The notes under the pieces are model-generated. The model was not told the DNA's origin, did not search any database, and saw only the letters and a program-made list of their open reading frames with translations. Shown in pieces: positions 1 through 49,134 of a stretch of DNA of 49,134 nt (positions are counted from its first letter, which is position 1; each line of letters opens with the position of its first letter). This DNA comes from Hyphomicrobiales bacterium. GTDB lineage: Bacteria > Pseudomonadota > Alphaproteobacteria > Rhizobiales > Beijerinckiaceae. The translations under genes were made by a program, and so were the position numbers. The stretch lies in NCBI GenBank assembly GCA_027489275.1, contig JAIYAB010000190.1, positions 1 through 49,134 of the forward strand. Reading direction: 5' to 3'.

Positions 1-236
1 AGCACGGCCCCGGCCAGGGCCTGCGCCGCGCCCGCGCTCGTGAAATCCGCGTCTAGGACCGGGGCATTGCCGATGGCCCGCGCGGTCTCGGCGGCTTCCA
101 GGGCCTCGCCGAAATGGTGGATCACCACCCTGGCGCCGAGCTCGTGAAGGGCGAGCGCGATCGCTCGGCCGATGCCGGAGCTTGCGCCGGTCACGAAGGC
201 CCGCCGACCGGCGAGCGAGAAGCGCCCCGCGTTCAT
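1..236 (-). CDS. SDR family oxidoreductase (partial, N-terminal part)
   Basis: Reading left from the ATG at 236, the frame gives about 78 residues before the window edge. The N-terminus carries the Rossmann nucleotide-binding motif TGASSGIG of classical short-chain dehydrogenases/reductases, at about residues 15-22, so it is an NAD(P)-dependent oxidoreductase. The catalytic Tyr-x-x-x-Lys would lie outside the window. Its ATG overlaps the stop of the upstream GntR gene (ATGA at 233-236), so the two are probably co-transcribed and translationally coupled. With the divergent enolase-superfamily dehydratase it probably oxidises a sugar or acid-sugar intermediate. The substrate is not known. The 3' end is cut by the window, not broken. 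Confidence 0.85.
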   Translation of the reverse strand, partial: MNAGRFSLAGRRAFVTGASSGIGRAIALALHELGARVVIHHFGEALEAAETARAIGNAPVLDADFTSAGAAQALAGAV

Positions 237-997
237 GGCTTGGCCTCGCCCTCGCGCGTGCGGCCCGCCACCTCCAGTGAGGCAATGTCGGCGGCGGCAT
301 AGTGTTTCGCGACGCACCGCTCGGCGCGTTCGGCATCGCCCGCCTCGATTGCCTCGTAGAGCGCCACGTGCCGGTCGATCGTCGCCTGCCAGTCCGCGCT
401 GGTGCGGTTGGCTCTGCACGAGAAGAGTTCGGACACCTCGCGCTGCACCGAGCGCATGCCCTCCATCTGAACACGGATCATGGAATTGCCGGTGGCCATG
501 GCGAGGCCCATGTGGAAGAGCACGTCGGCCTCGGTGAAGGCGGCGGGGACGCCGAGCCCCGTGCGCATCTCGTCGAGCGCGAGCTGCATGGCTGCGAGCC
601 CGGCCTTCTCGCGCCTCTGGGCAGCGAGCCGCGCGATGCCTGTCTCGATCACCCGGCGCATCTCGTTGGCCTCGCGCAGCCGCGTCAGGCTGGAGCGCAC
701 CGCGTAGCCGTAGATCTTTTCCAGCGCGTCGCCGTTCAGCGCCTTGGCGCGGGCCACCTTGCCCTGTTGCGTGAAGATGAGCCCGGCCGAGGTCAGCTGG
801 CGCAACGCCTCGCGGGCGATGGGCTTGGAGACCCCGAACTCCCGGGCGATCTCGCCCTCTGAAGGCAGGGCCTCTCCCGGCGCGATGCGCCCGTCGAAGA
901 GCGCCGCCGCGATGGCGTCCGACACCGTGTCGGCAAGCCGCGAGGGGATTGCCGGCTGCGCTGCAAACACGGACTTGCGGGCGGGTTCGGCGGACAT
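233..997 (-). CDS. GntR family transcriptional regulator, FadR/FCD subfamily
   Basis: The protein is 254 aa when started at the ATG at 997 (MSAEPARKS). The ORF track's longer form begins 20 residues upstream and runs into the operator region, so I prefer the internal start. An N-terminal winged helix-turn-helix (about residues 20-85, with LPSEGEIAREFGVSKPIAREAL) is followed by an all-helical FCD effector domain. Its Asp and His ligands appear in EADVLFHMGL and DRHVALYEAIEAGD. Such regulators usually repress acid-sugar or organic-acid catabolic genes and release DNA on binding a metabolite. It is divergent from the enolase gene at 1151 and coupled by ATGA to the SDR gene downstream. It probably controls both directions through the inverted repeat at 1054-1074. 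Confidence 0.93.
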   Translation of the reverse strand: MSAEPARKSVFAAQPAIPSRLADTVSDAIAAALFDGRIAPGEALPSEGEIAREFGVSKPIAREALRQLTSAGLIFTQQGKVARAKALNGDALEKIYGYAVRSSLTRLREANEMRRVIETGIARLAAQRREKAGLAAMQLALDEMRTGLGVPAAFTEADVLFHMGLAMATGNSMIRVQMEGMRSVQREVSELFSCRANRTSADWQATIDRHVALYEAIEAGDAERAERCVAKHYAAADIASLEVAGRTREGEAKP

Positions 998-1053
998 CGG
1001 GGCTCCGGCTCCAGGGCGAGCGACCCGAAGATGGCACAGCTGCCCACAACCTA

Positions 1054-1074
1054 GCAACTAAGTTTCTCAGTTGC
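1054..1074. promoter_or_regulatory. Inverted repeat, candidate operator of the adjacent GntR regulator
   Basis: Arms GCAACTAAG and CTCAGTTGC are separated by TTT; eight of nine positions are complementary. The repeat lies in the 153-bp divergent intergenic region between the GntR gene (start 997) and the enolase gene (start 1151). A second short palindrome, CAAC-C-GTTG, follows at 1075-1083. Position and symmetry fit a GntR operator; binding is inferred. Confidence 0.6.
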
Positions 1075-1150
1075 CAACCGTTGCTGTTTCCGGCTAGTCC
1101 TTGAGGCCTCGCATCGCCGCAGCGCGGGGGCAGGAGAGGGAGGCCTGGAC

Positions 1151-2293
1151 GTGACAGAGCCGGCACCAGCAGGCGCCGACATCCGCATCACGGACGTCAT
1201 CGCCCATCCGCTCTCCCAGACTTTGGCCAAGCCCACGGTGACCTCCTGGGGCGCCTACACCGACGTCTCGATCTGCCTGGTCGAGGTGCGCACGGACGCC
1301 GGCATCGTCGGCGTGGGCGAAGCGCTCGCCCGCTTCTCGCCCAAGGCCTATGCCGAGCTGATCGAGACCTCGCTGAAGCCTCGCCTCGTCGGCCGGAACC
1401 CCACCGCCATCGCTGCGCTTTGGCAGGACATGCGACGCGCTCTCTCCGGGCGGTCCGGCGGCATGCTGTTCGAGGCCATTGCGGGCGTCGACATCGCGCT
1501 GTGGGACATCCTCGGCAAGGTCGCGAACATGCCGGTCCACCGCCTCCTCGGCGGCATGGGCCGCAGCGAGGTGCCTGTCTATGCGGCGTCCGTGAACTGG
1601 GGCAGCGACGCGGCCATGGAGGCTGAACTCGAGCGCTATCTCGAGGCCGGCTTCCCGCGCATCAAGGTGAAGATGGCCCACTCCGTGAAGGACGCCTGCC
1701 GGCGCATCGCGCTTCTGCGCAGGCGCGCCGGTGACTCGGTCGATCTCTGCGTCGACGCGAACTGGGCCTATGCGCTCGAGGAAGCCGTCGAGGTTGGCCG
1801 CGCGCTGACGGCAAACGGATACTTCTGGTTCGAGGAGCCGCTGCGCCCCGAGGACGAGGACGGCTATGTGGAGTTGCGCAAGCGCTGCGACACACCGCTC
1901 GCGGCCGGCGAGAGCAACTACACGCTCGACCAGGCGATGCGTCTGGTCCAGAGCCGGACGCTGTCCTTCCTGCAGCCCGACGTGGCACGCGCGGGGGGCA
2001 TTTCCGAGACGCGCCGCATGGCCGAGTTCGCCGCCGCCCACGACGTGCGCTACGCGCCTCATGTCGGCATGTCCGGCATCGTCTGCGAGACGGCGAGCAT
2101 CCATCTCGCCGCAGCCATGCCGAACGTGAAAGCCATGGAATGCGAGACCGATGGCAGCCCCTTCAAGTGCTGGCTCACCGGGGCAGCGCCCGGCATCGAG
2201 CGCCAGAAGAACGGCATGTTCCAGGTACCCACGGGGCCGGGGCTCGGCATCGAGATCGACTGGGACGCCGTGAAGCGTCTGCGAGTCCAGTGA
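1151..2293 (+). CDS. Mandelate racemase/muconate lactonizing enzyme family protein (acid-sugar dehydratase-like)
   Basis: A 380-aa enolase-superfamily enzyme with the usual capping domain plus (beta/alpha)7-beta barrel. Visible active-site elements are the KxK motif (K172, K174 in RIKVKM), metal ligands D202 (VDAN), E228 (FEEPL) and E254 (AGES), D277 (QPDVARAGG) and H304 (APHVG). KxK plus a barrel-end His is the mandelate racemase arrangement, so it should abstract a proton alpha to a carboxylate, by dehydration or epimerisation of an acid sugar. The substrate cannot be told. The start is GTG 1151, behind AGGAGAGGGAGG with 7 nt spacing. The next gene begins 14 nt downstream. Divergent GntR and SDR genes suggest one acid-sugar catabolic unit. 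Confidence 0.92.
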   Translation: MTEPAPAGADIRITDVIAHPLSQTLAKPTVTSWGAYTDVSICLVEVRTDAGIVGVGEALARFSPKAYAELIETSLKPRLVGRNPTAIAALWQDMRRALSGRSGGMLFEAIAGVDIALWDILGKVANMPVHRLLGGMGRSEVPVYAASVNWGSDAAMEAELERYLEAGFPRIKVKMAHSVKDACRRIALLRRRAGDSVDLCVDANWAYALEEAVEVGRALTANGYFWFEEPLRPEDEDGYVELRKRCDTPLAAGESNYTLDQAMRLVQSRTLSFLQPDVARAGGISETRRMAEFAAAHDVRYAPHVGMSGIVCETASIHLAAAMPNVKAMECETDGSPFKCWLTGAAPGIERQKNGMFQVPTGPGLGIEIDWDAVKRLRVQ

Positions 2294-2307
2294 GGGGAGG
2301 GCGTACG

Positions 2308-3222
2308 GTGACCACCGACAATCCGGCGATGGCCGAGGCGCTGCGCCTGGCGCTGCTGCGGGCCAATCCCGACCTGAGCCGCTTCGACCCCCTGCCGCGC
2401 ATCATCTCGCATGACGATTTCTCGCGGGGGTTCTGCGGCTGGTCCCAGCTCGTCGGCAACTACGAGGACGATCTCGATGGCATGCTGCCGGGCTACGCCC
2501 AGCACACCAGCGCGATGCTCTCCACGCTCGCCCACTGGGAGGCGGGCTCGCACGGCGGCATGGACTCTTCCTATGCCCTCAAGCTCGCCTCGCGGCCGAA
2601 AGCCGGCGCGCAGAACGTCACCATCAAGCGCCACACCTTCCGCAAGCGCGGGCCGATCCGCTTCGAGGCCTATGTCACCTTCAAGCCCGAGGCCAACGAG
2701 TTGAACCTCAGCGAAACCGACGTCCGCGCCTTCGGCATCGCCTTCGACCTCCAGGGCGGCGACCGCGACGCCGCCAACGAGAGGGTGATGCCGCATCTGC
2801 GTTTTCTCAACGCCGAGAACGGCAATCACGTCCAGAAGTGGCAATTCAAGACCGAGACCACGCCCTTCAAGACGTTCGGCGGTGCCCGGTCGCCGGAAGC
2901 GGCCAAGACCGTGAGCCATTATCACCTGTCGTCCGAAGGCTGGCGCGACCTGCCCGACGGCGCCCAGCGGCTCTGCTACAACGAAATCCCGACCAAGGTG
3001 AACTGGACCTATCTCTGCCTCGACTTCGACCTCGAGACGATGAAGGCCACGGGCTTTCGCTGCAACGACCGCGTGTTCGACATGTCGGGCTACGACTCGA
3101 TCCGCATCAAGGCGATGAAGAACCTGTGGTGCATGCTGAACTTCCTGTTCTTCGTCGAGACGGACTCGGACAAGCGGGCTTTCCTGTACATCGACTCGGT
3201 GTGCATCTCGGGGGACTTCTGA
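2308..3222 (+). CDS. Conserved hypothetical protein, possibly DUF6772-like
   Basis: A 304-aa soluble protein without signal peptide or membrane segment. I start it at GTG 2308, 14 nt after the enolase stop, behind AGGGGAGG; the ORF track's 2140 start lies inside the enolase gene. The opening pattern (PLPRIISHDDFSRGF, CGW) and the ending LYIDSVCIS resemble, from memory, an uncharacterised family I know as DUF6772; that assignment is tentative. The sequence is rich in short beta-strand-like runs and aromatics, which would suit a beta-sandwich or carbohydrate-binding fold, but this is a guess. It overlaps the next gene by one base (TGATG) and is certainly in the enolase operon. Confidence 0.8.
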   Translation: MTTDNPAMAEALRLALLRANPDLSRFDPLPRIISHDDFSRGFCGWSQLVGNYEDDLDGMLPGYAQHTSAMLSTLAHWEAGSHGGMDSSYALKLASRPKAGAQNVTIKRHTFRKRGPIRFEAYVTFKPEANELNLSETDVRAFGIAFDLQGGDRDAANERVMPHLRFLNAENGNHVQKWQFKTETTPFKTFGGARSPEAAKTVSHYHLSSEGWRDLPDGAQRLCYNEIPTKVNWTYLCLDFDLETMKATGFRCNDRVFDMSGYDSIRIKAMKNLWCMLNFLFFVETDSDKRAFLYIDSVCISGDF

Positions 3223-3557
3223 TGCTGCCCGAGAACATCACAGCCATCGTCGCCCGCAACGAGCGCTGGACGGGCGAAGCCGCCAGCGAGCCCTACGAAG
3301 CCGGTTGGGCGCGGGAGGCGGTCATCTTCGTCCGCGCCCTGAAAGACCCCAAGGGTCCCCAGCCCCAGATCCACGCCGAGATCTCCCCCGACGGCATGCG
3401 CTGGCTCCCCGAGGGCACGGTTGCGGTCATGCCCACCACCCGTGATGGCATCGCTGTCTTGCGCGTGAAGCATTTCGGAAACTGGCTTCGGGTGACTGCG
3501 CGGTTCGCGGAGGGCTCCGAATCCACGGTGCTGGTGACGCTCCACGCCAAGGCCTGA
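3222..3557 (+). CDS. Small hypothetical protein, partner of the preceding gene
   Basis: An 111-aa protein starting at ATG 3222, which overlaps the preceding stop as TGATG; this overlap decides the start against the longer 2838 frame. There is no signal peptide, membrane helix or recognisable catalytic motif. The pattern AVIFVRALKDP, EISPDGMRW and FGNWLRVTARF suggests an all-beta fold. Because it is translationally coupled to the 304-aa protein, the two may act as a pair. Function is unknown. Confidence 0.75.
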   Translation: MLPENITAIVARNERWTGEAASEPYEAGWAREAVIFVRALKDPKGPQPQIHAEISPDGMRWLPEGTVAVMPTTRDGIAVLRVKHFGNWLRVTARFAEGSESTVLVTLHAKA

Positions 3558-3571
3558 CGCTGCACTTGCGT

Positions 3572-3598
3572 GGATGCCATCGCTTGGCCCCGGCATCC
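3572..3598 (+). terminator. Weak stem-loop after the enolase operon
   Basis: GGATGCC and GGCATCC form a perfect 7-bp stem with a 13-nt loop, starting 14 nt after the stop of the small hypothetical gene. There is no clear T-tract. It could end the enolase operon, but the call rests on symmetry and position only. Confidence 0.3.
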
Positions 3599-3697
3599 CT
3601 GTCAAAGTGTGACAAATGGGGGGCAAATAAAGTCACAATATTTCTCAGTCTGTGATAATTTAGCCTGTGATCTGGATTTCGAGAACAGGAGATAGAA

Positions 3698-4063
3698 ATG
3701 GAAATTACTTCGATACTTAAGGGCGATTCATTGAAGCGGCTGCTGCAGGGCCTCGCTCTCGGCGTCGCCTTGACGATGATCGTTGGCTTCAACTGGGGCG
3801 GGTGGATGCTCGGTTCGAGTTCACACGAGCTCGCACAGTCGACGGCCAGTGCTGCCGTGGTCAAGGCGCTGGTTCCGATCTGCGTCGCGCAGTTCAAGCA
3901 GGCGTCCGATTCTCCCGCCAGGCTGGTTGAGCTCAAGAAGGCCAGCAGCTGGGATCAGAGCGGCTACATCGAGAAGGGCGGATGGTCGGCCATGCCGGGA
4001 AGCACGACGAACGTGTCCGGCGTAGCGCAGGCTTGCGCCACTGCCTTGCGCGACATGACCTGA
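3698..4063 (+). CDS. Small single-span membrane protein, hypothetical
   Basis: A 121-aa protein. After a short polar N-terminus (MEITSILKGDSLKR) comes one hydrophobic segment at about residues 16-38, then an Ala/Ser-rich soluble domain with two Cys and the stretch GGWSAMPGS. The start ATG at 3698 follows AGGAG with good spacing. I recognise it only as the sort of short single-TM conserved hypothetical seen in Rhizobiales genomes. The soluble part probably faces the periplasm. It is separated from the enolase operon by about 140 bp with locally lower G+C (around 3620-3670), so it probably has its own promoter. Confidence 0.7.
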   Translation: MEITSILKGDSLKRLLQGLALGVALTMIVGFNWGGWMLGSSSHELAQSTASAAVVKALVPICVAQFKQASDSPARLVELKKASSWDQSGYIEKGGWSAMPGSTTNVSGVAQACATALRDMT

Positions 4064-4117
4064 GCCGAAGGTTCGGCCGCCTGCCGCGGGGGCAATCACC
4101 GAGGTCGACGCCGGCCA

Positions 4118-4213
4118 TCAGCGTTCGCGTGCCCGGGAAGCACTGTCCGGGCACGACTTGCCTTCGTTGAGATACGCACGACGGATCTTGGCCATCGTCT
4201 CCACAACCAGCAT
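4118..4213 (-). pseudogene. Remnant of IS21-family transposase istA (5' end only)
   Basis: Reading left from ATG 4213, the first residues are MLVVETMAKIRRAYLNEGKS. This closely resembles the N-terminus of IstA transposases of IS21-family elements (METIxKIRRAYFxxGKSIK). Homology stops after GKS, the frame then runs into non-matching sequence and ends at a TGA after 31 residues. No istB or second terminus is seen, so this is a decayed scar of an insertion. The match is from memory of the family pattern. Confidence 0.5.
4128..4155. terminator. Stem-loop downstream of the 121-aa membrane protein gene
   Basis: CGTGCCCGG and CCGGGCACG form a perfect 9-bp stem around a 10-nt loop, about 65 bp after the stop at 4063. 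There is no clean T-run (ACTTGCCTTCGTT follows). It may end transcription, or be a by-product of the IS scar it overlaps. Confidence 0.35.
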
Positions 4214-4504
4214 CCTGAACTCGCATTCGATCAACCCGGAGGCACTGTGGACCCATCATCGGGGGGGGCCGTTTGGACGCCGATCACCCCGAATACGGGG
4301 TCCGTGTTCCACTGCTGTCTTTACCTGTCGCGTGCCTTTGCCCAGTTGCCGGAGTCCGGCGTCTCGATCGCCGGGAACAGGGTCAGGATCGATTGGCCAG
4401 GCTCGGGGCCATCGCAAGGCCAAGCGTTCTCATGGACGGGACGGATATCTGACCGGGTTCCGCGGATGCCGCCGGGCGCGGCGCCTGCGTTTCGCCGGCA
4501 GAAC

Positions 4505-6091
4505 TCAATCCTTCCGGATCCAGTACAGCATCACGGAGTTGTCTGCCCGCAGGGCGACCTTCAGAGTTTTTGCCACTCCCCATGCCAGCGCCTGCTGATG
4601 CAGGGGGATGAAACCGTAATCGTCGATGGCGATCCGGTAGGCGTCCTTGATCAGCCGATCGCGCTTCGCGGTGTCCACCTCGAAGAGGATCTTGTCGGTG
4701 AGGGCGTCGAGCGTCTTGTTGCAATAGTTGCCGAGATTCGACTCGCCGCGCGACGATGCGGCGTCGTCCCTGCAGCCCATGATGTCGTAGAGAACGTTGT
4801 GACTGTCGAGGGCGGCGGGCGTCCAGCCGAGCATGAAGAAGGACGTGCGGTAGCCGCCCGACTTGAGGACCTTCGCGAAGTATTGCGCCTTCGGCTGCGC
4901 GTTCAGGACGACCCGGACCCCGATGCGGGCCAGCATCCCCACGACCGCCTGGCAGATCTGCTCGTCATTGACGTAGCGATCGTTGGGACAGTCCATGCCG
5001 ACCCTGAAGCCGTTCGGATAGCCGGCTTCGGCGAGCAGCGCCTTCGCCTCTTCGAGATCGGGCTTGGGTCGCGTGAAGTCCTTCGACAACGGGAACAACT
5101 CGGGCGCGATCATCAGCGCCGACGGCGTCGACAAGCCGCGCATGATGCGGCTCCTGATCGCCTCGACATCGATCGCCCTGTAGAAGGCCTTGCGAACCCG
5201 CACGTCCTTGAAGGGGTTCTTTCCCTTCACGTCGGATTCGAGCAGTTCGTCCCGCGACTGGTCGAAGCCGAGGAAGATGGTCCGCAGTTCCGGGCCGGTC
5301 AGCACCTTCGCCTGCTGTGATGCGTTGACGCGCGGAATGTCCTGGACGGGGACAGGCTCGATGATGTCGACTTCGCCCGACAGCAGGGCCGCGACGCGGG
5401 TCGCATCGGACCCGATCGGCGTAAAGACGACCTCTGTCAGGTTGTGCTCCGGTTTGCCCCACCACTCGGGACGCGGCTTGAACACCGTCTTGACGCCGGG
5501 TTGGTGGCTCTCGATCCTGAACGGGCCCGTGCCGTTTGCGTTCAGGGCGGCGAAGCCGGGCGTCGCAGCCGACGCCGGCGTGGGGGCGATGGCCCCGTTC
5601 GCCTCGGCCCACCTCCGGGACATGATGTACCACGTGTCCCACTGGGCGATCAGGATGGGATTGGGCGCCTTCAGGACGACGTCCACGGTGTGGTCGTCCA
5701 CCTTCGTGAACATCGCGTCGTTGGGGATGCGGGTGCCGAAATTGGATCCGTCGGCGCGCACCCGCGCCGCTGAGAAGAGCACGTCGTCGGCGGTGAAGGC
5801 CTCGCCGTTTGCGAAGGTCACGCCCTTGCGCAGGTGGAACCGCCAGCGCGTCGGCTCCACGATCTCCCACCGCTCGGCGAGCCCCGGGATGATCGCCAGG
5901 TTCTTGTCGCGCCGGGTCAGGCCCTCGTAGACGTTGCCCAGATGCGCGATCGCCGTGACTTCGGTCAGGGTATAGGGGTCGAGCGACTTGAGGTCGCCCT
6001 TGTTCGCATAGCGCAACGTCTTGGCGGAGGCCTCGGCGCCCACGAGGGCGAGACCTGCCACGACGACCCGGATGAGGCGAAAGAAGACCAT
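4505..6091 (-). CDS. ABC transporter substrate-binding protein, family 5 (peptide/opine/nickel type)
   Basis: A 528-aa periplasmic binding protein of the SBP_bac_5 (DppA/OppA) family. It has an N-terminal Sec signal peptide (FFRLIRVVVAGLALVGAEASA), the typical opening LRYANKGDLKSLDPY, then VYEGLTRRD, WRFHLRKGVTFANGEAFTADDV and GTGPFRI. Family members bind short peptides, opines, glycosides or metal chelates and deliver them to an Opp-type permease. The ATG at 6091 is chosen because AGAGAGG sits 9 nt upstream; the ORF track's 6100 start would leave no spacer. No permease or ATPase genes adjoin, so it is an orphan binding protein or shares a permease encoded elsewhere, conceivably the Opp-type system at 11-15 kb. 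Its start faces the divergent DUF4239 gene. Confidence 0.92.
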   Translation of the reverse strand: MVFFRLIRVVVAGLALVGAEASAKTLRYANKGDLKSLDPYTLTEVTAIAHLGNVYEGLTRRDKNLAIIPGLAERWEIVEPTRWRFHLRKGVTFANGEAFTADDVLFSAARVRADGSNFGTRIPNDAMFTKVDDHTVDVVLKAPNPILIAQWDTWYIMSRRWAEANGAIAPTPASAATPGFAALNANGTGPFRIESHQPGVKTVFKPRPEWWGKPEHNLTEVVFTPIGSDATRVAALLSGEVDIIEPVPVQDIPRVNASQQAKVLTGPELRTIFLGFDQSRDELLESDVKGKNPFKDVRVRKAFYRAIDVEAIRSRIMRGLSTPSALMIAPELFPLSKDFTRPKPDLEEAKALLAEAGYPNGFRVGMDCPNDRYVNDEQICQAVVGMLARIGVRVVLNAQPKAQYFAKVLKSGGYRTSFFMLGWTPAALDSHNVLYDIMGCRDDAASSRGESNLGNYCNKTLDALTDKILFEVDTAKRDRLIKDAYRIAIDDYGFIPLHQQALAWGVAKTLKVALRADNSVMLYWIRKD

Positions 6092-6376
6092 GACAACCAT
6101 CCTCTCTGCGGCATCAATGTCCCGACAGGATTGACAAACCCGTTAATGGGATGGCTTCGCCGTGGAGCATTGTCCTCGGATTGCGTTGCGATCGCGCCCC
6201 GAATGGCCGGGTTCTGCGCCACGCCCCACGGCCGATCATGCCGGCCCGGGGCCGCTCCATGGGCCTTCGCGCGGGGGTCGACCGCGCGCCCGTGATCGAT
6301 CAACCTATGGTTGCCAACACTGATGCGTCCCGAAAGGGAGCCGGCCGTTGGAGAGGGCTGAGCGCGGGGGAATGCA

Positions 6377-7174
6377 ATGCGGGTGGACTGGTTCATGAGC
6401 GTCGTCGGGCACTGGCCTGACGGCCTGATCCTTCTCGCAGGAGCCGCCACGACGGCTGTGACGTCGATAGTCGTCGCTTCCGTCGCCCGTCGCACCATCT
6501 TCATGCCGGCCCAGGACCGTATCAACGAGCACGCGAAGCTCGCCGACATCGTCCACAGCAGCCTTCTCGCCTTTGCCGTTTTCGTCCTCGCCCTCGTCCT
6601 CACCGATGTGAGGGCGAACATGGGCAAGGCCGACGACACCGTCCTGCGTGAGGCGTCGACCCTGTCGCGCCTCGATCGGGAGCTTGAACTGATCGGCGGG
6701 GCGGCCGCCACCGCGGAACGCAAGCGGCTGCGCGACTACGTGTCGGAGATCGTGACACTGGAGTGGCCGTCCCTCGGCAAGGCTGGGCCCGCGCTGTCCA
6801 GCGACGTGACGACGACGATGACGTCCCTTATCGTCGGGGTCCGCGCCATCGTCGCTGCGAACCCGGGCACGGGCGGCACTTTGGTCGCGCTTCTCGACAA
6901 GCTCGACGACCTTCGCCAGACAAGGCTGGAGAGCGCGACACGGACGGTGCCTGCCATCTTCTGGTGGTTGATCGGCGTGTTCCTCCTCGGAGCGATGGTG
7001 CTCAACGGACGCCATCCGATCGATAAGGCGAGCATCTCCCTGATCACGCTCCACATGGCGGCGATCGGGCTCGTCATTGCTTTCATCGTGGTGATGGACG
7101 AGCCGTTCCGCGGCGAGTCGAGCATCCACCCGACACCCATCCTCCACGCCCTCGGGCACCTGCCGGCCCGATGA
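6377..7174 (+). CDS. DUF4239 / bestrophin-like membrane protein
   Basis: A 265-aa protein with a hydrophobic segment near the N-terminus (about residues 17-36), a second at about 62-77, a soluble central region of about 110 residues, and two C-terminal hydrophobic segments (about 194-211 and 222-241). The closing pattern VVMDEPFRGESSI is characteristic of the DUF4239 family, now often annotated as bestrophin-like. By analogy it may form an anion channel, but no function is established for this member. The start ATG 6377 follows a GGGGG stretch. It is divergent from the binding protein at 6091, and the 285-bp region between contains the short palindrome CAACC-TAT-GGTTG at 6301-6313. It converges on the ABC permease downstream. 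Confidence 0.8.
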   Translation: MRVDWFMSVVGHWPDGLILLAGAATTAVTSIVVASVARRTIFMPAQDRINEHAKLADIVHSSLLAFAVFVLALVLTDVRANMGKADDTVLREASTLSRLDRELELIGGAAATAERKRLRDYVSEIVTLEWPSLGKAGPALSSDVTTTMTSLIVGVRAIVAANPGTGGTLVALLDKLDDLRQTRLESATRTVPAIFWWLIGVFLLGAMVLNGRHPIDKASISLITLHMAAIGLVIAFIVVMDEPFRGESSIHPTPILHALGHLPAR

Positions 7175-7286
7175 TGCTCCTGGGAGGGGCGACTGCCGTT
7201 CACGCCTGCAGCGGGGCGGCCTGACCCGCCGAAGGCGTCTTCCTCATGGCATCGGCGCGCCGCACGGGTCCTGCCTCCGGTGCGGA

Positions 7287-8987
7287 TCACGACCATGGCA
7301 GGCTGCCGCCAGGCAGCCGTCGGCCGAGCAGGTGAAGAACCCCCATCACGGCGCCCACGACCACGGACGACACGATGCCGACCGCTGCGGCCGTCGAGGC
7401 CAGGCCGGCTTCCTCCAGCGAGAAGAGAACGACGCCCACCGTCTCCGTGCCGCGCGACCACAGGAGGGCCGAGACCGTGAGTTCGTTGAACGCGATCAGG
7501 AACACCATCAGCGCGCCGGCCGCCGCGCCGGGCGCGACCGCCGGCAGCACGACATGGCGCAGGCTTTGCAGTCGACCCGCGCCGCACAGCGCGGCCGCCT
7601 CCTCGATGCTGCGATCGAACTGGTCGAGCGACGCCGTCACCGGCTTGAGGGCGAGCGGAAGAAAGCGGGAGACGTAGGCGAGCAAGATGATCGCAGCCGT
7701 CCCGTAGAGGCTGACGCCGACGAGCGGCAGCGGCTTCAGCAGGAGGAGGATCGCGGCGAGGGCGAGCACGACGCCGGGCAACGCGTAAGGCAGTTCGCAC
7801 AGCGTCTCGACCGTTCCGCGCAGCCGGCGAACGTCGCGGGACAGGGCATAGGCAATACCCACGGCGAGGACGGTGCAGATGATGGCAGCCGTTGCGGAGA
7901 ACAGGAGCGAATTGCGGAACGCGCGAACGGTGGAGTCCTGCCTGACGAGGACCTCGACGAAGTGGTCCGCCGTCGCGTTGGAGAGCGTCAGGGCCATCCC
8001 GTAGGACGGGACGAGGCTGCTTGTCAGGAGCGAGGCAAGGGGGAGAACGAGCCCGACGCCGACGAGCGCCCACATCAGGAGGGCAAAGGGTGCGACCCTT
8101 GCGCCGCCTGCCCACAGCGCATCGAGCGTTCGACCGTCGCCGGTCAAACCCGCGCTGCGTCGCACGGCATGGCGGGCCAGCATGACGCTCGCCGTCGCCA
8201 GGACGAGGAGGATCAGGCTCAGGCTCGCGACGTCGCCGATGACGCTGGGTCCGAAGCTGGACAGCCGCCTGTAGATCAGCGTCGGCAGCGTCAGGTAGCC
8301 GCTCGACAGGCCGAGCACCGCCGGTATGCCGAAATTGCCCAGCGCCGCCGCGAAACAGAGCAGTCCCGCCGCCACGAGATGGCTTCGCACAAGAGGCAGG
8401 ATCACCCGGGTGACCGTCTGCCATCGCGACGCCCCGTCGATCTGCGCGGCCTCCACCATGTCGCGGGGCACGCGGAGAAGGCCGGCCCGTACGACGACGA
8501 AGGCGAGCGGCGCATGGTGCAGGGCGAGCAGGGCGATGATCCCCCCGCCGCTGCGCATCGGATTCGGCGAGCCCGGCTCGGGCGCCAGACCCAGGGTGAG
8601 CAGAAGGGGCGACGAGGGGCCGAGCATCCCGATGAAGGCGACCGCGATCACCTGCGGCGCCATCATCATCGAGAGGACGAACAGGAATGCGAACGTGCGG
8701 CGACCCGGCATGCGCCAGAGGGTGATCGCCACCGCGCAGGCCGCGCCGATCGTCGTCGCGGCCAGCGCAGACGCGAAACCGGATTCGAGGGAGCGGACGG
8801 TCGCCAGGATCGCCGACCGCGTGGTGACCACGTCGGCGAAGGCAGAAGGGGACCACGTCCCGCCGCGGCCGAGCCCGGCCGTGACCAGCTGGCCGATCGG
8901 CAGGATCACGAGAAGGAAGACCGGAAGAAGGACGGTGAGCAGCGAGCCCAGAGGGGCTCGCTGCCACGGGGAGGCGATTGCCCGCAT
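7287..8987 (-). CDS. ABC transporter permease, fused double-domain (iron/2-aminoethylphosphonate/thiamine type)
   Basis: A 566-aa inner-membrane permease built of two consecutive BPD_transp_1 modules of about 280 residues each, as in FbpB, ThiP and PhnU/V-like importers. Each half has about six hydrophobic segments. The ATPase-contact loops appear as EAAQIDGASRWQ in the N-terminal half and EEAAALCGAGRLQ in the C-terminal half. The start ATG 8987 has only a weak ribosome site and lies 19 nt downstream of the binding-protein stop, so the two genes form one transcript. The expected partner ATPase is not encoded next to them. The substrate could be ferric iron, a phosphonate, a polyamine or thiamine; the sequence does not decide. 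Confidence 0.92.
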   Translation of the reverse strand: MRAIASPWQRAPLGSLLTVLLPVFLLVILPIGQLVTAGLGRGGTWSPSAFADVVTTRSAILATVRSLESGFASALAATTIGAACAVAITLWRMPGRRTFAFLFVLSMMMAPQVIAVAFIGMLGPSSPLLLTLGLAPEPGSPNPMRSGGGIIALLALHHAPLAFVVVRAGLLRVPRDMVEAAQIDGASRWQTVTRVILPLVRSHLVAAGLLCFAAALGNFGIPAVLGLSSGYLTLPTLIYRRLSSFGPSVIGDVASLSLILLVLATASVMLARHAVRRSAGLTGDGRTLDALWAGGARVAPFALLMWALVGVGLVLPLASLLTSSLVPSYGMALTLSNATADHFVEVLVRQDSTVRAFRNSLLFSATAAIICTVLAVGIAYALSRDVRRLRGTVETLCELPYALPGVVLALAAILLLLKPLPLVGVSLYGTAAIILLAYVSRFLPLALKPVTASLDQFDRSIEEAAALCGAGRLQSLRHVVLPAVAPGAAAGALMVFLIAFNELTVSALLWSRGTETVGVVLFSLEEAGLASTAAAVGIVSSVVVGAVMGVLHLLGRRLPGGSLPWS

Positions 8988-9006
8988 CAGCCGGGCCGGG
9001 GCAGCG

Positions 9007-9978
9007 TCACTGGCCGAAGATCTCGCCGAAGCGCTTCTTGTTGGCGGTATCCTCCGCCAGCGCCTTCGCCGGGTCGAACGACATCAGCTTGATGCTGGAC
9101 CGGTCCGGATATCCGGCCGGCAGCGGGGTCGTCGGAAGGGCGGGAACGTAACCCTGGCGACGGGCGAGATCCTGTCCTTCGTCCGAAAGGATGAAATCGA
9201 CGAACGCTTTCGCCGCAGTCGGATTGGCCGATGTCTTCAGGACCGCGATCGGCTCGCTGACCGCCGAGACGCCTTCCTTCGGGAACACGAATTCCACTGG
9301 AGCGCCCTTCGCCTTCTCGCGGATCGGCATGAAGTCGACGATCATCCCGAACATCTTCTCGCCGCCGGCCACCTGCTTGAGGATGTCGCCGTTTCCGCCC
9401 GCTGCCAGCGCGCGGTTGCCGGCCAGCGCGTCGTAGTAGCTCCAGCCTTCCGGCAGGTTCGCCGTGAGCGTTACGGTGTGGATCATCGCCGCTCCGGACG
9501 TCATCGGAGACGGCAGTGCGACCTGGCCCCGTGCTTCCGGGCGCTTCAGGTCGAGCCAGCTGTCGGGTTTGAACGGCGCCTTCGTGTTGTAGACGATCCC
9601 CGTCGTGATCAGCTTCGTCCCGAACCAGTGCCCTTCGGCATCATGGATGCCCGCAGGATAGGCCGCGATGTTCGCCGGCTTGTGGGCCAGGAGCCGGCCC
9701 TCCTTCTTGAGGCCCTCCATCGTCACGCTGTCGGCGATGAGCAGCAGGTCCGCCTGCGGCTGCCCGGCCTCGATTTCCGCCCGCATCTTCGCCATCAGGC
9801 GCGGCGTTCCGTCGCGGACGAACGATACGTCAACCTTGGGAAACTTCGCCTTGAACGCGTCGACGGTCTGCTGGGCGTCGGTCTGGGGCTGGCTCGTGTA
9901 GAGAACCAGCTTCCCTTCCTGCGCCGCCGCAGCGGAGCCGAGCAGGGCCAGCACGGCCGAGAGAGCAATCAACCTCAT
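9007..9978 (-). CDS. ABC transporter substrate-binding protein, ferric iron/2-AEP type
   Basis: A 323-aa periplasmic binding protein started at ATG 9978 (MRLIALSAVLALLGSAAAAQ), which gives a clean Sec signal peptide cleaved near AAAAQ; GGAG lies upstream. The ORF track's longer 10176 start adds a non-signal Arg-rich leader and is rejected. The mature protein begins GKLVLYTSQPQTDAQQTVDAF, typical of class F/AfuA-FutA-PhnS-like binding proteins, and contains DGTPRLMAKMRAEIEAGQPQADLL and the lobe pattern GIVYNT. It forms a two-gene unit with the permease at 7287. Preferred ligand is uncertain: iron(III) or a phosphonate such as 2-aminoethylphosphonate. Confidence 0.92.
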   Translation of the reverse strand: MRLIALSAVLALLGSAAAAQEGKLVLYTSQPQTDAQQTVDAFKAKFPKVDVSFVRDGTPRLMAKMRAEIEAGQPQADLLLIADSVTMEGLKKEGRLLAHKPANIAAYPAGIHDAEGHWFGTKLITTGIVYNTKAPFKPDSWLDLKRPEARGQVALPSPMTSGAAMIHTVTLTANLPEGWSYYDALAGNRALAAGGNGDILKQVAGGEKMFGMIVDFMPIREKAKGAPVEFVFPKEGVSAVSEPIAVLKTSANPTAAKAFVDFILSDEGQDLARRQGYVPALPTTPLPAGYPDRSSIKLMSFDPAKALAEDTANKKRFGEIFGQ

Positions 9979-10243
9979 CGTCGATCTCCATGAACGAGGC
10001 GTCGCCGGATGCGACGGTCTTCGCCGATAGACATGGCCTGCATGACACTCCCGTGACGTTTGCGCTAGATGGACAGCCGGGCCCGGAGCCCGTTTTCGGA
10101 TCGGGTTCGGCCGGATGGTCGCTGTCGCGTCCCGGGATCGAAAGCTGACGTCGTTCACAACGGTCGCCTGATCCACCGGACTTCGCCGGAGATCACGCCG
10201 TCCCGGCTTTCATGTTCCAGTATCCCGTCGACCTTGATCGGAT

Positions 10244-11083
10244 TCACCGTGCCTGGAGCAGGCCTGCCATGGCCGGGCCCAGTATCGTCTCGACCGAGGC
10301 GTCCGGCAGCCCGCAATGGCGCCGCACCATGTCGAGAGTTTGCTTGTAGATCATGCACTTGCGCGACACCGGCCAATCAGAGCCCCAATGCATACGCCAC
10401 GGCCCGTAGTGCTCGTGAAGCGTACGCACGATGGGAGCCAGCTGAGGATAGGGGTAGTCCATGTCCGGCGACGCCACGTTTCCGAATCCGGAGATCTTGA
10501 CGCCGATGTTGGGGTGCCGGGCCGCCTCGGTCACCAGCCGCATCGCATCGCGGGTCCCGGCGCTGCGGGGGCCCAGGAACGCCATGTGGTGGCACAGGAT
10601 GTCGAGTTTCGGATAGGCCTCGGCCGCCGCCGTGACGATCGGCATCTGCGACGGCATCACGGACAGGCTCGCGATCAACCGGCGGGATTCCGCTTCGGCC
10701 AGGAAGCGACGTCCTTCTCCCGACCCGAGCCATGCGCCGTCGTCGTCTTCGGCCAGATAGTACGTGAAGCCGACCAGCCCGTAGCGCACGGCGGCCTCGG
10801 CAAGCCGCGTCGCCGCCCCGTCACGCCGGTAGTACGGCGTCCAGCGGGAGTCGATGTCGGCAAACGGCACGAAACGACCGGGATGGGCCGCGGCGACCTG
10901 CGCCACATAGTCGTTCGAATCCGGGTTGTCTCCAATCGCCGCCGAGATCAACACGGCCTTCTCGACACCGTTCTGGTCCATCTCGAACAACAACTGCTCG
11001 GCGCGCGCGCGGCTCTCCGTGTCCGGCACCGGCGGCTGATAGGGCCAGCGCTTCCAGACGTGGCAATGGGCATCGATGATCAT
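10244..11083 (-). CDS. Amidohydrolase-2 family protein, probable sugar-lactone hydrolase
   Basis: A 279-aa TIM-barrel metal hydrolase. Metal-site motifs are HxH at H6/H8 (DAHCHVW), H165/H166 (LCHHMAF) and D236 in the family hallmark HWGSDWPVS. The group includes L-fuconolactonase, L-rhamnono-gamma-lactonase and 2-pyrone-4,6-dicarboxylate lactonase. Beside a rhamnonate-dehydratase-like enzyme, lactone hydrolysis is the most economical role. The start ATG 11083 overlaps the stop of the upstream ABC ATPase (ATGA), making it the last gene of the seven-gene operon that starts at 17931. The 616-aa ORF-track frame is a read-through shadow. A decarboxylase of the same superfamily is the main alternative. 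Confidence 0.88.
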   Translation of the reverse strand: MIIDAHCHVWKRWPYQPPVPDTESRARAEQLLFEMDQNGVEKAVLISAAIGDNPDSNDYVAQVAAAHPGRFVPFADIDSRWTPYYRRDGAATRLAEAAVRYGLVGFTYYLAEDDDGAWLGSGEGRRFLAEAESRRLIASLSVMPSQMPIVTAAAEAYPKLDILCHHMAFLGPRSAGTRDAMRLVTEAARHPNIGVKISGFGNVASPDMDYPYPQLAPIVRTLHEHYGPWRMHWGSDWPVSRKCMIYKQTLDMVRRHCGLPDASVETILGPAMAGLLQAR

Positions 11084-12066
11084 GCGCCCCCCAGCGGTCG
11101 GATGCATCGCACATGGCGGCCCGGCGCGATTTCGGCCAGGGCCGGCTCGGCCCGTGCGCAGTCCATGGTGGCGAACGGGCAGCGCGGAGCGAACGGGCAG
11201 CCCGTGCCGGGTATGCCGTTTCCACCCTCCCCGGGTTCGATCGCGTCGAGATTCCACGGCACGTCCGGGTCCGGCGACGGGATCGCGTCGATCAGGGCGC
11301 GCGTGTAGGGATGGCGCGGCGCATTGATGACCTCCTCCGCGCCGCCGCTCTCCACGATCACGCCCGCGAACAGCACGACGATCGTGTCGGCGACCTGGTA
11401 GGCGGTGGTCAGGTCGTGGGTGACGTAGACGAGCGAGATGCCTGCCTCCTCCTTCAGGCGCAGCAGCGTCTGGAGGATCGTCGAGCGCAGCGAGGCGTCG
11501 ACCATCGAGACCGGCTCGTCGGCAAGGATGATGTGCGGGTCGAGCAGCAAGGCCCGCGCGATCATGATCCGCTGGCGCTGCCCGCCCGACAACTGGTGGG
11601 GATACTTGCCCAGCGTTTCGCCGGGCCGCAGCCCGACCGTCTCGAGCGCCGTCTCGATCTTCGCCCGCGCGTCGTTCCTGTCGCGCGCGATGCCGAAGAC
11701 CGACAGAGGCGTGAACAGCGCATGGTCGACGCGATAGAAGGGGTTGAAGACCTCGAACGGATCCTGGAAGACCGCCTGCACCTCGCGGCGGAAGACCCGG
11801 CGCTCTCCGCCGGTCATCTTCGCGATATCGACGCCGCGATAGGTCACGGTGCCCGAGGTCGGCGACCGGAAGCCCAGCAGCAGGTGGGTCAACGTCGTCT
11901 TGCCGCTGCCGCTCTCGCCGACCACGGCGACGATGCTCGGCTTCTCGCCTCCGATGCCCAGCGTTGCGTCCCGCAGCGCCGTCTTGGCGATGCGGCCGCC
12001 GAAGCCGGAGCGGAAGACGACGCTCGCGTCCCTGGCTTCGAGCCGCCCGGTTTTCGACGCGCTCAT
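11080..12066 (-). CDS. ABC transporter ATP-binding protein, OppF/DppF type
   Basis: A 328-aa nucleotide-binding subunit. Visible motifs are Walker A GESGSGKTT (about 50-58), Q-loop Q101 (VFQDPF), signature LSGGQRQR (159-166), Walker B ILADEP with E184 and switch H217 (VTHDL). The C-terminal oligopeptide/dipeptide-type extension has the Cys cluster GTGCPFAPRCPF, MDCA and HVRC, which in this family may hold an iron-sulfur cluster. The start ATG 12066 overlaps the preceding stop (ATGA). It pairs with the 12063-13016 subunit to energise the permeases at 13013-14865. Confidence 0.95.
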   Translation of the reverse strand: MSASKTGRLEARDASVVFRSGFGGRIAKTALRDATLGIGGEKPSIVAVVGESGSGKTTLTHLLLGFRSPTSGTVTYRGVDIAKMTGGERRVFRREVQAVFQDPFEVFNPFYRVDHALFTPLSVFGIARDRNDARAKIETALETVGLRPGETLGKYPHQLSGGQRQRIMIARALLLDPHIILADEPVSMVDASLRSTILQTLLRLKEEAGISLVYVTHDLTTAYQVADTIVVLFAGVIVESGGAEEVINAPRHPYTRALIDAIPSPDPDVPWNLDAIEPGEGGNGIPGTGCPFAPRCPFATMDCARAEPALAEIAPGRHVRCIRPLGGA

Positions 12067-13016
12067 GCCGGCCCCACGAGATGGCAGGCGACAAGGTGAT
12101 CCGACCCCACGGGTCGCGGCGCGGGCGCCTCGATCCGGCAGCGCGCCTCCGCGATCGGGCAACGCGTCTGGAAAGGACAGCCGGGCGGCCGTTCGGTCAG
12201 CGACGGCGGCACGCCCGGTATGCCCTGGAAGGCCCGGCGCGCCGTCAGCGAGGGCAGCGCGCCGATCAGCAGCTTCGTGTAGGGATGCGTGGGTGATCGG
12301 AACACGGTCTTGACCGGCCCGGTTTCGACGAGCCGGCCCGCATACATGACGCCGATCCGGTCGACGAAGTGCGCCATCAGCGCCATGTCGTGGCCGATCA
12401 GGATGATGGCTGCTCCGATGTCCTGCTGGACGCGACCGAGCGTGGCGAGCACCTGCTTCTGGACCACGACGTCGAGGGCCGAGGTCGGCTCGTCGGCCAG
12501 GATCACCGCCGGCGTCAGCGCGATGGCGAGGGCGATGCAGACGCGCTGCTTCATTCCGCCAGACAACTCGTGCGGGAATCGCGCGGCCACGGCGGGCGGA
12601 AGGCCGACGCGCGAGAGCAGGCCGGCGACGTGCCCGTCATCCGGGTCGATATCGTGGGCTGCGAAGAGATCGGCAAACTGGGCGCCGATAGGCAGGACAG
12701 GATTGAGCGAACTCATCGCGCCCTGCGGCACGAGCGACATGCGCGCGAACCGGGTGCGGCGAAGGTCCTCCTCGGACAGGGCCAGAACGTCGCGGCCTTC
12801 GAGGCGCACATGGCCGGCCGAAATCTCGCCCGGGGGGCGGATCATGCGCATCAGCGCCAGCACGGTCGTGGACTTCCCCGACCCGCTTTCGCCGACGAGG
12901 CCCATCCGCTCGCGCGGCATCAGGTTGAATCCGATGCCGTCCACCGCGTAGGCCGGGCCGACCGGCGTCCGGTACCGGACGGAGAGATCCGCGACCTCGA
13001 GGACGGGCCCGCTCAC
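12063..13016 (-). CDS. ABC transporter ATP-binding protein, OppD/DppD type
   Basis: A 317-aa nucleotide-binding subunit. It has Walker A GESGSGKST (about 42-50), signature LSGGMKQR, Walker B ILADEPTSALD and switch IGHD. The C-terminal Opp/Dpp extension has the Cys pattern PPGCPFQTRCPIAEARC. I start it at GTG 13016 (VSGPVLEVADLSVRY), which overlaps the stop of the permease gene as GTGA; the ORF track's 13124 start lies inside that permease. It forms a heterodimer with the OppF-type protein. The context places it in import of the sugar derivative handled by this operon, not necessarily of peptides. Confidence 0.95.
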   Translation of the reverse strand: MSGPVLEVADLSVRYRTPVGPAYAVDGIGFNLMPRERMGLVGESGSGKSTTVLALMRMIRPPGEISAGHVRLEGRDVLALSEEDLRRTRFARMSLVPQGAMSSLNPVLPIGAQFADLFAAHDIDPDDGHVAGLLSRVGLPPAVAARFPHELSGGMKQRVCIALAIALTPAVILADEPTSALDVVVQKQVLATLGRVQQDIGAAIILIGHDMALMAHFVDRIGVMYAGRLVETGPVKTVFRSPTHPYTKLLIGALPSLTARRAFQGIPGVPPSLTERPPGCPFQTRCPIAEARCRIEAPAPRPVGSDHLVACHLVGPA

Positions 13017-13858
13017 AGTCCGCCCAGCCGCTTGTTGGCGACACGGTCCATGCCGGCCGAGGTGAGCAGGAGGGCGATGAAGATCAGGGCGAGGGCGAGG
13101 ATGGGCGGGCCCCACCACCACCACATGCCCCGGATGATGGCCCCATAGAACTGCGCCCAGAAGATCGTCATGCCGAGCGTGAGCTCGGTCTGGGGGCCGA
13201 GGCCGAGAGCCTCGAGCCCGATCGTCGCCAGCATCGCCTGGCCGACCGCGATCACGAAGCTGGCGGCGATGTAGGGCAGGAGATTGGGCAGAACCTCCAC
13301 GAAGACGAGGCGCAGGCCGCCCAGTCCGCTCAGCCGCGCGACCTGCACGTAGCCACGCTCGCGGACGGACAGGGTCTGCGCGCGGATGGCCCGCGCGGCG
13401 ACCATCCAGGACAGCCCCGCGACGATGACGGCCATCAGTTCGACCGACATGGAGCGGACATTGGCGGCGACCAGCACGAGAACGGCCACGCTGGGGATCG
13501 TCATCATCACGTCCGACGCCGTGCGGATCGTCGCGTCGATCAGCCCGCCCATGAAGCCCGCCACCAGTCCCAGCGTGACGCCGACCGTCAGGCTGATGAG
13601 GCCTGCGATCAGGCCGATCTTCAGGGTCTGGGGCATGGCCAGCGCCATCACGGTCAGCACGTCGCGGCCCTGGGCATCGGTGCCGAACCAGTGAAGGGCG
13701 GAGGGCGGCCGGCGAGGCGCCACCGCGCCCACCTGGGCCAGCGACTGGTCCACGATCATCGGTCCGAAGATCGATGCCACCGCCAGGACGGCGAAGATGG
13801 ACAGGCCCGCGATGAGAGGCAGGTTGCCGCGAAACAGGCTGGCGAGCGACGGACCCAT
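13013..13858 (-). CDS. ABC transporter permease, OppC/DppC type
   Basis: A 281-aa inner-membrane permease with an N-terminal hydrophobic segment (about 13-33) and a five-helix BPD_transp_1 core. The periplasmic hallmark HWFGTDAQGRDVLTVM after the first helix is typical of OppC/DppC. The ATPase-contact loop is near SVRERGYVQVARLSGLGG. The start ATG 13858 lies 2 nt after the OppB-type stop, and its 3' end overlaps the next gene by GTGA. The 1404-aa ORF-track frame containing it is an artefact of several genes lying in one open minus frame. Confidence 0.94.
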   Translation of the reverse strand: MGPSLASLFRGNLPLIAGLSIFAVLAVASIFGPMIVDQSLAQVGAVAPRRPPSALHWFGTDAQGRDVLTVMALAMPQTLKIGLIAGLISLTVGVTLGLVAGFMGGLIDATIRTASDVMMTIPSVAVLVLVAANVRSMSVELMAVIVAGLSWMVAARAIRAQTLSVRERGYVQVARLSGLGGLRLVFVEVLPNLLPYIAASFVIAVGQAMLATIGLEALGLGPQTELTLGMTIFWAQFYGAIIRGMWWWWGPPILALALIFIALLLTSAGMDRVANKRLGGL

Positions 13859-13860
13859 CT

Positions 13861-14865
13861 TCAGTTTCGCTTGTTGGTGATGCGCGGATCGATCAGCGGG
13901 TAAAGCAGATCGAGAACGAACATCGTCACCGCGATCGAGATCGACAGGACCAGCACGATCCCCTGGATCACGAAGAAATCCTTGCTCTGGATCGCCTGGT
14001 AGAGCCGGTAGCCCATCCCCGGATAGGAGAAGATGACCTCGACCAGGATCGCGCCCGAGACGAGGTGGCCGAGCGTGAGCGCGAGCTTCGTGATCTGCGG
14101 CAGCAGCGCGTTGCGCACCGCGTACCAGAGAAAGATGCGGCGCTGCGTGAGGCCCTTCGCCTCGGCGAGCATGATGTAGTCCTCGCCCAGCACCGATACG
14201 AGCATGCCCCGCATGCCGATCGCCCACGAGCCGATCTGTGCCAGGACGATCGACAGGGCCGGCAGGGTCGCGTGCCAGAGAATGCCGCCGACGGTCGCCC
14301 AGTTGAAACCCGGCGTCATGTCGAAGGGGAAGCCGCCGCCGGCTGGAAAGACGCGGTACACGATCGCGCCGACGAACAGCAGGATGACGCCGATCAGGAA
14401 ATACGGGATCGCCGAGAGGACGAGAAAAGGCGCGGCGAACCAGCCGAGCCACCGCGGCGCGCGCGGCCAGGCCAGCAGGCCGCCCATCAGCGTGCCGATG
14501 GCGAAGCTGATCAGCGTCGCCATGCCGAGCAGCCCCAGCGTCCAGGGCATGGCGCCCGCGATGCTCTCGCTCACCCGCTCGGGATAATTGGCGAGCGAGA
14601 ACCCGAGATCGAACCGCAGCACCATGCCCCAGTAGTCGAAGTATTGCCGCCATACGGGCTGGTCGAGTCCGAACCTCGCGCGGTAGCTGTCGACGATGGC
14701 CTTGACGTCGCCGACCGATCCGCTGGAGGTCGAGACGAGCTGGTTCAGCTGCTGCTCGACAGGATCGCCGGGCGTCAGGCGCGGCAGCGCGAAATTGATC
14801 GACACGGCCAGCGCGAACACCAGCAGCATGATCCCGAAGCGGCGGATCGCGTAGTCGAGATACAT
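13861..14865 (-). CDS. ABC transporter permease, OppB/DppB type
   Basis: A 334-aa inner-membrane permease. The N-terminal helix RRFGIMLLVFALAVSINFALPRLTPGDP is the usual OppB/DppB opening, followed by a periplasmic domain containing RFGLDQPVWRQYFDYW and five further hydrophobic helices. The ATPase-contact loop is GEDYIMLAEAKGLTQRRIF. It partners the OppC-type permease downstream (2-nt gap) and the family-5 binding protein encoded at 16168-17931. The start ATG 14865 follows the enolase gene by 27 nt. Confidence 0.95.
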   Translation of the reverse strand: MYLDYAIRRFGIMLLVFALAVSINFALPRLTPGDPVEQQLNQLVSTSSGSVGDVKAIVDSYRARFGLDQPVWRQYFDYWGMVLRFDLGFSLANYPERVSESIAGAMPWTLGLLGMATLISFAIGTLMGGLLAWPRAPRWLGWFAAPFLVLSAIPYFLIGVILLFVGAIVYRVFPAGGGFPFDMTPGFNWATVGGILWHATLPALSIVLAQIGSWAIGMRGMLVSVLGEDYIMLAEAKGLTQRRIFLWYAVRNALLPQITKLALTLGHLVSGAILVEVIFSYPGMGYRLYQAIQSKDFFVIQGIVLVLSISIAVTMFVLDLLYPLIDPRITNKRN

Positions 14866-14892
14866 CGTCGCCCCGGATCCGCTGTTGCTCGG

Positions 14893-16095
14893 TCAGACCC
14901 GGAGCCGGTCCAGGACCGCGTCCGTCAGCTCCAGTCCGAAGCCGGGCGCGTCGTTGGGGACGAGCCATCCGTTTTCCGGCACGCGCATGCCCGGGAACAC
15001 GATCGTCTCGATCAACGGTACGCCGGGACCGCCGCCGACGAAGTATTCCCCCCAGGTGACATTCGGCATCGCGAAGGAGAAGTGCTGGCCGTAAGGCGTG
15101 TTCATGCCGGCGTGCAGGATGACGGGGATGCCCGCCGCCTCGGCAAGGTGGGCGATGCGCATGCATCCCGTGAAACCACAGGCCCACGCGATGTCCGGCT
15201 GGAAGATGTCGGCCACGCGCTTGGCGGCTGCGTAGGCGAAGGTCTGCGGCACGTACCAGTGCTCGCCGGTCGCCAGCGTCTGCCAGGGCAGGCGCTCGCG
15301 CAGCGCCTCGTGCGACAGGAGATCCTCCGGCGTCAGGCAGTCCTCGATCCACTTGAGACCGTAGGGCCGCAGCCGCTCCGCCATGCGCACCGCGAATTCG
15401 ACATCGAAGGCCATCCAGCAGTCGAGCATCAGCTCGACGTCGCGCCCTATGGCCTCCCGCGTCCGGGCGACGAGATCCTCGTTCCTGTTGATCGCGTCGA
15501 GGCCGTCGGCGACGCCATAGGGGCAGGCCAGCTTCGTCGCCTTGAAGCCGAGCTCCATGTTCCAGTCGGTGTCGTTGCCGGTGGCGTAGCAGAACTGGCG
15601 GTCGCGGGCGGGGCCGCCCGCCAGTTCGTAGACGGGGACGCCGAGGATCTTGCCCTTCAGGTCCCAGAGCGCGAGGTCGACGGCGCTGATGGCATAGGAG
15701 GACAGGCCGGCGGCGCTGTAGGGCGAGGCGGCGCGCACCATCGTGTCCCACAGGCGGTCGATGGCGAACGCATTCTCCCCGACGAGAAGCGGCGCGAGGT
15801 GATCGTTGATCAGGTCGATGACGGGCTGGCCGTAGCGCGAGACCCCGAATCCCCACTGGCCGTCCGAAGAGCGGACGATACAGCCGACCGACGGGAAGTC
15901 CGGGCGCCACAGTGTCCGCAGCTTCTTGAAGCGCGGATAGCGCGACATCGGTCCGGCGACTTCCTGGTCCTTGGTCCACGGCGGGCGGCGCGCCTTCGTC
16001 GGCGTCCGGTCGAGCCCCTCGGTGTAGGCGGCTCCGACCATCTCGTTCTTGATGGCGAAGGCGCGGATCTCGGTGATCGTCGGCGTCTTGGACAT
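14893..16095 (-). CDS. L-rhamnonate dehydratase-like enolase-superfamily protein
   Basis: A 400-aa member of the mandelate racemase subgroup that most resembles RhmD. The opening ends in GPMSRYPRF, as in RhmD's TPMSKY. Metal ligands are D225 in LMLDCWMAFDV, E251 in KWIEDCL and E278 in GEH. D301 (QPDIAW) and H328 (LHAGMN) complete the dyad. RhmD dehydrates L-rhamnonate to 2-keto-3-deoxy-L-rhamnonate; related members act on other 6-deoxy or pentonic acids, so the exact acid is open. It is the second gene of the transporter operon, just after the binding protein, and the hairpin at 16134-16161 precedes it. Confidence 0.88.
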   Translation of the reverse strand: MSKTPTITEIRAFAIKNEMVGAAYTEGLDRTPTKARRPPWTKDQEVAGPMSRYPRFKKLRTLWRPDFPSVGCIVRSSDGQWGFGVSRYGQPVIDLINDHLAPLLVGENAFAIDRLWDTMVRAASPYSAAGLSSYAISAVDLALWDLKGKILGVPVYELAGGPARDRQFCYATGNDTDWNMELGFKATKLACPYGVADGLDAINRNEDLVARTREAIGRDVELMLDCWMAFDVEFAVRMAERLRPYGLKWIEDCLTPEDLLSHEALRERLPWQTLATGEHWYVPQTFAYAAAKRVADIFQPDIAWACGFTGCMRIAHLAEAAGIPVILHAGMNTPYGQHFSFAMPNVTWGEYFVGGGPGVPLIETIVFPGMRVPENGWLVPNDAPGFGLELTDAVLDRLRV

Positions 16096-16133
16096 GGCGT
16101 GACCGGACTTTGCGATGGAGGGGCAGCAGCAAA

Positions 16134-16161
16134 GAGGGGGCGCCGTCGCCGACGCCCCCTC
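16134..16161 (-). terminator. Intercistronic stem-loop after the binding-protein gene
   Basis: A perfect 9-bp stem (GAGGGGGCG/CGCCCCCTC) with a 10-nt loop begins 6 nt after the binding-protein stop. On the transcribed strand it is followed by TTT. Hairpins here commonly stop some transcripts or protect the 3' end of abundant binding-protein mRNA while the rest of the operon is read at lower level. Confidence 0.6.
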
Positions 16162-16167
16162 CTGTCG

Positions 16168-17931
16168 CTAACGCGTGGGCTGGAGCCGATGGATGACCAT
16201 CGCGAAGCCTTCCCATGGCGGGAACGGCGCCGCGTAGGGGGCTTTCGCGTTCGGCCAGCCGGTCCAGTAGGTGTAGTTGAAGGCCAGCGTGTGGAACTCC
16301 TCGGCCAGCGTGATCTCCGGAATGTCCCGGATGTAGATCCGCATCGCTTCGCGAACCAGATCGACATAGGCGGGATCGTTCGGCGACGGCTTCATGGCTT
16401 CCATCTTGTCGACGATGGCGTCGTAGGCCGGATTCTCGTACCGCGTGGGCGCGCGCACGTCGCGGACCTTTTCGCCCGGCTTTGCGGAGTACTTCGTGTG
16501 GAAGTGCTCCAGCGTCTGCCAGGGATCGTAGAGACTGCCGCAGTGCGTGCCGTGCGACATCTCGAAATTGCCTGTCGTCGTGGCCTCGGACAGCGCGGTG
16601 CGCTGCTGGGCATTGTTGACCACGTCGAAGCCGGCAGCCCGAAGCTGCTGGGTCAGGACCGGACCTTGCGGGTCGCCCTGCACCGTGGACAGCCCGATCT
16701 GCCACGGGGAGCCGTCGGGCTTTGCCCAGAAGCCGTTGGCTCCCTTCTTGTAGCCGCGCGACGTCATCAGCCGTCCGCTCTCCGCCAGGTCGAGGCGATC
16801 GATGCGCTCCGCGTCGATCAGGTCCTTGAGCTTGGGCATGTAGGCCGTCAGTCCCTCGAACGACGACATCGGGACGGACGCCGGCAGCACCGAGCCCTCG
16901 AGCGCGAGATCGATGAGCTGGCGGCGGTCGATCGCGAAGTTGAACGCCCGGCGGACCGACACGTCGTCGAATGGCTTCTGCTGGAGGTTGAAGCGGATCG
17001 CGAAGGTGCAGCCGTCGGCTCCGCCCCACACCGGACCTGTCTCGTTCCAGGCGCGCAGTCCGCGGTTCTGGTTGCGGATCGCCTCGAACGTGCCCGGCTG
17101 GATCGAGCGGCCCATGTCGACCTGGCCGCTGGCGTACAGTTGCGGCATCGCCTGCTCGGTCGCAGGGATGTAGATGACGCGCTGCACCTGGGGCAGCGCC
17201 TTCGCGACGCCCCGGTCGACCGCCCACCAGGTATCGCGGCGATCATAGAACAGCGAGTTCGCGTCGCTCTTCACGAGCTTGAACGGACCCGTGCCGACCG
17301 GCCAGCCCTTGGCCAGATCGAAATTGGTGAAGGTCTTGGGATCCTGCCCTTCCCAGATGTGCTTGGGCACGACGACGAAGCGGCCGGCTTGTCCGGTCGC
17401 CAGGTAGTCCTGCGGCCAGCGCGGACCGGGCTTGTTCAGGCGCACGACGACGGTCAGCGGATCGGTCGCCTGGGCCGAAGCGACCCACTCCTTGATCGCC
17501 GATGACTGGACGAGGTCCGGGGCGGACGCGATGAGCATGTTGAAGGTGAAGACGACGTCGGCGGAGGTGAACGGCTTGCCGTCGCTCCAGGTCGCGCCCT
17601 CGCGGAGCTTGATCGTCACTTCGCGGTTGTCGGGGCTCTGGGTCCATCCGGTGGCCAGCCAGGGGACGATCTCGTTGGCGACGTGGTTGGTGTAGAACAG
17701 CTGCTCGTAGACCGTATAGTGGAGGCTGTTGCGCTGGTGCAGCAATACGCCGGCGTACGGGTTGAAGTTCGCGGTCGCAGGAACCTGGTTGTAGAAATCC
17801 CAACCCTGGGAGATCAGCGTTCGATTGCGCGGCACGTCGGGCAGGCTTTGCGCCGCCGCTCCTGCCATCGTTGCCAATACCGCGGCAACGGATGCGCCGA
17901 AGCGCATGCGTAGACCCCTCATCTCGAGCAT
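16168..17931 (-). CDS. ABC transporter substrate-binding protein, family 5
   Basis: A 587-aa periplasmic binding protein of the SBP_bac_5 family. I start it at ATG 17931 (MLEMRGLRMRFGAS) behind GGAGGAG; the ORF-track start at 17982 is less likely. The signal peptide ends near TMAGAAAQS. The mature protein shows VYEQLFYTNHVANEIVPWLATGW, REGATWSDGKPFTSADVVFTF and GTGPFKL. Long family-5 proteins of this kind often serve oligosaccharide or glycoside importers as well as peptide ones. It is the first gene of the operon and divergent from the IclR regulator, with the operator at 18005-18029 between them. Confidence 0.93.
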   Translation of the reverse strand: MLEMRGLRMRFGASVAAVLATMAGAAAQSLPDVPRNRTLISQGWDFYNQVPATANFNPYAGVLLHQRNSLHYTVYEQLFYTNHVANEIVPWLATGWTQSPDNREVTIKLREGATWSDGKPFTSADVVFTFNMLIASAPDLVQSSAIKEWVASAQATDPLTVVVRLNKPGPRWPQDYLATGQAGRFVVVPKHIWEGQDPKTFTNFDLAKGWPVGTGPFKLVKSDANSLFYDRRDTWWAVDRGVAKALPQVQRVIYIPATEQAMPQLYASGQVDMGRSIQPGTFEAIRNQNRGLRAWNETGPVWGGADGCTFAIRFNLQQKPFDDVSVRRAFNFAIDRRQLIDLALEGSVLPASVPMSSFEGLTAYMPKLKDLIDAERIDRLDLAESGRLMTSRGYKKGANGFWAKPDGSPWQIGLSTVQGDPQGPVLTQQLRAAGFDVVNNAQQRTALSEATTTGNFEMSHGTHCGSLYDPWQTLEHFHTKYSAKPGEKVRDVRAPTRYENPAYDAIVDKMEAMKPSPNDPAYVDLVREAMRIYIRDIPEITLAEEFHTLAFNYTYWTGWPNAKAPYAAPFPPWEGFAMVIHRLQPTR

Positions 17932-18004
17932 CGGTCTCCTCCGGTGAGATTCGACCGGGCGTATCCACGGCACCATTGCCATGCCCGCCGGCCGTTGGTA
18001 TTAT

Positions 18005-18029
18005 GGTTCACATTTGTGAACTAAAGTTC
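18005..18029. promoter_or_regulatory. Candidate IclR operator, copy 1 (divergent promoter)
   Basis: Sequence form is GGTTCA-N4-TGTGAACT-A-AAGTTC. It contains the palindrome GTTCACA-TT-TGTGAAC at 18006-18021 and overlapping TGAAC/GTTCA half-sites. It lies between the binding-protein gene (start 17931) and iclR (start 18039). The copy at 21863-21887 matches at 20 of 25 positions. Its position 9 bp before the IclR start suggests autoregulation. Confidence 0.7.
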
Positions 18030-18038
18030 AGAAATGAT

Positions 18039-18941
18039 ATGGGAACGCCAGTGAGCGGTCAAGTTTCGCAACCGTCCCGGGAGCGTCCGGTCAAATCCGC
18101 GGACCGTGTTTTCGACCTGATGGAAACGATCGGCGAAGCCCGCGAAGGAATGACCTTTCCCGACATTCAAAGGGCGCTCGGAATCCCGAAGAGCAGCCTG
18201 TTCGCGCTGCTCGAATCGGCGGAAGCCCGCGGTTATCTGGAGCTCGACGCCCAGACCCGCCGCTGGCGGCTGGGAATGCGGGTCTGGGAAGCCGGGCAGG
18301 CCTACGCGCGCCAGCACGAACTCCTGCGTCACGCCGAGGCGGTGATGCGCGACGTCGTCGCCGCCATCAACGAGACGATCCAGCTCGCGCGTCTCGACGG
18401 GAACGAGAACGTCTACATCGCCAAGGTCGACAGCACGCACCCGCTTCGTCTGCAGTCTGACGTCGGCGGCCGGTTGCTGGCCCACGCAACGGGGCTCGGC
18501 AAGGTGCTGCTGGCCGAGTTGCCGGACCCCGAGGTCAAGGCGCGCTTTGCGACGACCGGGCTTCCGCGCATGACCGAAAACACGGTGACGAGCTTCAGGG
18601 CGCTGCTCCGGGAACTCGCCGCCACGCGCGACCGCGGTTTCGGCATCGACAATGCGGAGTATACGCACGGCGTCTTCTGCCTGGCCGCGCCGCTGCGCAC
18701 GGGTCCGGGAGCTGCGCAACTCGCGCTCAGCATCACCGTCCCCACGCTGCGCGCATCGGTCGAGGGGTTGGCGGCGGCCCTGAGCGCGCTCGCCCGCGCC
18801 TGCATCGATATCGGGATGCGATCCGGCGGTCCGGCGGCGGATCCCCGGATTGCCCGTCTCGTCGATCTCGATGCGGCGCGTGCGGCGATCGAGGCACTGC
18901 ACCATTGCGGCCGCTACAGGCTCCCGTTCGCGCCGGCCTGA
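18039..18941 (+). CDS. IclR family transcriptional regulator
   Basis: A 300-aa regulator: N-terminal winged helix-turn-helix (about residues 18-80, SADRVFDLMETI ... IPKSSLFALLESAEARGYL) followed by the GAF-like IclR effector domain, with GRLLAHATGLGKVLLAELPD and RGFGIDNAEYTHGVFCLAAPL. I use ATG 18039; an alternative GTG lies at 18051 and neither has a strong ribosome site. The ORF track's 17871 start runs back through the operator and the divergent gene. It probably senses a pathway sugar or acid and controls both flanking operons through the two matching operator copies. Its last 28 bp overlap the end of the convergent mutarotase gene. Confidence 0.93.
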   Translation: MGTPVSGQVSQPSRERPVKSADRVFDLMETIGEAREGMTFPDIQRALGIPKSSLFALLESAEARGYLELDAQTRRWRLGMRVWEAGQAYARQHELLRHAEAVMRDVVAAINETIQLARLDGNENVYIAKVDSTHPLRLQSDVGGRLLAHATGLGKVLLAELPDPEVKARFATTGLPRMTENTVTSFRALLRELAATRDRGFGIDNAEYTHGVFCLAAPLRTGPGAAQLALSITVPTLRASVEGLAAALSALARACIDIGMRSGGPAADPRIARLVDLDAARAAIEALHHCGRYRLPFAPA

Positions 18942-19282
18942 GCGACCAGCCGGAACTGCCGCGAGAGAACGTCGCGGAACGGCCGGTCGCCGTCCATCTC
19001 CAGCACGTCGGCCATGTGGGCGCGCCAGCGCGCCATCACCGCCTCGCCCTCCGGTCGGGCGGCCTGTCCGCGTCGCCTGATCTGGTGCGCGAAGAGCATC
19101 CGGGACGGTGCGTGCAGCCAGATCTCGTAATGGAGGATGCCCGACGCGAGCAGGGCCTCTGCCATCTCCGGCCAGATGTCGTCGTGGCGGCGCAGGTACT
19201 CGTCTTCCTTGCCTTCGCGGACCCGCAGGACGAAGCCGGTGGTCTCGAGGGTCGGATCGTCGACGTCGATCATGTACGTCAT
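18914..19282 (-). CDS. rhaM: L-rhamnose mutarotase family protein
   Basis: A 122-aa ferredoxin-like alpha/beta-barrel protein of the RhaM (DUF718) family, which interconverts alpha and beta anomers of L-rhamnose; related members act on L-fucose. The catalytic region EYLRRHDDIWPEM (Y29, H33) matches E. coli RhaM's EYQRRHNPIWPEL. HYEIWL and RWRAHMADVLEMDGD also fit the family. The start ATG 19282 overlaps the stop of the Gfo/Idh/MocA gene (ATGA). It is the third gene of the sulfatase operon, and its presence is the best clue that the pathway handles a 6-deoxyhexose. Its 3' end overlaps the convergent iclR by 28 bp. Confidence 0.9.
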   Translation of the reverse strand: MTYMIDVDDPTLETTGFVLRVREGKEDEYLRRHDDIWPEMAEALLASGILHYEIWLHAPSRMLFAHQIRRRGQAARPEGEAVMARWRAHMADVLEMDGDRPFRDVLSRQFRLVAQAGANGSL

Positions 19283-20361
19283 CGCGGCGCCTCCGCGCGT
19301 GCGATCCGCTGCGGCGCGCCGCCGGCCCCGGCCGACGCCAGCAGGGCGGCGATGACGCCGACGCTCGTGGCTCCCGTCTCGCCCGGCGAGCGGTTGAGCG
19401 AAGGATCGCCTCCCAGGGCCAGGTCGACCAGCGCGTCGACGGGCCCGCGGCCATGGTAGATCCATTCGCCCTCGGCGACGTCGAGGCGGCGCACCGTCCC
19501 GTCGTCGCGGCGGATCTCGCACCAGTCGCGGTCGAACTCGGCGGTGAGCATGCCGTCCCGTCCCGCGAGGAACAGGCGCATCAGTCCGCGGTTTCCCTGC
19601 GGCATCGCTGCCGCTCCGGAAATGCTGCCGACCGCGCCGCCGCGGAAGGTCACGCTTCCCGACACGGCGAGGTCGACCACCTCCCTGCGGAACGCATGGG
19701 CGGAGATTTCCTCCGGCACCAGGCCGGTCAGCCACAGCAGCAGCGGGATGGCGTGCGACATCTGCCCCCAGGCGAAGCCGCCACCCTTCGAGGGGTCCTG
19801 CCAGGTGGACTTGTCGGGGCGGAAGAACGTGGTCTGCCAGCTGTTCAGCCCGCGATCGCCGGGGAACACGTCGCGCGGGGCGGAAATGAAACTGACCATC
19901 GCGTGTTCGATGGGACCGATTTCGCCGTCGTGGATGGCGGCCCTCAGCGCGGGCAGGTGCGGCAGGTACTGGTAGCCGTTGACGAGCAGCAACTGCACGC
20001 CGCGGGCACGAGCCCGATCGACGAGATCCCACGCCTGAGCCGGGTCGAGGGTCATCGGCTTTTCGCACAGCACGTGGGCGCCGGCCGCAATCGCTGCGCA
20101 GGCATGCTCGTAGTGAAGGTGATGCGGCGACGAGACGACCACCACGTCGGGTCGTCGCGCCAGCACCTCGCGGTAGTCCTGCGAGGCGAAGGCGAACCCG
20201 AAATGGTCCTTGACCCGCGCCAGTTCTTCCGCGCCCAGCCGTGAGACCCCGTCCAGCGTCACCTGCGGCCGGGCGGCAAGCGTCGGAATATGGTTCTGTG
20301 CGCCGTACCAGCCGGCGCCGATCACGGCGGCGCGGACCGTTGGGCCGATCGTTCGGGTCAT
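19279..20361 (-). CDS. Gfo/Idh/MocA family oxidoreductase
   Basis: A 360-aa NAD(P)-dependent dehydrogenase. The N-terminal Rossmann domain opens AAVIGAGWYGAQNHIP and contains SSPHHLHYEHACAAIAAGAHVLCEKP; K101 of the EKP motif is the usual catalytic lysine. The C-terminal alpha/beta domain has GGGFAWGQMSHAIPLLLWLTG, whose His is commonly catalytic. Members oxidise or epimerise sugars and inositols. In this operon, oxidation of a deoxyhexose (C1 to lactone, or another hydroxyl) is plausible. It lies 17 nt after the sulfatase gene, behind GAGGAGAG, and is coupled to the mutarotase gene. Confidence 0.92.
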   Translation of the reverse strand: MTRTIGPTVRAAVIGAGWYGAQNHIPTLAARPQVTLDGVSRLGAEELARVKDHFGFAFASQDYREVLARRPDVVVVSSPHHLHYEHACAAIAAGAHVLCEKPMTLDPAQAWDLVDRARARGVQLLLVNGYQYLPHLPALRAAIHDGEIGPIEHAMVSFISAPRDVFPGDRGLNSWQTTFFRPDKSTWQDPSKGGGFAWGQMSHAIPLLLWLTGLVPEEISAHAFRREVVDLAVSGSVTFRGGAVGSISGAAAMPQGNRGLMRLFLAGRDGMLTAEFDRDWCEIRRDDGTVRRLDVAEGEWIYHGRGPVDALVDLALGGDPSLNRSPGETGATSVGVIAALLASAGAGGAPQRIARAEAPR

Positions 20362-20378
20362 GCGATGATCTCTCCTCT

Positions 20379-21845
20379 TCAGGTTCCGGCAATGCGTGGC
20401 GGCGCGAACTCCGGCGATTCCTCCGGCGAGTACCGCGGCACGAAATCCGGCTCGATCGATTTGGCTGCGAAGCGGGAGAGGGACGTGGCGAGCGCCGTCC
20501 GGGTCGCTTCGTGGTCGGGGTCCGACGCGAGGTTGCGGCGCTCCGATGGATCGGCCCGCCAGTCGGTCAGGAACACGTCTTCCTCGCCCGGCGGGACCGG
20601 CCCGCCGTCCATCCGCAGGTTCATGTCGAGCCGCCAGCGATCCGTGCGGACACAGCCGCGCCGCGGCCAGCCCGCCCTCGTTCGCCAGATGCCCTTGTTG
20701 GCTGCGACCGAGGCGCGCGCTCCCGGCGTTCCATTGCCGACACTGGCGTAGATCGCCTCGGGCGGCGGATCTGCGAACAGCGCCCGGCCACGAAAGCCAT
20801 CGGAGGGAGCCACGCCGGCGAGATGGCAGAGGGTGCGGGCGAGATCGAGGCTTTGCGCGAGGTCCTCGCGCACGGCGTCTTTCGGCAGCGTCCCGGGCCA
20901 GGAGACGATGCGGGGGACGCGGTGCGACTGGGGCGCAAAGACGATCTTGCTCAGCAGGCCGTTCTCCCCGAGGGACGCGCCGTGATCGGAGTCGAAGACG
21001 ACGATCGTCTGCTCACGCAGTCCCGCCACCTCGAGCTTGGCCAGCAGCAGACCGACCTGCGCATCGAGCCAGGCGACGAGGGCGTGATAATCCGCTTGCG
21101 CGCGCTGCATCTGCGCGTGCGTCAGCCTGCGCCCCCCGACCATCTCCGCAAAGGCGTCGTCGAAGGCGCTTTGCTGCGCCGGCGGAATGTCGTGGCCGGG
21201 GAAGTCGTCGGGGCGAAACAACTGCCGAAAGCGAGCCGGCGGCAGGACGGGCGTATGCGGCTGGAGATACGACACGCGCAGCAGGAACGGCGTGTCGTCG
21301 ATCCGGTCCAGCCAGTCGAGCGCATTGATCGTCACGGCTTCCGGCGGGAAGAACTCGCGATCCGGGAACACGCCGCCGACCGGAGACGGAATGCCGTCCG
21401 GCACGATGGGGGCCCGGCTTGCCGGGTCCCTGTCGAGGCCGAAGACGTGCATGCTGGCGCCCTCGTGGTTCTCCTCCTGCCACGGCGCGTATCCCTTCGG
21501 CACGTGGCTCTTGCCGATCGTCGCCGTGCGCCAGCCATGGCGTGCGAACACCTCCGGAAACGTGTCGAGACGCACCGGGAGCGGGAAGGACGCCCACGCC
21601 CCTTCGTTGGAGTGGACGCCGTTCTCCTGCGGGTGGGTCGCCGTCAGGATCGAGGTTCGCGAGGGGACGCAGACGGTCGAGTTGCAGAAGTGGTTCCGGA
21701 AATACGTGCCGGACGCCGCCAGTCGATCGATGTTCGGCGTAATGACCGGCCCCAGGCCCCCGCCATGGCAGCCGAGCGCGTCGGCGCGCAGTTCGTCGGC
21801 GAAGATCCACAGGACGTTCGGCCGAGCGAGGCTGCGGGACGACAT
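20379..21845 (-). CDS. Type I sulfatase (formylglycine-dependent), probably cytoplasmic
   Basis: A 488-aa alkaline-phosphatase-superfamily sulfatase. The maturation motif CVPSR (C59-R63), whose Cys becomes formylglycine, is intact. Other active-site elements are the N-terminal metal-site motif IFADELRAD, GKSH (about 111-114), QPHTP and DSDHG (D285-G289). It should hydrolyse a sulfate ester. No signal peptide is visible, so it would act after import. ATG 21845 is chosen because AGGA lies upstream; the alternative ATG at 21869 falls inside the operator. No sulfatase-maturing enzyme is encoded in the window. First gene of the operon with the Gfo/Idh/MocA and RhaM genes. A phosphonate monoester hydrolase is a less likely alternative. 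Confidence 0.9.
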   Translation of the reverse strand: MSSRSLARPNVLWIFADELRADALGCHGGGLGPVITPNIDRLAASGTYFRNHFCNSTVCVPSRTSILTATHPQENGVHSNEGAWASFPLPVRLDTFPEVFARHGWRTATIGKSHVPKGYAPWQEENHEGASMHVFGLDRDPASRAPIVPDGIPSPVGGVFPDREFFPPEAVTINALDWLDRIDDTPFLLRVSYLQPHTPVLPPARFRQLFRPDDFPGHDIPPAQQSAFDDAFAEMVGGRRLTHAQMQRAQADYHALVAWLDAQVGLLLAKLEVAGLREQTIVVFDSDHGASLGENGLLSKIVFAPQSHRVPRIVSWPGTLPKDAVREDLAQSLDLARTLCHLAGVAPSDGFRGRALFADPPPEAIYASVGNGTPGARASVAANKGIWRTRAGWPRRGCVRTDRWRLDMNLRMDGGPVPPGEEDVFLTDWRADPSERRNLASDPDHEATRTALATSLSRFAAKSIEPDFVPRYSPEESPEFAPPRIAGT

Positions 21846-21862
21846 GGATCCTCGCGAAAGGT

Positions 21863-21887
21863 GGTTCATGGATGTGAACTGAAGTTC
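21863..21887. promoter_or_regulatory. Candidate IclR operator, copy 2 (sulfatase promoter)
   Basis: GGTTCA-N4-TGTGAACT-G-AAGTTC, identical in layout to the copy at 18005-18029; the differences are the four spacer bases and one purine. It lies 18 bp upstream of the sulfatase ATG, a position where bound repressor would block transcription. Confidence 0.7.
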
Positions 21888-21994
21888 CGGACCTGCAGTC
21901 GCGAAACTAGACCGTCCTTGCGGCCCTGTCACGGCGGCGCAGACAATCCCGGCGCTCTCTCTCGTTCGGCGCGAAAGGCGATTTCCCCGTGCGC

Positions 21995-23677
21995 CTACCG
22001 GACGATCATGACGGTCGACAGGACCGCAACGAGTCCGAGAATGGCGACGCCGGCCACCTGCCACCGCCCGAGCGCGCGGTCGACGGTCGCAGCGAGGTCG
22101 GACGCGCGCGATGCCGCAGGCGCAAGACGTGACGCGAGCGCGAACAGATCCCCGGCCGGAACCTCGGGGATGCGATCGCGCAGCCGCACGAGCAGCGCTG
22201 CAAGGGCGCCTCCGAGCGCGATGGGCCACAAGGCGCCAAGGAAAGCGCCGGTCGACAGGACCACCGACGGCAGATTGCCGGTCACGGCCTGGAAAAGGAT
22301 GGCTGGCAGCGCCATCGCAATGACGCTCAACGCCACGCACGGACCCACGAGACCCGCGCTTGTCCCCGCCTTCGGTTCGTCGCGCAGCAGCAACAGCACC
22401 ACGTGCAGCATCAGGGCCATCGTCCCGGCCGCGGACAATGTCAGCAGGAACACGGCGGCGTCGCTCGTCGGCACGACCTTGATCGCGTATTTCGCGAAGG
22501 CTCCGCCGGTGAGCGGCAAGCCGGCGAGACCGAGGCCGAGCATCGCCATCGCCGCCACGCCGACGCGCCGGCCGCTGCGCCCTCCCGCGCTCGCGAGCCC
22601 CACTGCCAGGAACATCGAGCCCTTCAGGAGCATGTGGTTCAGCGCATAGAACGCTGCGAGCAGCAGCGCGGCGCGGTCTCCGGTTTCGAGCCCCGCGCCG
22701 AGAACGACGCCGACGACCCCCATCTGGCTGACGGTCGAGTAGGCGAGGGCGCGCTTCGGATGCCGCTGCGTGAGCCCGATCGCAACGCCATAGTAGGCGG
22801 TCACCATGCCGGCGGCGACGAGCGCCGCACCCCACCCCGGCACGGGAAGGCCCTCCGGAAGAAAGCGCACGAGGCCGATCACGCCAGCCTTCACCACGAT
22901 GCCCGACAGCGCAGCCGAACCGGGCGCCGGCGCCACGGAGTGGGCCAGCGGCATCCAGATATGCAGGGGAAACAGCCCCATCTTCAGCGTGAAGCCGAGC
23001 AACAGAAGCGGCAGGATCGCCCCGCGCCAGGGCGACGTCGGAAAGGCGGCAACCGCGTCGCGGATGAGGGGATTCGCCTGGTCGGTGCCGGCCGCCAGCA
23101 TCACGAATGCCGCGATCAGGAACGCTTCCCCCAGCACGGTCAGGGAGAGGTACAGCGACCCGGCCCGTCGCGCCGCGGCTGAATCGTCGTGGGCCACCAG
23201 CCCGAACGCCGAGAAGCTCACGAGCGCGTAGGCGAGATAGAAGCTCGCGAGGTCGGCGACGAGGAAGACGGCGAATGAACCGGCCATGGTGAAAAGCCAC
23301 CAGACCAGGAACCTGTTGCACGACGGATCGGCGCGGAGAAAGGCGATCGCGAAGCGTCCGGCCGCCAGCCACAGGATGGCCGCTCCCCCCAGCAACAGTC
23401 CCCCCGCCTCGTCGAGCGCAAGGGAGAGGCGGAAGGGCGGCGACAGGACCACCAGCGCCGTCCCCTCGCGAACGAGGAGGGCGGCGAGCAGCGCGGGCAT
23501 CGGCGCGAGCAGCAGGAGCCAGGACGCATGCCGGCGAAGCCCCTTCGAGACCAGGGCTACGGCGACGATGAGGGGCACGGCGACGCTTGCCACGAGCAGC
23601 ACATCCGCGGCCGCCGCGTCCGTCGCGCCGGGAACGCCCCACCGGATCCGGCTCATGAGGCCTTCAAGTCCCGTCAA
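21995..23677 (-). CDS. Proton-conducting antiporter subunit (MrpA-N/MrpD/HyfB-like)
   Basis: A 560-aa, roughly 14-helix membrane protein of the NuoL/M/N-MrpA/D superfamily (Proton_antipo_M). Hallmarks are LGFTLKMGLFPLHIWMPLAHSVAPAP, with the conserved helix-7 Lys and discontinuous-helix Pro, then SGIVVKAGVIGLVRF and a later transmembrane HMLLKGSMFLAVG. It looks nearer to HyfB/MbhH-type subunits than to classical MrpA. The likely start is TTG 23677 (AGGGAG 7 nt upstream); ATG 23656 is the alternative. It is the last gene of the Mrp operon and the second antiporter-type subunit, perhaps replacing the missing N-terminal part of MrpA. A stop-to-start gap of about 18 nt separates it from the preceding mrpD-like gene. 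Confidence 0.85.
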   Translation of the reverse strand: MTGLEGLMSRIRWGVPGATDAAAADVLLVASVAVPLIVAVALVSKGLRRHASWLLLLAPMPALLAALLVREGTALVVLSPPFRLSLALDEAGGLLLGGAAILWLAAGRFAIAFLRADPSCNRFLVWWLFTMAGSFAVFLVADLASFYLAYALVSFSAFGLVAHDDSAAARRAGSLYLSLTVLGEAFLIAAFVMLAAGTDQANPLIRDAVAAFPTSPWRGAILPLLLLGFTLKMGLFPLHIWMPLAHSVAPAPGSAALSGIVVKAGVIGLVRFLPEGLPVPGWGAALVAAGMVTAYYGVAIGLTQRHPKRALAYSTVSQMGVVGVVLGAGLETGDRAALLLAAFYALNHMLLKGSMFLAVGLASAGGRSGRRVGVAAMAMLGLGLAGLPLTGGAFAKYAIKVVPTSDAAVFLLTLSAAGTMALMLHVVLLLLRDEPKAGTSAGLVGPCVALSVIAMALPAILFQAVTGNLPSVVLSTGAFLGALWPIALGGALAALLVRLRDRIPEVPAGDLFALASRLAPAASRASDLAATVDRALGRWQVAGVAILGLVAVLSTVMIVR

Positions 23678-23695
23678 GGTCGTGCTCCCTGCCGT

Positions 23696-25216
23696 TCATG
23701 GCCGTCCCACGAGCAGGAAACCCATCGGCTCGAGCGGAATGAAGCCGAGAACGATCGCTGCAACCGCGAGAACGAGGGCCATGGCCTGTCGCCGGAGCGA
23801 TATCTGGACGAAGGTCGCCGATGCCTCCGGCCGCTGAAGGGCGCACACCACCACCCGCAGGACGTATCCGCCTGCCAGAAGCCCGCCCGCCAGGACGACG
23901 ACGGCGATCCATGGAACGCCCTGCTGGATCGCCGCGGTCAGCAGCATCACCTTCGCCACGAAACCGCCAGACGGCGGCAATCCCATCAGCGACAGCCCGC
24001 CGATCGCAAAGGCGGCGACGCTGAGCGGCGCCGCCTGCGCCGCCCCGCCCAGAGCGCGGATCCGGTCATGGCCGAGCGCCTCGGCGATCACGCCCGCCGC
24101 CATGAACATCGCCGCCTTCGCGAAGGCGTGGGAGACGATGTGAAGAAAGCCGCCGGTCCAGGCCAGGGCTTCCGGTATCGTCAGCGGCCCTGAAGACTTC
24201 ACGAGCGGCAGCATCAGGAACACGTAGCCGAGCTGGGCTGCGGTCGAATAGGCGATGAGAAGCTTCAGACGCGTCTGCCCCAGCGCCCGCAGCCCGCAGA
24301 AGAGGATCGCGCCTGTCCCGAGTATGGCCAGGACCGGGGCCGCCCGTTCGGCGAGATCGGCGGGGGCCAGCCCCAGCCAGATGCGCAGGAGCAGAAAGAT
24401 CGGAGCCTTGATGACGAGCGACGACAATAGCGCGCTCGCGGCCGGCGGCGCGCCGGCATGGGCCGGCGGCAGCCACAGATAGAGTGGGAAGAGCGCAGCC
24501 TTCGCCGCGAGGCCGGCGGACATCAGGGCAAGCGCGATACCCGTCATCGCGGAGTCCGCGGCCAGTCTTTGCCCGGCCAGTCCGATGTCGAGCGTGCCCG
24601 TTTCGGCATAGATCAGCACGGCGCCCAGCAGGTACAGCAGCGACCCGAGCAGCGCGAACAGCAGGTACGTCAGCGCCGCTTCGAGTTGCGCCGCCTTCCC
24701 CTCGAGGCAGACCAGCGGTACGGCGGCGAAGGTCAGCAGCTCCAGCGCCACGTACAGCGTGAAGAGATCCTGCGCGAGGAAGGCGAGGTTCAGTCCGCTG
24801 GCCACGCAAAGCGACAGCATCCAGTACGTGGGCGGAAAGGAAGTCTTGCGATCGCGACCCGTGGTCGCGAACAGGCCGATCCCGCAGAACACCGCGGCGG
24901 ACATGACCAGCAAGACCGACGAGACGCCGTCGGCCCGCAACGCAATCCCCAGGGGAGGCCGCCATCCTCCCAGATGGTAGATCGCCGGCGTTCCCGACCA
25001 CCAGACCTGAAGCGCGATGATGGTCGCCACTGCCAGTCCGAGGCCGGCCAGCGTCATCGCCGCCCATTCGCCGACGCGCGGACCCGCCAGCAGGAGCGGA
25101 ACGAGTCCCGCCAGCGGCAGAATGATCACGAGCGCAAGCAACGGGCCCGGCGGCAGGCCTGCCAGGAGCAGGTGGCCGCTGCCGTCCGCTAGGAACGAGG
25201 CGTGATCCTGCGTCAC
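23696..25216 (-). CDS. mrpD: Na+/H+ antiporter subunit D (MrpD/MnhD-like)
   Basis: A 506-aa membrane protein with about 14 hydrophobic helices. MrpD/NuoN features visible are the helix-5 Glu in LYVALELLTF, the helix-7 Lys region SAGLAAKAALFPLYLWLPPAHAGAPP, SSLVIKAPIFLLLR and HAFAKAAMFMAAG. It forms part of the ion-translocating core. The start GTG 25216 overlaps the mrpC stop (GTGA). Its length fits MrpD. Confidence 0.9.
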   Translation of the reverse strand: MTQDHASFLADGSGHLLLAGLPPGPLLALVIILPLAGLVPLLLAGPRVGEWAAMTLAGLGLAVATIIALQVWWSGTPAIYHLGGWRPPLGIALRADGVSSVLLVMSAAVFCGIGLFATTGRDRKTSFPPTYWMLSLCVASGLNLAFLAQDLFTLYVALELLTFAAVPLVCLEGKAAQLEAALTYLLFALLGSLLYLLGAVLIYAETGTLDIGLAGQRLAADSAMTGIALALMSAGLAAKAALFPLYLWLPPAHAGAPPAASALLSSLVIKAPIFLLLRIWLGLAPADLAERAAPVLAILGTGAILFCGLRALGQTRLKLLIAYSTAAQLGYVFLMLPLVKSSGPLTIPEALAWTGGFLHIVSHAFAKAAMFMAAGVIAEALGHDRIRALGGAAQAAPLSVAAFAIGGLSLMGLPPSGGFVAKVMLLTAAIQQGVPWIAVVVLAGGLLAGGYVLRVVVCALQRPEASATFVQISLRRQAMALVLAVAAIVLGFIPLEPMGFLLVGRP

Positions 25217-25536
25217 CCCTCGTCCTTTGCGCTGCGAGCGTCGGCGTGCTCTTCGTCCCGCGCGGCGGCAAGCCGGACCACGATCGCCGTGGCCAGCGCC
25301 GTTGCCGAGAACGCGACGACGATGCCGGTGATGACGAGCGCCTGCGGAACGGGATCGGCGGCAAACCCCGCGCCTGCCCCGCGGCGCGCCGCGAAGCCGA
25401 ACACGATGAAGATGCCGCCGCCCAGCACGTTGAAGGCCAGGATGCGGTGCAGGGCATTCTCGCGCATGATCACGCCATAGAGGCCGAGGCCGACCAGGCC
25501 GGCTCCGGCCAGTGCGAGGATGATGGATCCCGTCAC
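25213..25536 (-). CDS. mrpC: Na+/H+ antiporter subunit C (MrpC/MnhC, NuoK-like)
   Basis: A 107-aa three-helix membrane protein: GSIILALAGAGLVGLGLYGVIM, ILAFNVLGGGIFIVFGFAA and VPQALVITGIVVAFSATALATAIVVRL. The last shows the NuoK/MrpC hallmark PQALVITGIVV. The GTG start at 25536 overlaps the preceding stop (GTGA), and its stop overlaps the mrpD start. The 488-aa ORF-track frame is a shadow of this gene extended through the mrpB region. Confidence 0.88.
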   Translation of the reverse strand: MTGSIILALAGAGLVGLGLYGVIMRENALHRILAFNVLGGGIFIVFGFAARRGAGAGFAADPVPQALVITGIVVAFSATALATAIVVRLAAARDEEHADARSAKDEG

Positions 25537-26456
25537 GACGACGCTCTCCCGGGCGGCCCCAGCACCAGCATCACGAGCGCCAGGCCGATGGAGATCGTGG
25601 AGGCGATTTCCACGACGATGATGACCGGCTTCTCGAAGCCCGGCGGATAGCCGAGGAACGATCCGGCAAGGGGCCAGCCCGCGATCCCCACGGCAAGGAA
25701 CAGGATGGGGCCGACGAGCAGCAACGCCCGCAGCTTCACGTCGGTCGCCGCAGGCGCCTTGACGATGCCCGCCATCATCAGGAGCAGGCCCATGGCGGCC
25801 AGCACCGCGGCGCCCTGGAACTTGCCGCCCGGGACATCGGCGCCGGCCCACACCTGATAGGCCCCCACCACGAGGCCGATCGGGACGAGCGCCCGGGCCA
25901 GAAAGACGACCGGTTCCGGCGATCTGCCCGTACCCGGCGTCGCCGGCCGCCCGGCGAGACGCTCTTGCGGAACCAGGGCCCAGACGCCGATCAGCGCGAG
26001 CAGGACGACGATGGTCTCCAGCACCGTGTCGAGGGCCCGGAACACCATCAGCACGCCGGTAATCGGGTTGCCCAGTCCCGTCGCCGGCATGTTCATCGCG
26101 ACGTCGGCCGCGATCGACGAGGCCGGCTCGGGCAGGCCGAGGATGACCGCCGAAAGCCCGAGCGTCACGCACGCGCACAGCAGGCCGACAGCCGCCTTTG
26201 CGCCTGCGGTCGAGGATGAGGGCGGCGATGGCACGTGCGCTATGGCGCGCAGGATGACGATGGTGGTGAGGCCGCTGCCCACCGCGATTTCGGTGAGCGC
26301 GACGTCGACGCTCTCGAGCCTGACCCAGGCGAGCGCCAGGATCATGCCATAGGCCAGGAAGCCGCTGGCGGCCGCCCGGACATCCGACGTCGCCACCACC
26401 CTGACCGCGGCGAGAACCAGCAGGACGCCGAGCCCGGCATCGAACGCCGTCATCAT
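25533..26456 (-). CDS. Fusion of MrpA C-terminal domain (MbhD/MbhE-like) with MrpB
   Basis: A 307-aa membrane protein with about nine helices. Residues 1-165 look like the C-terminal part of MrpA: a DUF4040/MbhD segment (EIAVGSGLTTIVIL), then GNPITGVLMVFRALDTVLETIVVLLALIGVWAL, matching MrpA's NVVNVILVDFRGFDTxGE. Residues 180-307 are an MnhB/MrpB domain with ADVPGGKFQGAAV (usually PGGGFxxG). In classical mrp operons these belong to separate MrpA (about 800 aa or more) and MrpB proteins. The start ATG 26456 overlaps the mrpG stop (ATGA). Confidence 0.85.
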   Translation of the reverse strand: MMTAFDAGLGVLLVLAAVRVVATSDVRAAASGFLAYGMILALAWVRLESVDVALTEIAVGSGLTTIVILRAIAHVPSPPSSSTAGAKAAVGLLCACVTLGLSAVILGLPEPASSIAADVAMNMPATGLGNPITGVLMVFRALDTVLETIVVLLALIGVWALVPQERLAGRPATPGTGRSPEPVVFLARALVPIGLVVGAYQVWAGADVPGGKFQGAAVLAAMGLLLMMAGIVKAPAATDVKLRALLLVGPILFLAVGIAGWPLAGSFLGYPPGFEKPVIIVVEIASTISIGLALVMLVLGPPGRASS

Positions 26457-26791
26457 GCGTCGCGTCCCCCGGCCATCCCGCGCTGATCGGGCCCGCTGGA
26501 CGCCGCGTCGCGTTCCGCCAGCGCGACCTCGCCCATGAGCTGCGCCGCCGCGCCGGAACTGATCTGCACGACGATCCAGACGGCGACGATCTTGGCCGCG
26601 TCGGCGATGCTGCCCACCTGCGGCAGGAGGGCGACGACGAGGAGGCCGAGGGCGATGTTGTCGGCCTTCGTGAGCGCATGAATTCGCGTCAGGGTGTCGG
26701 GCATCCGGACGAGGCCGACGGATCCTGCGATGAAGAAGAAGACGCTTGCGAGGAGCGCCGGGACCGTGACGAGGCTGGCGAGGTCTGGCAT
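26453..26791 (-). CDS. mrpG: Na+/H+ antiporter subunit G (MrpG/MnhG)
   Basis: A 112-aa membrane protein with three hydrophobic segments. The family hallmark GSVGLVRMPDTLTRIHALTKADN is present just after the first helix. The C-terminal tail is charged. It lies 7 nt after the mrpF stop and overlaps the next gene by ATGA. MrpG is a small structural subunit of the hetero-oligomeric antiporter. Confidence 0.9.
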   Translation of the reverse strand: MPDLASLVTVPALLASVFFFIAGSVGLVRMPDTLTRIHALTKADNIALGLLVVALLPQVGSIADAAKIVAVWIVVQISSGAAAQLMGEVALAERDAASSGPDQRGMAGGRDA

Positions 26792-26798
26792 GTCCGCC

Positions 26799-27065
26799 TC
26801 ACTCCGGTGGTCGCGACGGCGCTGCCGTCGAGACGCGCAGGGCGCATGCCGCGAACGCGGCGAGAAGGGCCGCCAGCAGGGCGAGGTCCAGAAGCGCCGC
26901 GTTTGCCGTGGCCACAGACAGAAGCAGCGACACCGCCACCACCGACGATCCGATCAGCTGCACGGCGAGCATCCGGTCGGCCATCGAACGGGGCCGGACG
27001 ATGACCAGTCCGACGGACGAGGCCACGAGGATGATGATCGCGGCGGCGAAATAGAGCGCGGTCAT
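26799..27065 (-). CDS. mrpF: Na+/H+ antiporter subunit F (MrpF/MnhF)
   Basis: An 88-aa three-helix protein with the MrpF pattern VIVRPRSMADRMLAVQLIGSS (usual form RxxxGPxxxDRvlAlD). ATG 27065 overlaps the mrpE stop (ATGA at 27062-27065); the longer ORF-track frame starting at 27617 runs through mrpE and is a shadow. MrpF is required for assembly or activity of Mrp complexes in characterised systems. Confidence 0.85.
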   Translation of the reverse strand: MTALYFAAAIIILVASSVGLVIVRPRSMADRMLAVQLIGSSVVAVSLLLSVATANAALLDLALLAALLAAFAACALRVSTAAPSRPPE

Positions 27066-27544
27066 TGCGCACGCGTCCGGTACATCGCCAGGAATGCGGC
27101 GGCATCTCCCGCAATGTCGGCTTCGACCGGCCCCTCGACGTCGAGCGAATGAACCTGCATCGACGAAGCGTCGCCGCCGAGCGGCAGGATGCCGGGCTGG
27201 AGGCTGGACAACGAGCTGAAGAACTGCCGCGGCACGCCTGCCGGAACGGCGCAGGGCACGCTGGCGATCCCGGGGCGGACCCGGACGCGGGGTCCGAGGA
27301 CGCGGCCCGCCACATCGGCACCGGCGATCAGGGAGCGTGCCACGAAGCGAAGCGCGAACCGGAGGATCCCCCCGGGGCTGACGGCCGAATCCCGTTGCGG
27401 GGCGAGCGCATCGCTCACGATCGCGACCACGACGGCCACGACCGCCCCCACCGCAAGATCGACCGGTCCGGTTCGTCCCAGAACGATCCAGGCGCACCAG
27501 AGGAGCAACGCCCGCCGCGCTATCGGCCAGACACCGCGCTGCAT
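27062..27544 (-). CDS. mrpE: Na+/H+ antiporter subunit E (MrpE/MnhE)
   Basis: A 160-aa protein with an N-terminal pair of hydrophobic segments (about 10-45) and a cytoplasmic domain with GILRFALRFVARSLIAGADVAGRVL and the MnhE end LPLGGDASSMQVHSLD. ATG 27544 is preferred over the ORF track's TTG 27550 because GAGAAGG sits 8 nt before it. It opens the seven-gene antiporter operon (E-F-G-A'B-C-D-D2). The 214 bp upstream should hold the promoter; I could not identify its boxes. Confidence 0.87.
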   Translation of the reverse strand: MQRGVWPIARRALLLWCAWIVLGRTGPVDLAVGAVVAVVVAIVSDALAPQRDSAVSPGGILRFALRFVARSLIAGADVAGRVLGPRVRVRPGIASVPCAVPAGVPRQFFSSLSSLQPGILPLGGDASSMQVHSLDVEGPVEADIAGDAAAFLAMYRTRAQ

Positions 27545-27758
27545 CGTCAAGACCTTCTCCCGCGCCGTCGATGCGCGCCCGCGCGCGTCCGGTCCTCACG
27601 CGCCCCACTGTTGGCAAGACCGGGACTTGGCGAGGCTACCAATTCCGCCCACGAGCGCAACCTGTGCGGTTATTGCGCGGAAATTTCACCGGCGATGTAA
27701 GTCCCTTGGACGATCGGTTCGGCCGCGCCCGCCTGCATCGTGACGCAGAGATCCGGGA

Positions 27759-28958
27759 TCAGTCGAAGAAGTCCGCGTCGCCCTCCGAGAGGTACTTCCT
27801 GGCCTCGGCGGGAATGAGGTTCACGCCCAGCCCCGGCCGGTCGGGAACGTCGATGAGGCCGTTCTTCACCGGCATGCCCTCGAACCCTTCCGTGATGTCG
27901 TACCAGAACGGCTCGAAGCGGGCCGGGTACTCGAAGGCGATCAGGTTGTCGGGCAGCGTCGCGCAGACCTGGATCAGCGAGGCGAGGCCGAAGATGCCGT
28001 TGGCCGTCCCGTGCGGCGCCATCGCGATGCCGTGGAGGTCGGCGTACTCGGCGATCCACTTGAGCTCGGCGATGCCGCCGACATCGCAGGGGTCCGGCCC
28101 GATGACATCGACCGCCCGCGTCTCGATCAGGGCCCTGTAGTTCTGGCGCAGGTAGATCTGCTCGCCGGTGTGGATCGGCGTGGTCGTATGCGGGGTCACC
28201 GCGCGGTATTCCTCCGCCCCGACGAAGGGCACGTAGTCGCCGGCGATCATGTCCTCGATCCACAGCAGATGAAGATCCTCCACCGCCTTCGCGAAGCGCA
28301 GCGCGTCATGCGTGAGGAAGCCCGGGCCGGCATCCACGGCGAGGCCGTACTTCGAGCCCAGCGTCTGCTTTGCCGCGCGGACACAGGCAACCAGATGGTT
28401 GAAGCCGTCCTCGCTGATCAGTCCCTTGTGGGGGTAGGGGAACGGCGCGTCGTGCTGGACGGCCCCGTAGTGGAAGTCGGGGAAGTCCCGGACCATCGAG
28501 GAGTGGAACGACGTCGGCAGCTTGAACATGCCGAAGCCGCCCTCCAGCGCCATGCCGTACTCCGCCCACTTCCGGTAGTCGTCCGGCGTTTGGCCGACGC
28601 CCGCCTCGTGGTGGTAGAGCGTGCGATAAGTGCGCACCTGGTCGCGCACCTTGCCGCCAAGGAGGCGATAGATCGGGAGACCGGCGGCCTTGCCGGCGAT
28701 GTCCCACAGGGCGATCTCGATCGCGCTGACCGCCGCCCCCCACGGCTTGAAGCCGCCGCGAACGCGGATCCGCTTCATCACCCGTTCGACGTTCACCGGG
28801 TCCTGGCCCACCAGCCACGACTTCAGCTGCAGCACGACCGGCTGCAGGTAGGGCTTGGGCGTCTCGATCTGGCTCCAGCCCGTGATGCCCTCATCCGTCG
28901 TGATGCGGATGACGGGGCTGCTGGCGATGATGGCGCATTTGATGTCGGTGATCTTCAA
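27759..28958 (-). CDS. Mandelate racemase/muconate lactonizing enzyme family protein, sugar-acid dehydratase-like
   Basis: A 399-aa enolase-superfamily protein, the third and distinct one in the window. Metal ligands are D209 (AVDAG), E235 (LLWIEDM) and E266 (HTGEQ), with D289 (GPDPCDVGG) and H316 (APHG) as the general-base dyad. The second-strand motif is MFKLP with a single Lys (K146), not KxK. About 60 residues separate it from D209, an enlarged loop (VRDFPDF, APFPYPHKG) seen in galactonate/mannonate/gluconate-type dehydratases. The substrate is unassigned. It stands alone, between the mrp operon and a divergent methyltransferase. Confidence 0.9.
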   Translation of the reverse strand: MKITDIKCAIIASSPVIRITTDEGITGWSQIETPKPYLQPVVLQLKSWLVGQDPVNVERVMKRIRVRGGFKPWGAAVSAIEIALWDIAGKAAGLPIYRLLGGKVRDQVRTYRTLYHHEAGVGQTPDDYRKWAEYGMALEGGFGMFKLPTSFHSSMVRDFPDFHYGAVQHDAPFPYPHKGLISEDGFNHLVACVRAAKQTLGSKYGLAVDAGPGFLTHDALRFAKAVEDLHLLWIEDMIAGDYVPFVGAEEYRAVTPHTTTPIHTGEQIYLRQNYRALIETRAVDVIGPDPCDVGGIAELKWIAEYADLHGIAMAPHGTANGIFGLASLIQVCATLPDNLIAFEYPARFEPFWYDITEGFEGMPVKNGLIDVPDRPGLGVNLIPAEARKYLSEGDADFFD

Positions 28959-29390
28959 CGTGACCTCCCCCTGGGCCTTTCTCCCCTTATGGCGGATGAA
29001 AGGCCCTGCGAACAGGCTTCATGCGGCCGGGGGATGCCCCTTCGTGTCGTGTATCCCTCCATGACGCTCACATCCCCACGGACAACCGAAGTCTCCGGAT
29101 GTGTCCTGGTATTCAACCCGGCTTGCGTTCGGCGTATCTCCTTGAGCTCCGCCGTTTTCCGGACAGTCATTGCAAGTCATGAAATACCCTCGTTCGTTTT
29201 CGACCATTCTTTGAATCCAGACAATTGAGGTGTACATTTCTCAGGCGTGCGGCTCTGGTCGTGTTCATGAGTATTCGTCACTCATGGCTTCAACCTGAAA
29301 CTAGGCAGATGCGGTCGCTGATCTGCCGCAACCTGATCCGAGCCGGTGTCTTCAACAGTGGAGCTTCCGCAGACCGAAGGAGAGGTAACG
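28959..29390. other. 432-bp divergent intergenic region, comparatively A+T-rich
   Basis: Lies between the divergent enolase (start 28958) and methyltransferase (start 29391) genes. Short ORF-track entries here have poor coding character. It holds the inverted repeat at 29266-29286 and is less G+C-rich at about 29120-29240, as expected for promoters. I could not place -35/-10 boxes with confidence. Confidence 0.5.
29266..29286. promoter_or_regulatory. Inverted repeat upstream of the methyltransferase gene
   Basis: CATGAGT-N7-ACTCATG, perfect 7-bp arms centred about 115 bp before the methyltransferase ATG. Spacing of one helical turn suits a dimeric regulator. No regulator gene is adjacent, so the binding protein is unknown. 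Confidence 0.4.
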
Positions 29391-30485
29391 ATGCAGACCG
29401 TCGAGAGCCGCACTCCTGCGATGACCCCGCCAGATCCAGACAAGCTCGACCGCTTCGTCGGCCGGATGCTGGGCGATATCGGCGCCATGATGACCGGGGC
29501 CCTCGTCGCGATGGGGGATCGCCTGGGCCTCTATCGTGTGTTGGCCGAGGCCGGTCCCTCGACGCCGGCCGAACTGGCCAAACGGGCCGGCGTGAATGAA
29601 CGCTATCTGCGCGAGTGGCTATCTGCGCAGGCCGCCTCCGGCTACGTCACGTACGACCCCGAGACCGGCGCCTTCGCGCTCGATCCGGAACAGGCTGCCG
29701 TCTTCGTCGATGAGGACAGCCCCGCCTACATGATCGGAGCCTTCGACATCGCGACGGCAGTCTGGAACGACGAGCCGCGCATCCGCGACGCCTTCCGGTC
29801 CGGCCGCGGCGTGGGATGGCATGAGCGCCATCCCTGCCTGTTCTGCGGCACCGAGCGCTTCTTCCGCCCGAGCTACCATCATCATCTCGTGCCGGAATGG
29901 TTGCCCGCCCTGAGGGGCGTGACCGAGAAGCTCAAGGCAGGGGCCCGCGTCGCTGACGTCGGCTGCGGGCACGGGGCCTCGACGCTGATCATGGCGAAGG
30001 CCTTCCCGGCGTCGACCTTCACCGGGTTCGACTACCATGGCGGGTCGGTCGAGGCGGCCGCTGACATGGCGAGGAACGCCGGCCTCGACGGCCGGGTCCG
30101 GTTCGAGAAGGCCTCTGCCAAGGACTTTCCCGGAGAGAACTACGATCTTGTCTGCTTCTTCGATTGCCTGCACGACATGGGCGATCCGGTGGGAGCCGCC
30201 CGCCATGTGCGCGAGGTCCTCGCGCCGGACGGGACGTGGCTCGTGGTCGAGCCGTTCGCCAAAGATGCGCTGGTCGAGAACCTGAACCCGGTGGGCCGGG
30301 TCTACTATGCAGCCTCGACCATGATCTGCACGCCGGCGTCCCTGTCGCAGGAGGTCGGCGCTGCCCTCGGCGCGCAGGCCGGACCCGAGCGATTGCTCGG
30401 CGTGATCCGTGAGGCGGGGTTCAGCCAGGCGAGGGTGGCGCTGGAAACGCCCTTCAACCTCGTCATCGAGGCAAAGCCTCACTGA
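29391..30485 (+). CDS. Class I SAM-dependent methyltransferase with N-terminal winged helix
   Basis: A 364-aa protein. The N-terminal winged-helix dimerisation domain (about 30-105: GDRLGLYRVLAEAGPSTPAELAKRAGVNERYL, AQAASGYVTYD) is of the Rv2258c-like type. The SAM-binding Rossmann fold follows: VADVGCGHGAS (motif I, about 200), FTGFDYH (motif II acidic end) and LVCFFDCLHDMGDP (motif IV). The acceptor is unknown; members modify small molecules. ATG 29391 follows GGAGAGG with 7 nt spacing; the ORF track's GTG 29346 lacks such a site. It is monocistronic. Confidence 0.9.
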   Translation: MQTVESRTPAMTPPDPDKLDRFVGRMLGDIGAMMTGALVAMGDRLGLYRVLAEAGPSTPAELAKRAGVNERYLREWLSAQAASGYVTYDPETGAFALDPEQAAVFVDEDSPAYMIGAFDIATAVWNDEPRIRDAFRSGRGVGWHERHPCLFCGTERFFRPSYHHHLVPEWLPALRGVTEKLKAGARVADVGCGHGASTLIMAKAFPASTFTGFDYHGGSVEAAADMARNAGLDGRVRFEKASAKDFPGENYDLVCFFDCLHDMGDPVGAARHVREVLAPDGTWLVVEPFAKDALVENLNPVGRVYYAASTMICTPASLSQEVGAALGAQAGPERLLGVIREAGFSQARVALETPFNLVIEAKPH

Positions 30486-30581
30486 GGCGCGCCGGCGGCG
30501 CGTCCGGTGCTCGCCGCCACCGTCGCCTTGCACGGGCAGCGCCCGCGCATGAGGAACGTGGCCGAGGCTCGCAGGTCGTCT

Positions 30582-30608
30582 CGGCCTCCACCGGCGAGGT
30601 GGAGGCCG
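30582..30608. terminator. Hairpin between convergent methyltransferase and L,D-transpeptidase-like genes
   Basis: An 11-bp perfect stem (CGGCCTCCACC/GGTGGAGGCCG) with the 5-nt loop GGCGA, 15 nt beyond the stop at 30624 and about 100 nt beyond the stop at 30485. There is no T-tract on either side. It may serve as a bidirectional terminator or 3'-end stabiliser. Confidence 0.5.
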
Positions 30609-30623
30609 CCCGGGCGCGTCCGG

Positions 30624-31334
30624 TCAGGCCGGCAGGACGACGACCTTCGTCTTGATCGGCGTCTTGGCGTACAGGTCGAGCATGTCCTGCGTGAGGAGGC
30701 CGATGCAGCCGCTCGATATGCCGTTGCCGATCGTCTCCGGCAGGATGGTGCTGTAGATCGTGTAGAGCGTGTACTTGCCGTTCTGGTAGAGATAGAGCGT
30801 CCGGGCGCCGAGCGGATTGTCGAGCCCGGGCGCCATGCCCCCGGCATACTGGCGCGCTTCCGGCTGGCGCAGGATCATTTCCTTGGGCGGCGTCCAGATC
30901 GGCCATTCTGCCTTGCGCCCGATATAGGCGTCGCCGTGCCACAGGAACCCCTGGCGGCCGACATTGGCGCCGTAGCGGGTGGCGTTCCCGTTCTCCTCGA
31001 TGCGGTAGACGTAGAAATTGCTCGGATCGACGATGATCGTGCCGGGCGCCTCGTTCGTCTCGTAGCGCACTGTCCGCCGGTAGTACTTCGGGTCGACCTT
31101 GGTGACGTCGACGGCCGGGATCGGGAACTTCTCCTCGGGCACCGGCCCGTAGAGCATGGCCGCCTCGGTCTGGCTCATGCCATCCGACGTCACGCAGCCG
31201 CCCAGTCCCAGCGCGCCGATCCCGACGGCGGAGCCGCACAGGAACGACCGGCGGTTCATGAGGCCCGGCTGACGCCCGGGCGCAGCGGTATCGTTCGTGT
31301 TGCCGGCGTCGGCAATCCCGTTGTGCTTGGTCAT
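30624..31334 (-). CDS. L,D-transpeptidase (YkuD) family lipoprotein with altered active site
   Basis: A 236-aa protein with a Tat-like export signal (NRRSFL, residues 27-32) and lipobox LGGC (C47), so probably a periplasmic lipoprotein. The YkuD domain fills the C-terminal half, ending in SSGCIGL with catalytic Cys C210. The His of the usual HG(T/S) motif is Tyr here (IYST, Y194), and the Arg normally after CI is Gly. Active family members cross-link peptidoglycan or attach lipoproteins to it; this copy may be inactive or atypical. ATG 31334 has GGAGG 12 nt upstream; ATG 31259, directly before the Arg pair, is the alternative. Confidence 0.85.
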   Translation of the reverse strand: MTKHNGIADAGNTNDTAAPGRQPGLMNRRSFLCGSAVGIGALGLGGCVTSDGMSQTEAAMLYGPVPEEKFPIPAVDVTKVDPKYYRRTVRYETNEAPGTIIVDPSNFYVYRIEENGNATRYGANVGRQGFLWHGDAYIGRKAEWPIWTPPKEMILRQPEARQYAGGMAPGLDNPLGARTLYLYQNGKYTLYTIYSTILPETIGNGISSGCIGLLTQDMLDLYAKTPIKTKVVVLPA

Positions 31335-31498
31335 GATCTGGGAAATCCTCCGTGTCCCTCGCCCGACCAGAGAAGACTCCGGCACGCATACGCTGACTGT
31401 CTGGGCTGCCGGAGATTGCCGTCAAGCAGGCCGGTTGGCAAGGTCGGCCCGCGCGTCAGGTTGTGGCTGCGGGCCAGCTGCGCCGCCTCGAAGGGCCG

Positions 31499-32185
31499 TC
31501 AGGCCCCGCCGCCCGGTCGGCTGGCCAGCCAGATGACATGGCGTGAACCGCGCTTCCCGCGGTCGGCCTTCACGAAGGCCTCCTCCACGGAGAAGCCCGC
31601 CCGCTTCAGGCGCTGCGTGAACGCGCGGTCGGGTGCGGACGACCAGACGGCCAGGACGCCGTCCGGCAGAAGCGCGGCACGGGCCTCGGCGAGGCCGCGC
31701 GTGTCGTAGATCGCATCGTTGGCCGAGCGCGTCAGTCCCTCCGGACCGTTGTCGACGTCCAGCAGGATGGCATCGTAGCGCCGGGGCGAGGCGCGGATGA
31801 TGTCCAGCACATCGTCGACCATGATCTCCACGCGGGGGTCGGCCAGACTGTCGCCGAAGATCCCGGCCATCGGACCGCGCGCCCAGGCGACGACGGCCGG
31901 AACGAGTTCCGCCACGTCGATGCGGGCATCCGGTGCCAGCGCCTTCTGCACCGCCCGCAGCGTGAACCCCATCCCGAGGCCCCCGACGAGCACGCGCGGC
32001 GCGCGCGCGGCGCGCAGCCGCTGGCAGGCGAGCGTGGCCAGCGCCTCCTCCGATCCGCTGAGGCGGCTGTTCATCAGCTCGGTATGGCCCAGTCGGATGG
32101 CATACTCCGTCCCGCGTCGCATGAGACGGATCTCGCCGCCGTTGCCCGGCATCTCGGCGGTGTCGAGGAGTTCCCACGGAATCAC
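31499..32185 (-). CDS. Spermidine-synthase-like methyltransferase-fold protein
   Basis: A 228-aa Rossmann-fold protein of the spermine/spermidine-synthase-like group. It has RVLVGGLGMGFTLRAVQ (motif I), IDVAELVPAVVAWARGP (motif II acidic residue) and YDAILLDVDNGPEGLT where polyamine synthases have their DxxDP-type motif. It lacks the N-terminal beta-domain of true SpeE, and its substrate is unknown. I start it at GTG 32185 (VIPWELLDTA), with GAGG 8 nt upstream; the ORF track's 32629 frame extends through a region better explained by the plus-strand small gene. Confidence 0.82.
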   Translation of the reverse strand: MIPWELLDTAEMPGNGGEIRLMRRGTEYAIRLGHTELMNSRLSGSEEALATLACQRLRAARAPRVLVGGLGMGFTLRAVQKALAPDARIDVAELVPAVVAWARGPMAGIFGDSLADPRVEIMVDDVLDIIRASPRRYDAILLDVDNGPEGLTRSANDAIYDTRGLAEARAALLPDGVLAVWSSAPDRAFTQRLKRAGFSVEEAFVKADRGKRGSRHVIWLASRPGGGA

Positions 32186-32410
32186 TGGCCAGCCTCGCAG
32201 GGGCGCGGACGATGCGGCGTCTCTATACAGGCGCCGCCACGGCGTGTCGTCGTGCGTCTGGACAGCCGAAGCCAGTTTTCGCGGTCCCCGTCGCACTCGT
32301 CCGCGGCCGGGGGGCGGGCGCGAACCCGGTCGATCGGAAGGCGCTCCGGCGGCAAGGGAACCGGACATCCCGGGAGCGGGTTGCACAAGGCCTTGGAACG
32401 GGAGGACGAC

Positions 32411-32680
32411 ATGGCAAGATCCGCGGACGACGAGGAACAGAAAAACCGGCCCGGCCGCCAGCCCGAGGCCCTCGCCAATTTCGCGGCCACGGCGCGGTCT
32501 CGAAAGAAAGTCTCGCCGACCGGCGGCCGCCACGACACGCCGGAGACCGCTGCCGTCCCGACCGATCCGGACAGGAAGGCTGACGCCGCCACGAAGGTGC
32601 TGCGGGAAGGCGTCCTGAAGACGGATCAAGGCGCCGACGAAGCCGTCGAGGCCCTGCCCGATCGCACGCGGAAGCCGTGA
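32411..32680 (+). CDS. Small charged, probably disordered hypothetical protein
   Basis: An 89-aa protein starting at ATG 32411, 6 nt behind a strong GGGAGG site; the ORF track's 32084 start lies antisense to the spermidine-synthase-like gene. It is rich in Lys, Arg, Asp, Glu, Pro and Ala, without hydrophobic core or membrane segment, so it is probably intrinsically disordered. Function is unknown. The start site is the main evidence that it is real. Confidence 0.5.
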   Translation: MARSADDEEQKNRPGRQPEALANFAATARSRKKVSPTGGRHDTPETAAVPTDPDRKADAATKVLREGVLKTDQGADEAVEALPDRTRKP

Positions 32681-32710
32681 ACGACCGGCCGGGCGCCGGG
32701 TGACGGTCGT
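32681..32710 (+). terminator. Possible stem-loop after the small hypothetical gene
   Basis: ACGACCG and CGGTCGT are perfectly complementary over 7 bp around a 16-nt G+C-rich loop, directly after the TGA at 32680. No T-tract follows. Confidence 0.3.
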
Positions 32711-32833
32711 CCGGCCACGCGCGCAGGCCGGCCCGATCGTTCAGGCTGTCGGCCCGCGTGTCGCTTTCCCTGCGGACGGTGAGCGAATCTTGGCCTAACC
32801 TTTCGGCCGGTCGGCACGGAAGGCGAGGGCACG

Positions 32834-33529
32834 ATGACGGTCCAACAGGAGCGCAGGAGCGGGAAGCCGCGGGCGTTCCGCTTCATCCGGGCCCGGCCGC
32901 GGCTGTTCGGCGGACTGGCCCTGGCCGTCGTCACGGGGCTCTTGCTCCCGTCCGACTGGTTCGCCGGAACCCGGATCCTCCTGGCCTGGAACGTCGGAAT
33001 CCTTGCCTTCATCGTCAGCATCTTCCTCATGATGCTGAGCGTGTCGGAGACGAGCATGCGGGAGCGCGCCGAGCTCCACGACGAGGGCAAGCACCTCATT
33101 CTCGCGCTGACGGCGGTGGCGGCAGCTTTCAGCATAGCGGCCATCCTCTTCCAGCTCGGAATGGTGGCCACGCTCACCGGAACGGTCCGGCTGCTCCATT
33201 TCAGCCTCACCGCCCTGACGATCCTGACGTCGTGGTGCTTCCTTCACCTGATGTTCGCGCTTCACTACGCGCACGAATACTACGACCCGCGGGCCGCCGT
33301 TGCGAAGCCGCCCGTGCCGGCGCTGGAGTTTCCCGGCCCTGATCCGCGGCCGGACTACTTCGATTTCGTCTATTTTGCCTTCGTCATCGGCGTCGCGTCG
33401 TCCACCGCCGACGTCAACATCGTCTCCCGCGGCCTTCGCCGGGTGGTGCTCGTGCACGGCATCATCTCGTTTTTCTTCAACATCGCGGTGCTCGGGCTCT
33501 CGATCAACATCGCCTCCGGCCTGATTTGA
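32834..33529 (+). CDS. DUF1345 family membrane protein
   Basis: A 231-aa integral membrane protein with about five hydrophobic segments. The family's signature region is present: HYAHEYYDP, PDYFDFVYFAFVIGVASSTADV (often QTSDV) and the terminal helix FFFNIAVLGLSINIASGL. DUF1345 proteins are uncharacterised inner-membrane proteins common in Rhizobiales and actinobacteria. ATG 32834 follows GAGGGC. It has an independent start about 150 bp after the small gene. Confidence 0.88.
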   Translation: MTVQQERRSGKPRAFRFIRARPRLFGGLALAVVTGLLLPSDWFAGTRILLAWNVGILAFIVSIFLMMLSVSETSMRERAELHDEGKHLILALTAVAAAFSIAAILFQLGMVATLTGTVRLLHFSLTALTILTSWCFLHLMFALHYAHEYYDPRAAVAKPPVPALEFPGPDPRPDYFDFVYFAFVIGVASSTADVNIVSRGLRRVVLVHGIISFFFNIAVLGLSINIASGLI

Positions 33530-33615
33530 GAGCGTCACAACGCATCCTCGCCTCGACAGGATCGCAGCCGGCTGAAACACTCTGACCCGGTCTCGCACCT
33601 GACGAGGAGAACGCC

Positions 33616-34335
33616 ATGTCGGCCCGTCGCCCGGCGCTGCTGGGGACCATCACTCTCGTTCTCATGACGCTCATGGGGGCGTCGTCGCCGCCGGCCGTCG
33701 CCCAGACGCCGCCGAGCCCGTCCGAGATCGCCGCCTACCAGGGCCTCTTCGCGGCGGCAGCCCGGGGTGATGCGGCCGGCATCGCCCGGCTCGTGGCCGA
33801 GGGAGCGGACGTCCGGGCCCGGGACGGGCATCAGCGCACGCCGCTGCACGTCGCCGCCCATGGAGGGCACGCGGAGGCTGTCCGCGCCCTGGTCCGGGCC
33901 GGGGCGGACCCCCGGGCTCTGGACGCGCGCCGCTACGACATCGTGACGATCGCCGCCGTCCGGGACGACGAGGCGATGGTGCGGCTCGCCATCTCGCTCG
34001 GCTCGGACCCGAGGGCGATCACCAGCCCCTATGACGGAACCGCGCTCATCGCGGCCGCGCATCTCGGACACGACGGCGTGGTGCGGGCCCTGATCGAGGC
34101 CGGCGCGCCGCTCGACCACGTCAACAATCTGCGCTGGACGGCGCTGATCGAGTCGATCGTGCTCGGCGACGGCGGGCCCCGCCACACGGCGTGCCTCGCA
34201 GCCCTGCTCGAGGCCGGCGCCGACCCCCATTTGGCCGACGGCCAGGGCGTCGCGCCGCTTGCGCTGGCGCGCGCACGCGGCCACCGCGCGATGGTCGCCT
34301 TGCTGGAGGCCAGGATCGCCCGCGGCAGGCCTTGA
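33616..34335 (+). CDS. Exported ankyrin-repeat protein
   Basis: A 239-aa protein with a Sec-type signal peptide (cleavage near PPAVAQ, about residue 30), followed by about five ankyrin repeats. Clear ones are LFAAAARGDAAGIARLVAEGADV, RTPLHVAAHGGHAEAVRALVRAGADP and TALIAAAHLGHDGVVRALIEAGAP. It probably mediates protein contacts in the periplasm; single periplasmic ankyrin proteins occur in many proteobacteria, sometimes with oxidative-stress roles. ATG 33616 has GAGGAG 6 nt upstream. It lies 86 bp after the DUF1345 gene, so co-transcription is possible. Confidence 0.88.
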   Translation: MSARRPALLGTITLVLMTLMGASSPPAVAQTPPSPSEIAAYQGLFAAAARGDAAGIARLVAEGADVRARDGHQRTPLHVAAHGGHAEAVRALVRAGADPRALDARRYDIVTIAAVRDDEAMVRLAISLGSDPRAITSPYDGTALIAAAHLGHDGVVRALIEAGAPLDHVNNLRWTALIESIVLGDGGPRHTACLAALLEAGADPHLADGQGVAPLALARARGHRAMVALLEARIARGRP

Positions 34336-34568
34336 GAGTGCAGGCGGCGAGCTCGCGTCATCTTTTCCGCGCTCTTCCGTCCCGACCGGGGAGGGCGGCG
34401 GGCAGGGGGCCCGGACCGGAACGCAGGTCTCGCCATCCTGTCGCGCGACCTGCGGCATGACCGCTTCGTGATGCTGCTCTGCCTTGGCTCGGGGTTCGCG
34501 TTTCGGCGCAGCGCCCTAGTTGAGGCTGACCACGAACTGCGTGGGACGTTCGCAGGATCTCCTCACCA

Positions 34569-35663
34569 ATGAAGCACCTGTTCCAGCCGACCCGACTCGG
34601 TGACCTGAATCTCCGGAATTCGATCGTCATGGCGCCGCTCACGCGCAGCCGCGCCACGCCGTCGGGTGTGCCCCAGCCCTACGTGACCGACTATTACGCC
34701 CAGCGCTCGTCGGCCGGAATGATCATCACGGAAGGCACCCAGCCCAGTTTCGCCGGACAGGGCTACGCGAGGACGCCCGGCATCCATACGCCGGAGCAGA
34801 TCGCGGCCTGGCGGAAGATCACCGACGCAGTCCACCGCGGCGGCGCGAAGATCGTGCTCCAGATCATGCATGTCGGCCGCATTGCCCACGAGCTGAATCG
34901 CCAGATTGCCGGGCCGCCCGTCGCGCCGTCCGCTGTTCAGCCGGCCGGGGAGATGTGGACCGACCAGAAGCAGATGCAGCCCTTCCCGGTGCCGCGCGCC
35001 ATCGAAACGGCCGAACTGCCGGCCCTGGTGGAAGAATTCGTGCAGGCCGGCAGGAACGCGATGGAGGCCGGCTTCGACGGCGTCGAGCTTCATGCGGCCA
35101 ATGGGTACCTGCTCAACCAGTTCCTCGCGAGCAACGCCAATCAGCGTACCGACGGCTACGGGACGACGCTTCAGGGGCGCATCCGTCTCGTCGTGGAGGT
35201 AACGAAGGCCGTGGCCGGGGCGATCGGAGCCGGGCGAACGGGGATCCGCATCTCGCCGGGCCACATGTTCAACGACCTCGTCGATGCCGATCCGCTGGAG
35301 ACGCACGTCGCGCTCCTCGACGCGCTGCCCACGGCCGAGATGGCCTATGTGCACGTCATGAAGCCGGACGCCTTCGCGGCCGCGCTGAACAACGCCGGCG
35401 ATCCCGATCACGTGCTGGCCACCATGCGGGCGCATGTGAAGGGTCCGCTCATCGCTGCCGGCGGATACACGGCCGAGACGGCCGAGGCGGCTCTCGCGTC
35501 CGGGCTGCTCCAGGCCGCGGTGTTCGGGCGGCCGTTCATCGCCAACCCGGACCTGGTGGAGCGCTTGCGCAACGGCACGCCGCTCGCGGCGCCCCGTCCC
35601 GAGCTCTTCTACACGCCTGGCCCCGAAGGCTACAGCGACTACCCGGCTGCCGGCGCAGCCTGA
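34569..35663 (+). CDS. Old Yellow Enzyme family alkene reductase (NemA-like)
   Basis: A 364-aa FMN-dependent TIM-barrel oxidoreductase. OYE features are LRNSIVMAPLTRSRA (FMN-binding N-terminus), QIMHVGRIAH, the substrate-binding pair in ELHAANGYLLNQFL (H-x-x-N), TDGYG, and phosphate-binding AAGGYT and FGRPFIANPDL. These enzymes use NAD(P)H to reduce activated C=C bonds, nitrate esters or N-ethylmaleimide-like electrophiles. The classical HGANGY is HAANGY here, a conservative change. ATG 34569 lacks a strong ribosome site but matches the family N-terminus. It is monocistronic and convergent with DUF2177. Confidence 0.93.
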   Translation: MKHLFQPTRLGDLNLRNSIVMAPLTRSRATPSGVPQPYVTDYYAQRSSAGMIITEGTQPSFAGQGYARTPGIHTPEQIAAWRKITDAVHRGGAKIVLQIMHVGRIAHELNRQIAGPPVAPSAVQPAGEMWTDQKQMQPFPVPRAIETAELPALVEEFVQAGRNAMEAGFDGVELHAANGYLLNQFLASNANQRTDGYGTTLQGRIRLVVEVTKAVAGAIGAGRTGIRISPGHMFNDLVDADPLETHVALLDALPTAEMAYVHVMKPDAFAAALNNAGDPDHVLATMRAHVKGPLIAAGGYTAETAEAALASGLLQAAVFGRPFIANPDLVERLRNGTPLAAPRPELFYTPGPEGYSDYPAAGAA

Positions 35664-35671
35664 CGGCAGGA

Positions 35672-35736
35672 CGGGCAGGGCCGCGCCTCACGCGGCGCCG
35701 GCCTTGCCCGCTCCGGCCCGGCGGGTCCCGCCGGGC
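35672..35736. terminator. Two G+C-rich hairpins between convergent genes
   Basis: The first stem pairs CGGGCAGGGCC (35672-35682) with GGCCTTGCCCG (35700-35710), 11 pairs with one G-U. The second pairs GCCCGGCGG with CCGCCGGGC (35716-35736) around a 3-nt loop. They fill the 88-bp gap between the OYE gene and the convergent DUF2177 gene and probably stop transcription from both sides. Confidence 0.55.
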
Positions 35737-35751
35737 GTCGCGCTGCGCGGT

Positions 35752-36165
35752 CTAGGCGATGCGGAAGTACGTGGCGATCAGGAAGACCGCCACGGCCGAG
35801 ACCGCGGTCAGGGCCGTTCCCCACGCGATGTCGACGAGCGCGATCGTCGTCGTATAGCCGCGCAATGTCGCGAGATTGCTGAGATCGTAGGTGGCGTAGG
35901 CCATGAAGCCGAACAGCGCGCCGTACAGGAGCGCCGTCGTCCAGGCGCCGTCGCGAAGGGCGGGCGACACCGCAAACACCACGACGCCGACGCCGTAGAG
36001 AAAATAGAAGGCCGCCGCCGGTCCCAGCGCGGGCTTGTCCAGCAGGAGAGGACCGATCTCCCGCTTGTAGATCGTCGGGCCGGCGGTACTGAGCCACAGG
36101 ATGTCGAGGGGCAGCATCACCAGCAGGGTTAAGCCGTAGAGACTGAGGAACTGAGGAACCGACAT
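35752..36165 (-). CDS. DUF2177 family membrane protein
   Basis: A 137-aa protein with four hydrophobic segments. It starts at ATG 36165 (MSVPQFLSLYGLTLLVMLPLDILWLS); the ORF track's extra 39 N-terminal residues are Arg/Pro-rich and unlike the family. The DUF2177 hallmark AYATYDLSNLATLRGYTTTIALVDIAWG is clear. Function is unknown; members are small inner-membrane proteins. It is divergent from the 220-aa membrane protein at 36423. Confidence 0.87.
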   Translation of the reverse strand: MSVPQFLSLYGLTLLVMLPLDILWLSTAGPTIYKREIGPLLLDKPALGPAAAFYFLYGVGVVVFAVSPALRDGAWTTALLYGALFGFMAYATYDLSNLATLRGYTTTIALVDIAWGTALTAVSAVAVFLIATYFRIA

Positions 36166-36422
36166 GGTGAAGGGTCTTCCCTTGTCTCGGTCTGGCGAAC
36201 GGGTGCCTCGCGGCGTGGACTCGCGCGAGGATGGCTCTTTCCGGCCGAACGGGAAAGAGAGACCGCACGGCCGGGGCGACACCGACGATGACCGCCGCCG
36301 GACCTTTGTTCCGGTTGGCGCGACCCTTACACGTCATCGTGACCTCCGCGCCGCCTGGCGATCGTAACAAGGCGTCCCCCTCGGCCGACATGGAGCCGGA
36401 ACGGTCAATCCGGGGGCAAGTC

Positions 36423-37085
36423 ATGCAGAGTACCGATGTCGTCCAGGGCGCGCAGCAGCGCGCGCTCGCCCTTCCCGACGCAAGAACGCTGGGCAACCTG
36501 TTCATCGGCGGCTACGTCGCCCTGATGGCCTGGGAAATCTGGGCACGCGTGCTGACGCCGTGGATCATTGGCGGCCCGCTCGAGCCGCCGGGGCTCGTCA
36601 TCAGCCTCGTGAGCGCCTGGACGGGCTACGAGCTCTCCCTGCCGACGGCGACGGCGGCCCACTACCTCGTCGGCATCGTCGGATATCCCCTGGCCTACTT
36701 CGTCGTGTCGCGCGCCCTGCCGAAGTGGGACGCGGTCCTCACCGCCGGCGTATGGCTGGCCTTCACGCTGTTCCTCGCGGTCCTGGCTGCGAAGGGCGGT
36801 CTGACGGGCGCGATGGCCGGGTTCTGGTGCGTCGTCACCGCGGTGAGCGCGATCCGCTTCACCAGGCTTCCGCGTCGCATCGTCGCGTGCCTCGCCTGGG
36901 GCTCGTTCACGTGGTTCAACGCGCTGGGTCTGTTCGCGCCGCTGGCAGGGCTGCCGTTCCTGCTGCTGGAATGGGGCGGCGACCTGTCCTTCATGAGCTA
37001 TGTCGGGCACGTCGTGTTCGGCTTCGTCGCCGCATGGGTGTTCGAAGTGCTCGAGGCCGGCGAGTGGCCCACGCGCCGGGCGTGA
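36423..37085 (+). CDS. Integral membrane protein, hypothetical
   Basis: A 220-aa protein started at ATG 36423 (MQSTDVVQG) behind GGGGGC; the ORF track's 36231 start overlaps the divergent promoter. It has about five hydrophobic segments at roughly residues 25-45, 75-95, 105-125, 130-150 and 185-210, with Trp-rich loops. I do not recognise the family with certainty. The stop lies 6 bp from the convergent esterase stop. Confidence 0.72.
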   Translation: MQSTDVVQGAQQRALALPDARTLGNLFIGGYVALMAWEIWARVLTPWIIGGPLEPPGLVISLVSAWTGYELSLPTATAAHYLVGIVGYPLAYFVVSRALPKWDAVLTAGVWLAFTLFLAVLAAKGGLTGAMAGFWCVVTAVSAIRFTRLPRRIVACLAWGSFTWFNALGLFAPLAGLPFLLLEWGGDLSFMSYVGHVVFGFVAAWVFEVLEAGEWPTRRA

Positions 37086-37091
37086 GCCCCT

Positions 37092-37985
37092 TCACGGCGC
37101 CGCCGCGATCCCGGACCGTCGCCGCTTCGGCTCGGCGGTCCATTCCATCGCTGCCGCAATCCAGCCGCGCGGGACCTCGTGGCCCCCGTCGTGCAGGCAC
37201 ACCTCGAGATCGCGGCCTCCGGAGCAGCCGGAGGCGTCCCAGCGTTCGCAGATCATGCCCCCGGCTGCCGTCGTCACCGGCGGCTGGTTGCATCCGTTCA
37301 CCCTCCGCCATGTCGCGATGCCGCGCATGACGTCGCCCTGGTGGAAGCTCGCGCCGATCCGCCGCCCGGTCATCGGCACCACCGCATCCTCGGTCCCGTG
37401 GATATGCCGCACGTTCTGCGGCCCGGCCGCGCAATCCTGCGGCTCGGGAACCCAGAATGCGCCGGCGGCCGGCGCGTAGGCCGAAAACCGTCCGTGCCCC
37501 TGGCACGCCAGATACCAGACCATCGAGCCGCCGACCGAGAAGCCGGAGGCCAGCAGCCGCTCCCTGTCGACGGGAAACCGCGCTGCGACGTCGTCCGCGA
37601 CGCTCTCCAGGAAGGCGATGTCGTCCCGCGGGCCGGTGAGCTTGCTCTCGAAGGACCAGCTCCGCCCGAGGCCGTCGGGCGCCACGAGCAGGATGCCGCG
37701 GTCCGCCAGTTCGTTCGCCAGCCCCGCATCGGCCATCACCTGCGCCGCCGAGCCCATGTGGCCATGCAGGAACACGACCGTCGGCAAGGGCGAGCGACCG
37801 TCCCATCCCCGCGGCAAACGGACGAGATACTGGCCAGTCGGAAGGACGCACGGCTCGGTCGCCGAGCAGGCGAAGGCCGGCGCGCTGGCGACGCAGCCCC
37901 ACAGGGCTGCCGCCGCGCCCCACCGGCGCACGCCCGCGTTGCGCCGTCGCCGCTCCTGTCCGGTCTTCGCGGGTCCTGCCGTCAT
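37092..37985 (-). CDS. PHB-depolymerase-type esterase (LpqC/Fae-like), exported
   Basis: A 297-aa alpha/beta-hydrolase of the polyhydroxybutyrate depolymerase/feruloyl-esterase family. The N-terminus carries an Arg-rich n-region and hydrophobic signal ending near APAFACS, so it is exported. It has the oxyanion region FLHGHMGSA, nucleophile GFSVGGS, Asp in GTEDAVVP and His in HDGGHEVP. Several Cys in the mature part may form disulfides. It cleaves an ester in the periplasm or outside; the substrate is not known. ATG 37985 overlaps the TPR-gene stop (ATGA), so the two are translationally coupled. Confidence 0.87.
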   Translation of the reverse strand: MTAGPAKTGQERRRRNAGVRRWGAAAALWGCVASAPAFACSATEPCVLPTGQYLVRLPRGWDGRSPLPTVVFLHGHMGSAAQVMADAGLANELADRGILLVAPDGLGRSWSFESKLTGPRDDIAFLESVADDVAARFPVDRERLLASGFSVGGSMVWYLACQGHGRFSAYAPAAGAFWVPEPQDCAAGPQNVRHIHGTEDAVVPMTGRRIGASFHQGDVMRGIATWRRVNGCNQPPVTTAAGGMICERWDASGCSGGRDLEVCLHDGGHEVPRGWIAAAMEWTAEPKRRRSGIAAAP

Positions 37986-39301
37986 GCCACGCAGTGTTGC
38001 ACGGTCGCGCCCATGCGTCGCTCGAAGGAATCGGCCCAGCGCTGTTGCCTGCGTACGGCGAGGATGTCGCCCAGCGCGCGCCAGTCTTCGGCGTCTCGGG
38101 CCCGGTGCGCCAGGGTCTGCAGGAAAACGTCGCGCTGCGCGTTGCTTCCGCCGATCGCCGGCAGCCGGCGCGCGATCCCTGCATAGTCCGGTCGTCGCCC
38201 GTCCTCTCCGACGATGACGCGCGCGAGATCGAGGCCCACGTCGCCGGCAGTGCGGGCCTGGTCGCCGGCTCCCTGCGCGACGGTGTCGCGCCAGGCTTCC
38301 AGCGTCGCCCGGGCCGCGGAGCGCTCTCCGGCGGCCGACAGGGCCAGCAGATAGTGCAGGCTCGCGAACACCAGCGTGGTGTCGTGCGTCCGCCGCTTGC
38401 CGATCTCGATCAACTCGTCCCAGCGCCCGGCGACGCCGATGCCGGCGAGCTTGAGCCGCCACAGCAGCGACGCGGCGTTGGCGACGTCGCGATAGTCGTC
38501 TGTCGGCTGCGGCCGGATCTCATCGTCATAGATGTGAAGCGCGGTTTCGCCCTCGCCGGCCTCAAGATGCAGGAGGGCCAGATGCCAGGCCATGTGGAAC
38601 TGGAAATTGTTGCAGCGGCTCCACAGGCTCCGCGTGCCTTCCAGCCGCGCGATACCCTCGCTCACGCGCCCTTCCATCTCGTCGACATGGCTGACGGCAT
38701 GCAGGCCCCAGGCGTCGTCGGGCGCGAGCGCCAGCGCCAGGTCGCCGAACCGCTCGGCCGCGCGGAACTGTCCCGCCTCTTCGAGGGCGAAGGCGTGGCA
38801 CCCGTAGACATAGCCCGCCCCGCCAGCGTCGGGCCGCCACTCGGGCACGACGGCAGCGGTGGCTGCGAGCATTCCGGGCGCGTCGCCGGCCATGAAACGC
38901 AGCGCGTGGGACAGTTTGAGCAGCAGGAAGTTGAGAGGTTCGAAGCGCAGCCGCGCCTCGAGGACCACGGCGGCGGCGAGGAACCTCCCGGCGACCGCGG
39001 CCTCCAGCGCCCGCACGAGCGCGTCCTCCGCCCGCGTCGGCGCCGCGCCCTGTCCGAGCGCCGCTCTTGCCGCGCGCGCCGCGTCCGCGGCCGGGCCGAG
39101 CAATTCGACGCGGCCCAGCATCAGCGCCGCGAACCCCTTCAGCGCATGGGCGGCGACGAAGGCGGGATCGTGCGCGACCGCCTCGTCGAGAGCGGCGCCC
39201 GCGAGCGGCCGGTGTGCCGCCACCGCGGCGACGGCCCTTTCGAATGCGGCGACGGCGGCGGCGTCTTCGGTGCTGTGCGAGCCCTGGAACCTGTCGTGCA
39301 T
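37982..39301 (-). CDS. TTC38-like tetratricopeptide-repeat protein
   Basis: A 439-aa soluble, Ala-rich helical protein. It starts at ATG 39301 with GGGAGG 7 nt upstream; the ORF track's 39367 start is less likely and would read through the hairpin at 39353-39388. TPR-type helix pairs run through the protein. The block HAVSHVDEMEGRVSEGIARLEGTRSLW, NNFQFHMAWHLALLHLE and YRDVANAASLLWRLKLAG is typical of the tetratricopeptide repeat protein 38 (TTC38) family found in bacteria and animals. The role is unknown. It is coupled by ATGA to the exported esterase. Confidence 0.85.
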   Translation of the reverse strand: MHDRFQGSHSTEDAAAVAAFERAVAAVAAHRPLAGAALDEAVAHDPAFVAAHALKGFAALMLGRVELLGPAADAARAARAALGQGAAPTRAEDALVRALEAAVAGRFLAAAVVLEARLRFEPLNFLLLKLSHALRFMAGDAPGMLAATAAVVPEWRPDAGGAGYVYGCHAFALEEAGQFRAAERFGDLALALAPDDAWGLHAVSHVDEMEGRVSEGIARLEGTRSLWSRCNNFQFHMAWHLALLHLEAGEGETALHIYDDEIRPQPTDDYRDVANAASLLWRLKLAGIGVAGRWDELIEIGKRRTHDTTLVFASLHYLLALSAAGERSAARATLEAWRDTVAQGAGDQARTAGDVGLDLARVIVGEDGRRPDYAGIARRLPAIGGSNAQRDVFLQTLAHRARDAEDWRALGDILAVRRQQRWADSFERRMGATVQHCVA

Positions 39302-39352
39302 CGGCTGACCTCCCGAAACCCTGTGTCGGCTCATCGCGGCGCCCCATGCATT

Positions 39353-39388
39353 TGTTTCCCGCGTCACGCGGATGTGACGCGGGAAACA
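39353..39388. terminator. Perfect 15-bp inverted repeat, probable terminator of the ThDP-enzyme/opgC operon
   Basis: TGTTTCCCGCGTCAC and GTGACGCGGGAAACA enclose a 6-nt loop, 15 nt beyond the opgC stop at 39404 and upstream of the TPR gene. There is no T-run after the hairpin in the minus direction. Its length and perfection make it the strongest hairpin seen in the window. A protein-binding site is the alternative. Confidence 0.6.
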
Positions 39389-39403
39389 GAGAAAGGGGCC
39401 CCG

Positions 39404-40621
39404 TCAGGCCGCCCGGACGGGCCGCGCCGGCTCGGGCCCCTGCTGCTCCCGCCGCGTGTCGGCCGCATCGGGGCGCGGTGCGGCTTCGGGCCGCCGGGCC
39501 GCCGCCCAGGGCGCTCGCTTGAACCAGCCCACCACGGCGGCGACGGCGATGACCGCCGCCAGGCCGGCGGCGTTGACCGCCGCGACGGTCCACGCATCCC
39601 GACCGCCGATGTCGAGCAGGGCTCCGGCGATGCGCGCCAGGATCAGGCTGGCGAGGAACGTCGCCAGCGACTGCCGCCCCACCATGATCAGCGTCCGCCC
39701 CGCGGCGCCGGCCGACAGGCGCTCGCGGGCGGGATCGATCAGGCTCAGCACCACATAGGCCAGCGCCAGGAAGTGGAGAACGCGAAGCGGATGCAGGTCC
39801 GCCTTGGCGTTGATCGGCAGCAGCCGGACGTGAAGGGCGAGCGCCGTCTCCGAGGCCTCGAGGATCGGCCCGAACGTGACCGGCACACTCGCGAGGAGGA
39901 AGATCGCGCAGGCCGCGACGAGCCAGCGGCTCCGCAGGCGGGGCACAGGCAGCCAGCCCATCGCGAAGAAGAAGCCGAGGAAGAACACGAACTGCCAGCC
40001 GAAGGGATTGAGAAACCAGGGATCGCCCGTCCACGGGTTGCCGGTGAGGTGCAGATCCCGGAGCCAGACCAGGCCGTAGAGCCCGAGCACCACGACGAAC
40101 GGACCCGCCGGGTGAAAGCGGCGGGCCGCCATCACCGCCGGCACCAGGGCCAGGATCACCAGGTACATCGGCAGGATGTCGAGATACTCCGGCAGCCATG
40201 TCAGGGTCATCGCCCCGACGACGGCGCCGACGGGATCGGTCAGCAGCGGCCCGAACTGCCGCGCCAGCGTCTGCGTCGTTCCGGTCAGGCGGTCGATGGA
40301 CGCGTCGATGGCGATGCTGGCGAAGAAGAGGCCGACATGCGCCCAATAGACCTGCCACCAGCGATAGGCGATCCGCGCCGTTCCCAAGGCCAGCCCCCGC
40401 GCCACGAACACCGAGCCGAATGCCAGCGCGCTGGCGACTCCGGAGCAGAACACGAACAGCTCGGTGCCCGAGGAGAAACCGAAGCGCGCCGGAATCCAGT
40501 CGCGCCAGGGGTTCTCGGGCACGTGCGCGACGAAGATGATCAGCATCGTCAGGCCGCGAAACAGGTCGAGCCGCTCGTCGCGCGCGCGCCGTCCGGATGC
40601 GGCGGCAGGGTGCACGCCCAT
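39404..40621 (-). CDS. opgC: OpgC family membrane protein (glucan succinyltransferase-like)
   Basis: A 405-aa integral membrane acyltransferase-like protein with about ten hydrophobic segments. It opens with the OpgC/acyltransferase-3 motif RLDLFRGLTMLIIFVAHVPENPW and contains FVFCSGVASALAFG and FGWQFVFFLGFFFAMGW. OpgC (MdoC) adds succinyl groups to osmoregulated periplasmic glucans; many Rhizobiales homologues are annotated by domain only. The C-terminal 35 residues are a Pro/Arg-rich cytoplasmic tail. ATG 40621 overlaps the ThDP-enzyme stop (ATGA), an unusual partnership. Confidence 0.85.
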   Translation of the reverse strand: MGVHPAAASGRRARDERLDLFRGLTMLIIFVAHVPENPWRDWIPARFGFSSGTELFVFCSGVASALAFGSVFVARGLALGTARIAYRWWQVYWAHVGLFFASIAIDASIDRLTGTTQTLARQFGPLLTDPVGAVVGAMTLTWLPEYLDILPMYLVILALVPAVMAARRFHPAGPFVVVLGLYGLVWLRDLHLTGNPWTGDPWFLNPFGWQFVFFLGFFFAMGWLPVPRLRSRWLVAACAIFLLASVPVTFGPILEASETALALHVRLLPINAKADLHPLRVLHFLALAYVVLSLIDPARERLSAGAAGRTLIMVGRQSLATFLASLILARIAGALLDIGGRDAWTVAAVNAAGLAAVIAVAAVVGWFKRAPWAAARRPEAAPRPDAADTRREQQGPEPARPVRAA

Positions 40622-42222
40622 CAGAACGTCCCGTCATAGGCGCGCTGGCCGATGGCGCATGCGATCACCGTGAAGCCCTCCCTGCGGAACGCGTCCTGCG
40701 CTTCCTCGCGCAGCGCGTCGCCGTCGCTCACGACGACGCCATGCCCGCCCATCGCGCGCGCCACGCCCGCAAAGTCCGTGGCGCCGAACGAGACGCCGAG
40801 GCTGTCGAGGCCCGAGGCGCGCTGCTTCATCGCGATCAGGCCGAGCGTTTCGTCGACGAGCACGACGACCACGACGCTCAGGCGCAGGTCGCGCACCGTT
40901 GCCAGTTCGCCCAGCACCATCTCCAGCCCGGCATCGCCGACGAAGCACAGCGTCGGGGCGTCGCCCGCCAGCGCCGCGCCGGCCGCCAGCGGCAGGGCGC
41001 AACCCATCGTGCACAGCCCGGTCGACTGGAGCAGGGTCCGCGGCGATGCGCAGCGCCAGGTCTGGCTCAGCAGGATGCGGTGGGCGCCGGAATCCGCCGT
41101 GACGACGGTCTCCGCCGGGGCCGCCTCGCGCAGCGTCTGGAACACCGTCCCGGGCCCCCATCCGGGCGGCGGCGTGAAGGCGTCGCGCAGCGCCGCGCGG
41201 ACGCGCTTTGGCAGCTCGTCGGGCCACGGCGCACGGTCGGGCACAGGGGGAAGCGCCTCCGTGAGGCCGGCGAGCGCGGGGCCGACCGGACCCGCCATCA
41301 CCAGCGTCGCCGCGTGCATGCCGTGCTGGATGTCCTCGGCGACGATGTCGATGACCGGGGTCGCCGCGGGGAACGGGTTCCGCCATCCCGCCCGCATTTC
41401 GATCGGGTCGTAGCCGGCGAGGATCACGAGGTCGGCCGCGTCCAGCAGCGGACGCACCAGCGCATCGGCCTTCGGCGACAGGCCCACGGCGCCGACGACG
41501 GCGGCGTCGTCCTCCGGCAGCACCCCCTTGGCCTTGTAGGTCGTGAGCAGCGCCGCGCCGCTGCGGCGCACGAAGGCGGCCAGCGCGGCGCTGCAGCCCT
41601 CGTTGACGACGTCGAGGCCCGCCAGCACCAGGGGGCGCCGCGCGGCGCGGATCAGCCGGCCGGCCTCGTCGCCGTCGACGCGCCCCTGTCGCCGGTTCGG
41701 CGTCGCGGGCAAGGCGCGCGCCGGGCTCGAAGCCTCCGCGACGTTGACCGGAAGGTCGATGTGCACGGGCCCCGGTCGCCCTGACCGCGCGATCGCCACC
41801 GCCTTGCGCACCACGAGGTCTTCCGTGCCCGGGGCGGCGCGGAAGCTCGCCTTGACGAGGGGACGCAGCACCGCGCGATGGTCGAACACCTGATGGGTGT
41901 AGCTCTCGGCCTCCGCCTCGCCGACGCAGCCCGTCAGGAAGACGAGCGGCACGCGGTCCTGCTGGGCGTTGGCGACCACGTTGACGGCGTTGGCGACGCC
42001 CGGCCCCAGCGTCGCCACCAGCACTGGGAGCGATCCGGTGACGTGCCAGACGCCCTCAGCCATGAACCCGGCGGCGTTTTCGTGCTTGGCGAGAAGAAAA
42101 CGGATGCCCGCCCTGTCGAGGGCGGCGAGAAGCGCGAGCACTTCCCCGCCCGGAATGCCGAACGCATGGCTCGCGCCGGCGCTCCTGAGCGCCTGCGCGA
42201 CGAAATCGGCACCGGTCGGCAT
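40621..42222 (-). CDS. Thiamine-diphosphate-dependent enzyme, acetolactate-synthase-like
   Basis: A 533-aa three-domain ThDP enzyme of the IlvB/benzoylformate-decarboxylase/oxalyl-CoA-decarboxylase superfamily. The N-terminal Pyr domain holds the cofactor-activating Glu (E48 in KHENAAGFMAEG) and ATLGPGVANAVN. A central Rossmann-like domain follows, then the PP domain with FVGDAGLEMVLGELATVRDL. The metal-binding motif is altered: GDG is GDA (429-431) and the Asn 27 residues on is Asp (D457 in VDETLG). Similar variants occur in uncharacterised subgroups, so the reaction is open. It is coupled by ATGA to opgC. Confidence 0.88.
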   Translation of the reverse strand: MPTGADFVAQALRSAGASHAFGIPGGEVLALLAALDRAGIRFLLAKHENAAGFMAEGVWHVTGSLPVLVATLGPGVANAVNVVANAQQDRVPLVFLTGCVGEAEAESYTHQVFDHRAVLRPLVKASFRAAPGTEDLVVRKAVAIARSGRPGPVHIDLPVNVAEASSPARALPATPNRRQGRVDGDEAGRLIRAARRPLVLAGLDVVNEGCSAALAAFVRRSGAALLTTYKAKGVLPEDDAAVVGAVGLSPKADALVRPLLDAADLVILAGYDPIEMRAGWRNPFPAATPVIDIVAEDIQHGMHAATLVMAGPVGPALAGLTEALPPVPDRAPWPDELPKRVRAALRDAFTPPPGWGPGTVFQTLREAAPAETVVTADSGAHRILLSQTWRCASPRTLLQSTGLCTMGCALPLAAGAALAGDAPTLCFVGDAGLEMVLGELATVRDLRLSVVVVVLVDETLGLIAMKQRASGLDSLGVSFGATDFAGVARAMGGHGVVVSDGDALREEAQDAFRREGFTVIACAIGQRAYDGTF

Positions 42223-42511
42223 GGCGGATGGGCTCCTGGAAGGCTTTCGCCTTCACACATCGCACGAGCCCCTGCCACGGTTACGACGATCACCGAGAGT
42301 TGAAGTCGAATCGCGCCGGGGCGACGCGCCGCGGCGTCGGCGGCCCGGTCATGGCGGGATCCCCCAGGGTGCGCCGGGTACGCTGCAGTTGACGCGGGCC
42401 CGCATGGCGGATAGCGCTGGCGCGATCGCGCGCGCCTTGCCTGCGCCTTCCTTCCGGACCGTTGGACGAATGGCCGAAGGAGCTCGTTTCCGCTCAGTCA
42501 ATCGGACGCCC

Positions 42512-44542
42512 ATGCCCTTCCCTGCGACCCACGCCAGCGTCGAACGCGCGCTCGCCGAACGCGGCTACACCGAACCCACGCCCGTGCAGGCGGCCGTGCT
42601 CGCCGCGGACGCGCTGGAGCGCGACCTGCTCGTCTCTGCGCAGACCGGCTCGGGCAAGACCATCGCCTTCGGGCTTGCGCTCGTGTCGACATTGCTGGGC
42701 GAGGCCGAGCGCTTTGCCGACGCCGGCGAGCCGCTGGCGCTGGTGATCGCGCCCACGCGCGAACTCGCCTTGCAGGTCCAGCGGGAGCTCGCCTGGCTGT
42801 ACGAGCCGGCGGGAGCCCGCATCGTCTCCTGCGTCGGCGGAATGGACGTCCGCCGGGAGGCGCGCGCGCTAAACGAGGGCTGCCACGTCGTCGTCGGCAC
42901 GCCCGGGCGCCTGCGCGACCATCTCGAGCGCGGACGCCTCGACACGTCGAAGTTGCGCGCCATCGTGCTCGACGAAGCCGACGAGATGCTCGACCTCGGC
43001 TTCCGCGAGGATCTGGAGTTCATCCTCGACTCCGCGCCGGCGGAGCGCCGGACGCTGCTGTTCTCCGCGACGATCGCGCGCGGCATCGCCGTGCTGGCGC
43101 AGCGCTTCCAGCGCGACGCCCTGCGCATCGACACCGTCGACCGGAGCCAGCCCCACGGTGATATCGACTACAAGGCCGTGCGTGTCGCGCCGAGCGAGAT
43201 CGAGCACGCCGTCGTCAACGTGCTGCGCTTCTTCGAGTCCCCCGGCGCGCTCGTCTTCTGCCACACGCGCGAAGCGGTGCGGACGCTCTACGGCAGCCTG
43301 CTGGAACGCGGCTTTGCGGCCGTCGCGCTGTCGGGCGAGATGGGCCAGAACGAGCGCAACCATGCCCTCCAGGCGCTGCGCGACGGGCGCGCCCGCGTGT
43401 GCGTCGCGACCGACGTGGCCGCGCGCGGCATCGACCTGCCCGGCCTCGACCTCGTGATTCACGCCGAGCTTCCGCGCGGCAGGGACGCGCTCCTGCACCG
43501 CAGCGGCCGCACCGGCAGGGCGGGCCGCAAGGGCGTCTGCGTGCTGATCACCCCGTTCAACCGGCGCCGGCGGATGGAGCTGCTGCTGCAGCAGGCCGGC
43601 GTCGCCGCGGAGTGGATCGGCCCCCCCTCGGCGCAGGACGTGCGCCGGCGCGACCGGGAACGCCTCATGGACGATCCGGTCTTCGCCGAGGAAAGCTCCG
43701 ACGAGGATCTGGCGACGGCGCGCCTCCTGATGGAGCGCCGCACGCCGGAGGACATCGCCGCCGCCTTCGTGCGGGCGTTCCGGTCCCGCCAGCCCGAGCC
43801 GGAGGACGTCTACGATCCCGGCGCGCAGCGCGAGCGCGAGCCGCGCGACGCGCGTCGCCCGCTGCGGACTGGCGAAGACCCCGAGCCGCGCGTCGCCTTC
43901 GATCCGCTGAGGGCCCCGCGCGACGCGGGCGGCCTGATGGTGTGGTTCCGCATGAATGTCGGCCGGCAGCAGAACGCCGATCCCCGCTGGCTTCTGCCCG
44001 TGATCTGCCGCCGCGGCCACGTCACGAAGAAGGAGATCGGCGCGATCCGCATCCTCGACCGCGAGACGCGGTTCGAGATCTCGCAGGAGGCCGCCGAGCG
44101 CTTCGCCCAGGCCGCGCTCGTCAGGGGCGGCAAGGGCGAGGACATCCGGATCGACCGCAGCGAGGCGCCCGGCACGGGCGCGGAGCGGCCGAACCCCGCC
44201 CAGCGGCGCGACCGTCCCCCGCCGCGTCGGCGTGACGAAAGTCCCGAGGCCGCCGTCCCCTCGGCTCCCCGGCCGCCCTTCAAGCCGCGCAAGCCGCGTC
44301 CGGAGAGCGGCGCGCCCGACGCCGGCCTGCCTCGCGGCGAACCCCGGAAGGACAAGCAGGCCTTCGCGCCCCGCAAGGACAAGCCGCCCTTCAAGCCGAA
44401 GCGCGGCCCGGGTCCCGCGGCCGGCGCCGGCGAGCGACGCGGCGAGGGCGACAAGCCTGCTCGCCCCTTCGGCAAGCCCGAGCGGCCGCGCGCCGACGGC
44501 CCGAAGCGCCCGCACGGCGCCAAGCCCCGCCGGCCGCGCTGA
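42512..44542 (+). CDS. DEAD-box RNA helicase with DbpA-type RNA-binding domain
   Basis: A 676-aa ATP-dependent RNA helicase. RecA domain 1 has the Q motif EPTPVQ, AQTGSGKT (43-50), PTREL (81-85), VLDEADE (152-158) and SAT. Domain 2 has VFCHTREA, VATDVAARGIDLPGLD and HRSGRTGRAG. A DbpA-like RNA-recognition fold follows (VWFRMNVGRQQNADPRWLLPVICRRGHVTKKEIG). The last 110 or so residues are a disordered Arg/Lys/Pro-rich tail with FKPRKPRP- and FKPKRGP-type repeats. Homologues act in ribosome assembly or cold-stress RNA remodelling. ATG 42512 is chosen on the family N-terminus; the ribosome site is weak. It is divergent from the ThDP gene. Confidence 0.93.
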   Translation: MPFPATHASVERALAERGYTEPTPVQAAVLAADALERDLLVSAQTGSGKTIAFGLALVSTLLGEAERFADAGEPLALVIAPTRELALQVQRELAWLYEPAGARIVSCVGGMDVRREARALNEGCHVVVGTPGRLRDHLERGRLDTSKLRAIVLDEADEMLDLGFREDLEFILDSAPAERRTLLFSATIARGIAVLAQRFQRDALRIDTVDRSQPHGDIDYKAVRVAPSEIEHAVVNVLRFFESPGALVFCHTREAVRTLYGSLLERGFAAVALSGEMGQNERNHALQALRDGRARVCVATDVAARGIDLPGLDLVIHAELPRGRDALLHRSGRTGRAGRKGVCVLITPFNRRRRMELLLQQAGVAAEWIGPPSAQDVRRRDRERLMDDPVFAEESSDEDLATARLLMERRTPEDIAAAFVRAFRSRQPEPEDVYDPGAQREREPRDARRPLRTGEDPEPRVAFDPLRAPRDAGGLMVWFRMNVGRQQNADPRWLLPVICRRGHVTKKEIGAIRILDRETRFEISQEAAERFAQAALVRGGKGEDIRIDRSEAPGTGAERPNPAQRRDRPPPRRRDESPEAAVPSAPRPPFKPRKPRPESGAPDAGLPRGEPRKDKQAFAPRKDKPPFKPKRGPGPAAGAGERRGEGDKPARPFGKPERPRADGPKRPHGAKPRRPR

Positions 44543-44555
44543 CCGGCCGGCGCGC

Positions 44556-47270
44556 TCACGCCACGAAGGCGCACTGCTCCTGCGGTGTCCGCGTGTCCAT
44601 GTTCCGGCCGCGGTTGAGGTGGTCGTCGATCTCGGCGGCCGCGCCGATCATGCGCCCGTAGAGGAACACGTTGAAGGCCGCCGTCTCCAGGTCGTGGTCC
44701 TTGATCCGGCCGGAGCGGTGGTCCTTCCACAGCACGGCGAGCAGCAGCGCCGCGATGACGGCATCGACGTTGACGCAGAACACGTAGGGCGTCGCGCCCT
44801 CGTCGTAGAGCGCGTGGACGAGCTCCACGTAGTAGGCGTGGAAGATGTTGTAGTCGTCGCGGCTCGCCATGTACTCCGCGATGAAGCGTTCGCGCGGATC
44901 GTGGTTCACCGGCTTGCCGCGGAACACCGGGTGATGCACGCCCGGCAGGGCGCGGGGCTCGAGATGACCGAGTTCCTTGGAGCGTGACTTCTCCTCGCGG
45001 TAGCCGCGGGCGAACTGCCGCGCGAGGCCCTTGAGGTCGATCCCGTGGGCCGGGTTGGTCGGGTCGTCCAGCTCCACGTCCCGGAACTGCTCCAGCAGGA
45101 ACGAGATGCCCTCGTAGCCGTTGCCGCCATGCGCGTAGCCGCTGTGGCTGAGAAAGCCGATCATCGCCTTGTTGATCTGCACGCGCCCGGGCGTCTGCGG
45201 CCCGTCCGCGGAGACGGCGCCCTTCGCGCCCTGCGCGGAGATCGCGCCTGGCCCGTTCGAGATCAGCAGGCCCACCAGCATCTGCAGCAGCCGCGCCTCG
45301 CGCTCGCTCGGCTTCTTGCCGATCAGCGGCAGGCACAGGAAGTCGGCCATGGTCCAGTGGCCGAACCGCTCGTCGCGCGGGATGCCGCACAGGCTGCCGT
45401 GCTTGTGCTCGCTGCCGGGGATCGACGCGCCGATCATCACCCCGTAGAGCCGCAGGTACCAGGGCAGCGTCTCCGCCGTGAGACGGGAGATCCGCTTGCG
45501 CATCAGCGGCCCCCACGCGATCGTCATCGCGATGGCGGCCAGCACCGCGTCGCGCGACGGCTGGATGCCGATGCGGCCGAGGAACATCAGGAAGACGGAC
45601 CGGCCGCCGCGCGTCTTCACGGCCCGCAGCATCGCCTCGGGCCGCGGGTCGCCGGCCTCCTCGGGCGAGGCCGCGAACAGCGCGCGCTGCTCGTCCGTCG
45701 GGTGGATCGCCGACAGGTCGAACGTCTCGTCGTGCGCGTCCTGCATGCCCGAATGCGCGAACAGGTCGATCAGCAGGCGCGCGCAGGCCAACGTCCGCTC
45801 CACGCGCCTGGGTCCGATGATCGCGACCGCCGCGGCCATCACCGTGTTCGGCGAGTTGCCGGCCTCGCGCGCCGCGTCGGCCGCGAGGATCGCCGGGTCG
45901 CCGACGAGGTTGATCTCCGCCGCCACGGCGATGTCGAGCATCGCGCGGTCGTTCTCCGTCGCGATCTCGTGCACCAGCGGCAGCGCGAAGTTCGCCTGCA
46001 CCGGCTGCAGCGCGAGGTCCAGCACGGGATAGCCGTGCACGCTCGTGACCTGGGTGCCCGTGTTGAGCACCGACGCGCCCGAGCGGTCCTTCATCGTCTG
46101 CCGCGGCACGATCGCGCCGATCGTGCGGGACAGTGCCTCGATCTGGACATCGTAGGGCGCCATGGCCCGCACGGTGGGCAGCCGCAGATCGGCCGGCAGG
46201 TCGAGCCCCTGGTCGTTGGCGAGCCACGGCTTCAGCGCCAGCGAGCCGTGTCCCCGGAAATCCGGTTCGACGCCGTTCAGCCGCATCACCGCCGTCAGCG
46301 CGGCGGGAATGTCCGCGATGTTGGTCACGACGGCGCCCTTCGCCGAGACGCAGGGCTGCTCCGGCGTATAGAGATCCTCGACGCCGAGCGCCTCGCGGAA
46401 CCAGCGTTCCTTGTCCTCCGCGCGGTCGCCCGACCCGGCCATCGCGCCGGCGTGGCCCACCGCGCGCGTCAGCTTCGATTTCCACCGCCCGACGACGCAG
46501 GCGACGACCGGCTTGTCGAAGGCGACGCCCGCTTCGTAGTAGCCGCCCGGCTCGGCGTAGAGAACCGCCGCCCGGCTGCGCGGATCGGAATGGAACGCAT
46601 GCGCGAAGTCGCGCGCCGCGTAGTGGATGTAGACGTCCTTGCCGGACGAGACCAGCGTCGTCGTCCCCCAGCCCTCCGACGCGAGATACTGCGCGATCGT
46701 GGTGGTGAAGCTGCCGGAGTTCGAGAAAATCGCGATCGAGCCCTTCAGCAGGACCTCGTCCGGCTTGTCGCCGCCGAGCGCCCCGCCGATGCGCACACGG
46801 TTCCACGAATCCGCGACGCCGAGGCAGTTGCCGCCGATGATGTCGACGCCGTTGGCCTGCCCCATGGCGCGGATTTCCCGCGCATCATGGACCGACACCT
46901 TCTCCGTCACGATGACGATCTTGCGGATCGCGCGGTTCACCCGGATCAGCTCCGCCACGCCGTCGCGCACGCTGGGCGGCGGGAGGTAGACGACGCCCGT
47001 GTTGAACGCGTGTCCGTCGTCCAGCCCCTCGCGGACGCTGTTGTAGACGGGGATGTCGCCGATGGCGGTCGCGAGCACCTGTCCCCGCCGCCCGGGCGAC
47101 GTTCCGAACACGACGTTGCCGCCGGAGAAGGCATGGCTCACCGGCGTCACCTGCCGGGATTCGCCGCCCAGGATGTTGAGGACGCACACCCGGTCGTCGG
47201 GCCGCGCCACGTCGGCCAGCGAGCCGATGCCGAGGTAGTAGGGAAAGCCGGGAATTCCGTCGCGGGGCAT
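44556..47270 (-). CDS. ATP-citrate-lyase-like large subunit with two citrate-synthase-like modules
   Basis: A 904-aa protein. Residues 1-330 are a succinyl-CoA-ligase-alpha-type CoA-binding/ligase part with GGNCLGV (147-152) and the phosphohistidine loop VGHAGAMAG (H273). Residues 390-510 resemble a degenerate citrate-synthase-like module. Residues 560-904 form a second: LLQMLVGLLISNGPGAISAQ aligns by eye with ACLY's catalytic TADHGPAVSGAH but has Asn for His (N672), while GVHHP (H779/H780) and NVDAV (D836) keep counterparts of the other two residues. Known AclA is about 610 aa. ATG 47270 follows GGGAGAAC, 11 nt after the small subunit. It probably cleaves citrate or a related acid with CoA and ATP. 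Confidence 0.8.
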   Translation of the reverse strand: MPRDGIPGFPYYLGIGSLADVARPDDRVCVLNILGGESRQVTPVSHAFSGGNVVFGTSPGRRGQVLATAIGDIPVYNSVREGLDDGHAFNTGVVYLPPPSVRDGVAELIRVNRAIRKIVIVTEKVSVHDAREIRAMGQANGVDIIGGNCLGVADSWNRVRIGGALGGDKPDEVLLKGSIAIFSNSGSFTTTIAQYLASEGWGTTTLVSSGKDVYIHYAARDFAHAFHSDPRSRAAVLYAEPGGYYEAGVAFDKPVVACVVGRWKSKLTRAVGHAGAMAGSGDRAEDKERWFREALGVEDLYTPEQPCVSAKGAVVTNIADIPAALTAVMRLNGVEPDFRGHGSLALKPWLANDQGLDLPADLRLPTVRAMAPYDVQIEALSRTIGAIVPRQTMKDRSGASVLNTGTQVTSVHGYPVLDLALQPVQANFALPLVHEIATENDRAMLDIAVAAEINLVGDPAILAADAAREAGNSPNTVMAAAVAIIGPRRVERTLACARLLIDLFAHSGMQDAHDETFDLSAIHPTDEQRALFAASPEEAGDPRPEAMLRAVKTRGGRSVFLMFLGRIGIQPSRDAVLAAIAMTIAWGPLMRKRISRLTAETLPWYLRLYGVMIGASIPGSEHKHGSLCGIPRDERFGHWTMADFLCLPLIGKKPSEREARLLQMLVGLLISNGPGAISAQGAKGAVSADGPQTPGRVQINKAMIGFLSHSGYAHGGNGYEGISFLLEQFRDVELDDPTNPAHGIDLKGLARQFARGYREEKSRSKELGHLEPRALPGVHHPVFRGKPVNHDPRERFIAEYMASRDDYNIFHAYYVELVHALYDEGATPYVFCVNVDAVIAALLLAVLWKDHRSGRIKDHDLETAAFNVFLYGRMIGAAAEIDDHLNRGRNMDTRTPQEQCAFVA

Positions 47271-47281
47271 GGCGTTCTCCC

Positions 47282-48577
47282 TCACAGCGGCGCGGCGTGT
47301 TGCGCCACGTCGAGCCCCATCCGTCGGGCCACCTCCGCCCGCCCTCCCGCCTTCATCCAGGCGTCGATCTTCTTGGCGTAGTTCACCACCTCCGAGATCG
47401 CGCTGTCGAAGCCGAAGAAGCGGTAAGGCAGGCCCAGCGCGTCGCACGTCTCGGCGAGCGCGCCCATGCCGCGCACGAGGTTGGGGCCGCCGCGCCCGAC
47501 CACGACATAGAGCGGCGAGCGGCCATGCGCGCTGAAATGCTCCCGCAGCCCGTCGCCCATCGCCCGGAAGGTCTCGTAGATGTCGGTGTTGTTCGACTTG
47601 CCGCCGATGATGAACAGCACGTTGGCCTGCTTCAGCCAGTGCTTGTAGCAGATCATCGAGACCTGCTTCATCTTCTCGTAGGGTGGGTTGCCGCCGAAAT
47701 CCGACGAGATGATCGCCGAATCGCCGAGCACTTCCGTGACGAGCGAGTTCGCGCCGCCGCCGAAGGTGGGGGCGAGGATCGTGCCCCTGTCGTTGATGAC
47801 GAAGACGTCCGACTGGCCCTGGTGGGTGCGCAACTCGTTCACCTCCTGCTCGAAGTCGGAGGTGTCGGCCGTGAAGATGTGCTGCGGCAGGTCGAGCCGC
47901 TGCCAGCGCTGGTCGTCGCGGTCGAACCCGCACTTGAAGTCGCAGGCGACGGGCGTCAGCCGTCCGTCCCGGCCCGCCCGCATGCGCAGCGGGTTGAGCT
48001 CCAGCGTCGTCATCCCGTAGTGGTGCACCAGCTCCCACAGCTTCGGCAGGTACTGAACGAGCGGCGAGATGATCTCCTTAGGCGCGCCGATGTCCGACAG
48101 CGCGTTCGCGACCACGAAGGCCTTCAGGCCGGTCAGCGCGTCGAAGGGAACCTCGGCGATCTCGCGCCGGTCGACATCCTCGATCTCGACGCCGCCCCGG
48201 TGCGTCAGCGTCATCGTCGGCGCGCGGTAGACCGTCGCATCCGTGATCGAGAAATAGACCTCGTGCTCGGCCGGAACGCCGCCCTCGAAGGTGACGCCGT
48301 TCGCCTTGGCCATGGCGTCGCCGTGGCGATGCTCCACGAAGTAGAGGCGCTCCTTCTCCGCCAGAGCCGTCTTGAGGTCGGTCGCCCGCCCGATCAGTCC
48401 CGCCTTGCCCTTCTTGCCGATGGCGCCCTTGAACAGCGGCTTGACGAAGATCTGCTTGTGGCGGTCGATCAGGTCCTTGATCTCGTCCTCGCTGGCGCCA
48501 GGGCCGAGAACCTCGGCCACCGGAAAGTCGACGTGCTTGAGGAGAGGTGCTCCGTACAGGAGGCCCGCGATCTGCAT
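47282..48577 (-). CDS. ATP-citrate-lyase-like small subunit (ATP-grasp, succinyl-CoA-ligase-beta type)
   Basis: A 431-aa protein. The first half is an ATP-grasp domain (QIFVKPLFKGAIGKKGKAGLIG, TTLELNPLRMRAG), and the second a citrate-binding/CoA-ligase Rossmann domain with FGGGANSLVTEVLG, DFGGNPPYEK and IIGGKSNNTDI. The layout matches the N-terminal half of eukaryotic ACLY and bacterial AclB. It would activate the carboxylate via ATP and the phosphohistidine of the large subunit. ATG 48577 follows GGGAGG. First gene of the two-gene operon. Malate-CoA ligase is an alternative, but the partner's citrate-synthase-like end argues against it. Confidence 0.85.
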   Translation of the reverse strand: MQIAGLLYGAPLLKHVDFPVAEVLGPGASEDEIKDLIDRHKQIFVKPLFKGAIGKKGKAGLIGRATDLKTALAEKERLYFVEHRHGDAMAKANGVTFEGGVPAEHEVYFSITDATVYRAPTMTLTHRGGVEIEDVDRREIAEVPFDALTGLKAFVVANALSDIGAPKEIISPLVQYLPKLWELVHHYGMTTLELNPLRMRAGRDGRLTPVACDFKCGFDRDDQRWQRLDLPQHIFTADTSDFEQEVNELRTHQGQSDVFVINDRGTILAPTFGGGANSLVTEVLGDSAIISSDFGGNPPYEKMKQVSMICYKHWLKQANVLFIIGGKSNNTDIYETFRAMGDGLREHFSAHGRSPLYVVVGRGGPNLVRGMGALAETCDALGLPYRFFGFDSAISEVVNYAKKIDAWMKAGGRAEVARRMGLDVAQHAAPL

Positions 48578-48913
48578 GTGTCCCTCCCGGGGTCACGATG
48601 CGCCGCTCGTGCAGCGGCCTGAGCGTGACCGGGGCCGATAGTGTCGCGTTTGGCCGGATGCGAAAAGAGAGATTCCTCACGCCGGGCGCCCGTCCCATCA
48701 CACCGGCGTGTACCGCCGGGGACGTCCGTCCGCGGCTCGCGCGATGCGTGCAGTTTGCGGTTCTCTCCCCGCCGGATCGAGCCTACCTCCGGACGCGCCG
48801 GAGCCTCGCAGCATCTCTCCCGACGGTTGCGAATCGGTCGGCGGGCTTGCCCGGCGGGCGAGGGCTCGCTACATACCGGTCGACTTCCGGACATTGCGGG
48901 AAAGAAGGGCGGC
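48578..48913. other. 336-bp divergent intergenic region
   Basis: Between the citrate-lyase-like operon and ettA, which are divergent. It must hold promoters for both. I see no convincing ORF, strong hairpin or long inverted repeat; the ORF-track entries here are N-terminal read-through of minus-strand frames. Confidence 0.5.
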
Positions 48914-49134
48914 ATGGCCTCCTATCAGTACGTGTATCACATGCAGGGCCTGTCGAAGACCTATGCCGGCGGCAAGAAGGTCCTCGACAACATCCACCTG
49001 TCCTTCTACCCGGACGCCAAGATCGGCGTGCTCGGCGTCAACGGCTCGGGCAAGTCCACGCTGCTGCGCATCATGGCGGGCCTCGACAAGGAGTTCGTCG
49101 GGGAGGGCTTCGTCGCCGAGGGTGCGCGCGTCGG
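48914..49134 (+). CDS. ettA: Energy-dependent translational throttle protein EttA (ABC-F ATPase), partial
   Basis: The first 73 residues of an ABC-F protein. The start [31 protein letters not shown] and Walker [10 protein letters not shown] are nearly identical to the conserved EttA N-terminus, which distinguishes it from Uup and other ABC-F members. EttA binds the ribosomal E site and gates entry into elongation according to the ADP/ATP ratio. ATG 48914 follows GAAGGGCGGC. The remaining roughly 480 residues lie beyond the window. Confidence 0.93.

Follow-up and report, generated by a model that had tools for sequence, protein, structure and literature searches.

Among the described systems, ATP-citrate lyase (ACL) of Chlorobium (PDB 6hxj), of Methanothrix (6hxi) and of humans (ACLY) follows the order ATP-grasp/citrate-binding, then CoA-binding/citrate-synthase-homology (CSH), and works with a phosphohistidine. 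For ACLY the role of the CSH domain is disputed: it may carry out citryl-CoA cleavage or, as one model of the human enzyme proposes (PMC10115795), be purely allosteric. Hydrogenobacter uses a citryl-CoA synthetase, CcsA/CcsB (PDB 6hxq, 6hxp), and a citryl-CoA lyase (CCL) whose CSH module carries HGG, GH and NxD motifs. The trans-aconitate (tar) and tricarballylate (tcu) systems, as described, send cis-aconitate into the TCA cycle, and no such system with a dedicated citrate-cleaving enzyme was found in the literature searched.

The window analyzed here, a stretch of 49,134 nucleotides from a Hyphomicrobiales bacterium, encodes what is by sequence a two-subunit bacterial relative of ATP-citrate lyase, a member of the ATP-citrate-lyase/citryl-CoA-synthetase superfamily that has no prior characterization; the literature searched, with few subscription papers in scope, contained no description of this large-subunit family and no biochemical data for any of its members. 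The two open reading frames are real, conserved and adjacent, with 11 nt from the stop of the small subunit to the start of the large subunit, and share the subunit order of ACL:

47282..48577, minus strand: small subunit, 431 aa, AclB/CcsA-like, with ATP-grasp and citrate-binding domains (Pfam, PDB matches)
47987..48424, minus strand: ATP-grasp domain, small subunit residues 52-197 (Pfam)
47375..47857, minus strand: citrate-binding domain, small subunit residues 241-401 (Pfam)
47585..47593, minus strand: small subunit N329-N330-T331, corresponding to ACLY N346-F347-T348 (36/36 relatives)
47492..47494, minus strand: small subunit R362, equivalent of ACLY R379 (36/37 relatives)
44556..47270, minus strand: large subunit, 904 aa (real, conserved open reading frame; 43 full or near-full-length relatives)
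46281..47270, minus strand: CoA-binding/succinyl-CoA-ligase-alpha-like (ASH) domain, large subunit residues 1-330 (Pfam CoA_binding, Succ_CoA_lig)
46452..46454, minus strand: large subunit H273, predicted phosphohistidine in a GHAG motif (ACLY H760; invariant in 46/46 relatives, aligned to PDB relatives)

Citryl-CoA synthetase is the best-scoring solved relative of the synthetase domains of both subunits. The small subunit matches ATP-grasp_2 (9e-12) and Citrate_bind (3e-13) in Pfam and has the large subunit of citryl-CoA synthetase as top PDB match (6hxq_B, 3e-25), while the large subunit, in which a CCS-alpha-like domain (residues 1-330) is followed by two CSH modules, finds the citryl-CoA synthetase small subunit first (6hxq_A, 2e-35). 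The sequence-only reading had judged the phosphohistidine H273 and its ATP-grasp partner to be intact, and indeed both H273 and E123, the equivalent of ACLY E599, are invariant in 46/46 relatives. The counterparts of ACLY N346, T348 and R379 are likewise conserved, but ACLY F347 is replaced by Asn, as in citryl-CoA synthetase, which has NNT at this site in the alignment. K327 and G361 of the small subunit are unlike ACLY; they are specific for the family, invariant or nearly so among relatives, and as a difference from ACLY they speak against citrate cleavage.

The large subunit with its 904 aa is considerably longer than AclA (about 610-631 aa), as had been noted from the sequence with a value of about 610 for AclA; solved AclA chains have about 617-631 residues. 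All 41 aligned members consist of a single chain of about 904 aa, and there is no separate lyase polypeptide. Unlike in the CcsA/CcsB and CCL system, the synthetase-alpha part is here fused to the lyase part, and the CSH part is duplicated, one copy being a half without catalytic residues:

45615..46100, minus strand: N-terminal CSH module, large subunit residues 391-552, truncated and without catalytic residues (HMM, alignment, profile-profile comparison)
44601..45416, minus strand: C-terminal CSH module, residues 619-890, full length (NCBIfam PRK06224 citryl-CoA lyase 2.6e-10, HMM, profile-profile comparison)
45255..45257, minus strand: N672, replacing ACLY H900 and the substrate-binding H238 of pig citrate synthase (Asn in 46/46, alignment)
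45129..45131, minus strand: H714, equivalent of catalytic H274 of pig citrate synthase and of ACLY F935 (His in 46/46, alignment)
44931..44933, minus strand: H780, equivalent of ACLY H975 and citrate synthase H320 (His in 46/46, alignment)
44763..44765, minus strand: D836, equivalent of ACLY D1026 and citrate synthase D375 (Asp in 46/46, alignment)

To test the duplication, an independent HMM was built from 21 citryl-CoA-lyase-type proteins, four GltA sequences and the CSH domain of human ACLY. The N-terminal module alone reached 28.4 bits, as compared to 7.8 bits for the best of 2,000 shuffles and 8.2 bits for the best unrelated open reading frame among 3,078, and the C-terminal module scored 19.0 bits (best domain) in the large subunit of the window, with a family median of 24.9. 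Profile-profile comparison with the reference gave a score of 37.3 (P 7.7e-5) for the N-terminal module, against 20.4 for the reversed profile and 21.4 for the best of 60 column permutations, and 77.3 (P 2e-10) for the C-terminal module. The HMM and profile-profile tests rule out a single ordinary CSH domain with an unrelated insert. A second CSH-like module, as proposed earlier, is thus found when the two regions are searched separately, the C-terminal one at full length; the N-terminal one, however, is merely a copy of the first half, covering positions 6-170 of the CSH HMM, and is, to judge from the alignment, decayed, the small domain and the catalytic residues being gone. The CSH part is of low sequence similarity to ACL. 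Pfam Citrate_synt was not detected in the large subunit, and hhalign gave no signal for the modules against the single human CSH sequence or for one module against the other. AlphaFold models were of low confidence (pLDDT 67.7 and, for the N-terminal module, 66.0), too low to reveal the module packing; in Foldseek the AF2 model of the N-terminal module had no significant match (E > 2), many of the weak matches being citrate synthases or ACL, and the full-length model merely ranked ACL/CCS, without separating the modules.

Which catalytic residues does the C-terminal module retain? The citrate synthase triad is complete in the alignment as H714, H780 and D836, and the motif around H714, GYAHGG, equals GPAHGG of GltA and GSAHGG or GDVHGG of citryl-CoA lyases, whereas ACLY has Phe (F935) at this first triad position. 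The substrate arginines R793 and R873, equivalents of pig citrate synthase R329 and R401, are present in 46/46 relatives. H273, N672, H779, H780 and D836 are located where the sequence-only reading had placed them, H779 being less constant (His in 42, Asn in 4 of the 46 relatives). The ACLY set H900/H975/D1026 is not fully matched, as N672 takes the place of H900, the His of the DHG motif. The substituted His noticed earlier is therefore real with respect to ACLY H900, but the catalytic His of citrate synthase is a different one, since H238 is substrate-binding. As the triad is complete, a different acid/base residue, as had been suggested, is not needed. It is improbable that the enzyme, like citryl-CoA synthetase, only forms the CoA thioester, with the CSH modules being allosteric or structural and cleavage occurring in the ASH domain or elsewhere. 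Such a role would be in line with the allosteric CSH model for human ACLY (PMC10115795), with one module clearly lacking catalytic residues and with a gene for a YciA-type thioesterase that overlaps the large-subunit gene in six Rhodobacteraceae-type loci; the full triad, including the His lost in ACLY, and the two arginines argue against it, as does the Asn in place of F347, which the ACLY model of cleavage in the ASH domain needs.

N672 alters a substrate-binding His that citrate synthase, ACLY and citryl-CoA lyase all retain, an observation that speaks against citrate cleavage. Together with the family-specific K327 and G361 it makes it possible, albeit on the unlikely side, that the same mechanism acts on a citrate analog (2-methylcitrate, homocitrate, hydroxycitrate or citramalate), yielding an acyl-CoA and a 2-oxo acid. 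Near some operons there are genes for a 2-hydroxyacid dehydrogenase (5 loci) or tartrate dehydrogenase (3 loci), which would fit an analog, but their position is not conserved, and the enzyme retains the N/T/R citrate contacts of ACLY. Methylaconitate is another substrate of PrpF proteins (PMC5690661), but TcuAB and aconitate-isomerase-type neighbors indicate plain aconitate and citrate.

In the window the gene pair stands alone, with no transporter genes beside it, a point against a role in the catabolism of imported citrate. Its relatives, at 61-77% identity and mostly unnamed in annotation ('CoA-binding protein'), are patchily distributed in Alpha- and Betaproteobacteria and have tricarboxylate transporters (TctA/B/C), TctDE regulators, PrpF-family isomerases, TRAP and MFS transporters as neighbors. 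The neighbor types shared with tar and tcu systems are the PrpF-family isomerase, TcuAB and the tricarboxylate transporters. A PrpF-family gene is located near the large-subunit gene in 12/43 loci and TcuAB in 2, and the one co-located PrpF protein examined scored above the NCBI '4-oxalomesaconate tautomerase' cut-off, which speaks against the citrate reading. TarA and TbrA of the PrpF superfamily are proven aconitate isomerases (PMC11495376). Since the product of TcuA is cis-aconitate as well, these neighbor enzymes converge independently on cis-aconitate. As cis-aconitate is one aconitase step from citrate, the neighbor genes point to tricarboxylate catabolism via cis-aconitate and citrate.

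We consider it rather likely that the pair forms an enzyme that cleaves citrate at the expense of ATP and belongs to a distinct, uncharacterized subfamily. It would convert citrate, CoA and ATP to acetyl-CoA and oxaloacetate in tricarboxylate catabolism, probably to degrade citrate, or a compound closely related to it, after uptake from the environment. Briefly, the small subunit and the first domain of the large subunit would act like citryl-CoA synthetase: H273 would be phosphorylated by ATP, the phosphate passed to citrate and the acyl group taken over by CoA, whereupon the C-terminal CSH module would split citryl-CoA through H714, H780 and D836. As to module packing, we infer that the N-terminal module probably acts within the chain as a scaffold or as the partner in a dimer, standing in for part of the homo-oligomer that CSH domains form in ordinary ACL. 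Citrate, aconitate or tricarballylate imported via TTT, ABC, TRAP or MFS transporters would serve as growth substrate. An unlikely extension would be a new ATP-dependent ligase/lyase for a non-citrate tricarboxylate, in which the decayed half-module takes the place of a homodimer partner within the chain and cleavage, unlike in ACLY, occurs wholly in the CSH site with the citrate synthase triad.

Returning to citrate cleavage, all 15 host genomes of relatives that were examined encode an ordinary citrate synthase, so the enzyme would be an added catabolic function. With a TCA cycle present, growth on citrate needs no such enzyme, an observation that speaks against a catabolic role. Replacement of the host citrate synthase was considered and rejected: the window's own genome gave no PF00285 match, but it is 84% complete, and gltA is present in genomes of the same genus. 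The general domain order resembles AclB plus AclA, and a partial reductive cycle had been suggested; an ordinary AclBA serving a reductive TCA cycle, complete or partial, is nevertheless highly improbable, given the extra CSH half-module, N672, H714 and the CCS-like NNT. A reductive role is not supported since the hosts examined have normal citrate synthase; moreover, the neighborhoods are uptake and catabolic operons, in which no reductive TCA genes were seen.

Within the ATP-citrate-lyase superfamily the family would constitute an unrecognized branch, widespread, with a patchy distribution, among soil and plant-associated Proteobacteria. By combining the catalytic His of citrate synthase, lost in ACLY, with a decayed second CSH module it offers a natural experiment on the disputed role of this domain, and the enzyme would connect plant tricarboxylates such as citrate and aconitate with acetyl-CoA supply.

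The small- and large-subunit genes are adjacent, separated by 11 nt, and lie on the minus strand near two further genes:

48577-47282, minus strand: small-subunit gene (431 aa), with ATP-grasp and citrate-binding domains
47270-44556, minus strand: large-subunit gene (904 aa), with CoA-binding and succinyl-CoA-ligase-like domains at its start
40621-42222, minus strand: thiamine-pyrophosphate enzyme, acetolactate-synthase-like, near the gene pair
39404-40621, minus strand: OpgC-family acyltransferase, adjoining the thiamine-pyrophosphate enzyme gene

Past residue 330 of the large subunit no domain is seen by Pfam, and NCBIfam gives a weak match to citryl-CoA lyase at residues 637-898 (E 2.6e-10). 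The best solved relative of both subunits is citryl-CoA synthetase (6hxq), ranking above ATP-citrate lyase (ACLY), and citryl-CoA synthetase and AclA are also the top PDB matches of the large-subunit AlphaFold model, which is of middling quality (pLDDT 67.7, pTM 0.57).

What fills the remainder of the large subunit? The sequence-only reading had proposed a second citrate-synthase-like module, and this was borne out by comparison with a reference HMM of the citrate-synthase-homology (CSH) domain, for which 21 citryl-CoA-lyase-type proteins and four GltA were combined with the CSH domain of human ACLY, whose sequence matches PDB chains exactly. The C-terminal module (residues 619-890) matches the whole CSH domain. 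The N-terminal module (residues 391-552) on its own scores 28.4 bits, against 7.8 for the best of 2,000 shuffles and 8.2 for the best unrelated ORF among 3,078, and in profile-profile comparison with the reference it scores 37.3 at P 7.7e-5, where the best of 60 permutations reaches 21.4. It spans HMM positions 6-170, about the first half of the domain, lacks the regions that carry H320, D375 and R401 in citrate synthase, and has other residues in place of H238 and H274. Modelled separately with AlphaFold, this module gives a poor structure (pLDDT 66) and yields no significant Foldseek match, so that its CSH homology rests on sequence evidence, by which the duplication appears real. Since mean conservation is nearly equal in the N-terminal (0.80) and C-terminal (0.82) modules, the N-terminal one is probably functional though not catalytic. 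The two may form an intrachain pseudo-dimer.

The catalytic His had also been read as substituted. Asn does occupy position 672, the counterpart of ACLY H900, in 46/46 members, but in citrate synthase H900 corresponds to the ADHE His (pig H238), which binds substrate. The catalytic His there is His274, within GPxHG; the motifs aligned with it are GYAHGG (H714) in the large subunit, GSAHGG in the citryl-CoA lyase of solved structure and GDRFGG (F935) in ACLY. The observation stands, and the assignment of the catalytic residue is corrected. H780 and D836 are counterparts of ACLY H975/D1026 and citrate synthase H320/D375, and therefore the full triad H714/H780/D836 is conserved, with arginines R793 and R873, in 46/46 members. 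The main rival to citrate cleavage is action on a substrate related to citrate. The small subunit retains counterparts of ACLY N346, T348 and R379, which contact citrate, and has Asn in place of F347, a feature it shares with citryl-CoA synthetase.

In a second citryl-CoA-lyase-like subtype from other genomes (loci L077, L092, L093, L094 and L097; matches from 1501 on) the His274 site reads GSVILGA/GSVVLGS and the Asp375 site NISSA/NVNGA (NVSAA in L097), two of the three catalytic residues being missing.

The gene pair is no isolated case but belongs to a family. Scanning GTDB genomes gave 43 loci, mostly full length and at 66-77% identity, from Alpha- and Betaproteobacteria, and further members lie on megaplasmids, including a 61%-identity clade in Paraburkholderia, Caballeronia and Microvirga. 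Where annotated, the large subunit appears in RefSeq as 'CoA-binding protein' or 'hypothetical protein'. The family is rare and patchy (3/385 genomes of the class, the window's genome included) and was found in none of the close relatives searched, where strong matches span the SCS-alpha-like part only. Horizontal transfer is likely, because host families are intermingled in the tree, e.g. Rhizobium giardinii within Paracoccaceae.

In the window itself no transporter-, PrpF- or Tcu-type genes stand beside the pair; PrpF-family and TctA-family proteins are encoded elsewhere in the genome. No Pfam citrate synthase was found in this 84% complete genome, probably an assembly gap, as same-genus genomes carry one. 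Across the family, an uptake component (TctABC-type, ABC or MFS) occurs within about 9 kb in 31 of the 43 loci and TctD/TctE-type regulators in 18. The order LysR / PrpF - TctC - TctB - TctA - small - large recurs in five loci, and with an ABC transporter in four from Mesorhizobium/Sinorhizobium; locus L051 has TRAP genes. In Paraburkholderia and Azohydromonas a ModA-like solute-binding protein lies beside the operon, a type to which the Pseudomonas WU-0701 aconitate isomerase presumably also belongs. TcuA and TcuB adjoin the operon in two loci, with scores exceeding NCBI equivalog cut-offs. According to a reference cited in PMC10468695, TcuA converts tricarballylate to cis-aconitate. The PrpF superfamily includes proven trans-aconitate isomerases (PMC11495376); for the one operon-linked PrpF protein tested, the NCBI model names 4-oxalomesaconate tautomerase. 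The neighbouring genes converge on cis-aconitate, one aconitase step short of citrate.

At six Rhodobacteraceae-type loci (L032, L036, L038, L040, L044, L056) a YciA-type acyl-CoA thioesterase ORF overlaps the 3' end of the large gene by 11-19 nt. Near the operon of Microvirga sp. VF16 (L073, 1-1273, minus strand) lie genes of PHB synthesis, acetyl-CoA acetyltransferase and acetoacetyl-CoA reductase, a possible acetyl-CoA sink.

Most likely, the gene pair serves growth on external tricarboxylates by ATP-dependent cleavage of what would be citrate to acetyl-CoA and oxaloacetate.
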